Assembly: GCF_006716565.1 (NCBI RefSeq)
Contig: NZ_VFPG01000001.1
Span: forward strand, 5,580,001-5,644,000
DNA from: Nocardia bhagyanarayanae
GTDB taxonomy: Bacteria > Actinomycetota > Actinomycetes > Mycobacteriales > Mycobacteriaceae
DNA length: 64,000 bases
Direction: 5' to 3'
Within the stretch, counting starts at the first letter, position 1, and every line of letters begins with the position of its first letter. Shown piece by piece: positions 1 to 64,000 of this stretch. The notes under the pieces were generated by a model. It worked only from the letters and a program-made list of their open reading frames with translations. It was not told where the DNA came from and searched no databases. The position numbers and the translations under genes are program-made.

Positions 1-123
1 GCCGCGGGCAAGCACGCCCCCCAATTCACCGAACTCATGATCGAACTTCTCAGCGACCTGAAATCGGTCTTTCAGCCGCGCCCTGCCGATTCCGGCGGCC
101 TGTCGACGGCTACATCCGGATAA
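1..123 (+). CDS. C-terminal end of an unidentified protein (cut by window edge)
   Basis: Forty residues are visible before the TAA at 121-123; the gene begins outside the window. The visible tail contains TELMIELLSDLKSVFQ, which looks like a terminal amphipathic helix of the kind seen in small regulators, followed by a short Gly/Ser-rich end. I do not recognise the family. The tail overlaps, in another frame, the start of the peptide deformylase remnant that follows, so a junction formed by deletion somewhere near 95-115 is likely. Confidence 0.4.
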   Translation, partial: AAGKHAPQFTELMIELLSDLKSVFQPRPADSGGLSTATSG

Positions 124-270
124 CCGAATTCGAGCGCGGCGTTGCGCGCTTGGTCGCACACGAGATCGACTACCTGCACGGGCAGCTCTACCTCGACCAC
201 TTGCGCCCCGGAATCCAACCGATTCCCCATCGAGCAGTACCGGGCCACCGGCAAGAACTGGAGCTACTGA
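102..270 (+). pseudogene. Peptide deformylase C-terminal remnant, frameshifted
   Basis: From 102 the sequence reads VDGYIRITEFERG, then VARLVAHEIDYLHGQLY, which is the third conserved motif (HExxH region) of peptide deformylase, the zinc or iron enzyme that removes N-formyl groups from new proteins. An extra C in the run at 225-228 breaks the frame. After it the natural ending PIEQYRATGKNWSY resumes in another frame and stops with TGA at 268-270. The N-terminal two thirds, including the other catalytic motifs, are absent. The second metal-binding His of HExxH is Tyr here (HEIDY). Non-functional. Confidence 0.7.
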
Positions 271-339
271 ACTACCCGTGCCGCTGCCGCGGCACTCGTC
301 ATCCGTCCGCAACAGCGCCGACTCCGCACAACGATCAAA

Positions 340-1503
340 TCATCCGCCCAGTGGCGGGTAGAGCAAGTCTTGAATCCGATGGCGCAGGACCCGCAGGGCC
401 GGTTGGTGATTGTGGTCCTGGGCGGCGGAGACGACGGCGGCGAGTTGGTGTGCGCATCGGGTGGAGTTGACAGTGCCGGTCAGCAGAGTCAACGCGTGCC
501 CAGCGTGATAGACGGCCTGCTCGACATCGGTCTGGCGCAGGTGTAGCCAGGCGGCGGTCAGCAGCGTGTGGCGCAGCGCCGTTTCGCGATGGTCCGTGTC
601 GGGGCTGAGGGTGAGGGCTTGGGTCAGATGGTGGCGGGCTTGGGCGGCTTCGCCGAGGCGGAGGTGGCAGAATCCAGCCTGGGCGTGGACTTGGGCAGGG
701 TTGTCGATCCAGTAACTCCAGTCCGGTGAATCGCCGCTGCGGTCGAGGGAGTCGAATGCCGCGTCGATAGCGCTGTGGCAGCGGCGGCGATCGCCGACGG
801 TGGCGTAAGCTTCGGCGGCGCGCAGATGCAGGATCGCGGCGACGCGAGGGCTGGTGCCGCGGTAACCACTGCGCGCGGTCTCGGCCAGGGTGACGGCTGT
901 GGATGCTTGCGAGGCAAGGTCTTTGGCTTGGCAGGACATGAAACCTAGAATGTTCGCGGCCAGCGCGCGGTCACCGCTGGTGTCGGCGGCGCGCAGCGCC
1001 GCTATCCAACACCGCTGGGCCATGCCGTGTTCGCCGTTCTCGAAGGCTGTCCATCCACGCAGGCGCAGCAGCTCAGCGGCGCTCGCGTAGAGCCGCTTTC
1101 CGGTGCTGTCGTCGTAGGTGCCGGAGCTCAGCAGCTCAACGACGTGACGCAGGTGCGCGTGCAGTTGGGCGGTGAGCGCGGCGCCACCGCCGCCGTGGGA
1201 ATCATCGACGCGGCGCAGGCCCGCGGTGATCGCGTCGATGACCTCGACCGCGCCAGCGTGCACTCTGGCGCTTCCGCGCCGGGACAGGTCGCCGCCAGGC
1301 CGCTCCAGCAGCCACTGGTGGGCAGGCGCGTTGAGGTGCACACCTGCCAGGGCTAGGAATCCTCGACGATCCATGCCATCAGACTCGGCGAGACCCTGCA
1401 CCGCACGCAAGATCATTGCCGCAGTCCATGGCTCGTCTAGCCGATCGACCGCATCACCGACCACATCGCAGGCCGAACCGCTGGTTTGCCAGTTGCTCGC
1501 CAC
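340..1503 (-). pseudogene. TPR-repeat transcriptional regulator lacking its N-terminal HTH
   Basis: This 387-residue frame matches the effector half of actinobacterial XRE-type regulators: a short MDRRGFLALAG segment, then alpha-helical tetratricopeptide-like repeats such as AANILGFMSCQAKDLASQA and PDWSYWIDNPAQVHAQAG. Intact relatives begin with a helix-turn-helix. Here the frame opens at a GTG (1503) directly after an in-frame TAG, and neither other minus-strand frame upstream shows an HTH. It is therefore probably the truncated remainder of a regulator and cannot bind DNA by the usual route. Expression as a free sensor domain cannot be excluded. Confidence 0.6.
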
Positions 1504-1814
1504 CGCTGATCGTGGGCTTCCCGTATCACCCCACTATCCGCCTCCAACCGTCCTCGATTCGGGACACCAAGTCGCCGAAAAATGTGTTCACACGACCTGC
1601 TTGATGGGGCGTGTCCGACACCAGCAATGTGAGGAAGTCGCGCTCCGTGTCCAGTGCATTGAGAAGAGGTTATTGACCGCCTGGAATACGGAAATGATCG
1701 TCTGTTGCCAGTCGGGGTGCTGGTTGCCGAGGGCCCTGAGTTTTGCGGTGGTCGAGTCCTGCAACTGACCGAACTGGGTTATGGCGCACCGACGGCCGCG
1801 CCCCCACGGGCAGC
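1504..1814. other. Gene-free stretch between remnants
   Basis: No credible gene start or known domain was found on either strand. A minus-strand stretch near 1640-1780 translates to LRALGNQHPDWQQTIISVF, which has protein-like composition and could be a fragment of something unrecognised. Confidence 0.3.
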
Positions 1815-2140
1815 GTCTCCAACAGTTTGCGCATCGTCGATACCTGGCTGCCGTTCCATTCCTGGCGTCTCGGGACCGCATGGGCGCGTATCACCGCTGC
1901 GGGTACTCGACCACATCCGGCATACCTGGCTGGATTCCTCGCGCCTCCTGCGTCTTCTGCGTGCTCGCCTCACGCAGCGCCCACGTGCGCGCCGCGCAAC
2001 TGCATCCGCAATTGGCCGCTCATTACGCCGCGGTCGAACAGCAGATCGGCCACCGGTTCCGCCTGGACGTCTCCATGGCCGAGATCGTCGCCCAGGCCGC
2101 CGAGTCGGCGGCCCCACCGGTCACCGACTGGAACCCGTGA
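1815..2140 (+). pseudogene. PAPS reductase-like (ATP-pyrophosphatase fold) C-terminal remnant
   Basis: Frame 3 from 1815 reads SNSLRIVDTWLPFHSW and ARITAAGTRPHPAYLAG, the substrate-side region of phosphoadenosine-phosphosulfate-reductase-like proteins often carried on phages and integrative elements. Around 1925-1935 the frame shifts, and the continuation RASCVFCVLASRS, then AAHYAAVEQQIGHRF and SMAEIVAQA, runs to TGA at 2138-2140. The N-terminal PP-loop (SGGKDS) half is missing. With at least one frameshift and half of the protein gone, it is a dead fragment. Confidence 0.65.
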
Positions 2141-2645
2141 ACCCGATCCACGGAAAGGAGCGACCCCGATGACCGACGACACCGACGGATCTCGCTCATG
2201 GAGGGAAAGCTCGTCGTGCTCGATCGGAAGGCGGGATCGAGTGGCCAGAGGCGAACCTGCCCGCGTCTGTGCTGGAGGACCTCGAATTCGGTGACTGTGC
2301 CGAAAGTCGGCCATTGGTCGGAGGAAACGGCAGATGCAGGACGTCGACGAATCCGGTTGGTGGATGGCCCAAGTCGACGAACAGTCCGACGATGCCGGGT
2401 CGACTGACGGGATCGGCGGCATCGAAACGGCCGGATGAGCGGGTCGAGTGAGTCGACATGCCGCTCGCACCTCCGCTATCGGTGGTTTCGCCTGCGCGCG
2501 GTCCAACGCGCGAAAGATCCCGATGAATGGGATACCCCATACTCGATTCGGGCAAATAGCTGCTTCTGTGAGACGCGACACCCCAAATTCCGGTTCTTCG
2601 GCATACCTGAAGTGGCGTTCGCCACGATGAAAGGCATTCCCACCC
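2141..2645. other. Gene-free stretch with a decayed small frame
   Basis: An ATG at 2169 after a good GGAAAGGAG Shine-Dalgarno (about 2153-2161) opens MTDDTDGSRSW, but the frame degenerates. In another frame, near 2230-2300, the sequence reads EANLPASVLEDLEFG, which has protein-like composition. This is probably a further broken gene that followed the PAPS-reductase-like gene; its function is unknown. Confidence 0.3.
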
Positions 2646-3389
2646 ATGCGAATCCGATCTCTTCGATTGTCCATTGCGGTGATGGCGGCCGCGGTCGCGG
2701 CCACAACCGCTACCACCGGCGTCGCGTCCGCCGATATCGACTTCGGAAGCTCCGGCAGCAGCTCCGGCAGCAGCGGCGAAATGGTTATCACCCTGGTGCG
2801 CCATGCCGAGTCCCTCGGTAACACCTCCGGCCTGATCGACACCAAGGTGCCCGGACCCGACCTGACCTCACGCGGCCGGACACAGGCAGACAATCTGGCC
2901 ATCCAGCTGGCCGACAAGAATTACGACTGCGCCTTCGCGTCCAACATGGTGCGTACCGAGCAGACTGCGGCACCGACCGTCGCCAAGCAGGACCTGAGCC
3001 TCGACATCCAGCCCGGTTTCCGGGAGATCGAGGCAGGCCAGTACGAGGGCACCCCGGAGGCCCAGGCGATGTCCGGGTACCTACAGGCGCCGATCAAGTG
3101 GCTCTCCGGCGACCTGAACGCGCGGATTCCAGGCTCGATCGACGGCAACGAGTTCGACGGCCGCGTCGATCAGGCACTGCTCGATGTGCAGCGCCGCGGC
3201 TGCGCCAACCCGGTCATCTTCTCGCACGGCGGCACCATCATGTTCTGGTCGATGATGAACGCCGACAACGCCGACAAGAGCAAACTCGGCACCGATCCGA
3301 TGCGCAACGGCGGCCGCGTCGTCCTCGAGGGCAGCCCGCAGAAGGGCTGGACGATTGTCGAGTGGGTCGGCCACCCGGACCTGGGCTGA
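2646..3389 (+). CDS. Secreted histidine phosphatase (phosphoglycerate mutase-like)
   Basis: A 247-residue protein with a Sec signal peptide (residues 1-29, AxA-type end GVASAD), a short Ser/Gly linker (33-44) and one histidine phosphatase domain. The phosphohistidine motif is VRHAES with His53. The second Arg lies in NMVRTEQTA, the catalytic acid in FREIEAGQYEG and the second His in FSHGGTI. Such exported enzymes hydrolyse phosphate esters at the cell surface; the substrate cannot be inferred. ATG 2646 is preceded by an AAAGG at longer than usual spacing. It is one of the few intact genes in a decayed region. Confidence 0.85.
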   Translation: MRIRSLRLSIAVMAAAVAATTATTGVASADIDFGSSGSSSGSSGEMVITLVRHAESLGNTSGLIDTKVPGPDLTSRGRTQADNLAIQLADKNYDCAFASNMVRTEQTAAPTVAKQDLSLDIQPGFREIEAGQYEGTPEAQAMSGYLQAPIKWLSGDLNARIPGSIDGNEFDGRVDQALLDVQRRGCANPVIFSHGGTIMFWSMMNADNADKSKLGTDPMRNGGRVVLEGSPQKGWTIVEWVGHPDLG

Positions 3390-3464
3390 TTCACCCTTCC
3401 GCGCCCCGGATGTCACCGACACGATCGATGGCACCGGGGCGCGGTTGTATCTCAGCGCAGGGTC

Positions 3465-3760
3465 CCCCATGGTGCAGTCGTCCACCGCACCCGATGGGAT
3501 CACCGTCGTCGAACTGGTCGCCCGCGGGAGGTCCCGCACCAGCGGCTGCTGCGCCAATGGTCACGCGCCGACGAAGACGCTGTCGCCCAAGCACTCTCGG
3601 CCACCGTCACCGCGGACCTGTCGACCCGCCTGGTCGACGAACCCACGACCCTACCTCGATATCGCCCGCCAGATCGAGGTGCTCAACCTGCTGCACGAAT
3701 TGCACCAGCAGGCCCGGACCGTCGTCGCGGTCCTACACGACCTCAATCGGCCTGTCTCGA
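3465..3760 (+). pseudogene. FepC/FecE-type siderophore ABC transporter ATPase remnant
   Basis: Pieces in successive frames assemble in the order found in Fe3+-siderophore ATP-binding proteins: APDGITVVELVARGR, then HQRLLRQWSRADEDAVAQAL, then TADLSTRLVDEP, then after a frameshift TTYLDIARQIEVLNLL and ARTVVAVLHDLN. The LSGGQ signature and Walker B stretch that should separate the two DEP-like points are missing, as if repeats of the DEP(T) region had recombined. Walker A is also missing. At least two frameshifts and one internal deletion make it a clear pseudogene. Confidence 0.75.
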
Positions 3761-3789
3761 GCCCGACCGCACTGTCCGTTGTCACCGAC

Positions 3790-4271
3790 CCCGCACCCGA
3801 CAGCAATTCGACAAGCCCATCGGCGCCTTCCAGGCCGTCCGTCAGCGCCTGGCCGACGCCTACCTTGACGTCGAAGCCGTGCGCCTGACCCTGTGGCAGG
3901 CCGCCTGGCGCGAATCGGGGGAACTGCCCGCGGACGCGGAGATCGCCACCGCCAAGTTCTGGGCGTCGGAGGCCGGTCACCGCGTGGCCCACACGACCGT
4001 CCACATCCGTGCCCAGCTGCTCACCCGCATGGATCGCGACGGGCTCATCCGCCGCAAGCCGCACCCACGCGACGCACGAAGCCAGACGATCGCACTGGCT
4101 CCCGGAACCGACGCTCAACTCACCGAGGCACACCAACACCTCACCGCCCTCGACAACAGAGCCGTCGCGGGGTTCACCACCGAGGAAATCGCCACCTTGA
4201 AACACCTACTGACCCGGCTCGCCACCAATCTCGACCGAACCCGCGACACCAGCACAGTTGCGGACCAGTAG
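3790..4271 (+). pseudogene. Chimeric frame: acyl-CoA dehydrogenase C-terminus fused to a MarR regulator tail
   Basis: From about 3790 the frame encodes the C-terminal domain of an acyl-CoA dehydrogenase (QFDKPIGAFQAVRQRLADAY, then AEIATAKFWASEAGHRVAHT). At about 4005, where ACADs continue with HGGxG, it switches to the wing and C-terminus of a MarR regulator (LLTRMDRDGLIRRKPHPRDA, then HLTALDNRAVAGFT). Both partners are incomplete: the FAD-binding half and the MarR recognition helix are gone. The join is in frame and ends at a TAG at 4269-4271, so a 130-residue chimera from GTG 3879 could be translated, but neither function should survive. Confidence 0.7.
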
Positions 4272-4948
4272 CTGGCAGGCGGGCGACGGGCGAGTCCGAA
4301 GACCGCCCGACCCGGCTGGCCGACCAGGGCGTCGACCAGCCCGTGATCCTCGGCGCCGGACTGGACTCCGTCGCCTACCGCTCCGAACTGGCCCACCGCA
4401 TGCGGGTATTCGAAGTCGACGAGCCCGACGCCTATGGCTGGAAACAGAAGCTGCTGGTCGAGACAGCGACGACGGCACCGGCGTCGGTCCGCTTCGTGGC
4501 CCTGGACCTCGAGCAGGAACCCGCCCACTCACTGCCCGCTCGTCTCGCCCGCGCCGGGTTCGACCTCGGTCGCCCCGCTCTGGTCAACCGGCTCGGCGTC
4601 ACCATGTACCTCATACTCGACGCAATCGAGCAGGTACTGAGCGCCCTCGCCGGCTTCGCACCCGGCACCGAACTCGTCATCGAACACCTCCTCCCCGCCG
4701 AGCACCGCGACGAGGTCGGCCAGCCCTACGCCGAGCTGGTCATGACCGCCGCCGCCGAACAGGGCGAACCCTGGAGAACTTTCCTCAGCTCGAACACGTC
4801 GACACCCTCCTGCGCGCACGGCCTCCAACCGGTCGAACACATCCGACAACGCGACGCCATCGACCCCGCACACTGGGACCGCACCGACGCCCTCCGCCCG
4901 TTCGACCTATCGGTTCCCACCCGCGCGACCGTCCCCGCACGCGCCTGA
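4272..4948 (+). pseudogene. SAM-dependent methyltransferase fragment (TIGR00027-like)
   Basis: The frame carries the SAM-binding motif VILGAGLDSVAYRSEL, the acidic loop VFEVDEPDAYGWK and later motifs (GVTMYLILDAIEQVLSALAG; DRTDALRPFDL) of the large actinobacterial family of putative O-methyltransferases. The first about 80 residues are missing, no start codon lies just upstream, and it follows the MarR chimera directly. Near 4780-4810 the protein stretch does not fit the family, while another frame does, which suggests compensating indels. Probably dead. Confidence 0.6.
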
Positions 4949-4984
4949 AGTACCCGCACGCCCAACGGCCCGACCACCACCGCC

Positions 4985-5135
4985 GCAACCACTGGTCAGC
5001 ACGAACACCACCGCGGTGAACACCACACGGTCCTCGACCGGGCCGTATCCCACCGTGTGGACGCACGGCGAACTCCGGCAGAACATGCTCGATGAGAGCC
5101 CGCAAACCGTCTGGCACAAGGCGTTTCGACAACTG
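4985..5135 (-). mobile_element. IS5-family transposase N-terminal remnant (copy 1)
   Basis: On the minus strand from 5135 the sequence reads QLSKRLVPDGLRALIEHVLP, then EFAVRPHGG. After a frameshift it continues VEDRVVFTAVVFVLTSGC. This is the N-terminal domain of IS5-type (IS1182/ISL2-like) transposases. The catalytic DDE part is absent and no terminal repeats were found, so this is a fossil. Confidence 0.65.
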
Positions 5136-5452
5136 GCCGGGAGCCCGCGTCGACACCAGGCGACAACACCAGTTCCGACACACTGTCAACGAATTACGGC
5201 GACATGAGACACGGCGTCTTCCCGACGAGTCATCCATGGCGAGCACTCGATTCCCCGGCGCGCCAGCGAAAAACAGGGCGTGGGACGGTAATTCACTAAT
5301 ATTTCCGACTGGAAAGTTTGCCGAGGTCCCCATCGGGCCGAACAACTTCGATCTTCGTGCCGAATCGGACGAACGACCGGGATGGTTCGGTTTACGGTGT
5401 CGAAGAATTCAGTGATTCATCAACGGCAGTGGGGCCAGAAGGCGAGGCAGTT
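5136..5452. other. Gene-free stretch upstream of the EspR-like gene
   Basis: No known domain on either strand. The part at 5285-5320 (ATTCACTAATATTTCC) is unusually AT-rich for this window and could hold the promoter of the gene starting at 5453. Confidence 0.3.
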
Positions 5453-5869
5453 GTGGACAAGGATTTCGGAACCCGGTTGACCCTGGCGTTCGAGATGTGG
5501 GAGCGCAGGTACGGGCGTCCACTCTCCGACCAGACCGTCGCGGCGTGGCTGACTGCCATCGGCCAGCGCGTCACCCCGGACTACGTGTACCGGTTGCGCG
5601 CCGGCCACATCGCCATCGTCCCCGCGCCGCTGCGCTCCGGTCTCGCTCAGGTATTCGGCGTGGACCCCGGGTATTTCACCTACCTACCCATCCTGTCGTA
5701 CAAAGAGGACGCGGATGTCGTTGCGGACCTGGACAATCCGGCGCTGCGCCGCCTCGGGCGTGTCGTCACCGGCTTGTCGATGCGAACCATGCTGTACCTG
5801 GAATCAGTCGCCGACACGCTACGCCGCGCCGACGGACTACCTCCCGTCAACTGGACTGCACAAATCTGA
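5453..5869 (+). CDS. EspR-like helix-turn-helix regulator
   Basis: A 138-residue protein (GTG start at 5453 after AGAAGGCGAGG) that resembles the EspR family of nucleoid-associated regulators of mycobacteria and nocardiae. It has an N-terminal HTH region (SDQTVAAWLTAIGQRV, TPDYVYRLRAGHIA), a short linker (FGVDPGYFT) and a C-terminal helical dimerisation segment (ALRRLGRVVTGLSMRTMLYL). An in-frame start further upstream would add an unconserved tail, so the GTG is preferred. It looks intact although it sits between two IS5 remnants. Confidence 0.7.
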   Translation: MDKDFGTRLTLAFEMWERRYGRPLSDQTVAAWLTAIGQRVTPDYVYRLRAGHIAIVPAPLRSGLAQVFGVDPGYFTYLPILSYKEDADVVADLDNPALRRLGRVVTGLSMRTMLYLESVADTLRRADGLPPVNWTAQI

Positions 5870-5914
5870 GCCGATCTGGACCGCGCCGGGGCCTGCTCGG
5901 CGCGAAATCCACCG

Positions 5915-6036
5915 AGCCGCTCGCTGGTCCAGCGGCGCGGTGCCGCCGCCCTGCTGGCGCGCGGTGAACTCAGGCAGCAGTGGTTTCCACCAGCTCCCAC
6001 AGTTCGTCCGCCACAAGACGTTTCGACAAAGCAACG
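5915..6036 (-). mobile_element. IS5-family transposase N-terminal remnant (copy 2)
   Basis: On the minus strand from 6036 the sequence reads ALSKRLVADELWELVE. One extra A then shifts the frame, and LLPEFTARQQGGGTAPLDQRA follows. This is the same segment of an IS5-type transposase as copy 1 at 4985-5135 and has the same orientation. The rest of the element is gone. Confidence 0.65.
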
Positions 6037-6049
6037 GTCACAGGGCGCC

Positions 6050-6259
6050 GTCCTGAAGATTGGTCTGGCGCATGGTGTGCCCGCCGATCTGATGACCTTC
6101 GTCGCCGAGCAGGAGGGCTTCTTCGACAAGCGGGGGTCAGCGTCGAGTTCGTCACCATGGACAACGCCAATAGCCTTGCGACAGCTCTGATCTCCAACGA
6201 CATCGCGGTGGACACGATGGTGCCCGCGCTGCTGTGGCCCGCGCTCGGCTCCGAAAAGG
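6050..6259 (+). pseudogene. SsuA/TauA-type ABC substrate-binding protein fragment
   Basis: The sequence reads VLKIGLAHGVPADLMTFVAE, EGFFDKRG and, after loss of one base near 6134, VSVEFVTMDNANSLATALIS, ending at PALLWPALGSEK. This is the first lobe of NitT/TauT-type periplasmic binding proteins for sulfonates or related organic anions. Signal peptide, second lobe and neighbouring transporter genes are missing. The sequence then runs into transposase remnants. Confidence 0.6.
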
Positions 6260-6319
6260 GAATAAATCCGATGAGCACGAGCTGTGATCTGTATCTCGCA
6301 CCTGCGTTGAACGAGCGAA

Positions 6320-6655
6320 TTCGGAAGGGTCCAGGGCGGATCCGGACTATCGGCGCGAGATCTCCCGCCAGCTCAACATGGGCGAACCCCTGCACGCCCT
6401 GCGCCGGGACCTGCTCTACGCCCACGAAGGCATGATCCGCGCCCGGCATCTGGAATTCCAGACCGAACAGGCGTGGTGCCTGACCTCGGCCACCAACGCA
6501 GTGATCGCCTGGACCGCAGAGTCTTACGGCCTGGCGGTCGAACAGATGCGCCGCGAGGGGCCGCCGCATCGACGACGAGGTGCTCGCTCACATTGCGCCC
6601 GCACACAGCGAGAACATCAATGCCCGCCCGAGACGCAGGGAAAGACCGGGTGTCG
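6320..6655 (+). mobile_element. Tn3-family transposase C-terminal remnant
   Basis: The frame reads DYRREISRQLNMGEPLHALR, RDLLYAHEGMIRARHLEFQT and EQAWCLTSATNAVIAWTAES, the conserved C-terminal block of Tn3-family transposases. An extra base in the G run near 6556-6560 shifts the frame, after which DDEVLAHIAPAHSENIN resumes. The DDE region and the terminal repeats were not found. Together with the resolvase-like scrap at about 7906 it suggests an old Tn3-type element that once spanned this part. Confidence 0.75.
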
Positions 6656-6829
6656 ATCCGGCCATCCGTGGGCTACTGGATGTGAGGGCGACATAGCCCA
6701 AACTGGAGAGGCTCGCCCAACGGCATGAGCGCGCCAGCCCACGCGCATGATCAGATGATCGGATCGGATCGCAATGGTCGGGCACGGCAGGGGTACCTTC
6801 CGCCAGGGTTTATATCGAAGGGAGGCCTC

Positions 6830-7699
6830 ATGATCTCGGCACTCAACCGGCTTGTCGCTCTTGTCGAGGAGCACCTCACCGAAGAGTTCGACGTCGACGC
6901 AGCCGCCAGGACACTCGGCACGACCGAATACCACCTGCGCCGGATGTTCTCGTCGTTGGCTGGCATGCCGCTGTCGGAATACGTACGCCGACGCCGCATG
7001 ACCGTCGCCGCCGGTGACCTCGTCCGGGGCAAGGACGATCTGCTGAGCATCGCCGTCCGGCACGGATACGGCTCGACGGAGGCGTTCGGGCGGGCGTTTC
7101 GGGTAGTCCACGGCGCCCGCCCCAGCGACGTCCGCCGCGACGGAGGCCCCCTTCGCACACAACCGCAGCTCAGGTTCCGCCTGACCGTCGAAGGGAGTAT
7201 CCCCATGGACACCCGCATCGTCGACCGCCCCGCGTTCCGGCTCGTCGGACACAGCGCCCGGGTTCCACTCATCCACCAGGGCATCAACCCGCACATTCAG
7301 CGGCACATCGCCGCACTACCGCAGGAGGAACATGCGCGGCTGAAGGACCTCGGAGACGCCGAACCAGGGGGCCTGCTGCAAGTCTGCGACGACCTTGACC
7401 CCGACGGCACCGAGGGAAGCGAACTGACCTACCTGCATGGGGTCGCTGTCGCCCAGGGCACTCCGACCCCCGGTGACCTCGACGCGATCGAGGTACCGGC
7501 CGGCAAGTGGGCGGTCTTCCACACCGCCGGACCCCATCCGCAGACCCTGCAGGAGGCCTGGGCCGCGACTGCGACCGAGTGGTTCCCCTCCAACCCATGG
7601 CGTCTGCGGCCGGGTCCCTCGATCGTTGCGGTCCTCGAGCGCGCGGATGACTTCAGTATCGCGACCTGCGAGCTGTGGCTGCCCATCGAACCGGCGTGA
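6830..7699 (+). CDS. AraC-family regulator with GyrI-like ligand domain
   Basis: A 289-residue regulator (ATG 6830 with GAAGGGAGG just upstream). Residues 1-100 are an AraC-type double helix-turn-helix (LGTTEYHLRRMFSSLAGMPL, then YGSTEAFGRAFRVVHGARPS). Residues from about 125 form a GyrI/effector-binding domain (DTRIVDRPAFRLVGHSARVP, then VPAGKWAVFHTAGPHP). This SoxS/Rob/BmrR-like layout usually binds hydrophobic or cationic drugs and activates efflux or stress genes. It is monocistronic, closed by a strong hairpin 37 bases after the stop. Intact, between Tn3 remnants. Confidence 0.85.
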   Translation: MISALNRLVALVEEHLTEEFDVDAAARTLGTTEYHLRRMFSSLAGMPLSEYVRRRRMTVAAGDLVRGKDDLLSIAVRHGYGSTEAFGRAFRVVHGARPSDVRRDGGPLRTQPQLRFRLTVEGSIPMDTRIVDRPAFRLVGHSARVPLIHQGINPHIQRHIAALPQEEHARLKDLGDAEPGGLLQVCDDLDPDGTEGSELTYLHGVAVAQGTPTPGDLDAIEVPAGKWAVFHTAGPHPQTLQEAWAATATEWFPSNPWRLRPGPSIVAVLERADDFSIATCELWLPIEPA

Positions 7700-7736
7700 C
7701 GGATCCTGCCGGAAGCTGAACAGCATCAAGGATCTG

Positions 7737-7770
7737 GGCCCGGTCCGCCTCCGGGAGAGCGGACCGGGCC
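7737..7770 (+). terminator. Strong hairpin after the AraC-GyrI gene
   Basis: A perfect 12-bp stem, GGCCCGGTCCGC (7737-7748) pairing with GCGGACCGGGCC (7759-7770), with a 10-base loop. No T tract follows, as is common in actinobacteria. Confidence 0.75.
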
Positions 7771-7905
7771 GAGATGTAAGCGCTTGCACATCGGCATGAA
7801 CAGGCAGTGCTCGAGTCCGAGCGTCCGGTAACGATCTTGCACGAGACATGTTGCGGCCCAGTTCGTTCCCGCAGGTCGAAGTCCACCGAATCTGTAACGG
7901 TTGCC

Positions 7906-7970
7906 ATGTTCGGCCGCTCTCTCGAGCACCTGATCGAGCTATCGAAGACCTTGCAGAAGCGCGGTATGAA
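7906..7970 (+). mobile_element. Possible serine resolvase scrap
   Basis: A short frame reads FGRSLEHLIELSKTLQKRGM, which matches the RLGRSLxHLIEL segment after the catalytic domain start of serine resolvases. Nothing before or after fits the family. It is credible mainly because a Tn3-family transposase remnant lies 1.3 kb upstream. Confidence 0.4.
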
Positions 7971-8418
7971 GCCGTGCGGCCGCATTCTCGCAGGGAACGG
8001 ATAGGCGGGAGTTACGTACGCGGGTCGGTCCGCTTCACCGATGACACTGACTGAACCGGCGCTGGGGTGACAAGTAGCTTGCGACTCCAGTGACAGGGCT
8101 CCGCCCGACGGGTCGTTCCAGCTGGGGTACTAGAACCGGTGACAGATATGGTGCTTCGCCACACTTCTTGCTCCATGCCGCATTGCGACCCTCCCAGCAG
8201 ACATACAGAAGAATCCGAACGTCGTGACGCCGGCCCTCGAGTTGTTCGTCCCGTGACCGGGAAGCCGGGCTGAAGAGTTCGGGTTGCAATCACTCGAATC
8301 GCTGAATGTGTTGCCGGGCAATCGCTTTCGCGTGACCTACCACTGGCAACCATCGGCGACAACCGTCATCCAGGGTGGGGCGCGTGACGCAGCCTCGCAC
8401 CGCAACCGTTGGAATCGC
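7971..8418. other. Gene-free stretch
   Basis: No gene or recognisable remnant was seen on either strand. The segment 8130-8260 has lower GC than its surroundings. Weak frames on both strands have no family resemblance. Confidence 0.3.
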
Positions 8419-9801
8419 CTACTTTCCGGCGAGCGGGTAGTTCCCGCGGATCACCCCGCTGGGGTCGACGGTGGCTTTGACCCGGCGCAGCCGGGCCAGC
8501 GTCGGCTCGTCGAACGCGGCGGTGACCTCCTCGTGGGGGCCGAGCATGCTGAGCACCGTCGGGCCGGCGTCCCAGGGCGCCATTGCCTCCCGCAGCTGCG
8601 TCATCGCCGCCGCGACCGGGCCGGCCAGCGTCGGCTCGGGCAGCATGGCCAGTGCGGACACCAGGTATTCGGCGTCGATCCGCCCGGCCGCACCGGCCAC
8701 CGGCCTGCGCAGCGCCGCCCCGAGATGCCGGATCTGGACCTGGGTCAGGGGTGTCCCGGTGCCCGGCCCGGCGAGCCGCAGGATCCGGTCGATCACCTCG
8801 TCGTCGACCACGCTGAGCCCCATCGCGGTGTGCGTCGCGGGCGAGGGTTCGGCCGGTTCCTCGCACACCGTGCCGATCTCGGAAGGCCGCAGCGGGCGCA
8901 CGGTCTCGCGTAGCACGGTGCCCGCCTGCCGAACCGGGGCCAGCAGCGTCGCCAGCTCGTCGCGGCCTCCGACGTGCACGGCGTCGACGAAGCAGAAGGA
9001 GCGGCCGCGGATCTCCTCGGGCAGGAACGGCAGCGGCGGGAAGTGCATCACCGCCGCCCACAGGCTCAGCGTGTCCGGGGCGAGGCTGGTCACTGCGGTG
9101 AACGCGCGCAGGACTTGCGCCGCCTGCTCGGCGGGGAACACCAGCCGCCCGCCGGTGATCCGCGGCGCGGGGAACAGGTCGAGCTCGACGGCGGTGACGA
9201 TCCCGAAGTCCCCGCCGCCGCCGCGCAGCGCCCACATCAGTTCGGGGTCCTTGTCGTCGCTGACCCAGCGGTGTCGGCCCGACGCGTCGACCAGCTCCAC
9301 GGCCCGCAGCGAACTCGCGCCGGTGCCGAACGGCCGCGACAGCCACGACAGCCCGCCGCCCAGGCAGGAACCGACGACCGTGACATCCGGGCTCGAGCCG
9401 ATCAGACCCGTCAGCCCGGTGCCGTCGAGCTCACTCTGCAACTGCGCCCAAGTGACGCCCGATCCGACCCGCGCGACCCGGGCGTCGGCGTCGATCCAGA
9501 CATCGTCGAAGGCCGCGGTCCGGATCAGGATCGTCTCGTCGAGGGCCCCGGTAGCGCCGTGGCCGCTGGGCTGGGCCGAGATCTGCAGCGAGTGGTCGCG
9601 CGCGAACCGGACGGCCGTGACCACGTCGGCGGCGACGCGGGCGGCCAGTACCGCGCGGGGACGCTGGGCCACGCTCAGGTTCCAGGCCCGCGCCGCGAGC
9701 TCCCAACCGTTGTCGCCGGGCAGGGTCAGGGCGCCGTCCAGGCCTGCCCGCAGGGCCAGCACGGGGTCACCGGCGGGGTGGGTCTCGGTTGTCGAAGTCA
9801 T
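8419..9801 (-). CDS. FAD-linked oxidoreductase, berberine-bridge-enzyme type
   Basis: A 460-residue flavoprotein starting at the ATG of MTSTTETHPAGD (9801). The PCMH FAD-binding domain covers roughly residues 35-210: AVRFARDHSLQISAQPSGHG holds the usual FAD-contacting QxxGHG region and VTVVGSCLGGGLSWLSRPFG the Gly-rich loop. The C-terminal BBE tail ends VDPSGVIRGNYPL, close to the family's DPxxxFxxNxxI. The second covalent-FAD Cys of plant enzymes is not obvious. These enzymes oxidise alcohols, sugars or secondary metabolites with O2. Divergent from a LuxR gene that probably controls it. Confidence 0.85.
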   Translation of the reverse strand: MTSTTETHPAGDPVLALRAGLDGALTLPGDNGWELAARAWNLSVAQRPRAVLAARVAADVVTAVRFARDHSLQISAQPSGHGATGALDETILIRTAAFDDVWIDADARVARVGSGVTWAQLQSELDGTGLTGLIGSSPDVTVVGSCLGGGLSWLSRPFGTGASSLRAVELVDASGRHRWVSDDKDPELMWALRGGGGDFGIVTAVELDLFPAPRITGGRLVFPAEQAAQVLRAFTAVTSLAPDTLSLWAAVMHFPPLPFLPEEIRGRSFCFVDAVHVGGRDELATLLAPVRQAGTVLRETVRPLRPSEIGTVCEEPAEPSPATHTAMGLSVVDDEVIDRILRLAGPGTGTPLTQVQIRHLGAALRRPVAGAAGRIDAEYLVSALAMLPEPTLAGPVAAAMTQLREAMAPWDAGPTVLSMLGPHEEVTAAFDEPTLARLRRVKATVDPSGVIRGNYPLAGK

Positions 9802-9836
9802 GCACCAACCGTCGCCGCCGGGCGTCTCGTGCGGTA

Positions 9837-9852
9837 TCCCACCGACGTGGGA
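9837..9852. promoter_or_regulatory. Palindrome in divergent promoter region (candidate operator)
   Basis: TCCCAC-CGAC-GTGGGA is a perfect inverted repeat with 6-bp arms, lying between the divergent flavoenzyme and LuxR-regulator genes. Confidence 0.5.
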
Positions 9853-9859
9853 AATCGAT

Positions 9860-9877
9860 CCCCCAGGGTTCTGGGGG
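9860..9877. promoter_or_regulatory. Second palindrome in the same divergent region
   Basis: CCCCCAG-GGTT-CTGGGGG has perfect 7-bp arms and lies 29 bp before the LuxR GTG. It could be an operator overlapping the promoter or a hairpin in the leader. Confidence 0.5.
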
Positions 9878-9905
9878 TTCGGTCTTGCCCGGCACACTTG
9901 CCACA

Positions 9906-11048
9906 GTGAGTACCTATCGAGCCGAGACCGCGCGGGCCGCGCTGGACGCGCTGTCTCGCGCCGGGCTGCCGTGGCAGGAGTTCGGCGAGAACGCGCTGGA
10001 CATCCTCGTGCGCGCCGTGCCCTTCGACTCCGCGTGCTTCGGCACCATCGATCCGAATACTTCGCTGGTGACCGGCTCGGTGAAGGTGGGGCTTGGCGAG
10101 CCCTGCGAGGCGGAGTTCGCCTTCCACGAGTACGTGCGGGACGAGGTCAGCCTCTTCCGCGACCTCGCGAGCCGGGACGTGGGCGTGAGCATCCTGCACG
10201 AGGAGACCGGTGGCGACCCGCGGCGCAGCTCGCGGTTCCGGGAGCTGTTCGAGCCGGTGTTCGGGCTCGGGCACGAACTGCGGGCGATGATGCGCTGTGG
10301 CGGCCAGACCTGGGGTGGCGTCGCCATCTACCGCGGACTCGGCAGCAGCGGCTTCAGCCCCGCGGAGGCGGATTTCCTCGACGGACTATCCGGCACACTG
10401 GCGGTTGGGATCCGCGCCGGCCTGATCGCCGACGCGGCCGGCGCCCCGGTGCAGCTGCACGACTCGGCGGAGGGACCGGTCGTGCTGACCTTCGACTCCG
10501 ACAACGAGGTGTGCCAGGCCACCCCGGCCGCCGAGCAGCGCATCGCCGAACTCGGCGGCGACCTCTGGCGCGAGCTGCCGCAACCGGTGCTGGCGATCGT
10601 TGCGGCGGCGCGGGCGCTGGAGTCGGGCCGGGCCCGCACCGTGCCACGGGTGCAGGTGCGGTCCCGGCTCGGCGAGTGGCTGACCGTGCACGCCTCCCCG
10701 TTGAACGGCCGCGGTGCGGTCGGCAGCCAGGTGGTGGTCACCATCGAACGCGCCGGCGCATCGGAGGTGGTGCCGTTGGTGGTGGCGGCGTTCGGGCTGA
10801 CCCCGCGCGAACGAGATGTGGTCGAGGCCGTGCTGCGCGGCGCGACCACCGCGGAAATCGCCAAGCAGCTGCATCTGTCGCCGTACACGGTGCAGGACCA
10901 CCTGAAGGTGGTCTTCGACAAGACCGGGGTCTCCAGCCGGCGCGAACTGATGTCGAAAGTGTTCTTCGACCATTACGCGCCACGCATCGGCAACACGCTC
11001 GGGCCATCGGGTTGGTTCGCAGATCGTGAGCCCGGAACACAGGTCTAG
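9906..11048 (+). CDS. LuxR-family transcriptional regulator with GAF-like sensor half
   Basis: A 380-residue protein from GTG 9906. Residues 1 to about 200 form a GAF-like sensing region (RAVPFDSACFGTIDPNTSLV). The C-terminal 65 residues are a classic LuxR/NarL HTH (FGLTPRERDVVEAVLRGATT, then IAKQLHLSPYTVQDHLKVVF). No receiver domain or Walker motif is present, so it is a single-component sensor. It is divergent from the flavoenzyme gene with two palindromes in the 104-bp gap, which suggests local control. Confidence 0.8.
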   Translation: MSTYRAETARAALDALSRAGLPWQEFGENALDILVRAVPFDSACFGTIDPNTSLVTGSVKVGLGEPCEAEFAFHEYVRDEVSLFRDLASRDVGVSILHEETGGDPRRSSRFRELFEPVFGLGHELRAMMRCGGQTWGGVAIYRGLGSSGFSPAEADFLDGLSGTLAVGIRAGLIADAAGAPVQLHDSAEGPVVLTFDSDNEVCQATPAAEQRIAELGGDLWRELPQPVLAIVAAARALESGRARTVPRVQVRSRLGEWLTVHASPLNGRGAVGSQVVVTIERAGASEVVPLVVAAFGLTPRERDVVEAVLRGATTAEIAKQLHLSPYTVQDHLKVVFDKTGVSSRRELMSKVFFDHYAPRIGNTLGPSGWFADREPGTQV

Positions 11049-11237
11049 TCGCTTCGTGCAGCTTGGTGGTCTGACGGTTGAGTTGACATTCCGTGCGGTT
11101 GCCGCCAGTCGACAGCCGGAACCACGGACGACGAACTTCTCGATGCCAAGGGCGCGGACCCGGGCGGGCGGCCAGTTGCTGGGCTAGTTGTTGCGGGTCA
11201 TGACGTTGGTGACGTCACACGTGGTGTGAGCTGAGGG

Positions 11238-11301
11238 GCGGGTCTTTCAGCGGCAGGATGAGAAACGCCAATCCCTGCATCCGCCAGCGAGAAAGACCCG
11301 C
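11238..11301. repeat. Inverted repeat in front of IS481 remnant
   Basis: GCGGGTCTTTC (11238-11248) and its exact reverse complement GAAAGACCCGC (11291-11301) flank 42 bases and end just before the IS481-like start. It may be the element's leader or subterminal repeat. Confidence 0.5.
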
Positions 11302-11302
11302 C

Positions 11303-11405
11303 GTGTCCCACCGTAATGCCCCGTTGTCCGTGGAGGGCGGCGACGCCTCGTGCAACGCTGCCGGCACCGTCCGATCGCGCATGTCGCCACGGTCGTGCGC
11401 CAGCC
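11303..11405 (+). mobile_element. IS481-like transposase N-terminal fragment
   Basis: GTG 11303 opens VSHRNAPLSVEG, the standard beginning of actinobacterial IS481-family transposases. A base change in the GGCGG run shifts the frame, and RRLVQRCRHRPIAHVATVV continues the N-terminal HTH. The DDE catalytic part is replaced by an integrase tail. Confidence 0.65.
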
Positions 11406-11543
11406 CCGGAGCGGGCGGCGCGCCAACTGGGCAACACCGAGGCGGTCGCCAAGAAGTACTACACCGACATTCCCGAGACCGCACCCGACAACCGGGAGGT
11501 CCTCGAGGCGTGGGCGCGGGGCCGCCAGCGCCCGAAAGTATGA
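11406..11543 (+). mobile_element. Tyrosine integrase C-terminal remnant
   Basis: The frame reads PERAARQLGNTEAVAKKYYT, then APDNREVLEAW, and stops at 11541-11543. It matches the end of phage-type integrases, where the catalytic Tyr follows AAxQLGH...Kxx. The usual His of QLGH is Asn here. Catalytic Arg/His boxes are missing. It is fused to an IS481 fragment and is therefore debris of an integrated element. I could not recognise an attachment site. Confidence 0.6.
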
Positions 11544-11607
11544 GATTTCCTCAACCATCGAAGCTGCCCCATGATCGCGACTGACCACCGAACGACAGAA
11601 TGTCGTT

Positions 11608-11952
11608 GTGCTCGTTCATGGCAACCTTCCGTTCCGCGGCCAAATCATCTGGCTCACCCCTGATCAAGGCGGCCGATCATCCGGACCGCCACCAACACCG
11701 GAGGATCAGGACTATGCCGCCACAGCATTCGTGCCCCCGTATGGCATCGACAACGGGCTGGGATCGTTCGCCGTGCGAGTGCAGGATCGTTCAGCCTGGC
11801 GCTCGCCCGCCACCGCAGGATGGCTCATGGTCGGCAACACGGGTGCACACGCGGTCCAGGCCGGCACCGTTGTCATCATCACCGAAGGCGCTCGCCAGGT
11901 CGGCTACTTTCACGTGACCGAAGTCCTCGACGCGACCCCTCCTGACGAGTGA
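11608..11952 (+). CDS. Hypothetical protein, EF-Tu-barrel-like small domain
   Basis: A 114-residue protein from GTG 11608. The stretches FLTPDQGGR-like (WLTPDQGGRSSGPPPTP), TAFVPPYGIDNGLGSFAVRV and AVQAGTVVIITEGARQVGYF resemble a beta-barrel of the kind found at the end of EF-Tu. I know similar stand-alone actinobacterial proteins only as uncharacterised. It follows the integrase remnant by 64 bases and may be cargo of the lost element. Start and function are uncertain, but composition and codon use look like a real gene. Confidence 0.6.
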   Translation: MLVHGNLPFRGQIIWLTPDQGGRSSGPPPTPEDQDYAATAFVPPYGIDNGLGSFAVRVQDRSAWRSPATAGWLMVGNTGAHAVQAGTVVIITEGARQVGYFHVTEVLDATPPDE

Positions 11953-12266
11953 GATTGGACGGAGTAGTCGTCGCACTCGCCTCGGCCTGACAATTCGAGG
12001 CCGCAGGAAAAGTCACCCTAAGCGGACGAACCAAATCCTGTTGGTGTGCTATCGATTTCATGTGGTCACGACTTCGGTAGATCGCACGTCACTCACGATG
12101 GTGGCAACGACATCGCCGCGGGCCTGCACACCAAATCTCCGAAGAAGCCGTCATTAGCGCTCTTGCTCTCGCAGACAACACGCCGGGGGCACCCTGAGCG
12201 GAGTAATGCTGGGCTCGCGCGTCGCCTGCGCCCCGCAGCCTGACCTGCACAGTCGTACGAGAATAT
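11953..12266. other. Gene-free stretch
   Basis: No gene or recognisable signal was found on either strand. Confidence 0.35.
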
Positions 12267-12740
12267 GTGCGGGTGGAGCTCGATCAGACCAGAACACGCA
12301 TGGGTGACATCGCAGCCAGGTTCGGTGTGCAGCCTCTCGATGTCGAGTCGGGGAAGGTGTCGAAGATGTTTCCGGAAGGGGCGCAGGTCCGGCTTCGGAA
12401 GGGACGGCCGGTTCTGGTGGTAGGGGACGCTTTCGACAACCACTTGCGGGCCGAGCAGGACTACATCCTCACAGGTGTCGCGCTGATCATGCCCCACGTC
12501 ATGAGGCGGCGGCTTCTGTTCGCGTGGGCCGTCGCGCTTCCCTTGGCACTGTCGCTTGCATTCATCGGTGGCGGCGTGCTGGCGAGCGGCATCCCTGCGT
12601 GGTTGACATTCTCAGTGTCGTTGGTGGTGTACTGGATCTGCTATTACGCGGCGCATATGGCGAGGTATCGACGCTTCAACTACCGGGTCGACCGTTCGCG
12701 CAAGCGCCCGAGCGGCATCTCGCAGTCGCGCTTCTGTTGA
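12267..12740 (+). CDS. Hypothetical membrane protein with two TM segments
   Basis: A 157-residue protein (GTG 12267; a second GTG at 12273 is also possible). Residues 1-80 are soluble (RVELDQTRTRMGDIAARFGV, then DVESGKVSKMFPEGAQVRLR). Two hydrophobic helices follow at about 82-104 (LLFAWAVALPLALSLAFIGG) and 108-128 (IPAWLTFSVSLVVYWICYYA). The C-terminus is basic and probably cytoplasmic. No family is recognised. It is convergent with the SDR-hydrolase gene. Confidence 0.55.
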   Translation: MRVELDQTRTRMGDIAARFGVQPLDVESGKVSKMFPEGAQVRLRKGRPVLVVGDAFDNHLRAEQDYILTGVALIMPHVMRRRLLFAWAVALPLALSLAFIGGGVLASGIPAWLTFSVSLVVYWICYYAAHMARYRRFNYRVDRSRKRPSGISQSRFC

Positions 12741-12768
12741 AGCACTGGGCCGCCGGCTTCGTCACCCC

Positions 12769-14604
12769 TCAGCGATGTGTGGCGGGCGAGGTCTGGATCG
12801 TGTGTGCGAGGTGGGTGGGGTGGGTCAGCTGAGGGTGGTGTCCCGCACCGTCGATCGTGGTTGTCCGCACCCGTTCTCCCAGCGCTTCGATCACCTCGGA
12901 TGCCCACGGGGCGAGGGGGTCCTCGGAGCCCACGATGAGGTGGACGGAGCCGCCGAACTCGGTGAGCTGGCGAATCAGGCGGGTGCGCCATTGTCGTTCG
13001 GTCGTCGCCCGCAGCAGGCGTGCTGTCCGGCCTGCTGTCCCGGCGCGCCGCAGATCGGTGACGCTCGTCCGCAGAGCGGGTGCGCCGGCTTCTCCGCCGG
13101 TGAGCTGACGTGACAACGCCTCGCTGCTCATACGGCGGAGGACGAATTCGGTGAGGAAGCTGATGCGGGTGTGCATCGGCGCGGGACGCTGGAGGAAGAA
13201 CGGGGACACCAGCGTCAGCTGCCGGACACGACCGGGATTTCTGCCAGCAGCCTCGACGGCCGCGGCCGCCCCGATGGAATGTCCGACCACATGGTGACTT
13301 TCGCTGCTCGACAACAGGTGATCGAGCCAGTCCGGCCACACTCGGCTGTCCCCGTCGCTCATGCCCAGCCCGGGCAGATCGGCCACAATCGTCTGCTCGA
13401 GGGTTTCGGCGACGGCGGCCCAGGTTTCGGCATTGACCGGGAGACCGGGCAATACGACCGTCGATGCGTGATCGGGTCCCAGCCGGAAGGTTCGCACACC
13501 GGCGTATTCGGAGAACCTACGCGGAAGGCTCGTGGTCGTGGCTTCGCCGAAACGGTGTGCTGCGAGGTGATCTGCCCATCGCTGGATCGCGGGGACCGAT
13601 TCCGGCAGTGTCAGACCGTGCCGGGCGGCGAATTCTTGCGCCGAAGCAGTCGGGTATCGGTCGGTCGACATGAAACCGATCGTCTCCGGGTCGGCCTTGG
13701 TCAGCGCACGGGGCAGCAGTTTCAGAAGACCGACAGGGATTCCGATCGCCGGCACCTTGACTCGATAGTGTTGGGCCACAACGCGAAACAGCTCCGGCAA
13801 TGCCGGTGTCGCCTCGTCGAGTATCCAGTAGGCACGGCCTTGGGTGGTCGGATCCAGTGGCAGCAGACTCATGAACCGCGCGAGGTAGTCCACGGGGACA
13901 ACCGGCACGAAGGTGTCCTTGCTGCCGGGAAGTGCCGCCATACCGCCGTTCCACAACTGATGGAAACTGTCTGCCAAACCCAGATACTGATCGGATTCAC
14001 CGGTCGCGCCGACCCCGCTGACGCTGGAGGGATTGACGATGCTCCATGGGACACCCAGCCGATCGGCCTCGGACTGGAAGACCGCGTCGGACTCGGCTTT
14101 GGAGGCTTCGTACGCGCCCAGGGCCCGATAGGTGTGGCGAATACGCTCGGGGCTCCACGGCACCTGAGCCGGATCCTGTCCGCCTGTACGGTATCCCGAC
14201 AGCAGGACCAGTCGGCGCAGCCCGGCGACTTCTGAGGCCAGCGCGACGATCGCACGCACGCTGTCCACGTTGGCCTTGCGGGCCTCGTGTTCGGACATTC
14301 CGAATCGGTATGCGCCCGCGCAGTTGTAGATCTCCGAGACCTCGGTCAACTGAGCCGGCGAACTCAACCCGAGTCCCGGCGCATCGAAATCGACCGACAC
14401 CAGCTTCGGCAGCGTCCGACATCCGTGCGCGGTGAGCCAATCGGTCATCTTCTGGTACGAAATCTCGGTGCGGCATGCCGCCAGCACGGATACGCCGACG
14501 GCATCGAGCGCCAGAATCAGGTGCCGACCGACGAAACCGGTGGCACCGAAGACCAACGCGTGCCGGGCTTGTCCTGAATTCATCTGTTCTCCAACGTGGT
14601 TCAT
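12769..14604 (-). CDS. Fusion of an NAD-dependent epimerase/SDR domain and an alpha/beta hydrolase
   Basis: A 611-residue two-enzyme fusion. Residues about 8-365 form an extended SDR (Rossmann motif VFGATGFVGRHLI; active-site YEASKAESD with Tyr and Lys). Residues about 390-611 form an alpha/beta hydrolase (HVVGHSIGAAAAVEAAG holds the nucleophile elbow GHSIG; the catalytic His is in GAGHHPQLTHP). The start at 14604 is chosen because its ATG overlaps the TGA of the upstream TetR gene, giving translational coupling. Tandem reductase plus esterase action on one ester or ketone substrate is plausible, but no pathway can be named. Confidence 0.8.
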   Translation of the reverse strand: MNHVGEQMNSGQARHALVFGATGFVGRHLILALDAVGVSVLAACRTEISYQKMTDWLTAHGCRTLPKLVSVDFDAPGLGLSSPAQLTEVSEIYNCAGAYRFGMSEHEARKANVDSVRAIVALASEVAGLRRLVLLSGYRTGGQDPAQVPWSPERIRHTYRALGAYEASKAESDAVFQSEADRLGVPWSIVNPSSVSGVGATGESDQYLGLADSFHQLWNGGMAALPGSKDTFVPVVPVDYLARFMSLLPLDPTTQGRAYWILDEATPALPELFRVVAQHYRVKVPAIGIPVGLLKLLPRALTKADPETIGFMSTDRYPTASAQEFAARHGLTLPESVPAIQRWADHLAAHRFGEATTTSLPRRFSEYAGVRTFRLGPDHASTVVLPGLPVNAETWAAVAETLEQTIVADLPGLGMSDGDSRVWPDWLDHLLSSSESHHVVGHSIGAAAAVEAAGRNPGRVRQLTLVSPFFLQRPAPMHTRISFLTEFVLRRMSSEALSRQLTGGEAGAPALRTSVTDLRRAGTAGRTARLLRATTERQWRTRLIRQLTEFGGSVHLIVGSEDPLAPWASEVIEALGERVRTTTIDGAGHHPQLTHPTHLAHTIQTSPATHR

Positions 14605-15206
14605 TCGGACTCGCTCGTGGATGTGGCGTGCTGATCGAGCAGCGGGCCGAGCACGCGCGCGGCGCTGGCCAGCGGACGGGTATCCCGTGCCGCTCGGCTG
14701 AGGATGATCGCTCCTTCGAGGGTGCTGAGGGTTGTCTCGGCAAGGTCGCGTGCGCGATCGGCTGTGTGCCCGGCGGACATCAGGTAGTCCGCCACGGGCG
14801 CGATCCAGGACTCGTAGGTCGTGGCGCATGCCGTGCGCAGCCGATCGCTGTGCGTACCCATCTCCAAGGTGACCACGGATACCGGACAGCCCAGTGCGTA
14901 GTCACTCTCGACGAGCAAACCGATCAACGCCTCGACGATCCTGGTGACGAGTTGTCCCGGGCCTGCCGCATCGGCTGTGACGTCGGCGATGAGTTGCTGG
15001 AATTGCTTGGCGGCCTTGCCGATCGCCTGCTCACCGAGCTCCTCCTTCCCTCCAGGGAAGTGGAAGTACATCGATCCCCGTGGCGCTTTCGCCTGCGCCA
15101 GCACGGTGTTGATCCCGGTCCCGGCGTAACCGTGTGACTGGATCGAATCCAGCATCGCGTCAACCATGCGGGCGCTCGTGAGCTGGCCCTTGCGTTCCGA
15201 CGACAT
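14601..15206 (-). CDS. TetR-family regulator (YxaF/LmrA-like)
   Basis: A 201-residue regulator starting MSSERKGQLTSARMVDAML (ATG 15206). The HTH reads GYAGTGINTVLAQAKAPRGS, then MYFHFPGGKEELGEQAIG, typical of the LmrA/YxaF/AcrR branch. Its stop overlaps the start of the SDR-hydrolase fusion (ATGA), so both are one operon, and it is almost certainly autoregulated. A palindrome (15216-15229) lies 10 bases upstream of its ATG. Confidence 0.85.
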   Translation of the reverse strand: MSSERKGQLTSARMVDAMLDSIQSHGYAGTGINTVLAQAKAPRGSMYFHFPGGKEELGEQAIGKAAKQFQQLIADVTADAAGPGQLVTRIVEALIGLLVESDYALGCPVSVVTLEMGTHSDRLRTACATTYESWIAPVADYLMSAGHTADRARDLAETTLSTLEGAIILSRAARDTRPLASAARVLGPLLDQHATSTSESE

Positions 15207-15215
15207 ACCGAAACA

Positions 15216-15229
15216 GTAGACCGATCTAC
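15216..15229. promoter_or_regulatory. Candidate TetR operator
   Basis: GTAGA-CCGA-TCTAC, inverted repeat with 5-bp arms, immediately upstream of the TetR/SDR-hydrolase operon. It resembles the TAGACC...TCTA operators of the LmrA/YxaF group. Confidence 0.6.
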
Positions 15230-15591
15230 ATATTCTCTGCAACCGAAGATCCGTTGCGCCACGACCCGCGCCCGGTTGGAGATCGGCACCTGGCACGAGC
15301 TCTCGCTCCATTCGAGAGGCGGCAAGGGTTCCCGGAGCGAGATATGTGGGACACGTGGCGGATTCGGGATAGCGGAGAAGGAGCCTGTCGCGGTGCACAA
15401 CCTGTCATGGCCCGAAGTGGCCAACGCACTCAACTGCCGAGTTCAAGGTGTTCGCAGGAACGTGGTCTCGGGTGCACCGATGAATTCCTGGCGGCTCGGT
15501 CGTCGATACCTCTGGATACACCGACAGCGGTGGGTCAGGAACAGAGGCAATCGATCCGGACAGTGATTCGGCGGGGTAAGTGGGAGGCGCA
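15230..15591. other. Gene-free stretch between divergent operons
   Basis: The region separates the TetR operon (minus) from the FAD monooxygenase (plus). Weak plus-strand frames show no family resemblance. Promoters for both directions should lie here. Confidence 0.4.
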
Positions 15592-16815
15592 GTGAGCGGT
15601 GTCAGAGTGTTGGTGGCGGGAGCGAGCATCGCGGGGCCCGCGCTGGCCCACTGGTTGCACCGGCGGGGAGCCGTGGTGACGGTGGTGGAGCGGGCCGCCG
15701 AACTGCGTCCCGGTGGCCAGGCCGTGGACGCGCGTGGAGTGACCAAGGAAGTCATCCGGCGGATGGGGCTGGACCTGGCGGTACGCGCGGCCTGCACCCA
15801 GACCATCGGCGCGCACACCGTGGACGCGGACGGGAACGTGCTGGAGACCTTCCGCGTGGACGACGACGGCGGCGACGGATTCATCGCGGAGATCGAGATC
15901 CTGCGCGGTGACTTGTCGCAGGTGCTCTACGAGGACACCCGTGACGACGTCGAATACATCTTCGGCGACCGGATCGCCGAGCTCTCCCAGGACGCGGACG
16001 GGGTCGAGGTGGTCTTCGACAGCGGTGACCGGCGGCGTTTCGAGTTGGTGGTCGGAGCCGACGGGCTGCATTCGGCGCTGCGCACAATGGTTTTCGGGCC
16101 GCACGAGCAGTTCGTCCGCCACCTCGGGCACGTGCTGGCCTTCTTCAGCGTGCCCAACGAATTCGGGCTCGACAAATGGCTGCTCGAGTACCAGGAGTCC
16201 GGGCGCTCGGCCGGGCTACGCCCGATACAGGACGCCACCCGGGCGATGGCGATGTTCTCCTTCCCCGCGGCCGACGTCGATGTCGATTACCGCGATATCG
16301 AGGCCCAGAAGCGGCTGCTGCGTGAGCGGATGGACGGCCTGGGCTGGTTGACCCCGCGCATCCTCGCGCATCTGGACGACACCCCGGACTTCTATCTCGA
16401 CCAGGTCGCCCAGGTCGTGATGGATCGCTGGTCGCGTGGGCGAGTGGGGCTGTTCGGGGACGCGGCGTTCAGCTCCTCCCCGATGTCGGGCCAGGGCACC
16501 GGGCTGGCCCTGGTCGGCGCCTACGTGCTGGCCGGCGAACTGGCTGCTGCCGAGTGGAATCCAGAGATCGGTTTCGCCCGTTACGAGGCGCGGATGCGCT
16601 CGTTCGTCGAGGCCAATCAGGAGATCGCCCAATTGAACGCCCGCAGCCGCGACATCCCCGGGTCCGACGCCGAGCCGGGTCCTGATTTCACCGGAGAGTG
16701 GTTCGCCGAGCTGGTCGAGCGCGCGATCAATGGGGTCGAACTACCCGACTACGCGGGGCTGCCGGACACCAGTGTCCCGGCCGCACCGCCGACCGCCTTG
16801 TCGGCCAAACCGTAG
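15592..16815 (+). CDS. FAD-dependent monooxygenase (UbiH/PHBH class)
   Basis: A 407-residue aromatic-hydroxylase-type flavoprotein. GTG 15592 is chosen because GGGAGG lies 5 bases before it. The Rossmann FAD motif is VLVAGASIAGPALAHWLHRR (GxGxxG variant GASIAG), the DG motif is VVGADGLHSALR, and the second FAD motif GRVGLFGDAAFSSSPMSGQG contains GDAA. Tetracycline-monooxygenase-like relatives hydroxylate aromatic antibiotics or catabolites with NAD(P)H and O2. It is monocistronic, opposite the TetR operon, and might share its operator region. Substrate unknown. Confidence 0.85.
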   Translation: MSGVRVLVAGASIAGPALAHWLHRRGAVVTVVERAAELRPGGQAVDARGVTKEVIRRMGLDLAVRAACTQTIGAHTVDADGNVLETFRVDDDGGDGFIAEIEILRGDLSQVLYEDTRDDVEYIFGDRIAELSQDADGVEVVFDSGDRRRFELVVGADGLHSALRTMVFGPHEQFVRHLGHVLAFFSVPNEFGLDKWLLEYQESGRSAGLRPIQDATRAMAMFSFPAADVDVDYRDIEAQKRLLRERMDGLGWLTPRILAHLDDTPDFYLDQVAQVVMDRWSRGRVGLFGDAAFSSSPMSGQGTGLALVGAYVLAGELAAAEWNPEIGFARYEARMRSFVEANQEIAQLNARSRDIPGSDAEPGPDFTGEWFAELVERAINGVELPDYAGLPDTSVPAAPPTALSAKP

Positions 16816-16899
16816 GTGTCACATAGCGTGTCGAACGAGACAGCGCTCGAGTAGGACACCGTCGCACTGCGAGAAACCGCTGCGCTGCGCTTGGTCTCG

Positions 16900-17646
16900 C
16901 TACCCCTCACACGGACGAGCGAGTTCCTCGTACACAGCGAAGAACCGGCCGGACGCGGGCGGTCGGGGTTGGCACCACAGGGCGGCCAAGTCGATCTCCG
17001 GCCAGGAAAACGACACCGCGGGATCGATCAATGCGGGCATGCCGAAGCCGTCGGCAAGGATGTTGCCCGGCCACATATCGCCGTGGGTCAGCGATGGTGG
17101 ATGCGGCGGGACCAACTCGGGTAGCGCCGAGCAGAGCCGTTCAACCGCTGTGCGCTGGTCTCGGTCGAACTCTGCCAGCACCAGCTCCTCCCGCAGCCAG
17201 CGCAGGATCCTGTGCTCGGCGAAGAACTCGTATCCGTCTGTCGACCAAGCGTTTTCTTGCCGCATCCGGCCGTGCCAGCCGTCACGGTGCCAGCCGAAGC
17301 GGTCGGAGACTGTGGAGGTGTGCAGCGCGGCGACCATGCGAGCAAGCTGCTCCCAGAATTGCTCGTCCTCGCCGCGAGGGCACAGAGCCTCGAGCACAAG
17401 CAGATTGGTCGAAGCGTGGACCACGGCAGGGACACGCACACCACCGAGCCGTGCGAGCGCCGACAGTCCGGCGGCCTCGACGTCGAAGACGTCAGCGTTT
17501 GCCAGCGTCTTCGCGAATATCCGGCCGCCGTCGCGCAATGTGGCGATCCCGGCGATGCAGATGCACCCGCCGGTCACCTGTTCGAGCGATGTGACAGCGA
17601 ACCCTTTCGCCACCAGCCGCTCAGCGAGGATCTCGACCTCTGCCAT
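16900..17646 (-). CDS. Fructosamine-kinase-like phosphotransferase, C-terminally shortened
   Basis: A 248-residue kinase of the fructosamine kinase/ketosamine-3-kinase group from ATG 17646: ATP-binding lobe VTGGCICIAGIATLRDGG, catalytic loop SLTHGDMWPGNILAD and the metal-binding LIDPAVSFSWPEIDLAAL. The family phosphorylates glycated protein lysines (deglycation). Homologues run 35-45 residues longer. Here the frame ends right after FFAVYEELARPCEG at a TAG (16900-16902), so the last helices are missing. It may be partly active or decaying. Confidence 0.75.
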   Translation of the reverse strand: MAEVEILAERLVAKGFAVTSLEQVTGGCICIAGIATLRDGGRIFAKTLANADVFDVEAAGLSALARLGGVRVPAVVHASTNLLVLEALCPRGEDEQFWEQLARMVAALHTSTVSDRFGWHRDGWHGRMRQENAWSTDGYEFFAEHRILRWLREELVLAEFDRDQRTAVERLCSALPELVPPHPPSLTHGDMWPGNILADGFGMPALIDPAVSFSWPEIDLAALWCQPRPPASGRFFAVYEELARPCEG

Positions 17647-17720
17647 CAGGGCAGTGAACCATGGGCAGCGACGTCTCGGCGAGCGCTGCATCGGTCCGGC
17701 ATCATCTGGAGAGCCCGGGA

Positions 17721-18330
17721 CTATGGCACCGTGAGTTCCATTTTCGACAATCGGTCGTCATCTGCGACCGCGTCGATCCCGGCGATGCGCTCGCCCACGA
17801 ATCGCAAGGTCATTACCAGCATCAGCGTGCCGCGCGGTGCCAGCACCATGCCCGGCTCGCCGTCGAGCATGACCGCGCGAGCAGGCTGCGCCCTTCCACA
17901 GAACGCTTCGGCGAGGACTCGGCCACCGTCGATGTCGGTCCCCGCCCCCAGCAGGCGTGCGGCCTCGTCCGTGCGGTAGGTCGCGTCCGGGTCGAGCATC
18001 GCCAGCAGCGCTTCGAACTCGCCGTTCTGTGCGGCGCGCAGGAACACCTCGACGGCTCGGTATCGCCGCATCCGGTCGTCGCTGCCCGACCCGGAGTTGC
18101 CTCGCACCCGACCGCGCGCCCGGCTGGCGATCCGCTGCGTCGTCTCGGGACTGCGGTCGACGATCGCGGCGATGTCGGCGAACGGTACGGCGAACAGGTC
18201 GTGCAGGACGAAGGCGATCCGCCAGCAGGGCCTCCTCCTCGGGATCGGCCCGAAGCCGCGGCTCGAGGCCTGCGCCGTGTTCGTCGAGGGAGTCCTCGCG
18301 GCGCGATTCGCGGGATCTGAGCGCTCTGAA
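17721..18330 (-). pseudogene. ECF41/SigJ-like sigma factor remnant
   Basis: Read on the minus strand from 18330, LRSRESRREDSLDEHGAG, then DPEEEALLADR precede a deletion near 18225, after which IAFVLHDLFAVPFADIAAIV and RSPETTQRIASRARGRV give sigma region 4. The downstream frame (GTG 18107) holds the C-terminal SnoaL-like domain (AVEVFLRAAQNGEFEALLAM) typical of ECF41/SigJ factors. Region 2 is missing and the frame is broken between the halves, so the sigma factor cannot be made intact. A 128-residue SnoaL-like piece could still be translated. Confidence 0.7.
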
Positions 18331-18369
18331 AGCTCTTGGGGTCGTGGACCTTATGGGGGCCGTGGGCTG

Positions 18370-18564
18370 ATCCTGCCCGCCGTGCCCGACATCGCACCGA
18401 TCCTGGTGCCGGTGGCGGCGACCGGCACGGCCCTGCTTTTCAGCGGGGCGATCATCGTGCGGATCCGGCGCGGATTGTGGGTCACGGCCGTCGCCGAGGT
18501 GCTCTACCTGGCCATGGCGGTCTTCGTGGCCTGGGGCCGTTTCAGCCTCGAACCCTTCGCCTGA
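18370..18564 (+). pseudogene. DoxX-family membrane protein, C-terminal half
   Basis: The frame LILPAVPDIAPILVPVAATG, ALLFSGAIIVRIRRGLWVTA and LYLAMAVFVAWGRFSLEPF matches the last two membrane helices of small DoxX-like proteins. No start or first helices precede it; the upstream sequence is the broken sigma gene on the other strand. A deletion probably removed the beginnings of both divergent genes. Confidence 0.65.
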
Positions 18565-18656
18565 CTCGGCTGGCCGCCGGAACCACCATCAAAGGAGAAA
18601 TCACACCCCGTCATCGCAGCCTGAGGCTGTTCGCTCAGGTCGGTAATGTCTGTCCG

Positions 18657-19394
18657 GTGACCGACGCTGCCGACCTGATGCGGATGTATCTGGTCCATCC
18701 AGATCAGCCTTTCCCACCTGTCGAGCTCGCGGATCCGACCGGACTGGTCGCTTTGGGCGGGGATCTGTCGCCACAGCGGCTGTTGGGCGCCTATTCCGCG
18801 GGCATCTTTCCCTGGTACAACCCCGGCGAAACGATCCACTGGTACAGCCCGGACCCGCGCAGCATTCTGGTGCCGACCGACCTGCGGGTGAGCAGGTCCT
18901 ATCGCCGATCCGTCGCCAATGCCGACTACGGGGTGACCATGGATCGCGCCTTCGCCGATGTGATGTCGAATTGCGCCGAACCGCGTGACAAGGAGGCCGG
19001 AACCTGGATCGGCTCCGACATGCTGGCGGCCTACCTGCGGCTGCACCACCTCGGTCATGCGCACTCGGTCGAGGTATGGCGCGACGGCGACCTTGTCGGC
19101 GGCCTCTACGGCGTCGCATGCGGCCGCTCCTTCGCCGGCGAGTCCATGTTCTCCCGCGCCCGTGACACCTCCAAGGTCGCGCTGTATTGGCTTTGCGCCC
19201 AATTGGCCGCCTGGGATTTCGCCCTCATCGACTGCCAGGTCACCTCCAGCCACCTCACCTCGCTCGGCGCCGTCGACCTCCCCCGCGCGGACTACCTGCA
19301 CCTCCACACCCAGGCCGCCGCCCGCCCCAGCCTCCCCGGCCCCTGGCAGTTCGAAATTCCGGTCCCCAACTCCCCCAACCACCTACCGGCGTGA
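18657..19394 (+). CDS. aat: Leucyl/phenylalanyl-tRNA--protein transferase
   Basis: A 245-residue Aat that transfers Leu or Phe from tRNA to N-terminal Lys/Arg of proteins and so marks them for ClpS/ClpP (N-degron pathway). Seen motifs: FPPVELADPTGLVALGGDLS, AGIFPWYNPGETIHWYSPDP, GGLYGVACGRSFAGESMFSR and FALIDCQVTSSHLTSLGA. GTG 18657 is used because it gives the usual short N-terminus ending in MRMYLVHP. Full length. Actinobacteria often lack this gene, so its presence is of mild interest. Confidence 0.9.
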   Translation: MTDAADLMRMYLVHPDQPFPPVELADPTGLVALGGDLSPQRLLGAYSAGIFPWYNPGETIHWYSPDPRSILVPTDLRVSRSYRRSVANADYGVTMDRAFADVMSNCAEPRDKEAGTWIGSDMLAAYLRLHHLGHAHSVEVWRDGDLVGGLYGVACGRSFAGESMFSRARDTSKVALYWLCAQLAAWDFALIDCQVTSSHLTSLGAVDLPRADYLHLHTQAAARPSLPGPWQFEIPVPNSPNHLPA

Positions 19395-19473
19395 ACGAAC
19401 CGGCTTCGGTGTCCATCCGCGCCAACAACGACGAGCGCAGCGAACTTCTTCCCCCAGCGGTTGCGAGCTGAAA

Positions 19474-19488
19474 TCTAGCAACGCTAGA
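19474..19488. promoter_or_regulatory. Operator copy 1 (TCTAGC-N3-GCTAGA)
   Basis: TCTAGCAACGCTAGA is a palindrome with 6-bp arms, 50 bp upstream of an almost identical copy and 88 bp before the DUF1772-like gene. Confidence 0.65.
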
Positions 19489-19523
19489 CAGGCTAGCGAG
19501 CGAATGTTACCGTTGCTCCATCT

Positions 19524-19538
19524 TCTAGCGCCGCTAGA
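19524..19538. promoter_or_regulatory. Operator copy 2 (TCTAGC-N3-GCTAGA)
   Basis: TCTAGCGCCGCTAGA is a palindrome with 7-bp arms. It shares TCTAGCNNCGCTAGA with copy 1; the centres are exactly 50 bp apart, close to five helical turns, and they bracket the likely promoter. Confidence 0.65.
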
Positions 19539-19561
19539 ATCCGAGGTAGAGGGAAGCCGAA

Positions 19562-20038
19562 ATGCTCACTGTCACCGGCCAGATCGTCGCCGCCGTCGCC
19601 GTTCTCGCCAATGCCGTCGTCTACGGCACCGATGTCTGCGGGGCCGTGATCACCCGGTCCGTCTACCGCAAGCTCGATGATGCGACCGTGACCATCAGCG
19701 CGGGATGGGGTCACTATTACGGCGACAGACGCATGCCGGTTTTCGGTGCGGGCGGTGTGGTCACCGCGGTGCTCACACTGCTGATCGCGCTGGTGGCCGG
19801 GCAGATCGGCGCCGCTGTCGCGGCGGGGATCACGGTGGCGGCACTGCTCACCTGGCTCGCCTTCTACGTCCGCATCGCCAAGCCGATCAATACCCAGCAG
19901 ACCGCCGCTGCGCAGAGCGGCATCATTCCGGCCAATGCCCGTGCCCTGCAGGACAAGTGGGACAGCATTCTGAAGTACCGGGTCACCCTGCAGTTCATTG
20001 CCATCGCCGGACTGTGCGCCGCACTGATTCTGTTCTGA
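19562..20038 (+). CDS. DUF1772-like integral membrane protein
   Basis: A 158-residue protein with four hydrophobic helices (start IVAAVAVLANAVVYGTDVCG; middle GGVVTAVLTLLIALVAGQIG; end FIAIAGLCAALILF) and the conserved polar loop IPANARALQDKWDSILKYR. It resembles DUF1772/anthrone-oxygenase-like proteins, a family with few known functions. A good GAGGTAGAGGGA precedes ATG 19562. It is followed after 27 bases by a PPOX gene with its own ribosome site, so the two form an operon under the twin operators. Confidence 0.75.
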   Translation: MLTVTGQIVAAVAVLANAVVYGTDVCGAVITRSVYRKLDDATVTISAGWGHYYGDRRMPVFGAGGVVTAVLTLLIALVAGQIGAAVAAGITVAALLTWLAFYVRIAKPINTQQTAAAQSGIIPANARALQDKWDSILKYRVTLQFIAIAGLCAALILF

Positions 20039-20065
20039 TATCGAATTCACCGAGGAGTAACCGAA

Positions 20066-20464
20066 ATGACCTTCACCATCAATGAGCAGCAGTTCCTCGC
20101 GGAGGCCGGGATCGGTCGGCTGGCCACGGTATCGCCAGACGGCGTTGTGCAGAACAACCCGACCAGCTATCGGGTGAACGCCGACGGCACCATCGACATC
20201 GGGGGCATGCGGATGCGCGCCAGTCGCAAGTACCGCAATGTCGAGGCGGGCAGCCGGGTGTCGTTCGTCGTCGACCAACAGGTCTCGTTGGAGCCGTACG
20301 TGATTCGCGGCATCGAGGTACGCGGCACGGCCGAGGCGCTCGATGACGAGGAGCCACCGTTCCAACCCCAGGAACGCGCAGTCATCCGAATCCACCCCGA
20401 ACGGATCATCTCGTGGGGCATCGACGGCGGGTCCTTCGACTTCACCAGTCGCGCCGCCGAGTAG
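20066..20464 (+). CDS. PPOX-class F420-dependent oxidoreductase
   Basis: A 132-residue split-barrel protein of the actinobacterial F420-binding PPOX class: GIGRLATVSPDGVVQNNPTS, then ASRKYRNVEAGSRVSFVVDQ and IRIHPERIISWGIDGGSF. These small proteins bind deazaflavin F420 and reduce quinones, biliverdin or xenobiotics. GAGGAG precedes ATG 20066. Second gene of the operon with the DUF1772-like membrane protein; full length. Confidence 0.85.
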   Translation: MTFTINEQQFLAEAGIGRLATVSPDGVVQNNPTSYRVNADGTIDIGGMRMRASRKYRNVEAGSRVSFVVDQQVSLEPYVIRGIEVRGTAEALDDEEPPFQPQERAVIRIHPERIISWGIDGGSFDFTSRAAE

Positions 20465-20583
20465 TCGTAGGCGATCCCCGAGAAAGGCCGTCACCGACCG
20501 TCCGGTAGCGAGCAGGACGCGGCCCGCGTTACGGGTTGCCCACGCCGCCATACGGTTGCACCGACGATGTGCCGCGCTGTCGA

Positions 20584-20614
20584 CCGAGGGGGCTGGACAC
20601 TGAAAGCCCCTCGG
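20584..20614 (+). terminator. Hairpin downstream of PPOX gene
   Basis: CCGAGGGGGCT (from 20584) pairs, with one bulge, with AGCCCCTCGG (20605-20614). It lies 120 bases after the stop and no T tract follows, so it is only a possible terminator. Confidence 0.4.
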
Positions 20615-20700
20615 CCGCAACAGATGTAGTCGCTGAACATCCGGCTCCCACGATTCCGATCTCCGCGAGCGCGAAGGGAATACCCCCATCGCGGGTCAAG

Positions 20701-20724
20701 TTGTTAGGGATCGTTCCCTTACAA
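20701..20724. promoter_or_regulatory. 24-bp near-palindromic operator upstream of SDR gene
   Basis: The halves TTGTTAGGGA and TCCCTTACAA face each other around TCGT, with two mismatched pairs in 12. It ends 15 bases before the SDR ATG and must overlap the promoter or transcription start. The TetR gene downstream is the obvious candidate to bind it. Confidence 0.6.
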
Positions 20725-20738
20725 ATGAGGAGTTGGAG

Positions 20739-21503
20739 ATGTCCAATCTCACCGGCAAGACTGCCCTGGTCACCGGCGCTTCCCGCGGCATCGGACGGGC
20801 TATCGCGCAGCGCTTGGCTTCCGACGGCGCCCGGGTCGCAATCCACTACGGCAGCAACGAGTCGGCAGCGCGAGAGACGATCGAGGCGATCCAAGCCGCC
20901 GGAGGAGCGGCCTTCCCTGTTCGCGCCGACCTCGCGGTGGCCAGCGGCGTGGACACCTTGTTCGACACTCTCACAGCGCACCTCGACGGCGCACCACTGG
21001 ACATTCTGGTGAACAACGCGGCGATCATGACCTACGAGGCCACGCTCGACGAGGCAACTCCGGAGCAGTTCGAGCGGTTGTTCGCCATCAACGCGCGTGC
21101 ACCGTTCTTCATCCTTCAGCGTGCGTTGCCAGTCCTTCCCGACGGTGGCCGAGTGGTCAACATCTCCTCTGGCGTCACCTGGTTCGCGATTCCCCAGACC
21201 GTGTACGCGATGACCAAGGGCGCGCTCAACGCGATGACGCGCTCGGCCGCCAACACCCTTGGTGCTCGGGGAATTACCGTCAACACGGTGTCCCCTGGTA
21301 TCACCGATACCGAGATGAATGCGTGGTTGCACGAAACCGACGAAGCGTCGTCGGGAATCGCGGCGATCACCGCCCTCGATCGCGTCGGCCGCAGTCCCGA
21401 TATCGCGGACGTTGTCGCGTTTCTCGCCTCCGACGATGCGCGTTGGGTAACCGGTCAGACGCTCGAAGTCAACGGTGGACTCTACCTCGGACCCCGAACC
21501 TGA
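20739..21503 (+). CDS. SDR-family 3-oxoacyl-ACP-reductase-like oxidoreductase
   Basis: A 254-residue classical short-chain dehydrogenase. It has the cofactor motif TGASRGIGRAIAQRL, NNAAIMTYE, the catalytic Ser in VVNISSGVTWF, the Tyr-Lys pair in YAMTKGALNAMTRSAANTLG and the C-terminal WVTGQTLEVNGGLYLGP. An Arg/Asn-type loop after beta-2 (HYGSNESAA) suggests NADP(H). ATG 20739 follows GAGGAG. The enzyme is paired with a downstream TetR gene and a promoter-proximal palindrome, a layout typical for inducible xenobiotic or carbonyl reduction. Confidence 0.88.
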   Translation: MSNLTGKTALVTGASRGIGRAIAQRLASDGARVAIHYGSNESAARETIEAIQAAGGAAFPVRADLAVASGVDTLFDTLTAHLDGAPLDILVNNAAIMTYEATLDEATPEQFERLFAINARAPFFILQRALPVLPDGGRVVNISSGVTWFAIPQTVYAMTKGALNAMTRSAANTLGARGITVNTVSPGITDTEMNAWLHETDEASSGIAAITALDRVGRSPDIADVVAFLASDDARWVTGQTLEVNGGLYLGPRT

Positions 21504-21596
21504 AGGTGTAGTCGGCGCACCCGAGCCCAACAGCACAAAGGCGGGTCGCATCGGGATGGGAGGGAACGACTCCTGACATCGGGGTAGTTTGCTCGC

Positions 21597-22202
21597 ATGG
21601 TGACGAAACGCCGCTCCGGCGTCGAGACGCGTGAGCATGTCTTGCAGGTCGCCCGTGAGCTGTTCTACCGGAACGGCATCCGGGCGACAGGCGTGGACCG
21701 TGTTGCGGCGGAGGCGGGCGTCGCGCCGACCACGTTGTACCGGCTGTTCGCGTCCAAGGACGACCTCGTTGCCGCGTACCTGGAACGCGAGGATCTGCAT
21801 TATCGCGAATGGTTCACTGCCGCAGTCGATTCCGAGGTGGAACCACGAGCTCGCATCCTTGCCGTCTTCGACGCGCTCGCCGTGCAGGTCCGCCCCGATC
21901 AATGCCGTGGTTGCCCGTTCCTGATCGCGCTCGACGAGATACCGGACCGAGATCTCGCCAGTCACAAGAACGCCGTGACCATGAAAACCTGGGTGCGAGC
22001 CCAATTCATTCGCTTGGCCGAAGAATTCACCGCCGGCACGTCCGTGATGGAACCGGCAGAGCTGGCCGATCAGCTCATGCTGGTCATGGAGGGTGTGTAC
22101 GCCACGGTCGCGGAATTCGGTGCAGAGGGGCCGGCTGCTCGCGCCAGGGATCTTGTCCGCACCCTGCTCGCGACCGACCGGCCACCGATTCCGCGACAGT
22201 GA
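21597..22202 (+). CDS. TetR-family regulator
   Basis: A 201-residue TetR protein: HTH LFYRNGIRATGVDRVAAEAG, then VAPTTLYRLFASKDDLVAAY. The ligand domain contains CRGCPFLIALDEIPD, a Cys pair seen in a subgroup of these regulators. It lies 93 bases downstream of the SDR gene on the same strand and is the likely repressor of that gene through the palindrome at 20701-20724. Confidence 0.85.
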   Translation: MVTKRRSGVETREHVLQVARELFYRNGIRATGVDRVAAEAGVAPTTLYRLFASKDDLVAAYLEREDLHYREWFTAAVDSEVEPRARILAVFDALAVQVRPDQCRGCPFLIALDEIPDRDLASHKNAVTMKTWVRAQFIRLAEEFTAGTSVMEPAELADQLMLVMEGVYATVAEFGAEGPAARARDLVRTLLATDRPPIPRQ

Positions 22203-22245
22203 ATCGCCTGGTGCGGGTCGATGGCGCGGACGGGATCGATGTGAA

Positions 22246-23280
22246 TCAGCAGGCGATACTCGAATACCGCCGGGCGATGCGCCAGAACTTCTTGCGAGCT
22301 CGCCATCTGCGGACCGCTCGCCCGTAGGGGTCAGCCGCCGCCAGATGTCGTATGAGGTCCGCGCGCTCGGTGACGGAGATTTCCGGGTGCACGAGCGCAC
22401 ATGCCACGGCGTCGTGTGCGCAGTAGGAGCGTCCTACATCGTAGGCACCCCGCGCCGCGTCGAGGACTGCCGTCGGCGGATAGTGCCCTATCGAGGCGAG
22501 GCACAGGCGGGCGAGTTTCGTGATGGGGCTGGGGAACAGACCGTGCGAGACCGCGTCGCCCGGCATGCCGTCGGCGAGTGTGATGAGACCGGCGAGGATC
22601 CGAGGGTTGTCTGGGGCAGGGATGTCGAGGGCCGGAGGAAAGTCGCAGGCCAGGTAGGAGAAGACCGCCCGTGCGCCGGCTGTGTGGCCGAATACCGCAT
22701 GCAGCGCCGTGAGATGGGCCGGTTGCGCCAGCCGAGCTGCGCACAGCAGTTGAGCATCGGCGACGTCATACAGGAGAAGGCTCAGACGCTGCGGATCGGC
22801 AACTGTGATTTTGTCCAGTGCCGCGGGATAGTAGGCATACTCCCTGAATTCGACGTCGCGGGGTCGAAGGCCGGAGAACGCGGCCCGGATGGCGGAGTCC
22901 GAAAGCCATTCCATCGGCACCGGTCCGAAGAAGACTACGAGCCGGATCGCGACTTCTTCGAGTGGGATTTTGCCTGCCGACTCCGTCGGCAGCCGGGCGA
23001 GCGTGTCACGCAGGGCGGCTGCGAGCCGGTTTCGTGAAACATTCGGCAGGTCTTCGGGAATCGCATATCGGAATGCGTAGGCATCAGGAGAATGGACACA
23101 GCGGCTGATGCCGACCAGGTCGGCCACCAGCTGTTCATGGGCGATTCGGCCGGCGACCACGAGCTGCCGCCACGCCTCGTATGAGGCGGACCGTCGGCGC
23201 TCGATCTCGTTCGGCGGGCGCGGATCCCTCCGGAAAAGCTCGGCTGCGGAATCCGGTAGGCCGGTCATGACCATGGACAA
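22246..23280 (-). CDS. Hypothetical protein, 344 residues
   Basis: Unrecognised soluble protein, mostly helical by composition, with several His/Cys-bearing stretches (SRCVHSPDAYAFRYAIPEDL; VGRSYCAHDAVACALVHPEI). No signal peptide or membrane segment. TTG 23280 is preferred because a GGAGGTG lies 9 bases before it; ATG 23274 is the alternative. It is convergent with the TetR gene (44 bases apart) and monocistronic. The even, gap-free frame and the good ribosome site argue for a real gene; no function can be offered. Confidence 0.6.
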   Translation of the reverse strand: MSMVMTGLPDSAAELFRRDPRPPNEIERRRSASYEAWRQLVVAGRIAHEQLVADLVGISRCVHSPDAYAFRYAIPEDLPNVSRNRLAAALRDTLARLPTESAGKIPLEEVAIRLVVFFGPVPMEWLSDSAIRAAFSGLRPRDVEFREYAYYPAALDKITVADPQRLSLLLYDVADAQLLCAARLAQPAHLTALHAVFGHTAGARAVFSYLACDFPPALDIPAPDNPRILAGLITLADGMPGDAVSHGLFPSPITKLARLCLASIGHYPPTAVLDAARGAYDVGRSYCAHDAVACALVHPEISVTERADLIRHLAAADPYGRAVRRWRARKKFWRIARRYSSIAC

Positions 23281-23481
23281 TAGGCCACACCTCCGATGAG
23301 CCGAAAGCAGAGCCAGAGCTCGCGAACAGCGTCCCTGCCACGCCCATCTCCGCCTGGGGTCGTGCGGCCCCAGGCGGAGACGCGTCCAAGGCCTTGCGGC
23401 GGTGGCGATTCCAGACCGATGAAGTCAGGCAGCTTCTTCACCACGAATGGATTCGCGACAGCCGCGAGGCGAGGCGAACCG

Positions 23482-23643
23482 CTACAGGCAGAAGCTCAGC
23501 TCGACGGGACCGACCGGGATACCGGTGCACACTTCCACCGAACCCGACACCGGGGTGGCCGCAGTCGCGGTGCCGGCGCTCAGCGAGCCGGCTGACAGCA
23601 CCAGGGCGGCGAGGGCAAGCGGGCGAACAATTTTGGAGGTCAT
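23482..23643 (-). CDS. Small exported peptide with two cysteines
   Basis: A 53-residue frame from ATG 23643 (AGAGGATG just upstream). Residues 1-29 are a clear signal peptide (basic MTSKIVRP, core LALAALVLSAGSLSAG, cleavage after ATA). The mature 24 residues are about TPVSGSVEVCTGIPVGPVEL plus a short tail, with two Cys that could form a disulfide. Similar tiny secreted proteins occur in nocardiae and mycobacteria without known function. It is too short to be found by length-based gene calling. Confidence 0.65.
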   Translation of the reverse strand: MTSKIVRPLALAALVLSAGSLSAGTATAATPVSGSVEVCTGIPVGPVELSFCL

Positions 23644-24034
23644 ACATCATCCTCTGGTTGTGCATTCAACGCGCCCCGGATTCGGGACGCGCCCATCAGA
23701 CCACGCTTCGTTACCCGCCGGTAGCCTTCTGCGACCGCCTCGTGGAGATCCCAAAGTGTCGCCGAAACTTTGTGTGAATCCGATTTGCAGATAAAGCGCC
23801 TGACGCTCGAAGCCGTCGCCTACGCGGCCGGCGAGCCCGAGCAACCGCGCCCCCATCGCAGCCGCGCGACCGGGACAACGGTCCATTTCGGCCGGACCGG
23901 AACTTGCTCCACAGCAGACGGATTGTCGACCGAAGAGCTGGCGCGATCGACAACCCAGTGCCTGTCCGTCCACGCAGGGCATCGGCGGTATGGCGCGATC
24001 GAAATGCGATCACCGAAACCGTTGGCGCGCAGAC
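23644..24034. other. Gene-free stretch
   Basis: No gene or recognisable remnant was found. Frames on both strands are short and of random composition. Promoter of the small exported peptide should lie near 23650-23720. Confidence 0.35.
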
Positions 24035-24277
24035 CTAATTCTGCGGCAACCCCCAGCACGGGTAGTCGCGGCCTGCGTCGATGAGGCCGACGCTGGCCGG
24101 TGTCCGGCAAGTGACGTGCGGTTTGTGGCGATAATCGACCACCAGGTGCAGGTTCGCGGCTTTCTCACCGGTGAACGTCTGATGACATTGCGAACAGTGG
24201 CACACATTGTGGGCGCTCAACGGCCACCAGCTCTGACATCCCCGGCATTTCACCGTCTCCGGCGATTTCGTCTTCAT
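24035..24277 (-). CDS. Small FDXHR-like zinc-binding protein
   Basis: An 80-residue protein with Cys pairs CRGC and CHCSQCHQTF plus THE-like His/Cys positions, ending GLIDAGRDYPCWGLPQN. It resembles small zinc-binding proteins of phages and actinobacterial mobile DNA (FDXHR type), which share CxxCHRTFxG and a final CWG. Here FTGEKAANLH replaces FxxH. ATG 24277 fits the AGGTGA spacing better than GTG 24283. No function is known; it may be left from an integrated element. Confidence 0.6.
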   Translation of the reverse strand: MKTKSPETVKCRGCQSWWPLSAHNVCHCSQCHQTFTGEKAANLHLVVDYRHKPHVTCRTPASVGLIDAGRDYPCWGLPQN

Positions 24278-24580
24278 GATCACTCACCTGCTCGCGCAAA
24301 CACGCGCGGTCCGCCACCGACACCTCGGTCGTACCCGCACCGTGCTGCGTCACACCTTCATACTCGATCGCCGTGGCGGCGGCTTTCCCGGTTCGAACTC
24401 GATGTGCTTGCGCGGTGAGCACCACCGATCGCGAGCGCGTCGAACAGTGTATGCCTGATGTCCCGAGGCGTCGGCGTGGCGCGGAATCACATCCGGCACA
24501 CCGTGTCCGGCGTTGGTTCGAGCAGCGTGGCGATGGCCGACGGCACGCGGAAGTGCCAGTGGGCGCGGCGCGGCCGGCGG
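24278..24580. other. Gene-free stretch
   Basis: Nothing recognisable on either strand. Confidence 0.3.
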
Positions 24581-25330
24581 TCAGTGAGGGTTCTCTGCTC
24601 GCAGGTCCTCGACCAGCGTGTCCAGGGTGTCCACGAGCCGGGCGACCGCGCGGGCCTGCGGGTGCGGCACGTCGACTGCGACAGCGCTGCCGACCGCCGC
24701 GCGCAGCAGGTCGACCGCCTCGGCGATCAGCGCGACGTTCCGCGCCAAGCGCTGCCGGGAAATGCGGTGCTGGCCCACCGGGCTGGCCCAGTCCGGGCGC
24801 GGCAGCTCCTGCAGCATCTGGTTCACCCGGGCCCGGATAGCGCTGGCGAGCGCGATGGCTTCGGCCCACTGCTGGGCGAGCGCGGCGGCACCGTGGGTGC
24901 GGCGCGGGTCGTTCGGTTCGGGGCACGCGGCATCCAGCTTCGCCGGGAGCTGGCCCAGCAACTCGATCAGCAGGTCCACGTGGTGGGCGGTCAGGTTCGA
25001 CTCGTCGGTGAGAGTGGGGTCTATATCGAAGATCTCGGCCGCGCTCCGCGATTGCGCGACGGCGTCGCCCAGCAGCGCCTGCGCGCGGCGGCGTTCCTCG
25101 CCGGTGTAGCCGGGCGCCGATGCGAGGTGCTCGGCCGCCACGCGGATGGCCTCGAGCAGACGGCGTTGCTCCGGGCAGGGGCGGGGCGTCGGGCGGTGAT
25201 GCACGCCGAAATCTCCGGCCCGGTCATCGCTTGTCGCCTCCGACGTCCACCCCGATCCCATCGCGGCGGGGTCGTGGGAACGGCTCACGGTCACACAGCG
25301 GTCGATGACGCGGTCAGTAGTCGTGATCAC
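24581..25330 (-). CDS. Hypothetical protein, 249 residues
   Basis: An uncharacterised soluble protein. The first about 45 residues are low-complexity and may be disordered or not translated. From about residue 50 it is helical (PEQRRLLEAIRVAAEHLA; HVDLLIELLGQLPAKLDAA; LARNVALIAEAVDLLRAAVG), with no membrane segment. GTG 25330 follows AGAAGG at good spacing; an internal ATG (MGSGWTSEA) is possible. No family is recognised and the neighbours give no hint. Confidence 0.55.
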   Translation of the reverse strand: MITTTDRVIDRCVTVSRSHDPAAMGSGWTSEATSDDRAGDFGVHHRPTPRPCPEQRRLLEAIRVAAEHLASAPGYTGEERRRAQALLGDAVAQSRSAAEIFDIDPTLTDESNLTAHHVDLLIELLGQLPAKLDAACPEPNDPRRTHGAAALAQQWAEAIALASAIRARVNQMLQELPRPDWASPVGQHRISRQRLARNVALIAEAVDLLRAAVGSAVAVDVPHPQARAVARLVDTLDTLVEDLRAENPH

Positions 25331-25681
25331 CCTGCGACCTTCTCACCTGCGGCAACATCAGCGGCTTATCCGAGCGCGTGTCTCGCCGACATTTTCCTGC
25401 GGAATCGCGATCGACGCGGTCGGCGCGACGCACGGCCCGCGTCGACACCGCCGTGACATGGAGTTCGACCCTGCCCTCCTGTACGCCGACGAACTGAACA
25501 CCCTCCTGATCTGACCGCGACCTCCCACGAGTGACGAACCGCCGCCCACGCGTGACCATGCCGCGACCGCGCGCCCAACACTGGCGCGGCTTCCTCCGAG
25601 TGCAAAGGTGCGCGCACGAATTCACGCCGCCTCGAGCACAAGTGTTGTGTGCCTGGTTGATGGGATGATTCGATACCGCCC
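25331..25681. other. Gene-free stretch
   Basis: A plus-strand ATG at 25458 opens an 18-codon frame (MEFDPALLYADELNTLLI) that ends at 25514. It has no ribosome site I trust. Otherwise nothing is seen. Confidence 0.3.
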
Positions 25682-26155
25682 GTGACCGAGCAGATCGACG
25701 AAATTCGTCTAGTCAGCGCCAGTCGTGAGATCGCGGCGGACTCCGCCGACATCTTCGAGCTCATCGCCGATCCCGCGCAGCAGCCGCGGTGGGACGGCAA
25801 CGACAACCTCGCCGAGGCGCCGACCGGACAGCGGGTGCGCGCCGTGGGCGACGTGTTCAGCATGACGCTCACGAACGGCGCGGTGCGCGACAACCATGTC
25901 GTCGAGTTCGCCGAGGGCGGCCGCATCGCGTGGCGGCCGTCGGAGCCGGGCAAGGAGCCGCCCGGTCACCTGTGGCGCTGGGAGCTGGCACCGGCCGGCG
26001 CCGGTCGCACGCTGGTGACGCACACCTACGACTGGACGACGCTGACCGACGAGAAGCGTCTGGTGCGCGCCCGTGCCACCACCGCGGACAAGCTGTCCGC
26101 CTCCATCGAACGCCTCGCCGAATTGGCGGAGCGGCAAGCGAATTCCACCGAGTAG
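25682..26155 (+). CDS. SRPBCC-family polyketide cyclase/dehydratase-like protein
   Basis: A 157-residue START/Bet v1-like domain: ISASREIAADSADIFELIAD-like beginning (SASREIAADSADIFELIADP), RWDGNDNLAE, then GHLWRWELAPAGAGRTLVTH and TYDWTTLTDEKRL. Such proteins bind hydrophobic ligands in a helix-grip cavity; many actinobacterial copies have no known role. GTG 25682 is the only reasonable start. Full length, monocistronic. Confidence 0.8.
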   Translation: MTEQIDEIRLVSASREIAADSADIFELIADPAQQPRWDGNDNLAEAPTGQRVRAVGDVFSMTLTNGAVRDNHVVEFAEGGRIAWRPSEPGKEPPGHLWRWELAPAGAGRTLVTHTYDWTTLTDEKRLVRARATTADKLSASIERLAELAERQANSTE

Positions 26156-26160
26156 ACCGC

Positions 26161-26325
26161 TCAGGCCAGGCGGCGGACGTGCAGGTCCTGGGTGGCGCGG
26201 GCCACCAGGTTCCCGTCGGCGGCGCGGATCTGGTGGCGTGCGTGGTGATCGACCGGCCGATGTCGTCGACTCGCGCGGATCGCCGCCGCCTCGCCGGGCG
26301 TCAGCCGCATGGTCGCGGTGACCAC
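26161..26325 (-). pseudogene. Possible hotdog thioesterase C-terminal scrap
   Basis: A 54-residue frame ends ADGNLVARATQDLHVRRLA and contains TATMRLTPGEAAAIRASRR, reminiscent of the last strands of PaaI/DUF4442-type acyl-CoA thioesterases. A TAA just upstream and no further domain make it a remnant at best. Family assignment is weak. Confidence 0.35.
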
Positions 26326-26425
26326 GTCTTAGCAGCTCGCCATTCGCCCGACACTTGACTGACCTTTCGTTCGTAAGTGAAGATATCGTCAGTTTGTGTG
26401 CAGTCGGCGAAAGGTTGTGTCCCAC

Positions 26426-27922
26426 ATGCCCGAACGAACGATGGTCGGCCGGCGCGAGGTGCTCGCCATGATGGCCGCGGCGCCGGTGCTCGCGGCCGCG
26501 CCGGTCCCGCGCGCGGTGGCCGCCCCCCCGTCGCGTCGGCCGAACATCCTGGTCGTCATGACCGACCAGGAACGCGCGGATGTCGCGTTGCCGCCGGGAT
26601 TCAGCCTGCCCGCACGTGCTCGGATCGCGGCGAAGGGAGTGCGTTTCGCCATGCACCACACCCCGACAGCGCCGTGCTCGCCCGCCCGCTCGACGTTCTT
26701 CACCGGTCGGCAGGCGCCCGTCACCGGCATGCTCGACAATGTTCGGGGCAGCGAGCCCATGGGCGCGCTGCTCGGCGCGATGGAGGCGTTCAGCCCGAAT
26801 CTCGACGCCACCATCCCGACCCTCGGAACGATCTTGCGCGGCGCCGGGTACCGCACCGCCTACATCGGCAAATGGCATCTGTCCGATCCGGTCGGCACGG
26901 AGCCGACGGCGCTGTCGCAGTACGGGTTCGACGAGGCGCTCGACATCCTGTCCGGCGGCGGGCCGAACGAGGGCATCCACGAGGATCCCGGTGTCGTGGA
27001 TCAGGCGGTGGACTGGCTGCGCGCACACGCGGGCGCTACCGAGCCGTGGCTGTGCGTGGTGAGCATGGTCAACCCGCACGACATGATGTTCTGCCCGCGT
27101 TTCTACCGGCTCGAAGACGTCCCCGACTACGGCGCGGACGTACCGGCGAATTTCGAATCCGACCTGTCGACCAAGCCGCGCGTGCAAACAGCTTGGCGCA
27201 CAGCGAATTCCATTGTGGGCGGGGTGATGCCGGACGAGGTCACCTCGCCGCTCGCCCAGCGGCAGTGGCGACAGTGGGGCAACTGGTACCTCGAATTGTT
27301 GCGCCGCACCGACGAATTGATCGACCGGGTGCTCGGCGCCCTCGACGACAGCGGCGCCGCCGCCGACACCGTCGTGGTCCGGGTCGCCGACCACGGGGAA
27401 CTCGGTGGCGCGCACGGGCTTCGGCAGAAGGGCGCGATGATCTATCGCGAGAACAACCGGGTCCCGCTGGTCATCGCCGACCCGCGCAATCCCGGCGCCC
27501 ACGGGACCACCGCCACCGGCCTGACCTCGCACGTGGACTTGGTGCCCACCCTTGCCGCGCTGGCCGGAGCCTCCGCCGGAGCGCTCGGCCCCGTCGCGGG
27601 CCGTGACCTGACCCCGTTGCTGGCCGATCCCGGCAGAACGGTGCGCGACGCCCTTCTGCTCACCTCCGACGCCAAGTCCAGCGGCGGTCTGCTGCCCGGC
27701 GTCGGCTACTGCCTGCGCGGTGCGATCACCCCGCGCTACAGCTTCGCCCGATACTCCACACCGGAGAACCTGTCCGGCCCGCGCTCGGAGTTCGAATACG
27801 AGCTCTACGACCGCCAGGAGGACCCGCTCGAGCTGCGCAACCTCGCCCACGCGGGCGGCGCACCCGCCCTCGTCGCGGAGCTGAACGACCTGGTGGACTC
27901 CCTCGTCGCCCAGGAGTTGTGA
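26426..27922 (+). CDS. Tat-exported sulfatase
   Basis: A 498-residue arylsulfatase-family enzyme. The N-terminus has a twin-arginine signal (VGRREVLAMMAAAPVLAAAP), then the sulfatase start PNILVVMTDQERAD, with metal-binding Asp. The formylglycine site is PTAPCSPARSTFFTGRQ (CxPxR), converted by a maturase. GYRTAYIGKWHL and VVRVADHGELGGAHGL (DHGxxxG) supply further metal and substrate ligands. It would cleave sulfate esters outside the membrane. GTG 26396 is an alternative start adding ten residues. Alone in its transcription unit, ending 133 bases before hypA. Confidence 0.85.
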   Translation: MPERTMVGRREVLAMMAAAPVLAAAPVPRAVAAPPSRRPNILVVMTDQERADVALPPGFSLPARARIAAKGVRFAMHHTPTAPCSPARSTFFTGRQAPVTGMLDNVRGSEPMGALLGAMEAFSPNLDATIPTLGTILRGAGYRTAYIGKWHLSDPVGTEPTALSQYGFDEALDILSGGGPNEGIHEDPGVVDQAVDWLRAHAGATEPWLCVVSMVNPHDMMFCPRFYRLEDVPDYGADVPANFESDLSTKPRVQTAWRTANSIVGGVMPDEVTSPLAQRQWRQWGNWYLELLRRTDELIDRVLGALDDSGAAADTVVVRVADHGELGGAHGLRQKGAMIYRENNRVPLVIADPRNPGAHGTTATGLTSHVDLVPTLAALAGASAGALGPVAGRDLTPLLADPGRTVRDALLLTSDAKSSGGLLPGVGYCLRGAITPRYSFARYSTPENLSGPRSEFEYELYDRQEDPLELRNLAHAGGAPALVAELNDLVDSLVAQEL

Positions 27923-28055
27923 GGGCGGCGCACCCGGCGATTCGCCGACCGCCGAACCCCACCGCCGGTCGGCGGATGGATTCTCCGATACGACGCCGGC
28001 CCGTGTGCCGCGGAGTAGCCTCGATAAGGGTCATATCCCAAAAGCCGAGGCCACA

Positions 28056-28427
28056 ATGCACGAAATGGCGATAACTCGAAGTGTCGTCGACGCCGTGTGT
28101 GAGCATGCGGCGGGACGACGGGTGCACAGCGTCACCGTGGAGGTCGGCGCGCTGTGCGCGATCGTGCCCGAGGCGATGCGGTTCTGCTTCGAGCTGGCGA
28201 CCGAGGGGACCGTGGCGGACGGCGCCGAGCTGGTCGTGCAGACCGTGCCCGGCGCCGCGATCTGCCGATCCTGCGGCGCCGAGTTCGCCCTCGTCGACCT
28301 GATCCTGCTGTGTCCGTGCGGTAGCGCCGACGTCGAGATCAGGGCCGGGCGGGAGCTTCGAATCCGAACGATGGAGGTGAGCGAACCATGTGCGCGACCT
28401 GCGGATGCGGCGATTCGACAGCCATGA
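28056..28427 (+). CDS. hypA: Hydrogenase nickel-insertion protein HypA
   Basis: A 123-residue metallochaperone that hands Ni2+ to the hydrogenase large subunit together with HypB. The N-terminal MHEMAITRSVV carries the Ni-binding Met-His-Glu, which fixes the start at 28056. The zinc loop is AICRSCGAEF and LCPCGSADVEI; the second pair is C-P-C rather than C-x2-C, a small deviation. It overlaps hypB by 40 bases, so both are translated together. First gene of the hydrogenase run. Confidence 0.92.
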   Translation: MHEMAITRSVVDAVCEHAAGRRVHSVTVEVGALCAIVPEAMRFCFELATEGTVADGAELVVQTVPGAAICRSCGAEFALVDLILLCPCGSADVEIRAGRELRIRTMEVSEPCARPADAAIRQP

Positions 28428-29245
28428 TCACGGTCCTGCGCGACCACCCGCACGAGCACGACCCCGACCACCGGCACGAACCCGACCACCAGCACGCGCA
28501 CGGCCACCACCACGGCCACGAGCACGGCCACGAGCACGCGGATCACGTCCACGTGCCGATCACCGAGACGGTGACGTTGGAGCAGAAGGTACTGGCCAAG
28601 AACGATCGGCTGGCCCAGCACAACAGAGATCGGCTGCGCCGCGGCGGCATCGTGGCGCTCAACGTCACCAGCTCGCCGGGAGCCGGCAAGACGACACTGC
28701 TCGAGCGCACCATCCGCGATCTGAGCGATCGACCGATCGCGGTCGTCGAGGGCGATCAGGAGACACTGCTCGACGCCCAACGCATCAAGGCGACGGGGTG
28801 CCGGGTGGTGCAGGTCAATACCGGTGCAGGTTGCCACCTGGATGCCGAAATGATGCGGCATGCCCTCGACGAACTCGATCCGGCGCCGGGCACGCTGCTG
28901 TTCATCGAGAATGTCGGCAATTTGGTCTGCCCCGCGCTGTTCGATTTGGGCGAGCTCGCCAAGGTCGTGGTGTTCTCGGTGACCGAGGGCACCGACAAAC
29001 CGCTGAAATATCCGCATATGTTCGCCGCGGCCGGATTGGTGCTCGTCAACAAAATCGACCTCATTCCCTACGTCGATTTCGATCTCGACCGGTGCGCCGA
29101 ATACGCGCACTCGATCAATCCCGGTGTCCCGATCATGCCGGTCTCCGCGATCACCGGCGAGGGCTTGCCTAGCTGGTACACATGGCTTTCCGGGCAGATG
29201 TCGCCGCCGCCGACCTCCCTTGAGGAAGCTTCCAGCCCCGCCTAG
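28388..29245 (+). CDS. hypB: Hydrogenase nickel GTPase HypB
   Basis: A 285-residue SIMIBI-class GTPase that powers nickel insertion. N-terminal MCATCGCGDS is the high-affinity Ni site (CxxCGC). A His-rich stretch of about 40 residues follows (HEHDPDHRHEPDHQHAHGHH and onward) and can store nickel. The G domain has Walker A NVTSSPGAGKTTLLERTI, the FIENVGNLVCPALFDLGE metal/switch region and NKID specificity motif (VLVNKIDLIPYVDFD). It overlaps hypA upstream and ends 82 bases before hhyS, where a CRP-like site sits. Confidence 0.93.
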   Translation: MCATCGCGDSTAMITVLRDHPHEHDPDHRHEPDHQHAHGHHHGHEHGHEHADHVHVPITETVTLEQKVLAKNDRLAQHNRDRLRRGGIVALNVTSSPGAGKTTLLERTIRDLSDRPIAVVEGDQETLLDAQRIKATGCRVVQVNTGAGCHLDAEMMRHALDELDPAPGTLLFIENVGNLVCPALFDLGELAKVVVFSVTEGTDKPLKYPHMFAAAGLVLVNKIDLIPYVDFDLDRCAEYAHSINPGVPIMPVSAITGEGLPSWYTWLSGQMSPPPTSLEEASSPA

Positions 29246-29250
29246 ACTGG

Positions 29251-29266
29251 CGTGACGAGTGTCACA
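29251..29266. promoter_or_regulatory. CRP/GlxR-like binding site upstream of hhyS
   Basis: CGTGACGAGTGTCACA carries the GTGA-N6-TCAC core of CRP-family operators and fits TGTGA-N6-TCACA at all but the first base. Its centre is about 69 bases before the hhyS ATG, in the only sizeable gap of the first half of the cluster, so a second promoter with cAMP-receptor-type control is likely. Confidence 0.6.
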
Positions 29267-29327
29267 TTCCGGACGGTTTCTCCTTCAGAAGCCTGTGCGG
29301 CGCTCCAGCTTCGAAAGGTGGCATCTC

Positions 29328-30383
29328 ATGCCGACTAAGGAAGCAGTCAAAGCCGAAGAAACGCTGATCCACGTTCTCTGGATCAACGCCGGCCTCAGTT
29401 GTGACGGTGACTCGGTGGCGCTGACTGCCGCCTCCCAGCCCAGCATCGAGGAGATCGCCCTGGGTTCGCTCCCCGGTCTCCCCAAGGTTGCCGTCCATTG
29501 GCCGCTGATCGATTTCGAATGCGGTCCCAACGGTGGGGCCGACGATTTCCTGGAATGGTTCTTCCGCGCCGACCGCGGCGAACTCGAACCGTTCGTCCTC
29601 GTGGTCGAGGGATCGATCCCCAACGAGCAGCTCAAAACCGAGGGCTACTGGTGCGGGTTCGGCAACAACCCCGAGACCGGCCAGCCGATGACGACCAGCG
29701 AATGGCTGGATCGCCTCGCCCCGAAAGCCACCGCCATCGTGGCCGCCGGTACCTGCGCCACCTACGGCGGCATCCACGCCATGGCGGGAAACCCGACCGG
29801 GGCGATGGGCGTGCCGGACTACCTCGGCTGGGATTGGCGGAGCAAGGCGGACATCCCGATCGTCTGCGTGCCGGGGTGCCCGATCCACCCGGACAACCTC
29901 TCCGAGACCCTGACCTACCTGCTCTACATGGCCACCGGCCAGGCGCCGATGATCCCGCTCGACGACGCGCTGCGGCCCAAGTGGCTGTTCGCCGCGACCG
30001 TCCACGAGGGCTGCGATCGCGCCGGGTACTACGAGCAGGGTGACTTCGCCACCGAGTACGGATCGCCGAAGTGCATCGTGAAGCTCGGCTGCTGGGGTCC
30101 GGTCGTGAAATGCAATGTGCCCAAGCGCGGTTGGATCAACGGCGTCGGCGGCTGCCCCAACGTCGGCGGTATCTGCATCGGCTGCACCATGCCCGGTTTC
30201 CCGGACAAGTTCATGCCGTTCATGGACGAACCGCCCGGCGGCAAGTTCTCCTCGGCGGCCTCTGGACTGTACGGGTCGGTGATCCGCAGCCTGCGCTCGG
30301 TCACCGGCCGCACCGTTGACAAGGAGCCGCGCTGGCGGCACCGCGGCGAGAAGCTGGAAACCGGCGCGACGCGCACCTGGTAG
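29328..30383 (+). CDS. hhyS: [NiFe] hydrogenase small subunit, group 1h
   Basis: A 351-residue Fe-S electron-transfer subunit. ATG 29328 follows GAAAGGTGG. The proximal cluster site reads NAGLSCDGDSV: the usual C-x2-C is C-x2-D (Cys25, Asp28), the 3Cys-1Asp signature of the O2-insensitive group 1h (formerly group 5) enzymes. Further ligands lie in VAAGTCATYGG, VPGCPIHPDN and CPNVGGICIGCTMPGFPD. There is no Tat signal and no C-terminal membrane anchor, unlike group 1a-1d enzymes, so the enzyme faces the cytoplasm. Its role is oxidation of trace H2. Confidence 0.95.
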   Translation: MPTKEAVKAEETLIHVLWINAGLSCDGDSVALTAASQPSIEEIALGSLPGLPKVAVHWPLIDFECGPNGGADDFLEWFFRADRGELEPFVLVVEGSIPNEQLKTEGYWCGFGNNPETGQPMTTSEWLDRLAPKATAIVAAGTCATYGGIHAMAGNPTGAMGVPDYLGWDWRSKADIPIVCVPGCPIHPDNLSETLTYLLYMATGQAPMIPLDDALRPKWLFAATVHEGCDRAGYYEQGDFATEYGSPKCIVKLGCWGPVVKCNVPKRGWINGVGGCPNVGGICIGCTMPGFPDKFMPFMDEPPGGKFSSAASGLYGSVIRSLRSVTGRTVDKEPRWRHRGEKLETGATRTW

Positions 30384-30393
30384 GAGGACTTCG

Positions 30394-32190
30394 ATGACTC
30401 AGATCATTCCGGAGCCGTCGCACCGCAAGGTCGACCCGAACGCCCTCGTGGAGATGGCGTGGGATCCGATCACCCGGATCGTCGGCAGCTTGGGTATCTA
30501 CACCAAGATCGATTTCGAGAATCAGCAGGTCGTGGAGTGCCACAGCACGTCGTCGATCTTCCGCGGCTACTCCATCTTCATGAAGGGCAAGGATCCGCGC
30601 GACGCGCACTTCATCACCAGCCGGATCTGCGGCATCTGCGGCGACAACCACGCCACCTGTTCGTGCTACTGCCAGAACATGGCCTACGGCGTGCAGCCAC
30701 CGCACCTGGGCGAGTGGCTGGTCAACCTCGGCGAAGCGGCCGAGTACATGTTCGACCACAACATCTTCCAGGAGAACCTGGTCGGCGTGGACTTCTGCGA
30801 GAAGATGGTCGCCGAGACCAATCCCGGTGTGCTGGCTCGCGCCGAGCGCACCGAAGCGCCGCACGCGGACGCGCACAACTTCCGGACCATCGCCGACATC
30901 ATGCGCGCGCTGAACCCGTTCAGCGGCGAGTTCTATCGCGAGGCGCTGCAGGTCAGCCGGTTCACGCGCGAGATGTTCTGCCTGATGGAGGGCAGGCACG
31001 TGCATCCGTCGACGCTGTATCCGGGCGGTGTCGGCACCGTCGCCACCATCCAGCTGATGACCGACTACATGACGCGTCTGATGCGGTACGTGGAGTTCAT
31101 GAAGAAGGCCGTGCCGATGCACGACGACCTGTTCGACTTCTTCTACGAGGCGCTGCCCGGCTACGACAAGGTCGGTCTGCGCCGCACGCTGCTCGGCTGC
31201 TGGGGTTCGTTCCAGGATCCCGAGTTCTGCAACTTCTCGTACAAGGACATGGAGGACTGGGGTCGCAAGATGTTCGTGACCCCCGGCGTGGTGGTGGACG
31301 GGAAACTGCTCACGACCAGCCTGGTCGACATCAACCTCGGCATCCGGATCCTGCTGGGCAGTTCGTATTACGACGACTGGACCGATCAGGAGATGTTCGT
31401 GAAGACGGATCCGCTGGGCAATCCGGTGGACCGGCGCCACCCGTGGAACCAGCACACCAACCCCAAGCCGCAGAAGCGCGACCTGGAGGACAAGTACAGC
31501 TGGGTGATGTCGCCGCGCTGGTTCGACGGCACGGACCACCTGGCGCTGGACACCGGCGGCGGACCGCTGGCCCGGCTGTGGACCACGGCGCTGGCCGGGC
31601 TCGTCGACATCGGCTACGTGAAGTCGACGGGGCACAGCGTGCAGATCAACTTCCCGAAGACCGCCCTGAAGGGGCCGGTCGAGCTCGAATGGAAGATCCC
31701 GTCCGTCGGGAGCAACACCATCGAACGCGACCGCGCTCGCACCTACTTCCAGGCGTACGCGGCGGCCTGCGCCCTGCACTTCGCCGAGAAGGCCATCGAG
31801 GAGATCCGGGCCGGGCACACCAAGACCTGGGAGCCGTTCGAGGTGCCCGAGGAGAGCATCGGGTGCGGCTTCACCGAGGCCGTGCGCGGCGTCCTGTCCC
31901 ACCACATGGTGATCAGGGACGGCAAGATCGCCAACTACCACCCGTATCCGCCGACGCCGTGGAACGCCAGCCCGCGCGACAGCTTCGGCACACCGGGCCC
32001 CTACGAGGACGCGGTGCAGGGCCAGGCGATCTTCGAGGAGAACAACCGGGAGAACTTCAAGGGCATCGACATCATGCGCACCGTGCGCAGCTTCGATCCG
32101 TGTCTGCCGTGTGGCGTGCACATGTATCTCGGCAAGGGAAAGACGCTGGAGAAAGTGCACTCCCCCGCCCAGACGCTGACCCCGGAGTAG
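30394..32190 (+). CDS. hhyL: [NiFe] hydrogenase large subunit, group 1h
   Basis: A 598-residue catalytic subunit with the Ni-Fe(CN)2CO centre. Ligand motif L1 is SRICGICGDNHATC (Cys79, Cys82, His86) and L2 is DPCLPCGVHM (Cys570, Cys573, His576). A 22-residue tail follows His576 and should be wholly or partly removed by the endopeptidase encoded downstream. The long insert with HPWNQHTNPKPQKRDLEDKY is typical of the 1h group. AGGAGG sits 7 bases before ATG 30394 and 10 bases separate it from hhyS. Confidence 0.95.
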   Translation: MTQIIPEPSHRKVDPNALVEMAWDPITRIVGSLGIYTKIDFENQQVVECHSTSSIFRGYSIFMKGKDPRDAHFITSRICGICGDNHATCSCYCQNMAYGVQPPHLGEWLVNLGEAAEYMFDHNIFQENLVGVDFCEKMVAETNPGVLARAERTEAPHADAHNFRTIADIMRALNPFSGEFYREALQVSRFTREMFCLMEGRHVHPSTLYPGGVGTVATIQLMTDYMTRLMRYVEFMKKAVPMHDDLFDFFYEALPGYDKVGLRRTLLGCWGSFQDPEFCNFSYKDMEDWGRKMFVTPGVVVDGKLLTTSLVDINLGIRILLGSSYYDDWTDQEMFVKTDPLGNPVDRRHPWNQHTNPKPQKRDLEDKYSWVMSPRWFDGTDHLALDTGGGPLARLWTTALAGLVDIGYVKSTGHSVQINFPKTALKGPVELEWKIPSVGSNTIERDRARTYFQAYAAACALHFAEKAIEEIRAGHTKTWEPFEVPEESIGCGFTEAVRGVLSHHMVIRDGKIANYHPYPPTPWNASPRDSFGTPGPYEDAVQGQAIFEENNRENFKGIDIMRTVRSFDPCLPCGVHMYLGKGKTLEKVHSPAQTLTPE

Positions 32191-32193
32191 CGG

Positions 32194-33123
32194 ATGGCGC
32201 GCCCGCAGCGAGAGATGGGAAACGGCCACGACGAGGCCGTAGTCGACGACGATCGCTGGCGCGGCGCGGGCGAACGCATCGAAACGCTGCTCGAATCGAG
32301 TTCGGTGGGCGGCGCCGCGGCCAGGGAGCGGGCCGAGGAATTGGTCCGCGAGGTCGCCGATCTCTACGGCGCGGGCCTCGAGCGCATCGTCGGCATGCTC
32401 GACGACGCGGCACTCGAACGTCTCGCCGGTGACGACCTGATCGCGAGTCTGCTGCTCGTGCACGGGCTGCACCCGCACGACGTGGCCACTCGGGTGCGCT
32501 CCGCGCTCGACAGCGTGCGGCCCTACCTCGGTTCGCACGGCGGCGACGTCACCCTGATCGCGGTCGAGGACGGGATCGTGCGGCTCGAGCTGGCGGGCAG
32601 CTGCCGCACCTGCCCGTCGTCGTCGGTGACGTTGGAACTGGCCGTCGAGGAGGCGGTGCGCGCCGCGGCGCCCGAGATCGAGGCGATCGAGGTGGTCGCG
32701 GCCGAACCGGAGGCGGGCTCGGGGGTGATCGCGGCGGAGTCGTTGTTCGCCCGCGTGCACGCCGCGGGTCCGCATTCGGGCAGCTGGATCGCCGTCCCCG
32801 AACTGGCGGCGCTCGGGGTCGGTGAAGTCGGCGGATTCTCGGTGGCCGGTGTTCCGGTGCTGGCCTGCCGGGTCGGCGACGAAGTGTTCGTCTACCGCGA
32901 CCGGTGTGGCGCCTGCGGCCGTTCGATGGCGGGCGCGGTCCTGCACCGGCGCCTCGGCTTCCCCGTGGGCGACGCCGTACTGCGCTGCCCGTCGTGCGGC
33001 GCGCATTTCGACGCGGTGCACGCCGGTGCGCGGGTCGACGGCGACGGGCACCTCGAACCGCTTCCGGTGCTGGTGCGCTCGGGTGAGCTGTCGGTGGCGG
33101 TTCCCGCGGAGGTGCCCGGATGA
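32194..33123 (+). CDS. NifU-like plus Rieske-like redox protein of the hydrogenase cluster
   Basis: A 309-residue two-domain protein directly after hhyL (3-base gap). Residues about 96-168 form a NifU C-terminal domain (PYLGSHGGDVTLIAVEDG; AGSCRTCPSS with Cys137/Cys140). Residues about 195-305 look like a Rieske fold, but the iron ligands appear to be two Cys pairs, DRCGACG (238/241) and RCPSCGAHFD (265/268), instead of CxH and CxxH. It is expected to pass electrons from HhyS towards quinone, or to help load clusters. The same position is held by this protein in other actinobacterial 1h operons. Its stop overlaps the next start (ATGA). Confidence 0.85.
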   Translation: MARPQREMGNGHDEAVVDDDRWRGAGERIETLLESSSVGGAAARERAEELVREVADLYGAGLERIVGMLDDAALERLAGDDLIASLLLVHGLHPHDVATRVRSALDSVRPYLGSHGGDVTLIAVEDGIVRLELAGSCRTCPSSSVTLELAVEEAVRAAAPEIEAIEVVAAEPEAGSGVIAAESLFARVHAAGPHSGSWIAVPELAALGVGEVGGFSVAGVPVLACRVGDEVFVYRDRCGACGRSMAGAVLHRRLGFPVGDAVLRCPSCGAHFDAVHAGARVDGDGHLEPLPVLVRSGELSVAVPAEVPG

Positions 33124-33755
33124 GTTCGGCGTTCGGCGTGCTGCGCCGCCTGACCGCGCCGCGACCGGCGCCCGCCCCGGCGGGCGAACGCTGCGAGATG
33201 TGCGCGGACCCGATCGGCGAATCCCACCAGCACGTGGTGAATATCGAAGGCAGACAGCTGATGTGCGTCTGCCGCGGCTGCTATCTGCTGTTCACCGACC
33301 AGACGGCCGCGTTGCGGTACCGCGCGGTGCCGGACCGCTATCTGTCGTTCCCGGACGTGGTCATCGATCAGGACGAGTGGGACGCGCTCGAGATCCCGGT
33401 CGGTCTGGCCTTCTTCTTCCGCAATTCGGCGCTCGGGCGCACCGTCGCGTTCTATCCGAGCCCGGCGGGCGCGACCGAGTCCGAACTGCCCTTGCCGCGC
33501 TGGCACGCGATCCTGGACCGGCATCCGGAGATCGATGTCGCGGCCGACGATGTCGAGGCGTTGCTGATCCGCATGCCGCACCGCGGCCGACCCGGAGCCT
33601 GCCTGCTGTTGCCCATCGACGCCTGCTACGAGTTCGTCGGCCGGATGCGGTTGCTGTGGCGCGGCTTCGACGGCGGCCAGGAGGCGCACCAGTACATCGA
33701 GGACTTCTTCGCCACGATGTCGGCGCGGGCGCGAACCGAGGGGGGCGCGCGATGA
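33120..33755 (+). CDS. DUF5947-like protein of group 1h hydrogenase clusters
   Basis: A 211-residue protein of unknown function, known to me only next to actinobacterial 1h hydrogenases. Near the N-terminus a possible zinc site is seen: ERCEMCADPIGESHQH and MCVCRGCYLLF (two Cys before, three after). The rest is a mixed alpha/beta domain (RYLSFPDVVIDQDEWDALEI; FFFRNSALGRTVAFYPSPAG). It overlaps both neighbours by four bases (ATGA), so strict co-translation with the redox protein and the next gene is expected. Function is open: maturation, Fe-S delivery or electron coupling are all possible. Confidence 0.7.
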   Translation: MSSAFGVLRRLTAPRPAPAPAGERCEMCADPIGESHQHVVNIEGRQLMCVCRGCYLLFTDQTAALRYRAVPDRYLSFPDVVIDQDEWDALEIPVGLAFFFRNSALGRTVAFYPSPAGATESELPLPRWHAILDRHPEIDVAADDVEALLIRMPHRGRPGACLLLPIDACYEFVGRMRLLWRGFDGGQEAHQYIEDFFATMSARARTEGGAR

Positions 33756-34399
33756 GCCCGGCCTACTCGATCACCTTCGGCGTCCTGGACATCCGGCCCG
33801 AGCCGTACGCGGCGACGCCGACGCTGTCGGCGCGCGTCGGGATCGCGGCGCTCCACGAGGAGCCGGTGCACGCCATCGCGCTGCGCGCGCAGGTCAGGAT
33901 CGAACCGCGCCGCCGCTCCTACACCGACGAGGAGGCGGCGGGGCTCACGGATCTCTTCGGCGCACGGGAACGGTGGCACGACACACAGCGATCGTTCCTC
34001 TGGATGCATTGCGCGACAACGATTCCCGGGTTCACCGGCGGCGCGGAGGTGGACCTGCCGTTGCCGTGTACCTACGACTTCGAGGTCGCTGGATCGAAGT
34101 ACCTGCACGCGCTGCGCGAGGGCACGGTGCCGTTGCTCTTCCTGTTCAGCGGCACCGTATTCATCAGGGGCGCCGGCGGTTTCGCGGTGCAACAGGTGCC
34201 GTGGGATCGCGAGGACAAGTTCGACATGCCGGTCTCGGTGTGGCACGACCTGATGGCCGCGCACTTCCCCAACTCCGGCTGGATCCGGCTGTCTCGCGAG
34301 ACGCTCGACGCCCTGTCGGCTTACAAGCACGAGCGCGGGCTGCTCGGCTACGACGACGCCGTGGTCGAGCTGCTCGCCTCGGCGCAGGAGCCGACGTGA
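33752..34399 (+). CDS. DUF6084-like protein of group 1h hydrogenase clusters
   Basis: A 215-residue, mainly beta protein without signal or membrane segment. Seen stretches: SITFGVLDIRPEPYAATPTL, ALRAQVRIEPRRRSY, TTIPGFTGGAEVDLPLPCTY and FLFSGTVFIRGAGGFAVQQV. The ATGA overlap with the gene before and GTGA overlap with the gene after indicate a coupled block. Families of this kind occur only with these hydrogenases as far as I know; no activity is described. The domain number is from memory. Confidence 0.7.
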   Translation: MSPAYSITFGVLDIRPEPYAATPTLSARVGIAALHEEPVHAIALRAQVRIEPRRRSYTDEEAAGLTDLFGARERWHDTQRSFLWMHCATTIPGFTGGAEVDLPLPCTYDFEVAGSKYLHALREGTVPLLFLFSGTVFIRGAGGFAVQQVPWDREDKFDMPVSVWHDLMAAHFPNSGWIRLSRETLDALSAYKHERGLLGYDDAVVELLASAQEPT

Positions 34400-35748
34400 G
34401 CACCCCTCGCTCCGTCCGGTCCGCGCGCGCCAGGGCGCGGGCGGTCGCCGACGCGGTGCTGTACGAGGGCTATCTGCTGTACCCGTATCGGGCGAACGCG
34501 CGAAAGAACCAGTGCCGCTGGCAATTCGGCGTCCTCGGTCCCGAGGGCGCCGCGCAGGCGGGTCTCGGTGAGGACTCGATGCTCCGCGCGCAATTCCCGG
34601 TCACCGCGGACGGTGACCCCACGCTCGTCCTGACCGTCCGGTTCCTGCAACTACAGCGGCGCACCGTCGAAGACCGCCACGGAACTCCGGTCGCCGAGCT
34701 CGATCTCGGCGGCCGCAGGGTGATCAGCTGGGACGAGGCGGTCGAGCACGAGATCGAGCGCGGGCCGATGCCGCTGGCGGGCACCGTGTTCGATGTGTCG
34801 GTCCCGGGCGGCGTCGATGTCGAGGACGTGCACGACGCCGCGGGCGCTGTCGCGGGACGGCTGGTGCGCACCCGGCGACCGCTCGACTGCCGGGTCGAGG
34901 TATCGGTCGACGAGCTGGCGGGTTGCCACCGCGTCACGATCGCGGTGCGCAATGTCGCCGCTGCGCTGACGAACTCGGACGACGCGCTCGCGCATTCGCT
35001 GCTCGGCACGCATGTGATCGCCGAGCTCGACGGCGGCGAGTTCGTGTCGCTGCTGGAGCCGCCGCCCGAAGCGGCCGCGGCGGTCGAGCAGTGCGGCCAG
35101 CACCGCTGCTTCCCGGTTCTCGCCGGGCCGCCCGGCGACCGCGGTCTGCTGCTGATCTCGCCGATCATCCTCTACGACCACCCGGAGATCGCCGAACAAA
35201 GCGAGGGCCCGTTGTTCGACGCGACCGAGATCGACGAGATCCTGACCCTGCGCGTGATGGGCATGACCGACGAGGAGAAGGAGCAGGCCCGTGCCACCGA
35301 CCCGCTCGCGGCGCGAATCGTCGACCGCTGCGACGCCACCACGGCCGACCAGCTGAACCGGCTGCACGGCGTGCTGCGCGAACCGGCGAACCCGCCGCGC
35401 GTGCTGCCCGAGGTTCCGGACGGCGTCGACTGGTGGGATCCATTGGCCGACAACGCGGTTCGTCCCGATTCCGACGCGGTCGTCGTCGCGGGCGTGCTGG
35501 TCAGCCGAGGCAGCCGGGTGCGTCTGCGCCCGGCGCGGCGCGCGGATGCCCACGATCTGTTCTACGACGGCGAGCCCGCGCGGGTGGTGTCGGTGCACGA
35601 GGACGTCGACGGCGACGTGCACGTCGGAGTCGTCGTCGAGAACGACCCGGCCGCCGACCTGCACGAGTGGTACGGCCGCTACCTCTACTTCGCGCCCGAC
35701 GAGATCGAGCCGATCGACGGGCCGACCGAGGGAGACCGAGACGAATGA
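34396..35748 (+). CDS. Uncharacterised 450-residue hydrogenase-cluster protein
   Basis: Starts at GTG 34396, inside the stop of the previous gene. The N-terminus AVLYEGYLLYPYRANARKNQ is strongly patterned and looks conserved. The middle is beta-rich (LDLGGRRVISWDEAVEHEIE); a helical stretch near 290 (LTLRVMGMTDEEKEQARATD) precedes an SH3/KOW-like C-terminal part (DLFYDGEPARVVSVHEDVDG, HVGVVVENDPAADLHEW). No catalytic motif, cofactor site, signal or membrane segment is recognised. It is the largest unexplained gene of the cluster and is probably a scaffold or assembly factor for the enzyme complex. Confidence 0.7.
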   Translation: MSTPRSVRSARARARAVADAVLYEGYLLYPYRANARKNQCRWQFGVLGPEGAAQAGLGEDSMLRAQFPVTADGDPTLVLTVRFLQLQRRTVEDRHGTPVAELDLGGRRVISWDEAVEHEIERGPMPLAGTVFDVSVPGGVDVEDVHDAAGAVAGRLVRTRRPLDCRVEVSVDELAGCHRVTIAVRNVAAALTNSDDALAHSLLGTHVIAELDGGEFVSLLEPPPEAAAAVEQCGQHRCFPVLAGPPGDRGLLLISPIILYDHPEIAEQSEGPLFDATEIDEILTLRVMGMTDEEKEQARATDPLAARIVDRCDATTADQLNRLHGVLREPANPPRVLPEVPDGVDWWDPLADNAVRPDSDAVVVAGVLVSRGSRVRLRPARRADAHDLFYDGEPARVVSVHEDVDGDVHVGVVVENDPAADLHEWYGRYLYFAPDEIEPIDGPTEGDRDE

Positions 35749-35762
35749 AAGGAGAGTCGGCC

Positions 35763-35882
35763 ATGGACAGGGTGGGAGCAGTGGCGATCGCCATCGCCGC
35801 GGTGATCGGAGGTGTTCTCACGGTCGTCGGGGTGCGGTCGATACCGGACATCCGGCGCTATTTCCGGATCCGCAACATGTAG
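35763..35882 (+). CDS. 39-residue single-span membrane peptide (DUF6893-like)
   Basis: ATG 35763 is selected because GGAGAG stands 6 bases before it; an ATG at 35745 overlapping the preceding stop would add six residues. The peptide has one hydrophobic helix (VGAVAIAIAAVIGGVLTVVG) and a basic cytoplasmic tail (SIPDIRRYFRIRNM). In a cluster for a soluble hydrogenase, a tiny membrane anchor could tether the complex to the quinone pool. The pattern VxSIPDIxRYxRxRxM is, as far as I recall, typical of DUF6893 proteins. Confidence 0.75.
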   Translation: MDRVGAVAIAIAAVIGGVLTVVGVRSIPDIRRYFRIRNM

Positions 35883-35900
35883 CGAAGGTGAGGACAAGTC

Positions 35901-36224
35901 ATGGGTGACAGGAAAGAAGAGCCGCAGTCGGCACGCGGGGCGCCTGGCTCGCGCGACACCGGTTCGGACACGGTCGCCGGCGGTCCGACGGACCGTGAAC
36001 CCGGCGACATCGGGCACGAGGAGCTGACCTCGGCCGAGGGTGAGCGCCCCGAGCGCGGCACCGACTTCACCACGACGCCGGGCACCGACGCCGAACCGGC
36101 CGTCCCGCCCTACGACGAGCGCAAGGACACCGCGAATCGGCCGGGCGAGACAGCGGCGGGTGAGGTGGAGGGCGCCGATGTCGGCGGCGCGACGACGCCG
36201 ACGCCGACCGACGAACAGGAGTGA
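35901..36224 (+). CDS. Acidic, probably disordered 107-residue protein
   Basis: Composition is dominated by Glu, Asp, Gly, Thr and Pro with no hydrophobic core (MGDRKEEPQSARGAPGSRDT; TPGTDAEPAVPPYDERKDTA). It is therefore likely to be intrinsically disordered. GAAGGTGAGGA precedes ATG 35901. It sits between the 39-residue membrane peptide and the maturation protease. It could be a flexible linker or chaperone-like partner, or a rapidly evolving filler; no homology is recognised. Confidence 0.55.
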   Translation: MGDRKEEPQSARGAPGSRDTGSDTVAGGPTDREPGDIGHEELTSAEGERPERGTDFTTTPGTDAEPAVPPYDERKDTANRPGETAAGEVEGADVGGATTPTPTDEQE

Positions 36225-36237
36225 GGCGACGACGAAG

Positions 36238-36699
36238 GTGCTGGTCGCCGGGATCGGGAACATCTTCCTCGGCGACGACGGATTCGGCCCGGCGGTGGTG
36301 CGGCGGCTGCCCGCCCCCACCGCGGCGGACGTGCGCGTCGCCGACTACGGCATCCGGGGCATGCACCTCGCCTACGACCTGCTGAACGACTGGGACGCGC
36401 TGGTGCTCGTCGACGCCCTGCCCGATCGGGGCGCGCCGGGCCGGGTCGAGGTGTTCCGTGCGGAGCAGGCGGAGGAAGCCGGCACCCGGCTCGACGCGCA
36501 CGCGATGGATCCCGAGGCCGTGTTCTCGATGGTGCGGACGCTGGGCGGCACCGTGCCGCCGACGGTGATCGTCGGGTGCCAGGTCGTCTCGGTCGCCGAG
36601 GGGATCGGCCTCACCGAGCCCGTCGAGGCGGCCGTCGCACCCGCCGCCGCCGCGGTCGGGTCGGTGCTGGCGGACCTGCTCAGCCGACAGGAGGTGTGA
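36238..36699 (+). CDS. Hydrogenase maturation endopeptidase (HyaD/HupD family)
   Basis: A 153-residue nickel-dependent protease that clips the C-terminal tail of the large subunit after nickel insertion. Seen: VAGIGNIFLGDDGFGPAVVR (GxGN...DDG with metal-binding acid), VLVDALPDRG and the His of DAHAMDPEAVF. GTG 36238 gives the canonical beginning; AGGAGTGAGG lies about 11 bases upstream, and no in-frame ATG exists before the core motif. The stop is 3 bases before hypC. Confidence 0.88.
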   Translation: MLVAGIGNIFLGDDGFGPAVVRRLPAPTAADVRVADYGIRGMHLAYDLLNDWDALVLVDALPDRGAPGRVEVFRAEQAEEAGTRLDAHAMDPEAVFSMVRTLGGTVPPTVIVGCQVVSVAEGIGLTEPVEAAVAPAAAAVGSVLADLLSRQEV

Positions 36700-36702
36700 A
36701 CG

Positions 36703-36945
36703 ATGTGCCTCGGGATTCCGGGCCGGGTCGTGCGGATGGCCGAGGGCTACCACGATCAGGTGGCCTTGGTGGACGTCTCGGGTGAGACGCGCAAAGTGAA
36801 CATCGGCATGCTCGACGAAGGCCCGGTGCGCCCCGGCGAGTGGGTCATCATCCACATGGGTTTCGCGGTCGAGCGAACCGACGAGGCGGGCGCGGCCGAG
36901 GCGCTCGCGGGGCTGCGGCTGCTGGGACGCGGGGAGGAACCGTGA
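36703..36945 (+). CDS. hypC: Hydrogenase assembly chaperone HypC (copy 1)
   Basis: An 80-residue HypC/HupF chaperone: MCLGIPGRVVRMAEG with the essential Cys2 that holds the Fe(CN)2CO unit, and EWVIIHMGFAVERTDEAGAA. It shuttles the iron centre from HypD to the large subunit. GGAGGTG precedes it and its TGA overlaps the GTG of hypF. A second, longer HypC follows hypF. Confidence 0.92.
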   Translation: MCLGIPGRVVRMAEGYHDQVALVDVSGETRKVNIGMLDEGPVRPGEWVIIHMGFAVERTDEAGAAEALAGLRLLGRGEEP

Positions 36946-39260
36946 CCGCGGCGCGAACCCGGCGGCGGATCCTGGTCCGCGGCGTGGTGCAGGGCGTCGG
37001 ATTCCGGCCGTTCGTCTACACCACCGCCGCCGAGCTGTCGCTGGCCGGTCGCGTGTCCAACGACAGCTCCGGTGTGATCGTCGAGGTCGAGGGCGCCGCG
37101 CGGGATCTGGACGAATTCGAGCGCCGCGTCCACCAGAGTCCGCCACCGCTGGCCGTCGTCGAATCCATCGAGACGACCGAGATTCCGGCGCGCGGCGGCA
37201 CCGGGTTCCACATCGCCGACACCACCCGCGACGGCGCGGGACGCACACTGGCCTCGCCGGACGTGGCGATCTGCGCCGAGTGCGCCGCCGAACTGCGCGA
37301 TCCGGCCGATCGCCGCTACCGGCACCCCTTCGTCAACTGCACCAACTGCGGTCCTCGATTCACCATCATCGCGAGTCTGCCCTACGACCGCGACCGCACG
37401 TCGATGGCCGAGTTCCCCATGTGCGCGGCGTGCGCGCGCGAGTACGCCGACCCCGCCGATCGCCGCTTTCACGCGCAGCCGATCGCCTGTCCCGACTGCG
37501 GTCCCACGCTCGGCTACACCGGCCCCGGCGCGGGAGACCCGATCGCGGCGTCCCGAGAGTTGCTGCGGCGCGGCGGGATTCTCGCGGTCAAGGGCATCGG
37601 TGGATACCACCTGGCCTGCGACGCGGCGAACGAGGCCGCCGTCGCCGAGCTCCGTCGCCGGAAACGGCGCGGCGACAAGCCGTTCGCGCTCATGGTGCCG
37701 GATCTGGCGACCGCACGGGCGATCGTCGAGGTCGACGCGGCCGCCGCCGCATTGTTGACCGGGCCCGCCCGCCCGATCGTGTTGCTGCCGCGGCGCGCGG
37801 AGCCCGAATCGCCTGCCGTGGCGGCCTTTCCGGCACCGGCCAGATCGGTGGCTCCGCGCAATCCCGATCTCGGCGTGATGATCGCCTACTCGCCGTTGCA
37901 TCTGCTGCTGTTCGGGCTGCCCGACGACCCGCCCGGCCCCCAGGCATTGGTGATGACCTCGGGAAACCTCGGCGGCGAGCCGATCTGCTACGACGACGCC
38001 GACGCGCGCGAGCGCCTGGCGGGCCTCGCCGACGCGTGGCTCACGCACAACCGGCGCATCGTGGTGCCCTGCGACGATTCGGTGGTGCGGCTGGTCGACG
38101 GCGTCGAACTGCCGGTGCGCCGCTCCCGTGGGTACGCGCCGATGCCGTTGGCCCTGCCGACGCCGATGCCGCCGACGCTGGCTGTCGGCGCCGATCTGAA
38201 GAACACCTGCGCGGTGGCCGACGGCCGCTACGCGTGGTTGAGCCAGCACATCGGCGACATGGACGACCTGGCAACGCTGCGCGCGTTCACCGAGGCCGAG
38301 CGGCATCTCGAGGAGCTCACCGCCGTGCGGCCGATCCAGTTGGCCGCCGACGCGCACCCGCGCTACCGGTCCACCGCGTGGGCCGAACAACACGCCGACG
38401 GCCGCCCGCTACGGACGGTGCAGCACCACCACGCCCATATCGCGGCGGTGATGGGCGAGCACGGCCTCGACCCCGCCGCGACGGTGCTCGGAATCGCGTT
38501 CGACGGAACCGGTTTCGGGCCCGACGCGGCGATCTGGGGCGCCGAGGTGCTCGCCGCGGGATACAAGGGGTACCGGCGGCTCGCGCATCTGCGCTACGTG
38601 CCCCTCGCCGGTGGCGACCTGAGCGTGCGTCGGCCGTACCGCATGGCGCTGGCGCACCTGCGCGCCGCCGGGATCGACTGGACCGAGGACATCCTCGCGG
38701 TCCGGGCATGCCCGGCCGAAGAACGCAAAGTTCTGGCACACCAGCTGGATACCGGCTTCGGCTGCGTGCCGACCTCGAGCATGGGCAGGCTCTTCGACGC
38801 GGTCTCGTCGCTGGCCGGGGTGCGCCACGAGGTGGACTACGAGGCCCAGGCGGCGATCGAGCTGGAGGGACTGGCTCGCGGCGCGGATCCCGGTGCGGGA
38901 GTTTACGAGTTCGCCATCCCGGCGAACGACGGCTCCCGCGGTCGCGGCGGCACCGCGATCGATCCCGCTCCGGTGATCGCCGCGGTCGTCGCCGATGTGC
39001 GGGCCGGGGTCCCGCCCGCCGTGGTCGGCGCGCGCTTCCACGCGGCGGTCGCGCGCCTGATCCTCGACCTCGCCGTCGAATACGGAGCCTCGGCCACGCC
39101 AGTGGCCCTGTCCGGCGGGGTGTTCCAGAACGCCCTGCTGCTCTCGGCCACTCGAAAACTTCTACAGGAGAAGGGCTTCGAAGTCCTCTGCCATCGCAGG
39201 CTGCCGCCGAACGACGGCGGACTCGCGTTCGGCCAGCTACTCGCCATCGGAGCGGGATGA
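36942..39260 (+). CDS. hypF: Carbamoyltransferase HypF
   Basis: A 772-residue enzyme that turns carbamoyl phosphate into the CN ligand precursor and carbamoylates the HypE C-terminal Cys. Domains in order: acylphosphatase (1-90, VRGVVQGVGFRPFVY), two zinc fingers (about 108-185, CAECAAELRDP / CTNCGPRF and CAACAREYADP / CPDCGPTL), YrdC-like nucleotide domain (about 200-370, GGILAVKGIGGYHLACDA) and Kae1-like domain with VQHHHAHIAAVMGEH. Full length. GTG 36942 is used because it overlaps the hypC stop. Confidence 0.95.
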   Translation: MTAARTRRRILVRGVVQGVGFRPFVYTTAAELSLAGRVSNDSSGVIVEVEGAARDLDEFERRVHQSPPPLAVVESIETTEIPARGGTGFHIADTTRDGAGRTLASPDVAICAECAAELRDPADRRYRHPFVNCTNCGPRFTIIASLPYDRDRTSMAEFPMCAACAREYADPADRRFHAQPIACPDCGPTLGYTGPGAGDPIAASRELLRRGGILAVKGIGGYHLACDAANEAAVAELRRRKRRGDKPFALMVPDLATARAIVEVDAAAAALLTGPARPIVLLPRRAEPESPAVAAFPAPARSVAPRNPDLGVMIAYSPLHLLLFGLPDDPPGPQALVMTSGNLGGEPICYDDADARERLAGLADAWLTHNRRIVVPCDDSVVRLVDGVELPVRRSRGYAPMPLALPTPMPPTLAVGADLKNTCAVADGRYAWLSQHIGDMDDLATLRAFTEAERHLEELTAVRPIQLAADAHPRYRSTAWAEQHADGRPLRTVQHHHAHIAAVMGEHGLDPAATVLGIAFDGTGFGPDAAIWGAEVLAAGYKGYRRLAHLRYVPLAGGDLSVRRPYRMALAHLRAAGIDWTEDILAVRACPAEERKVLAHQLDTGFGCVPTSSMGRLFDAVSSLAGVRHEVDYEAQAAIELEGLARGADPGAGVYEFAIPANDGSRGRGGTAIDPAPVIAAVVADVRAGVPPAVVGARFHAAVARLILDLAVEYGASATPVALSGGVFQNALLLSATRKLLQEKGFEVLCHRRLPPNDGGLAFGQLLAIGAG

Positions 39261-39279
39261 GCGGAAAGGAGAAGCGACG

Positions 39280-39606
39280 ATGTGCCTGGCAGTACCGGGA
39301 AAGGTGCTCAGCCTGCACGAGCGGGACGGCACGCTGATGTCGACCGTCGACTTCGGCGGCGTGCACAAGGATGTGTGCCTGCAATACATCCCCGACGCGG
39401 CGGTCGGCGACTACGTCGTCGTCCACGTCGGATTCGCGATTCAGCGTCTGGACGAGCAGTCCGCGCTACAGACCCTGGCCGAGTTCGAACGCCTCGGTGT
39501 GCTCAACGAAGAGTTCGGCGACGGATTCGCCATCGCCGCGAAGCAGGCGGGAGTCGAGAACCCCGAAACGACCGAGCAGCGAGACGATCCGGAGGTGACG
39601 TCGTGA
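39280..39606 (+). CDS. hypC: Hydrogenase assembly chaperone HypC (copy 2)
   Basis: A 108-residue second Hyp[21 protein letters not shown] with Cys2, [20 protein letters not shown], and a C-terminal extension of about 25 residues ([20 protein letters not shown]) not found in copy 1. AAGGAG precedes it and its TGA overlaps the hypD GTG, so this copy is tied to HypD, its obligate partner. The two HypC proteins may serve as separate carriers, for example HypCD scaffold and large-subunit chaperone (HypC/HupF division). Confidence 0.92.
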
Positions 39607-40715
39607 AGTACCTCGACGAATTCAGCGATCCACAGCTTGCCAAGGGCTTGCTCGACCGGATCCGCGGCGCGACGAGCAGACGGTGGTCGATCATGGAAGT
39701 CTGTGGCGGCCAGACGCATTCGATCATCCGGCACGGCATCGATCAGCTGCTGCCCGACCAGATCGAGATGATCCACGGCCCGGGTTGCCCCGTCTGCGTC
39801 ACCCCGCTCGAGGTGATCGACAAGGCGCTCGAGATCGCCGCGCGGCCGGGAGTGATCTTCTGCTCGTTCGGCGACATGCTGCGGGTGCCCGGCAGCAACA
39901 AGGATCTGTTCCGCGTCAAGAGCGAAGGCGGCGACGTGCGCGTGGTCTACTCACCGCTCGACGCGCTCGAGCTCGCGCGCGCGAACCCGGACCGGCAGGT
40001 GGTGTTCTTCGGCATCGGCTTCGAGACCACCGCGCCGGCCAACGCGATGACCGTCTACCAAGCCAAGCGGCTCGGCGTGCGGAACTTCTCGCTGCTTGTC
40101 TCGCACGTGCTGGTGCCGCCCGCCATCGCCGCGATCATGGAGTCGCCCGATTGCCGGGTCCAGGGGTTCCTCGCCGCCGGTCACGTGTGCACCGTCATGG
40201 GCACCGGCGAATACCCGCCGCTGGCCGAGAAATACCGAGTTCCGGTGGTGGTCACCGGGTTCGAGCCGCTCGACATCCTGGAGGGGATCCGCCGCACGGT
40301 GATGCAGCTGGAGGCCGGGCGGCACGAGGTGGAGAACGCCTATCCCCGCGCGGTGGCCGCCGCGGGCAACCCGGCCGCCAAGGCGATGCTCGAGGACGTC
40401 TTCGAGGTCACCGACCGGGCCTGGCGCGGCATCGGCGTCATTCCGCGCAGCGGCTGGCGGCTGTCGGAGCGGTACCGCGACTACGACGCCGAGCAGCGGT
40501 TCTCCGTCGACGAGCTGCACACCGAGGAGTCCTCGATCTGCCGGTCCGGCGAGGTGCTGCAAGGCCTGATCAAGCCGCACGAGTGCGCCGCCTTCGGCAA
40601 GCAGTGCACGCCGCGAAATCCCTTGGGCGCCACCATGGTCTCCTCCGAGGGCGCGTGCGCCGCCTACTACCTGTACCGGCGGCTCGACCTACCCGCGGAG
40701 GTCGCTCATGCTTGA
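39603..40715 (+). CDS. hypD: Fe(CN)2CO assembly scaffold HypD
   Basis: A 370-residue Fe-S protein on which the iron with its cyanide and CO ligands is assembled with HypC and HypE. The key motifs are all present: [59 protein letters not shown] and the C-terminal cluster site ([37 protein letters not shown]). GTG 39603 overlaps the hypC2 stop; the last eight bases overlap hypE. Confidence 0.95.
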
Positions 40716-41790
40716 CGAGACCGGATCGCCCGCGCCCGCGCGCGTCGACATGGGCAGCTGGGTCTGCCCGATGCCGCTGCGGGATTCGCCGAACATCGTG
40801 ATGGGGCACGGCGGCGGCGGTGCGATGTCGGGCGAGCTGATCGAGCATCTCTTCCTGCCCGCGTTCGGATCGGCCGCCGAGGCGGGATTCGGCGATTCGG
40901 CGGTGGTCAGCCTCGGCGGCGCCCGGTTGGCGTTCACCACCGATTCGTTCGTGGTGAAACCGATGGAGTTCCCCGGCGGCTCGATCGGCGAGCTCGCCGT
41001 GAACGGCACCGTCAACGATCTCGCGATGTCCGGCGCCCGTCCCATGGTGCTGTCGACCGCCTTCATCCTGGAGGAGGGCACCGCGCTCGCCGACATCGCG
41101 CGCATCGCCGCGGCCATGGGCACCGCCGCCCTCGGGGCGGAGGTCAAGCTGGTCACCGGCGACACCAAGGTCGTCGACGCCGGTCACGGCGACGGCGTGT
41201 ACGTCAACACCGCGGGTATCGGCCTGATCGACGACGGCGTCGACATCCGCCCGCAGCGCGCGCGACCGGGCGACGTGGTCTTGGTCAGCGGGGAGATCGG
41301 CTTGCACGGCGTGGCGGTGCTGAGCTGTCGCGAGGGCTTGGAATTCGGCACCACGGTGTGCAGCGACACCGCGCCGCTACACGGTCTGGTCGCGGCGATG
41401 CTGGCCACCGGCGCCGACGTGCACGTCCTGCGTGATCCGACGCGCGGTGGGGTGGCCGCGACGCTCAACGAGATCGCCGGGGTGGCGAAAGTCGGTGTGT
41501 CGCTGGACGAGCGGAAGATCCCGGTGTCCTCGCAGGTTCGCGATGCGTGCGGACTGCTCGGCCTGGATCCGCTGTACGTCGCGAACGAGGGCAAGCTGAT
41601 CGCCTTCGTCGCGCCGGAGGACGCCGACCGGGTCCTCGCGGCCATGCGCGAGCACCCGCTGGGCGGGCGCGCCGAGGCGATCGGCGTCTGCGTCGACGAA
41701 CATCCCGGCATGGTGGTCGCCCGCACGGCGCTGGGCGGAAACCGGGTGGTCGACCTGCCCGCGGGCGAGCAATTGCCCCGAATCTGTTGA
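40708..41790 (+). CDS. hypE: Hydrogenase maturation protein HypE
   Basis: A 360-residue PurM-like ATPase that dehydrates the carbamoylated C-terminal Cys to thiocyanate and gives CN to iron on HypCD. It ends EQLPRIC, the required terminal Cys. Seen: [50 protein letters not shown] and [20 protein letters not shown]. The start overlaps hypD. Confidence 0.95.
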
Positions 41791-41791
41791 C

Positions 41792-42589
41792 ATGGACGGC
41801 GATTCGGCTTCCGCCGGGGCGGCGCGAGGAGGTGGCTCGGTCACCGGGCTCGACGTGGCAGGCCTCGACGGAACGGAGATGTTCGCCCGCTACGCCCACG
41901 CGCCCAACGCGCTCGGCCACTGCGGTCCCGCCGCGAGCGGGTCGATGGTCGACCTGCCCGCGGCGGAGGTCAGGGCGATGGCGCGCCGATTCTCCGGCGC
42001 GTGGCCCTACCTGCGGGTCATGTCGCGGCTGACCGGCATCGACGACCCGCTGGACCGCCGCCTCGTCGAATCGTATTGGCTGGGAGGGGGAATCGGCGCG
42101 CGGCTGGACCCGGCGGAGTTCATGGCGGAACTCCTGGCGGTCATCGGTCCGGTCGCCGGTCACTACTGGGCGCATCTGACCACGGAACTGGCGCCCGAGG
42201 CCGCCGCCAACCACTGCTTCCACGTCTTCGGCGTCTACCCGTGGACCAGACTGCTCGGACGGGGAAACGACGAGCACCCGCTGCGCGTCCTCGACAACTG
42301 CCGCATCACCTGGGGAACGGTCCTGGCTCGCGCGGACGATCGGGTGACGGTGTCGACTCGCCGCCTGGCGTGGGACGGGAACCGACTCGCGTTGTCCCCG
42401 CCCGAGACTCGGCAGGTAGCGGTGTGGGTCGACGGCTACTCCCCCGCGCCGGACGTGCGCGAGCACGATCTCGTCGCGCTGCACTGGGATCGGTTGTGCG
42501 GGCTGCTGGAGCCGGAGCAGGTCCGCGACCTCGCCGACAGCACGGACCGCCAGTTGCGCGTCACCAACGACAGGCTGTCGCGGACGTGA
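41792..42589 (+). CDS. DUF6390-like protein of hydrogenase clusters
   Basis: A 265-residue soluble protein one base after hypE. It is rich in conserved-looking aromatic and His positions: ARYAHAPNALGHCGPAA, GPVAGHYWAHLTTELAPEAA and NHCFHVFGVYPWTRLLG. These His/Cys clusters would suit metal handling, for example nickel or iron, but no fold is recognised. An internal ATG (41879, MFARYAHAP) is an alternative start. It is coupled to the nickel permease by a GTGA overlap, which also points towards nickel supply or maturation. Uncharacterised. Confidence 0.7.
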   Translation: MDGDSASAGAARGGGSVTGLDVAGLDGTEMFARYAHAPNALGHCGPAASGSMVDLPAAEVRAMARRFSGAWPYLRVMSRLTGIDDPLDRRLVESYWLGGGIGARLDPAEFMAELLAVIGPVAGHYWAHLTTELAPEAAANHCFHVFGVYPWTRLLGRGNDEHPLRVLDNCRITWGTVLARADDRVTVSTRRLAWDGNRLALSPPETRQVAVWVDGYSPAPDVREHDLVALHWDRLCGLLEPEQVRDLADSTDRQLRVTNDRLSRT

Positions 42590-43713
42590 CCGTTTCCTCC
42601 GGCACCGGACGATCCCGCCTCGACGTCGTTCGCCACTCGCTGACCCGCCCCGAGTGGCTCGGCATGGCAGGCATGTTCGCCGTGATCGCGGCCTTGCACC
42701 TGGTCGGCTGGGTCACCCTGATCGTGTTCGTCGTGCCGCGAAATCTGGACATCGGCGCGCAGACGCTCGGGGTCGGCGTCGGCCTGACCGCCTACACGCT
42801 CGGTTTGCGACACGCCTTCGACGCCGACCACATCGCCGCGATCGACAACACCACCCGCAAGCTGATGAGCGACGGGCAGCGCCCGCTCTCGGTCGGATTC
42901 TTCTTCTCTCTCGGGCATTCGACGATCGTCTTCGGACTCGCCTTCCTGCTGTCGATCGGGATCAGGTCGCTCGCCGGACCCGTCGAGGACGACTCGTCCG
43001 GTCTGCAGCACTACACCGGGCTGTTCGGCACCACGGTCTCGGGCGCGTTCCTCTACCTCATCGCCATCGTCAACATCGTTGTGCTGATCGGCATCCTGCG
43101 CGTTTTCCGGAGCGTGCGCGCCGGGGTCTACGACGAGACCGCGCTCGAAGATCAGCTCGCCAAACGGGGATTGACGAATCGCCTTCTCGGACCGGTGATG
43201 AAGGCGGTCAAAAGGCCGTGGCAGATGTACCCGGTGGGTCTGCTCTTCGGCGTCGGCTTCGACACCGCGACCGAGGTGGCGCTGCTCGTGCTGGCCGGGA
43301 CCAGCGCGGCCGCCGGTCTGCCCTGGTACGCGATCCTGTGCCTGCCCGTCCTGTTCGCCGCGGGCATGAGCCTGCTCGACACCATCGACGGAACGTTCAT
43401 GAATTTCGCCTACGGATGGGCATTCGCCGAACCTGTCCGCAAGGTCTACTACAACATCGCCGTCACGGCGCTGTCGGTCGCCGTTGCCCTGCTCATCGGC
43501 ACCGTCCAGCTGCTCGGCCTGCTCGCCGAGCAGCTCGGCTGGTCCGGCGGTTTCTGGGACTGGCTCACCGGCATCGACCTGAACGTCCTGGGCTATGTCG
43601 TCGTGGGCCTGTTCGTCGTCACCTGGGTCCTCGCGCTGCTGGTGTGGCGCTACGGCCGCATCCAGCAGCGGTGGGCTCGGCAGCCCGCGGCTCCGGACCG
43701 GGTCGACTCCTAG
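42586..43713 (+). CDS. NiCoT-family nickel/cobalt permease
   Basis: A 375-residue transporter with about eight membrane helices. The metal signature of TM2 is LRHAFDADHIAAIDNTTRK (HxFDxDHI). FFFSLGHSTIVFGLAFLLS, GFDTATEVALL and SLLDTIDGTFMNFAYGWAF are further NiCoT signatures. It supplies Ni2+ for the hydrogenase, in line with being the last gene of the run and overlapping its predecessor. GTG 42586 is the start. A strong hairpin follows 4 bases after the stop. Confidence 0.93.
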   Translation: MTVSSGTGRSRLDVVRHSLTRPEWLGMAGMFAVIAALHLVGWVTLIVFVVPRNLDIGAQTLGVGVGLTAYTLGLRHAFDADHIAAIDNTTRKLMSDGQRPLSVGFFFSLGHSTIVFGLAFLLSIGIRSLAGPVEDDSSGLQHYTGLFGTTVSGAFLYLIAIVNIVVLIGILRVFRSVRAGVYDETALEDQLAKRGLTNRLLGPVMKAVKRPWQMYPVGLLFGVGFDTATEVALLVLAGTSAAAGLPWYAILCLPVLFAAGMSLLDTIDGTFMNFAYGWAFAEPVRKVYYNIAVTALSVAVALLIGTVQLLGLLAEQLGWSGGFWDWLTGIDLNVLGYVVVGLFVVTWVLALLVWRYGRIQQRWARQPAAPDRVDS

Positions 43714-43716
43714 CAC

Positions 43717-43769
43717 GCCGAAGCCCACCGGGCGGCAGTGCGTGCGTTACTCCGCTCGGTGGGCTCGGC
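43717..43769 (+). terminator. Terminator of the hydrogenase run
   Basis: GCCGAAGCCCACCGGGCGG (from 43717) pairs with CCGCTCGGTGGGCTCGGC (to 43769), with single mismatches and a 16-base loop. It starts right after the permease stop and lies between convergent genes, so it may act in both directions. Confidence 0.8.
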
Positions 43770-43849
43770 GCCGGCGGTCGGGTCGCGCCTGTACGGGAGG
43801 GGTTCGAGGGTTCCCGCCCGACATCCCGACCGCCCGATCGGTCAACAGG

Positions 43850-45058
43850 TCACAGTGCGCCACCACCTCCGATCAGCCAGGGGTTGAAGGTGCAGTCGAG
43901 CTGCGGGTGACCCACCGGGTCCAGCGCGCGCAACGCGATCGACAGCGCCCGCGGCGAGTACATCATCGTGAGGTGGTCGGAGACGTCCTGCTCGCAGCCG
44001 TCCTGGAGGGTGATGTTGTCCACTTTCACGCCGGGACCGGCCTGCAGGAAGGTCAGGTCGTAAGGGTTGGTGATCTCGTCGTAGCGGGTGCCGACGATGG
44101 TGTAGTCCACGCCGGGCACGGTGTCGCCGTTGGCGTTGAGCTTCTGCACGAACTCCGAGCCGACCGTCTGCTGGATGCCCGCGTGACCGACGAAGATCTC
44201 GATGAAGCCGAGGATGTCGATGCCGAAGTTGTTGATGGCCCGGCCCAGCGCGCCGATCCCGATCAGGCTGGTGCCGTGGTGGGTCGCGCCGTAGGTGACG
44301 AGGTTCTGCACCTTGGCCGCCCCGCCCTCGAACTTGGTGTACCAGTTGGCCATCGCGCCGCCCTGCGAGTGGGCGATGATGTCGACCTCGTCGGCTCCGG
44401 TGGCCGCGAGCACCCGGTCGACGAAGGTGGCCAGTTGCTTGGCCGAGTCCCAGATGTAGCCGGTGCCCATCACGCCGGGCAGCACCGAACCGAGGCCGCC
44501 GCCCTCGAGCAAATTCGAGCGGCCGTAGTTGAAGGTGAAGGTGCAGAAGCCGGCGTCCTTGATCGGCTGGCCCATGAAGGCGTAGCCGTTGTAGGCGTTC
44601 ATCCAGGTGCCGTGCAGCATCACCACGGGACGGGGGTGCTCGGCGGTGGGCTTGCAGTTCCAGTCGTTGGCGCCGGGCGGGGCGACATCGGGATTCAGCA
44701 GACCGTAGCCGAACGCGGCCAGCCACGATGTCATCGGCGGGCCGTAACCGACTGTGTCGCTGGCGAATCCGCCCGAGGAACCGGAACTGCTTCCGGATCC
44801 CCCGTAGCAGTCGCCCGAGCCGTTGCCGGAGCCCGCGCCGCTGCCGGAGGTGCAGGCCGAGCCGGAGCTGCCTGCGCTGCCCGAGTCGGCGACCGGCGCC
44901 GCCTTGCGGCCCGCGGCGATGAGGTCCGCCAAGGCCTGTTCGGTCGGCGCCGGTTCGGGCGCGGCCTGGGCCGCGACACCGGTGAAGCTCATGGCGAGCA
45001 CCGATACGATCGACACCGCCGCGGCGCCGAGTGTTCGGCCGCAGGTACTTCGTTTCAT
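43850..45058 (-). CDS. Secreted lipase/esterase (Lipase_2 family)
   Basis: A 402-residue exported alpha/beta hydrolase. Signal peptide 1-32 (SIVSVLAMSFTGVAAQAAPE), a Ser/Gly-rich linker (about 58-97), then the lipase core: VVMLHGTWMNAYNGYAF (oxyanion), DIIAHSQGGAMANWYTKF (nucleophile Ser in HSQGG), TYGATHHGTSLIG and the catalytic His in QDVSDHLTMMYSPRAL. Nocardial and mycobacterial relatives hydrolyse triacylglycerols or cell-surface esters. Convergent with the hydrogenase run. Confidence 0.88.
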   Translation of the reverse strand: MKRSTCGRTLGAAAVSIVSVLAMSFTGVAAQAAPEPAPTEQALADLIAAGRKAAPVADSGSAGSSGSACTSGSGAGSGNGSGDCYGGSGSSSGSSGGFASDTVGYGPPMTSWLAAFGYGLLNPDVAPPGANDWNCKPTAEHPRPVVMLHGTWMNAYNGYAFMGQPIKDAGFCTFTFNYGRSNLLEGGGLGSVLPGVMGTGYIWDSAKQLATFVDRVLAATGADEVDIIAHSQGGAMANWYTKFEGGAAKVQNLVTYGATHHGTSLIGIGALGRAINNFGIDILGFIEIFVGHAGIQQTVGSEFVQKLNANGDTVPGVDYTIVGTRYDEITNPYDLTFLQAGPGVKVDNITLQDGCEQDVSDHLTMMYSPRALSIALRALDPVGHPQLDCTFNPWLIGGGGAL

Positions 45059-45430
45059 CAGATGCCTTTCGGTCGGAACGACGTCGTTCCCTCGTTCTCG
45101 GTTCTTGCGGTTCGCAGGCCCGCCGTGCCGGTCGGCGGGACTGAAACTGCGCCAACGCTAGGACCGGCGAAACGGCGAAACCCACACCGCGAGCGGGTAT
45201 CTGGACACCTCACGAAGCGTTTGCCGCGGCCGTAGGGAACGTGCACAGTCACCGCCGCGCAGGCGTGCGCCGGTTCGGGTGACAGGCGCGCCGAACGATT
45301 TCGGGTATCGCTCACGACCTCGAGTGCAACCCTCCAATTACGCGGTCGCCGAACGATGACATCTCCAAATATTCCGGCGGGCACGGTGTGCCGGGCGGAT
45401 CACGGCGCGATCATGGAGCGAGATTTCCCA
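45059..45430. other. Gene-free divergent promoter region
   Basis: About 370 bases between the lipase (minus) and the YdcF-like gene (plus). No gene or remnant is seen; promoters of both should lie here. Confidence 0.4.
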
Positions 45431-45453
45431 GCCATCGAAGGCCACTCGATGGC
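45431..45453. promoter_or_regulatory. Inverted repeat upstream of the YdcF-like gene
   Basis: GCCATCGA and its exact complement TCGATGGC are separated by 7 bases, and a third half-site (ATCGATGG) follows at 45456-45463. It ends 17 bases before the ATG, so it would block the promoter or form a leader hairpin. Confidence 0.5.
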
Positions 45454-45470
45454 TAATCGATGGAGATGCC

Positions 45471-46094
45471 ATGTTCCACACGTTGTTTCCGCGACCGCGG
45501 TTCCGCCGCGGCACGATGCGCGCCCTGCTCGGCGCCGCGACGGCAGCGACCGCGCTGCTCCACGCCCCGGGCGCGATGGCCGACGGGGGCACCGGTTCGG
45601 CCGCGGCTTCCCCGCCGCCGCCCCACCTCGCCTCGGCGCAGCCCGCGCTGGGTTTCCGCGGCCCGGACACCGCGATCGTCGTGCTCGGCTACGGCCTGCT
45701 CCCCGATGGCGCGATGCGCCCGGAACTGCTCGCACGCCTGCACGCCGGATTCGCGCAGGCGCTGCTCGCTCCCGCCTCGCCCGTCATCGTGACCGGCGGA
45801 AACCCGCGCAACGGCGTCACCGAGGCGCGGGCGATGGCGGATTGGCTCATCGCCCGCGGTATTCCGGCCGACCGGGTGATCGTCGAGCCGGACGCCGCGT
45901 CGACGGTGCAGAACGCCGAGCACTCGGCCAGGATCATGCGCGACATCGGCGCGAGGGACGCGGTCGTCGTCACCTCGGCCGATCACATCGACCGCGCGGT
46001 CGGCGATTTCGCCGGCGCGGGGGTGGACGTCGTCGCCACCGTGACACCGGATCAGGTGCCCGCGCTGGTCGTCCCTTTCGGTCCGCCCGCCTGA
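45471..46094 (+). CDS. Exported YdcF/DUF218-family protein
   Basis: A 207-residue protein with an N-terminal signal (LLGAATAATALLHAPGAMAD) and one DUF218 domain: DTAIVVLGYGLLPDGAMRPE, SPVIVTGGNPRNGVTEARAM, VEPDAASTVQNAEHSARIM and VVVTSADHIDRAV. The ElyC/SanA/YdcF family is linked to envelope integrity and peptidoglycan precursor handling. ATG 45471 has no convincing ribosome site because the region is occupied by the inverted repeat. Confidence 0.8.
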   Translation: MFHTLFPRPRFRRGTMRALLGAATAATALLHAPGAMADGGTGSAAASPPPPHLASAQPALGFRGPDTAIVVLGYGLLPDGAMRPELLARLHAGFAQALLAPASPVIVTGGNPRNGVTEARAMADWLIARGIPADRVIVEPDAASTVQNAEHSARIMRDIGARDAVVVTSADHIDRAVGDFAGAGVDVVATVTPDQVPALVVPFGPPA

Positions 46095-46139
46095 TCGGCG
46101 ATCCCCTTTTCCACCGGCACGGCAATTCTGGAGCAAATT

Positions 46140-47102
46140 ATGACCGAGCTCTTCACGCCCATGTCCCGCACCGAATCACCGTCGTATCACGACATCCCGG
46201 CGTCGTGGCGCGGCGTGGTTCGCGAAGAGACCATTCGCGAATTCGCCCGCGCCGTCCGCAATTTCCATCCGGCGCACCGGCGGGAAGACGCGGCGCACCG
46301 GCTCGGGTATTCCGGCCTCGTCGCCCCGCCGACATTCGCCACCGTGTTCCTCGGCCACCTGTACCGGGAATTGCTGCACTCTCCGCGCACCACCATCACC
46401 GCCGCGGCGTCTCGCGTCCCGCACACCGCGCCCCGCGTCCTGCACGCCGACCACGTGCTCGATCTGGCCAGGCCGCTGCTGGCGGGCGATCGGCTGGAGT
46501 GCCGGGTGCACGTCGAATCCTCGCGCTATTTCTCGGACTACGAGGTGCTCACGATCAGGAGCGCGCTGGTGGACGGCGCCGGTCGCGCGGTGCACACCGG
46601 CACGACGACGGTGCTCGGGCGGGTGCGGGCCGTGACCGGATCGGGAGGCGCGGAGGCGTTCGCCGATCGGCAGCAGGCCGAGACAGCGCTCCCCCACACC
46701 GATGATCGAACGCTCTGCACCGCAGTAGATTTCGATACCCTCGCGGTCGGCGATCAACTACCGGTCCAGCTGCTCGAGGTGTCCGGTGCGGATCTGGCCG
46801 AGTACTCGTACGTGACCGGCCTGCCGAGCGACGAGCCATCCGGCATGTACGAAATCGGTCTCGCCACGGGCTATCTCACCGACTGGCTCGGTGATCCCGG
46901 CGCCATCGGCAGGCTCCGCACCCAGGTCGCGCCCGGCGTCCACGGCCTGCGCGTCCGGCCCGGGCAGCGGGTCCGTCTCGCCCTGCGCGGCCGGATCACC
47001 GCGCTGGATCGACGCCGACGCGCCGCCACCCTCACGGTGGACCTCCGTTGCGAGGGTCGTCGGCTGTTCGGCTACGCCGCGGTCGAGGCGCGATTCCGCT
47101 GA
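46140..47102 (+). CDS. Double-hotdog MaoC-like (FAS1-type) dehydratase
   Basis: A 320-residue protein with two hotdog halves. The first (20-165) has REETIREFARAVRNFHPAHR and the helix YSGLVAPPTFATVF of the HadA-type domain, then VLHADHVLDLARPLLAGDRL. The second (from about 190) has VDFDTLAVGDQLPVQLLEVS and AEYSYVTGLPSDEPSG in place of the usual MaoC catalytic D..H site, so it may be degenerate. It would hydrate or dehydrate acyl-thioesters. CTGGAG precedes ATG 46140. Confidence 0.75.
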   Translation: MTELFTPMSRTESPSYHDIPASWRGVVREETIREFARAVRNFHPAHRREDAAHRLGYSGLVAPPTFATVFLGHLYRELLHSPRTTITAAASRVPHTAPRVLHADHVLDLARPLLAGDRLECRVHVESSRYFSDYEVLTIRSALVDGAGRAVHTGTTTVLGRVRAVTGSGGAEAFADRQQAETALPHTDDRTLCTAVDFDTLAVGDQLPVQLLEVSGADLAEYSYVTGLPSDEPSGMYEIGLATGYLTDWLGDPGAIGRLRTQVAPGVHGLRVRPGQRVRLALRGRITALDRRRRAATLTVDLRCEGRRLFGYAAVEARFR

Positions 47103-47115
47103 GGCGTGGCGCGTC

Positions 47116-48138
47116 CTACGCCGCCCGTCGCTCCTCGGCAGGAAGCAATCCGATGAGTCGCGCCAGCCGCCGGTGCGACTCGAGCCGCGCGGTGCGATCG
47201 TAGGTGCTGGTGTGCACCAGGATCTCGTCCGCTCCGGTCCGGGTGACCAGCCGCTCGAGCGCCTCGGCCACCTCGTCCTCGGTGCCGTGGATCTGATCCC
47301 GCATCGATTCCGCGACCAGGCGCCGCTCGCGTTCGGTCATCGGAGCCGACTCGATCTCTTCCGGCGGCAGCAACACCGGGAACTCGCCGCGGGTGCGCGA
47401 GTACGCGTTCGACCACGCCTCCGGCAGCAGCATCCTGCGCGCTTCCTCGGTGCTGTCGGCGATCAGGACGGTGCCCGAGACGACGACGTACGGTTCGCTC
47501 CCCCAAGCGGTTTCGCGGAATTCCGCGCGGTAGCGTTCGATCGCCTCGACCATCCGATCGGTTCCCGCCACCGCCGCGACGACCAGCGGCAGCCCGAAGC
47601 GCGCGGCGCGTTCCGCGCCGGAACCGGTGGCCAGCAGGAACGCGGGCACCCGCAGGCCCTCCGCGGGCCACGCGTGCACACCCTGCCTGCCGTGGGCGAA
47701 GTAGTCGAGCACCGCGGCGAGTTGGTCGTCGAAATCCTCGGCGTCGGCCTTGCCGTGCCCGAGCGCGCGGCGCACCCCGTCGGTGAAGCCGACCGACCGG
47801 CCGAGGCCCATGTCGATCCGTCCGGGGTAGAGCGACTCCAGGACGCCGAACTGTTCGGCCACCACCAGCGGCTGATGGTTGGGCAGCATCACCCCGCCGG
47901 TGCCGATCCGGATGCGCGAGGTCGCGGCCGCCGCCGCGGCGGCGAGCACGGTGGGCGCCGACCCGGCGACGCCCGGCACGCTGTGGTGCTCGGACACCCA
48001 GAACCGGTGGTAACCCCACTGCTCGGCCAGCCGCGCGAACTCGACCGTCTCGCGCAGCGCCGCGGGATGCGACTGCCCGCGGCGCACCCGCGAGCGGTCC
48101 AGGATGGAGAAGCGAACGGAAGGCAGTGCCGCGGTCAT
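47116..48138 (-). CDS. Luciferase-like (LLM) flavin-dependent oxidoreductase
   Basis: A 340-residue TIM-barrel enzyme of the bacterial-luciferase superfamily: FSILDRSRVRRGQSHPAALR, GYHRFWVSEHHSVPGVAGSA, IRIGTGGVMLPNHQPLVVAE and YPGRIDMGLGRSVGFTDGVR. These group-1 LLM monooxygenases use FMN, sometimes F420, on unknown substrates. ATG 48138 is chosen over TTG 48150. Convergent with the dehydratase gene; intact. Confidence 0.88.
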   Translation of the reverse strand: MTAALPSVRFSILDRSRVRRGQSHPAALRETVEFARLAEQWGYHRFWVSEHHSVPGVAGSAPTVLAAAAAAATSRIRIGTGGVMLPNHQPLVVAEQFGVLESLYPGRIDMGLGRSVGFTDGVRRALGHGKADAEDFDDQLAAVLDYFAHGRQGVHAWPAEGLRVPAFLLATGSGAERAARFGLPLVVAAVAGTDRMVEAIERYRAEFRETAWGSEPYVVVSGTVLIADSTEEARRMLLPEAWSNAYSRTRGEFPVLLPPEEIESAPMTERERRLVAESMRDQIHGTEDEVAEALERLVTRTGADEILVHTSTYDRTARLESHRRLARLIGLLPAEERRAA

Positions 48139-48187
48139 ACCCGTTGTCAACGCGCCCGCCGCTCGCCCATTCCACCGCGACGCCGGG

Positions 48188-49228
48188 TCACACCCCCAGC
48201 GCCGTGGCCAGCACGCGCCAGGCGCGCGGCAGCTGCGCCTCGAAGTCCGGCCAGGTGTGCATGCCCGCGTCCGAGTACTCGACCTCGGCCGGGATCCCCA
48301 GTTCGGCGAGCCGGCCCGCGAACCGTTCGGTGCACGCGCGGGCGCCGGCCTCGAGCGCTGCGCCTCCCCCGGCGAGGCGCAGCGCGTCGACGACCGACGG
48401 CGCCGCCGCCACCGCGGCCAGATCGGCGGCGGTGGGGGCGCCCGAGGCGGCGGACAAGTAGATGGCGGTGCCGCGCAGCTTGTCCGCGCCGAGCAGGCTG
48501 TCGTGCGCCGCCCACTCGGGCGAACTCGGTGGGCCCCAGAGGTTTTCCACGTTCCCGCCGCGCGAGGCCACCGTGATCGTGGTGACCGCGTGACCGAGCG
48601 GATCGGCGGTGGAATAGCAGCCGCTCATGCCCGCGACCGCCAGATAATGGCCGGGATGGCGCTGCGCGAGCATCATCGCCGCCTGCGCGCCCATCGAGAC
48701 GCCCGCGATGGCGCGCCGACCGTCGGCCTTCAGCAGCGATTCCACGATCGGCGGCAGTTCCTCGGTGAGGAAGGTCTCCCAGCGGTTGAGCCCCAGCGCG
48801 GCGTCGTGGCGCTGCCAGTCGCTGTACATGCTGCCGGTGCCGCCGGTGGTGAGCACCACATCGACCGGTTTGTCCGCGAAGAACCGCTCCGCGCCGCCCT
48901 TGGTGAGCCAGCCGGAGGTCGGTTCGCCGTCGACGCCGTCGAGCAGGTACAGCGTCGGGCGCGGGCCCGAGCCCGAGCCCCGCAGGACGTCGACCTCGAT
49001 GACCCTGCGCATCGCGGCGGAGGCGATGTGCAGGCGGTCGCGGCGCGGACCCAGGCTCTCGATGGTCAGCAGACCGGTCCTGGTCATCTTCGGATCGACC
49101 GCGGGCGCCTGCGTCGGCGCGGCCGCCGGGCTCGCGGGCGCGGCGAGCACTTCGGCGAGCACGGGCGCGGTAGTCGCGGCGGCGAGCACGGACAACGCCG
49201 CCATGGTGATCGAGACTCGTCTACTCAT
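48188..49228 (-). CDS. Secreted mycolyltransferase/esterase-D-like hydrolase
   Basis: A 346-residue exported alpha/beta hydrolase of the antigen 85/esterase D fold. Signal peptide 1-25 (SITMAALSVLAAATTAPVLA) and a Pro/Ala linker precede LYLLDGVDGEPTSGWLTKGG, VDVVLTTGGTGSMYSDWQRH, the nucleophile elbow IAGVSMGAQAAMMLAQRHPG and the His of SDAGMHTWPDFEAQ. The W-Y region near the oxyanion loop fits trehalose-mycolyltransferase-type proteins, but the Ag85 fibronectin-binding segment is not seen. Its ATG overlaps the stop of the desaturase gene, so both are one operon. Confidence 0.82.
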   Translation of the reverse strand: MSRRVSITMAALSVLAAATTAPVLAEVLAAPASPAAAPTQAPAVDPKMTRTGLLTIESLGPRRDRLHIASAAMRRVIEVDVLRGSGSGPRPTLYLLDGVDGEPTSGWLTKGGAERFFADKPVDVVLTTGGTGSMYSDWQRHDAALGLNRWETFLTEELPPIVESLLKADGRRAIAGVSMGAQAAMMLAQRHPGHYLAVAGMSGCYSTADPLGHAVTTITVASRGGNVENLWGPPSSPEWAAHDSLLGADKLRGTAIYLSAASGAPTAADLAAVAAAPSVVDALRLAGGGAALEAGARACTERFAGRLAELGIPAEVEYSDAGMHTWPDFEAQLPRAWRVLATALGV

Positions 49229-50175
49229 GAACTCGCGGCGGCTCGCTCTGTCCGACGGGCCGCGGCCCGTTCCCGCTGTTCCTCGAAGCGTCGTGCCCGC
49301 TGCTCCAGGTCCTCGAGGAAGGCGTGCAGCTCGTCGCGGGCCCGCTCCCCGTCGCCGGACAGGTCCGTGCGCTCGAAGACGTTCCACGCCCGCAGCACGG
49401 GCCGCACCACCACGTCCAGATGCTGGCGCAGATCGTAGATGCCGTGCTTGGCCAGCAGCACGGCGTTGCGGCGGAAGTTGGGCTGCGTCAGACCGGGCAT
49501 CTGGAATTGGGTGACGATGTCGGTGATCGCGCGCAGCATCGCGTTGGGCGTGAGGTCGAGGGCCGCGGCGCTCAGATTGCGATAGAAGATCATATGCAAG
49601 TTCTCGTCGGCTGCGATTCGTTGCAGCATACGCTCCGCGAGTGGTTCGTCGCACGCGGCCCCGGTATTTCGATGACTGATCCTGGTCGCCAATTCCTGCA
49701 ACGTCACGTAGGCGACCGAACGCAGGAACTGCGGTCCCCTGACGGGTTTCGCGACGCCGGTCGTCATGTGCTGCATCCGCGCCGCTTCCAGCGCAACGGG
49801 ATCCACCGCGCGAGTCACCACCAGATAATCGCGCATCACGATGGCGTGCCGATTCTCCTCGGCGGTCCAGCGGCCGACCCAGGTGCCCCAAGCGCCGTCC
49901 AGCGAAAAGGATTCCGAGATCTCCCGGTGATAGGAGGGTAGATTGTCCTCGGTGAGCAGATTCGTGATCATCGCGACCTGAGCGACTTCGGACAGCCGGG
50001 ATTGTCCCGGCTCCCAATCGATTCCGCCCAGGGCGGCGAAATTGCGGCCGTCGTCCCACGGCACGTAGTCGTGCGGCTGCCAGCCCTTGGCCTTGCGGAG
50101 ATGGTCGTCGAGGAGACGCTCCGCGACCGGCTCCAGTTCGCGCAGCAGGTCGAGATCGGTCGACGCGGTGGTCAC
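49225..50175 (-). CDS. Acyl-ACP desaturase (ferritin-like diiron)
   Basis: A 316-residue soluble desaturase of the plant-type/DesA family. The two diiron motifs are TAEENRHAIVMRDYL (EENRH) and IAADENLHMIFYRNLSA (DENLH). It inserts a cis double bond into fatty acyl chains on ACP, using O2 and reduced ferredoxin, in membrane-lipid or mycolic-acid precursor synthesis. GTG 50175. Coupled to the downstream secreted esterase (ATGA). Confidence 0.9.
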   Translation of the reverse strand: MTTASTDLDLLRELEPVAERLLDDHLRKAKGWQPHDYVPWDDGRNFAALGGIDWEPGQSRLSEVAQVAMITNLLTEDNLPSYHREISESFSLDGAWGTWVGRWTAEENRHAIVMRDYLVVTRAVDPVALEAARMQHMTTGVAKPVRGPQFLRSVAYVTLQELATRISHRNTGAACDEPLAERMLQRIAADENLHMIFYRNLSAAALDLTPNAMLRAITDIVTQFQMPGLTQPNFRRNAVLLAKHGIYDLRQHLDVVVRPVLRAWNVFERTDLSGDGERARDELHAFLEDLEQRARRFEEQRERAAARRTERAAASS

Positions 50176-50234
50176 TGGTCACACTCCTTGCCCGCCTCGA
50201 ACATCGAGGCGTGTCCGACGATAAGGCCGAAAAA

Positions 50235-51206
50235 TCAGGCCGAACGCCCCATTCGCGGATTGTTGGGCGAGTTGACTACCGCCCCTCTGGCCTGCTGGGG
50301 CCCGTCACAACCGATCGATTCCCCCAGGCCCGCCATCGGATACAGGCCGGGAGGACGGTTCGCCGCCCGGATCCGGCCGAGCAGATCGTGCGCGCGTCCG
50401 GCGAGTTCCGGTATGCGGCAACGAGCCCCGGCCGTGACCGTCGCCGTCAGCGGGACTTCCGCGGCCTCGCTCACCACCTCGAGCACCTCGGCCGTCATGG
50501 CCAACGGCGTGAGCGCGGAGGCCTCGTCGATCGGCACCAGCACGGTGCCGCCCTCGGTGGACAGCAGCGACAGCGCACGCGAGCCGAGCGGATTGGCCAA
50601 GGCGGCCTGCACTCTGCGCAGTTTGCGGCGTCCCGCCGTCGCGCCGCCGCCCGGACGCAACTCGTCGCTGTGCCGCGGGATCGACACGGCGACCACCTGG
50701 TACGACGGCGCGATGCTGATACCGGTCTGCTTGGCGAGCTGGGCCACGCCGTGCCCGCTGAGCAGGGCCGAGACGAGGGTCTGCGCCGCCGTCTGGTGCT
50801 CCTTGGCGACCAGCCGGTGTTCCTCGACGTAGGCCGTCGACGCCCCCACCGTCACCATCTCCAGCGCGCGCACGATCAACCGGGCGCCCGCCACCACCTG
50901 ATCGGAGTCGCCGCTGTTCGCCGCGAGGAATTCCAATCCGGAACGAATGCCGTCGTGATACGCCCCGAGCACCGTTTCCAGCGCGACGCCTTCCCGCGCC
51001 CAGCGCGTGGCGCTGCCCGCGATCTCCGCCGGTTCCGGAGCGGCCGGAAAAGCACCGGGCTCCAGCACTTCCACCGCCTCGGCGAGGCAGTTCCGCGTTA
51101 TCGTCACGAGATCACCGGGCGGCACTCCGCGCGGCCGATATCGCAGATGCTCCACGAGTTTCGTACGCAGCGTCTCGGTGCCCGAACCGGCCTGTGTGCC
51201 CGCCAT
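50235..51206 (-). CDS. PucR/RsbRD-type regulator lacking the C-terminal HTH
   Basis: A 323-residue protein with the N-terminal RsbRD-like sensor (LAEAVEVLEPGAFP; WAREGVALETVLGAYHDGIR) and a GGDEF-like middle part of actinobacterial PucR-type regulators (YQVVAVSIPRHSDE; VTAGARCRIPELAGRAHDLL). Family members continue for about 70 residues with an HTH_30 domain. Here the frame ends LGESIGCDGPQQARGAVV and a short tail at 50235, so it cannot bind DNA as expected. It is either a decayed regulator or a sensor working through partners. Upstream of the desaturase operon on the same strand. Confidence 0.7.
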   Translation of the reverse strand: MAGTQAGSGTETLRTKLVEHLRYRPRGVPPGDLVTITRNCLAEAVEVLEPGAFPAAPEPAEIAGSATRWAREGVALETVLGAYHDGIRSGLEFLAANSGDSDQVVAGARLIVRALEMVTVGASTAYVEEHRLVAKEHQTAAQTLVSALLSGHGVAQLAKQTGISIAPSYQVVAVSIPRHSDELRPGGGATAGRRKLRRVQAALANPLGSRALSLLSTEGGTVLVPIDEASALTPLAMTAEVLEVVSEAAEVPLTATVTAGARCRIPELAGRAHDLLGRIRAANRPPGLYPMAGLGESIGCDGPQQARGAVVNSPNNPRMGRSA

Positions 51207-51637
51207 GACTGTCGAACAATAGCGGCGATCGCGGCGAAATCCCTTCGCGTTACCGAGTTCCGGGCATTTCATCAGGCCGCACCCGAGGTGTTGGGCGGAA
51301 TCACAAGCAGATCACGGCTTTTCGCGCGGCGGGCGCGGCGCGAAGCGGCGTCACCGACAGCTTACGACCGTACCGGTTGGAATTGTCGGGCGTCCTGCCG
51401 CGCGGTCGACCGAATATTTTCCGGGGCGTTCGGCGAATTCCGTCGAACCGGCGTAACCCGGGGCGGCCGGGAAGCGATAGGACATCCGACAAAGAGCGCG
51501 GTATCGCCCGCTGGAAGTTGTCGCATGAGTAGGGTGGCCCGTAGTGTGCCGCGCGTCTCATCACCGATAGCATCGAGCGCCGCGCCTCCGTACCGCGGAC
51601 CGGGCGCCACGTCGAGTGCGAAGGACAACACGGACAT
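51207..51637. other. Gene-free divergent promoter region
   Basis: About 430 bases between the truncated regulator and the carboxylase gene. Both strands are without recognised genes. Promoters in both directions are expected. Confidence 0.4.
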
Positions 51638-53188
51638 ATGACCGGTACGCGAGAGAAGCTGGAGCAGCTCCGGGGCATCCTGGAGCTCGCCGAGGAGCCC
51701 GCAGGCGAGGCGGGGATCGCCAAACGCAAGGCCAAGGAGATCCCCAGCGCCCGCGAGCGGGTCCGTATGCTGCTCGACCCCGGTACCTTCGTGGAGATGG
51801 GGGCGCTGATGCGCCAGCCGGGCGCGGGCAGCGCCATGTACGGCGACGGCGTGGTCACCGGCCGCGGGTACATCGACGGCAGGCCCGTCGTGGTGATCGC
51901 GCACGATCAGACCGTGCACGGCGGCTCGGTCGGCGAGATGTTCGGCCGCAAGGTCGCCGCGGCCATGGAGTTCGCCTACGAGAACGCCTGCCCGGTGATC
52001 GCGATCAACGACTCGGGCGGCGCCCGCATCCAGGACGCGGTCGCCTCGCTGGCCTGGTACGCGCTGATGTGCCGTCGCCAGGAGGACCTGTCCGGCTTCG
52101 TGCCGCAGGTGGCGATCATGCTCGGCAAGTGCGCGGCAGGTTCGGTGTACGGCCCGGTCAACATGGACGTGCTGGTCGCGACCGACAAGTCGTACATGTT
52201 CGTCACGGGCCCCGAGGTCATCAAGGCGGTCACCGGGGAGACCGTGAGCGCCGAGGAGCTCGGCGGCGCGGTCGTGCAGGCGCGCACCGGCACCGTGCAC
52301 CACGTCGCGAGCAGCGAGCGCGCCGCGTTCGACTGGGTGCGCGAGTACCTGGGCTACCTGCCCTCCAGCTGCCTGGAACAACCGCCGATCGTCAACCCGG
52401 GGCTCGAGCCGGAGATGACCAAGCACGACCTCGAGCTGGACTCGATCATCCCGGACGCGGACAAGGTCGGCTACGACATGCACGACATCCTCGTGCGCAT
52501 CTTCGACGACGGCGCCTTCCACGAGGTCAGCGCCGGTACCGCGCAGAACCTGATCACCGGCTTCGCGCGGGTGGACGGGCGCAGCATCGGCGTGATCGCC
52601 AACCAGCCGATGGTGCTCGGCGGCGCGCTCGACGCGGCGTGCTCGGACAAGGCCACCCACTTCATCCGCCTCTGCAACGCCTTCGGCCTGCCGCTGGTGT
52701 TCGTGGTGGACACCCCCGGCGTGCTGCCCGGCATCGAGGAGGAGCGCAGCGGCGTCATCAAGCGCGGCGGGCGGTTCTTCCGCGCGGTGATCGAGGCGAC
52801 CGTGCCGATCGTCACCGTGGTGACCCGCAAGGCCTACGGCGGCGGCTACGCGGTGATGGGCTGCAAACAGCTCGGCGCCGACATCAGCCTGGCCTGGCCG
52901 ACCGCGAGGATCGCGGTGATGGGCGCGGAGAGCATGGTCGGCATCATCGGGCGCAGGCAGCTGGAGGCGACGCCCGCCGACCAGCGCGCCGAGGTGCGCC
53001 AGCAGATGATCGACTTCTACAACGCCACCATGGCGACGCCGTGGATCGCCGCCGAGCGCGGCTACATCGACGCGGTGATCGAGCCATCGCAGACCCGCCT
53101 GGAGATCCGCAAGGCGCTGCGGCTGCTGCGCGACAAGGACCCCAAGCCGAAGCACAACCCGCGCAAGCACAGCCTCTTCCCCGTGTAA
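51638..53188 (+). CDS. Acyl-CoA carboxylase beta subunit (AccD/PccB type)
   Basis: A 516-residue carboxyltransferase. The N-terminal half has [39 protein letters not shown] and [12 protein letters not shown] (first oxyanion loop). The C-terminal half has [20 protein letters not shown] and [20 protein letters not shown]. It transfers CO2 from biotin on an alpha subunit (not in the window) to acetyl-, propionyl- or longer acyl-CoA. Length is close to mycobacterial AccD4 and AccD5, so extender-unit supply for lipid synthesis is plausible. GAAGGA precedes ATG 51638. Monocistronic. Confidence 0.92.
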
Positions 53189-53416
53189 CCGAAACAAACC
53201 GGTTGTGCTGTCTCACAACACATCCCATGAGGGGTCGTGGGATCGCCGGATGTTCCGCGAGGCGGGGACACCGGGCGATCCCGTCGCCTAATCTCGGATC
53301 TGTGTCCGGCCCTACGTTCGCCGCGCAGCGGCCGGACACAGTGGCGTGCCTGCCGTGGTTTGTTCCCTACCCTTACCCGGCGGGCACGCCGCACTTCGTC
53401 GCGCGAGGCGCGCGGG

Positions 53417-54019
53417 TCAGACCGCGCCGCGGCCGCCCCAGGTGAGACCCGCTGTCGCCCATTCGGTTTCCCACAGCCGCGCACGCCTGCGGTCCAGGCT
53501 CGCGCGCAGCAGGCAGTAGCCGGTCACGAAGCACACGAGCACCGCGCCCGCCACCGCGCTCGACAGCAGCACAGCACGGCTCAGCGCTCGGGTCTCCGAC
53601 GGCGGCTCCACCACCCGGCCGTCCCGATCTAGCCAGATGCTCACGGCGGCACCAGGTTTCACCAAGGTGCTGGAGCGATAGTCCTCGACACGGGTGACGC
53701 CCGCGTCGTCGACCCAGGACACCCGCGCGGGCGTGATCGGCGCGTACAGCGGCGCCTTGCCGACCTCGACCACGGTGGCGTCCACGCGACGCAGTTCGGC
53801 GATACGACTCTCGACCACCCGGGATTCCGTCTCGTAGACCCGGCCGCCGATCCCGATCGCCACCAGTGGGACGACGACGAGGAACAGCAGGGTCAGCAAC
53901 ATGCCGACCCCGGATTGCAGCCGATCCTCTCTGCGCCGCATCGGATTTCGGTCCAGGCCCATCCGTCGGCAGGTCCGGCGCACGATGCCCGCCGACCCGA
54001 CCGGACGTTCCTCGGTCAT
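53417..54019 (-). CDS. Rv1733c-like two-span membrane protein
   Basis: A 200-residue protein with two membrane helices (GVGMLLTLLFLVVVPLVAIG near 38-57 and AVLLSSAVAGAVLVCFVTGY near 150-170) flanking an extracytoplasmic loop (VVEVGKAPLYAPITPARVSW; AAVSIWLDRDGRVVEPPSET). This is the layout of Rv1733c and its paralogues in mycobacteria and nocardiae, whose function is unknown. Its ATG overlaps the TetR stop, so the regulator and the membrane protein are co-expressed. Confidence 0.82.
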   Translation of the reverse strand: MTEERPVGSAGIVRRTCRRMGLDRNPMRRREDRLQSGVGMLLTLLFLVVVPLVAIGIGGRVYETESRVVESRIAELRRVDATVVEVGKAPLYAPITPARVSWVDDAGVTRVEDYRSSTLVKPGAAVSIWLDRDGRVVEPPSETRALSRAVLLSSAVAGAVLVCFVTGYCLLRASLDRRRARLWETEWATAGLTWGGRGAV

Positions 54020-54675
54020 GACGCCGACTCCTCGTACTCGATGGTGCACTCGATGTCGTTCGCCACCCCGGCGAGGGTGTCGAAGAAGCCTTCGATGAGA
54101 TCGGGCAGGCCGTCCGGGTCCGCCCCGGCCGCCCAGGTCTGCAAGGCCGCGACGATGAGCCCGGAACACGCCGCGACGACGGTCGCCGGGCGCAGATCCC
54201 GCGCCGGGTCCACGCCGAGGCGCGCGGCCAGAATGCGCACCGATTCGCGTTGCCCCTCGTTGCGGATGCGTTGATAGCCGGCCAGCAGCGCCGGTTCGTC
54301 GTCGAAGCGCTGGAACAGCGCCCAGCGCCTGGCGAGCAGACCGGCCCGCTCCCCGGTGTACTCGGCGGTCAGCCAGTCGTGCACAGCGTTGCGATAGGCC
54401 CGCAGCGGCGGCTCGTCGGCCGGGCGACGGGCCAGCGCCTCGTTCAGCAGGTGCATGTCCTGGTCGATGTCGCCGAGGATCGCCGCCTCGATGGACGGGA
54501 AGTGGCGGCTGAAGGTGCGCCGGGTGACGCCGGCTCGCTCCGCGATGTCCTCCACGCCCACCGCGGCCAGACCCCGCTCGGTCAGCAGATCGAACGCGGC
54601 GCGCGACAGCGCCTCGCGGCTGCGGCGGGTGCGCAGTCTGCGGCCATCCAGGTCGACGGCGTCGTCGGTGCCCAT
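54016..54675 (-). CDS. TetR-family regulator
   Basis: A 219-residue regulator with HTH AFDLLTERGLAAVGVEDIAE and AGVTRRTFSRHFPSIEAAIL, and a mycofactocin/MftR-like C-terminal domain (LARRWALFQRFDDEPALLAG). First gene of a two-gene operon with the Rv1733c-like protein. A perfect 15-bp palindrome lies 20 bases upstream of the ATG, so autoregulation is likely. Confidence 0.87.
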   Translation of the reverse strand: MGTDDAVDLDGRRLRTRRSREALSRAAFDLLTERGLAAVGVEDIAERAGVTRRTFSRHFPSIEAAILGDIDQDMHLLNEALARRPADEPPLRAYRNAVHDWLTAEYTGERAGLLARRWALFQRFDDEPALLAGYQRIRNEGQRESVRILAARLGVDPARDLRPATVVAACSGLIVAALQTWAAGADPDGLPDLIEGFFDTLAGVANDIECTIEYEESAS

Positions 54676-54694
54676 GTACTCATCCTACCAATAT

Positions 54695-54709
54695 TGTCCC
54701 GACGGGACA
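54695..54709. promoter_or_regulatory. Palindromic operator of the TetR/Rv1733c-like operon
   Basis: TGTCCCGACGGGACA is a perfect 15-bp palindrome with 7-bp arms, just upstream of the TetR ATG. Confidence 0.7.
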
Positions 54710-55125
54710 TTAGTTTCCCGCTCTCCACCACACGTCAGGGCAGTACCCGCTACCGATCGCATCGAACGGCACTGCCCGAACGCGGGTGCCCGGCGTTCGC
54801 TTCGACGGTGACGACGGCCGGCAACCGAACCGAGGCGCTCGACCCAGCGACAGTTCGGGCGCCACCCACTCATGACTTCTCACAAAGCTGTCCGAAATTG
54901 CCCGGAAATCGTTTTCGTGTGCATCTTGCGAAATCGCCGTCGGAGAAACCCGCCGACCCGAGCCGAGTTGCGCTCGACCACAGTCGAATCAGCCGCCGGA
55001 TGGGTCCGAAAACAGTTCGCTACCAGGCGAAATGCCGGACCCTTGACCAGAATTGCGGCGGGAGCTACAAATGAAATCTCCGCCGACCCGAGCTGTTCGA
55101 ACCGGCCGACGAGAATTGCAAGCCA
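54710..55125. other. Gene-free region upstream of the synthetase-PKS unit
   Basis: About 415 bases. A few short frames exist without family resemblance. Part of it must hold the promoter of the synthetase gene and that of the TetR operon. Confidence 0.4.
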
Positions 55126-57231
55126 GTGGTTACCGACGTCATCGATGTGACCGTGGAATTCCCGATCCCCCGCCAGTCGGTGTGGGACCTGCTCCGCGAG
55201 CCGCAGACCTACCCCCGCGTCTTTCCCGGGATCGGCGCGTGCGAACCGCTGGAATCCGTTGGCGGACATCAGATGCTGCGCTTCCGCGTCGGCACCGCCG
55301 AGCTCGGGGTCCGCACCCAGGTCATCCAGCTGCGGATCGGCCGCTGGTACGAAAGCCTCGAGCTGGTCAGCCCGACGCTGGGCAGCTTCGCCTCGATCCG
55401 GCTGCGCGGCACCGAGGAACGCACCCGCGTCTCGGTCACGTTCTTCGGACCCGGCCGCATCCATCCGGCCGTCGCGAAGCTCGGTAACGGCGCGATCATC
55501 GCCTGGACCGAGCGCGGCCTGCGTCGCATCGCCGATCTGGTGCGCGGCGCGACCACCTCGGTCGTGGTCAACGGCGAGAACTCCCCGGTCCGCCGCCGCG
55601 CGGAGGTGGCGCGGCAGATGATGGCCACCGGCGTGGTGCGCGCCTACCGCCCCGACCTCGGCTTCAAACAGCTGCGCAGGCTCTCCGAGTGGGGATTCAA
55701 TCTCGCGGGCGGTTACGCGGCGGCGGCCGCGTTCGCACCGGAGCGCACCGCCCTGATCGAGGCGCGCGGCGCGCGCACCTTCGCGGAGATGCACGAGCGC
55801 ACCAACGCCATCGCGGGCGCCATGTCGATGCTCGGGCTCGCGGCGGGCGACGCCATCGGACTGCTCGCGCGCAACCACGGTGGAATGGTCGAGACCATGG
55901 TGGCGGCGGGCAAGCTCGGCGTCGACGTGGCGCTGCTGAACACCGGCCTACCGGCGCGGCGCATCGAAGAGGTGGTGCAGCGCGACAAGCTCACCGCGCT
56001 GTTCGTCGACGGCGAATTCGACCATCTCGTGCAATACCTGCACGCCGATCTTCCGCGCTACGCCACCGACCGGACCAAGCCGGTGCCGGGCCGGACCACC
56101 CTCGACGATCTCGCGGACATGGGGCACAAGGATTTCCGCAAGCCCGCGCATCCGGGCAAGCTGATCGTGCTCACCTCGGGCACCTCCGGCACCCCGAAGG
56201 GCGCGCGCCGTCCGCACGCCAAGGGGTTCAGCACCATCGCGGCGCTGCTGTCCCGCATTCCGCTGCGCATGGACGAGACCATGCTCATCCCCGCGCCGCT
56301 GTTCCACACCTGGGGCTTGGCCGCGCTGCAACTGAGCACCGCGCTGCGTTCCACGGTGGTGCTTCCCGAGCAGTTCGACGCCGAGGACTGCTTGCGCCTG
56401 ATCGCCGAACACCGGGTGAGCACGTTCATCGCGGTGCCGATAATGGTGCACCGCACCCTGGAGCTGCCCGCGCACGTCCGGGCCCGCTACGACACCTCGA
56501 GCCTGCGGGTGGTGGCCAGCTGCGGCGCGCCGCTCGCCGCGAGCACCGTGCTCGACTTCATGGACGCCTACGGCGACGTCCTCTACAACGTCTACGGCTC
56601 CACCGAGGTGTCCTGGGCGACCATCGCCGACCCCACCGACCTGCGCGAGGCGCCGACCACCGCGGGCCGCCCGCCGCTCGGCACCAAGGTCGCGGTGCTC
56701 GGCCCGGACCGCAAGCCGCTGCCCGTCGGCGCGACGGGGCACATCTACGTGAGCAATCACATGCTCTTCGACGGCTACGTCAACGCCGCGCCGCCGGACG
56801 AGGCCGACGGCATGCTCGACACCGGCGATCTCGGCTTCCTGGACGCCACGGGCAAGCTGTTCATCGCGGGCCGGGACGACGAGATGATCATCTCCGGCGG
56901 CGAGAACGTCTTCCCGCGCCCGGTCGAGGAGGCGCTGGCCTATCTGCCGCAGGTCCGCGAGGTCGCGGTGGTCGGCGTCCCCGATCGGGAATACGGCCAG
57001 CGCCTCGCCGCCTTCGTGGTGAAACGCGAAGGAGCGGGCCTGGATTCGGATATGGTCCGCAACTACATCCGCAATCGGCTGAGCCGGTTCTCGGTGCCGC
57101 GCGACGTCACCTTCCTCAACGCGTTGCCCCGCGGCGAGACCGGCAAGATCCTCAAGCGCCTGCTCACCGGCGGCCAGGAAGACGCCGCCCAGCATCCGAT
57201 CATCGGGACGATCGCCCCCGGCTCGTTCTGA
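55126..57231 (+). CDS. Acyl-CoA/acyl-AMP synthetase with an N-terminal SRPBCC domain
   Basis: A 701-residue fusion. Residues about 1-145 are an SRPBCC/START-like lipid-binding domain (DVTVEFPIPRQSVWDLLREP; FFGPGRIHPAVAKLGNGAII). Residues about 180-690 are an AMP-binding adenylating enzyme: LIVLTSGTSGTPKGARRPHA (ATP loop), LYNVYGSTEVSWATIADP, MLDTGDLGFLDATG and the catalytic Lys in PRGETGKILKRLL. It activates a fatty acid as acyl-AMP for transfer to CoA or to the PKS ACP. GTG 55126. The PKS gene follows after 259 bases on the same strand. Confidence 0.88.
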   Translation: MVTDVIDVTVEFPIPRQSVWDLLREPQTYPRVFPGIGACEPLESVGGHQMLRFRVGTAELGVRTQVIQLRIGRWYESLELVSPTLGSFASIRLRGTEERTRVSVTFFGPGRIHPAVAKLGNGAIIAWTERGLRRIADLVRGATTSVVVNGENSPVRRRAEVARQMMATGVVRAYRPDLGFKQLRRLSEWGFNLAGGYAAAAAFAPERTALIEARGARTFAEMHERTNAIAGAMSMLGLAAGDAIGLLARNHGGMVETMVAAGKLGVDVALLNTGLPARRIEEVVQRDKLTALFVDGEFDHLVQYLHADLPRYATDRTKPVPGRTTLDDLADMGHKDFRKPAHPGKLIVLTSGTSGTPKGARRPHAKGFSTIAALLSRIPLRMDETMLIPAPLFHTWGLAALQLSTALRSTVVLPEQFDAEDCLRLIAEHRVSTFIAVPIMVHRTLELPAHVRARYDTSSLRVVASCGAPLAASTVLDFMDAYGDVLYNVYGSTEVSWATIADPTDLREAPTTAGRPPLGTKVAVLGPDRKPLPVGATGHIYVSNHMLFDGYVNAAPPDEADGMLDTGDLGFLDATGKLFIAGRDDEMIISGGENVFPRPVEEALAYLPQVREVAVVGVPDREYGQRLAAFVVKREGAGLDSDMVRNYIRNRLSRFSVPRDVTFLNALPRGETGKILKRLLTGGQEDAAQHPIIGTIAPGSF

Positions 57232-57490
57232 CCCGTTCGGCGAACCGCGCTTCGCCGAACGCCACCGCAGGAAACCCGGCGGGCCGACGCCCGTCGCCGC
57301 ACGCGGGCGGCGATTCCGAGGCAACCGTAAGCCCTTGGTGCGCTTCACAGTTGGTCGCGCGCGTGCGTTGTGTGATGACGGAATCTTCGGAGCGGAAAGC
57401 TGCGCCGCCAAGGGGGGCGGCCGATACTTCGACCGTCTCATCTTTCGCCGCCAGTGGCGACTCGGTTGCCCGAGTTCGGGAGGATCCACC

Positions 57491-63897
<6,407 letters not shown>

Positions 63898-63901
<4 letters not shown>

Positions 63902-64000
63902 CCGAGCTCGGCACCCGCCCGCCCGGCGCACGGCCGGACGGGGAGCGCGCGGCGTGGCTGGCCTTCGCCGGATGTCTGATCGCGGTGTTCATGCAGATGA
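63898..64000 (+). CDS. Start of a membrane transporter, probably MFS (cut by window edge)
   Basis: GTG 63898 overlaps the PKS stop (GTGA). The 34 visible residues have a basic, Pro-rich lead and the beginning of a first membrane helix (AAWLAFAGCLIAVFMQM), as in DHA2-type MFS exporters. Coupling to the PKS suggests export of its product. The assignment rests on one helix. Confidence 0.55.

Follow-up and report, generated by a model that had tools for sequence, protein, structure and literature searches.

Accessory genes of a group 1h hydrogenase locus in Nocardia bhagyanarayanae and a candidate membrane anchor among them

How the genes that follow a hydrogenase serve their enzyme, and which of them might hold it at the membrane, are the questions raised by a 64,000-nucleotide stretch of Nocardia bhagyanarayanae DNA, hereafter the window. 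The uptake of atmospheric H2 by soil has been proposed to be mainly the work of group 1h hydrogenases (PMC7174314; this source, PMC13332983, PMC6883350, PMC4377017 and PMC10017518 are cited from excerpts). These enzymes are reported to be membrane-associated and, according to the excerpt of PMC13332983, have no identified anchoring subunit; their mode of attachment is stated to be unknown, and attachment goes with a higher apparent affinity (PMC7174314, PMC13332983). The enzyme of M. fumariolicum SolV is without a transmembrane helix or signal peptide, yet it is membrane-associated, and its apparent Km was 140 nM as against 300 nM when isolated (PMC7174314).

All features described here lie on the + strand. 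The small subunit HhyS (29259..30383) matched Pfam Oxidored_q6 and NiFe_hyd_SSU_C and was 68% identical to that of C. necator. The large subunit HhyL (30394..32190), which carries a C-terminal DPCxxCxxH motif plus an extension, was closest to known group 1h enzymes (78% identity with the C. necator subunit, 87% with the copy on the M. intracellulare plasmid) and is taken to be of the 1h type; among matches at E 1e-50 or better, no other large subunit of the actinobacterial genomes exceeded 47% identity. The next gene (32194..33123) had been listed in the earlier note as a redox protein within an uncharacterised block. The gene is real, with a NifU domain (Pfam, 75.8 bits) and two CxxC motifs, but its product is HhyE, a protein already described (PMC6883350), so that part of the claim has to be dropped. 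HhyE is reported to be needed for H2 consumption in M. smegmatis, and HhyL, HhyS and HhyE are reported to co-localise on native gels (PMC6883350).

HhyE is followed by genes for a DUF5947 protein (33120..33755; PF19372, 242.7 bits against a cut-off of 25), a DUF6084 protein (33752..34399; PF19562, 317.6 bits against a cut-off of 25) and a 450-residue protein (34396..35748). After a 14-base gap (35749..35762) with a ribosome-binding-like AAAGGAG comes a 39-residue single-span microprotein (35763..35882; DUF6893, PF21833, 49.3 bits against a cut-off of 24.6), which ends in PDIRRYFRIRNM-COOH. A HycI-type maturation protease (36238..36699; Pfam HycI 51.8 bits, TIGR00072 122.4 bits) and the chaperone HypC (36703..36945; Pfam HupF_HypC 77.7 bits) lie further downstream. 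The Pfam scores of the three DUF proteins and the homologues of the 450-residue protein indicate that these reading frames are real genes. Between the microprotein and HycI lies a 107-residue hydrophilic reading frame (35901..36224) without a Pfam match, whose membership in the module is doubtful; a similar stretch was seen at one of 80 loci.

The short peptide gene was found 14 bases past the 450-residue gene as previously described, and so were the four-base overlaps: ATGA at 33120-33123 (HhyE/DUF5947), ATGA at 33752-33755 (DUF5947/DUF6084) and GTGA at 34396-34399 (DUF6084/450-residue gene). From these overlaps a fixed stoichiometry had been proposed, which was not borne out. In 50 kb of actinobacterial plasmid with an incomplete gene list, 7 of 37 same-strand neighbouring pairs overlapped by four bases and 13 of 37 lay at most 30 bases apart; four-base overlaps are thus ordinary and, taken alone, do not establish fixed stoichiometry.

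In order to examine the dedication of these genes to the 1h enzyme, their co-occurrence with hhyL was determined. Among 246 Actinobacteria genomes hhyL was present in 24, one of them scored from two contig-end pieces. DUF5947 was present in 23 of these 24, DUF6084 in 22 and the 450-residue protein in 23, and the corresponding numbers in the other 222 genomes were 1, 2 and 2. The accessory genes without hhyL came from two genomes, whose contigs end just upstream. Counted among the 222 were four genomes holding only pieces of hhyL (at a contig end, run into hypE, or as scraps), in which the accessory genes were absent. Ten actinobacterial genomes, one of which holds a scrap of hhyL, had a best large-subunit match of 36-47% identity (E 1e-50 or better), and in them DUF5947, DUF6084, the 450-residue protein and DUF6893 were all absent. 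In 179 Acidobacteriota genomes, the 450-residue protein occurred in 9/9 with hhyL and 1/170 without, the contig of the lone exception starting 0.8 kb upstream, and the microprotein in 8/9 and 0/170, respectively. Counting against strict dedication, one Burkholderia genome had the 450-residue protein with no large subunit found in the genome, one genome had no DUF5947 between HhyE and DUF6084, and neither G128 nor G171 has DUF6084, which is also lacking in the M. fragae genome, one Streptomyces genome and one MAG of the Polyangiaceae. With this near-strict co-occurrence, the DUF5947, DUF6084 and 450-residue genes form a dedicated group 1h hydrogenase module.

The gene order, which begins with the structural subunits and ends with the maturation protease, recurred with variations at loci of eight phyla, HycI included, and it likewise bears out the dedication that had been suggested. 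In Verrucomicrobiota HhyE is relocated and DUF5947, DUF6084, the 450-residue gene and HycI still stand together; at L122 and L135 DUF6084 lies on the opposite strand, and the 450-residue gene and HycI, still paired, have jointly moved to the hyp side. The 450-residue gene adjoins HycI in 74 of the 76 loci having both on one strand. Over 63 loci (4 of 67, with short HhyL, were dropped) the distance matrix of HhyL correlated with that of each partner at 0.59-0.83, none of 2000 permutations being as high, which is the expectation for joint inheritance. Such adjacency and joint inheritance, together with the co-localisation on native gels, would also fit a single large, stable hydrogenase complex to which all five proteins belong as stoichiometric subunits. 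We consider this improbable: four-base overlaps are common, the gene run extends as far as the maturation protease, some genomes lack DUF6084 or the microprotein, hhyE is reported missing in M. fumariolicum SolV (PMC6688271), and the C. necator enzyme is described as having two subunit genes (PMC4377017).

The reading preferred here is a dedicated 1h module in which HhyE and DUF5947 are metal proteins, DUF6084 and the 450-residue protein scaffolds and DUF6893 a tether, and we give this joint proposal about an even chance. In both Actinobacteria and Acidobacteriota the module accompanies hhyL. Within it, HhyE and DUF5947, which is rich in Cys and His, would either take electrons from HhyS or assist in building its clusters. 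All seven Cys/His residues of DUF5947 (C25, C28, H36, H38, C49, C51 and C54) were kept in 47/47 aligned sequences, namely 46 of 72 locus sequences plus that of the window. This invariance, and the presence of DUF5947 in nearly every actinobacterial hhyL genome, could also mean that DUF5947 rather than HhyE is the main electron acceptor, with the rest serving DUF5947; as the Cys/His pattern would also fit a structural zinc site and HhyE is reported to be needed for H2 consumption, we regard this as rather unlikely.

For DUF6084, the AlphaFold2 model (pLDDT 92.7) predicted an Ig-like beta sandwich with C-terminal helices, and its fold matches were Ig-like. The 450-residue protein had at least 7997 homologues at E 0.001 (7997 of the 8000 candidates listed) and no Pfam family, enzyme or other, at E 1 or better. 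Its predicted N-terminal domain is DrmA-like, with fold matches to the N-terminal 'structural chassis' of DrmA; the Nocardia protein itself fell below the DrmA profile threshold, and the tandem RecA helicase domains of DrmA were not found in it. This domain is joined to a predicted SH3-like barrel, which may be akin in sequence to those of PetP, photosystem I chain E and nitrile hydratase beta. The two parts are separate genes at 13 of 80 loci; the alignment comprised 56 of 80 locus sequences plus five proteins. Neither predicted fold looks like that of a metabolic enzyme, which is the opposite of the outcome that the earlier note had named as damaging to its proposal. Because the folds are predicted to be Ig-like and DrmA chassis-like, and no Pfam enzyme family was matched, we suggest that these two are non-catalytic scaffolds, which would keep the subunits in place while these are assembled and processed.

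The microprotein was present at 70 of 79 hydrogenase loci (L111 being excluded from the 80), and a profile search placed it at 66 of 80. Of 50 microproteins from across the phyla, 46 matched Pfam DUF6893 at E 0.01 or better, 47 had the hydrophobic span and 45 had a tail more basic than the N-side; the alignment held 49 of 71 locus sequences plus that of the window. Most have 31-40 residues, one membrane span and a C-terminus near PDIxRYLKIxxM-COOH. The terminal Met was kept in 86 of 87 distinct microproteins and Tyr(-7) in all 86 of these; the Tyr was encoded 35 times by TAT and 35 times by TAC. For this set, profile hits above E 1e-5 were dropped (L113 and L138 among them) and L115 and L108 were added; the C-terminal pattern, having been derived from profile hits, depends on them. 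Counting against a strict link, DUF6893 occurred in 17 of the 24 actinobacterial hhyL genomes plus five other genomes, for 7 of the 79 loci the entire genome held no recognisable version, and in two Acidobacteriota the canonical microprotein lay on another contig with no hhy genes nearby.

Since a small peptide with a precise C-terminal motif is kept in different phyla, the membrane-docking part that had been envisaged for this block is plausible from sequence. Its position admits a second reading, in which the accessory proteins serve maturation only (HhyL folding, cluster insertion and protease access) and the target of the microprotein is HycI or the Hyp machinery: 51 of 70 microprotein profile hits lay clearly after HycI, two genomes had DUF6893 among the hyp genes, and the 450-residue gene keeps to HycI even where both have moved to the hyp side. 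It is hard to square a conserved membrane span with a cytoplasmic step, and the two displaced Acidobacteriota microproteins had no hyp genes nearby, so we hold a purely maturational role to be a minority possibility. As a tether, the hydrophobic helix of DUF6893 would sit in the membrane, and its basic tail would face the cytoplasm and grip the enzyme beside the quinone pool. We infer that the DUF6893 microprotein is the best candidate for the lacking group 1h membrane anchor.

A further joint proposal is put forward more tentatively, at somewhat less than an even chance. The last twelve residues of DUF6893, with the near-invariant Arg-Tyr and the terminal Met, would be a docking tag for the enzyme, and docking would put the enzyme at the quinone pool and so give the high apparent affinity; Acidobacteriota would have a second, longer membrane protein with the same C-terminal tag, and in the 450-residue protein a DrmA-type chassis domain would have been put to new use as a scaffold for hydrogenase assembly. 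If DUF6893 is an anchor, it would be the long-missing one across atmospheric-H2-consuming bacteria. A peptide of fixed C-terminus beside the enzyme in several phyla turns the membrane-attachment question into a single-gene deletion experiment, and the wider module provides a defined part set for producing the enzyme in a different host.

The order HhyS-HhyL-HhyE-DUF5947-DUF6084-450-HycI is the same in C. necator pHG1 (PHG064-070) and in mycobacterial 1h clusters as in the window, and the C. necator overlaps from HhyE to HycI are 4, 8, 4 and 4 bases. The C. necator enzyme is said to have been purified as two subunits (Schafer 2013). In the window the 450-residue gene is separated from HycI by the microprotein and the 107-residue reading frame, whereas in C. 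necator the microprotein follows HycI (L059:11987-12085); it was missing from the three gene lists checked (C. necator, M. parvus and M. intracellulare), the first of which is declared incomplete. Among the cluster genes of Cupriavidus listed as unknown are PHG066-069, which correspond by position to HhyE through the 450-residue protein (PMC4377017). With HhyE studied and these genes already listed, the block as a whole is not undescribed, so the earlier note held for dedication and a plausible membrane-docking part, and found no support on stoichiometry and on novelty of the entire block. What is new here is the link of DUF6893, not named in the literature searched and without a function in Pfam, to group 1h hydrogenases, with its exact C-terminal motif.

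Weighing against the preferred reading, the C. necator 1h enzyme has been called cytoplasmic (PMC4377017, PMC7174314), although the microprotein is present. So does M. fumariolicum SolV, whose enzyme is membrane-associated although the strain was reported to be without homologues of hypothetical proteins of the Pyrinomonas 1h operon; the SolV operon has two other hypothetical membrane proteins (excerpt of PMC7174314). DrmA belongs to DISARM; the 450-residue protein differs in having no helicase domain in Pfam and no defence context seen. Group 1d hydrogenases are attached by cytochrome b anchors (PMC6883350), with membrane attachment as the common role; cytochrome b was absent from the part of the window's reading frames that was scanned. 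In Huc, of group 2a, the accessory HucM ties the hydrogenase to the membrane (PMC10017518) and may be seen as an analogue of the proposed tether; the two are set apart by description, HucM being a 188-residue scaffold with a coiled-coil tube and the microprotein a single span of mostly 31-40 residues.

The gene stretch that the earlier note had placed at 33120-35882 in the window, within a host genome of 7.56 Mb, was confirmed base for base on sequence reading. Upstream of this accessory block (HhyE, DUF5947, DUF6084, a 450-residue protein and a 39-residue microprotein, DUF6893) lie a HypB-like ORF (28388-29245) and the small and large subunits of the group 1h [NiFe]-hydrogenase, HhyS (29259-30383) and HhyL (30394-32190). 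On the downstream side, a hydrophilic ORF of 107 residues (35901-36224) stands between the microprotein and the maturation protease HycI, which is followed by HypC; farther on come HypF, assigned from its resemblance to the gene annotated in C. necator, and HypD, HypE and a DUF6390 protein. The 107-residue ORF is acidic and of low complexity, and a similar stretch was seen in 1 of 80 hhy loci (the best 80 of at least 558). The DUF6390 protein, placed after HypE (41792-42589, 355.6 bits), had similar stretches in 8 of these 80. A Nocardia amikacinitolerans protein was 93% identical to the 450-residue protein of the window.

To examine how closely the block accompanies the hydrogenase, one set of 246 actinobacterial genomes was searched five times, once per protein, and hhyL was accepted at 65% identity or more and near full length (in G028 on two contig-end pieces). 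The hhyL gene was found in 24 genomes. DUF5947 was present in 23 of these 24 versus 1 of the 222 others, DUF6084 in 22 versus 2, and the 450-residue protein in 23 versus 2, with Fisher p <1e-26 for each, values that are descriptive only because the species share kinship. The two block-bearing genomes without hhyL (G189, G216) have contigs that stop just upstream of the block. In G042, the one hhyL genome lacking the 450-residue protein, the contig stops inside DUF6084, and DUF5947 is truly absent from its place between HhyE and DUF6084; DUF6084 was not found in hhyL genomes G128 and G171. Neither accessory genes nor DUF6893 were present in ten genomes where the top large-subunit match (at E 1e-50 or better) reached just 36-47% identity; one of them holds a scrap of hhyL. 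Among 179 genomes of Acidobacteriota, the phylum to which Granulicella mallensis (L098) belongs, hhyL occurred in nine at 82% identity or more; the 450-residue protein was found in all nine and otherwise only in G309, where the contig starts 0.8 kb upstream of the gene. The microprotein occurred in eight of these nine genomes and nowhere else in the set.

The remaining exception to the pairing of the 450-residue protein with the hydrogenase is Burkholderia sp. 4M9327F10, in whose genome neither a hydrogenase large subunit nor DUF6084 was found. Its 450-type protein (L111:9171-10466) is flanked by a SIS-domain regulator and an acyltransferase, with citrate synthase nearby. These genes are associated with the hydrogenase, and their presence tracks hhyL almost strictly (22-23 of 24 versus 1-2 of 222; exceptions L111, G042, G128, G171). 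Apparently decayed hhy clusters were also seen in L045 (G184), L042 (G107) and L145 (G150), with hhyL passing straight into hypE or with mere scraps left of hhyS, hhyL or the 450-residue gene; that of G150 retains the microprotein and HycI. In hydrogenase locus L174 (G182) the 450-residue gene is shortened, with no HycI or microprotein found next to it.

By record title, the best 80 of at least 558 loci confirmed in a scan of genome contigs came from Pseudomonadota, Chloroflexota, Verrucomicrobiota, Acidobacteriota, Planctomycetota, Eremiobacterota, Myxococcota and Actinomycetota. The commonest order among them was HhyS-HhyL-HhyE-DUF5947-DUF6084-450-HycI, and the 450-residue gene adjoined HycI in 74 of the 76 loci with both on one strand. 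Several Verrucomicrobiota carry a DUF5947-DUF6084-450-HycI unit upstream of HhyS, with HhyE elsewhere. The 450-residue gene joins the hyp genes together with HycI in L122 and L135, opposite HhySLE-DUF5947-DUF6084. No DUF6084 was found in L137, L139 and L143, nor seen in the Streptomyces-type loci (L040, L041, L061, L143), ordered 450-HhyS-HhyL-HhyE-DUF5947. Across 63 loci, distance matrices correlated with that of HhyL at 0.83 (DUF6084), 0.79 (DUF5947), 0.77 (450-residue protein), 0.64 (HycI) and 0.59 (HhyE), and 0 of 2000 permutations came near these values. Such correlations fit joint inheritance and are by themselves no proof of contact between HhyL and its partners.

Tight translational coupling in this block had been taken to suggest fixed stoichiometry. 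In a 50-kb control from an M. intracellulare plasmid, whose gene list is incomplete, 7 of 37 same-strand neighbour pairs also overlapped by four bases and 13 were spaced by 30 bases or fewer, so that the overlaps represent ordinary operon packing. Less ordinary is the recurrence of similar junctions across phyla. In the best 80 of at least 558 loci, a -4 reading was possible for 61 of 72 adjacent DUF6084/450-residue pairs and for 57 of 74 pairs of the 450-residue gene and HycI, and among 72 DUF5947/DUF6084 pairs 35 could be read as -8 and 15 as -4; the start nearest to -4 was picked, which inflates the -4 counts. The annotated C. necator genes from HhyE through HycI overlap by 4, 8, 4 and 4 bases.

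An iterated profile search seeded with the 39-residue peptide gave matches in 66 of the 80 loci (best 80 of at least 558; L113 and L138 weak), all no more than 1.3 kb downstream of the 450-residue gene except in L122 and L139. A pattern match or visual inspection added L115, L108 (also E 4.4e-11), L099 and L124, the last two being a longer form with two copies of the motif, making 70 of the 79 hydrogenase loci (these 80 without L111). The L101 genome has the microprotein on other contigs. L143 and the three other Streptomyces-type loci carry a diverged form after DUF5947, a membrane peptide with RIWRM and then about ten further residues, and in seven of the 79 no version was recognised with the whole genome searched. 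A plain C-terminal pattern, drawn from the hits themselves, matched 70 times in a six-frame reading of 1.38 Mb: 67 at most 1.4 kb downstream of the 450-residue gene, and the other three also within hhy clusters. In Actinobacteria, DUF6893 was found in 17 of the 24 hhyL genomes and five others, of which two carry the accessory block on truncated contigs and one has a decayed hhy cluster. The microprotein lies outside the gene lists, stated to be incomplete in this collection, of C. necator (L059:11987-12085), M. parvus (L060:11717-11812) and M. intracellulare (L062). Some Acidobacteriota have a second, longer membrane protein after HycI with the same RYxKxRxM-like tail; G267 and G342 hold the canonical short form on a different contig, away from hhy genes. 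The loci behind these two observations are L172 near 10093, L169 near 4580, L170 near 3772, and L165 and L166 (G342:C27, G267:C14).

The microprotein was 31-40 residues long in 90 of 97 rows, and 86 of 87 distinct sequences end in Met. Among these 86, Tyr(-7) occurred in 86, Arg(-8) in 84 and Asp or Glu(-11) in 82, a conservation that is partly a condition of detection since the sequences were gathered by profile. Codon use at these sites, TAT and TAC 35 times each for Tyr(-7) and all six Arg codons for Arg(-8), points to selection acting at the protein level. A hydrophobic span was found in 47 of 50 microproteins, and 45 of the 50 have a tail that exceeds the N-side in basic character. By the positive-inside rule the more basic side faces the cytoplasm, and thus the tail is predicted to be cytoplasmic.

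The microprotein is the product predicted to span the membrane that recurs at hhy loci. We infer binding, topology and function for the module as follows: the microprotein would be a membrane tether and its tail a docking tag for the hydrogenase, DUF5947 and HhyE may be metal proteins, and DUF6084 and the 450-residue protein may be scaffolds acting with HycI. According to PMC7174314, the group 1h enzyme of Methylacidiphilum fumariolicum SolV lacks a transmembrane helix or signal peptide and yet is membrane-associated, with an apparent Km that is lower when so associated and a partner termed unknown; in the words of a paper from 2026, no subunit is yet identified as the anchor (PMC13332983). 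Against the proposal, the C. necator enzyme is described as cytoplasmic although the microprotein is encoded there (PMC4377017, PMC7174314). SolV reportedly lacks hhyE (PMC6688271) and homologues of the hypothetical proteins from the Pyrinomonas operon, and has two other membrane proteins (PMC7174314); genomes without DUF6084 and genomes without the microprotein also exist.

The block had been offered as the best candidate for an undescribed system, a claim that does not hold, because HhyE is already a studied protein (PMC6883350) and four genes of C. necator, PHG066-069, had previously been listed as unknown (PMC4377017). Among DUF5947, DUF6084 and DUF6893, the sole mention in the searched text was of DUF6084, once, in a paper on aurodox biosynthesis. 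Titles and abstract openings, from a search that most subscription journals and preprints lie outside, described no group 1h anchor, microprotein or structure. The microprotein found across phyla and the putative DrmA-like domain, the N-terminal part of the 450-residue protein, therefore appear new within the searchable literature.
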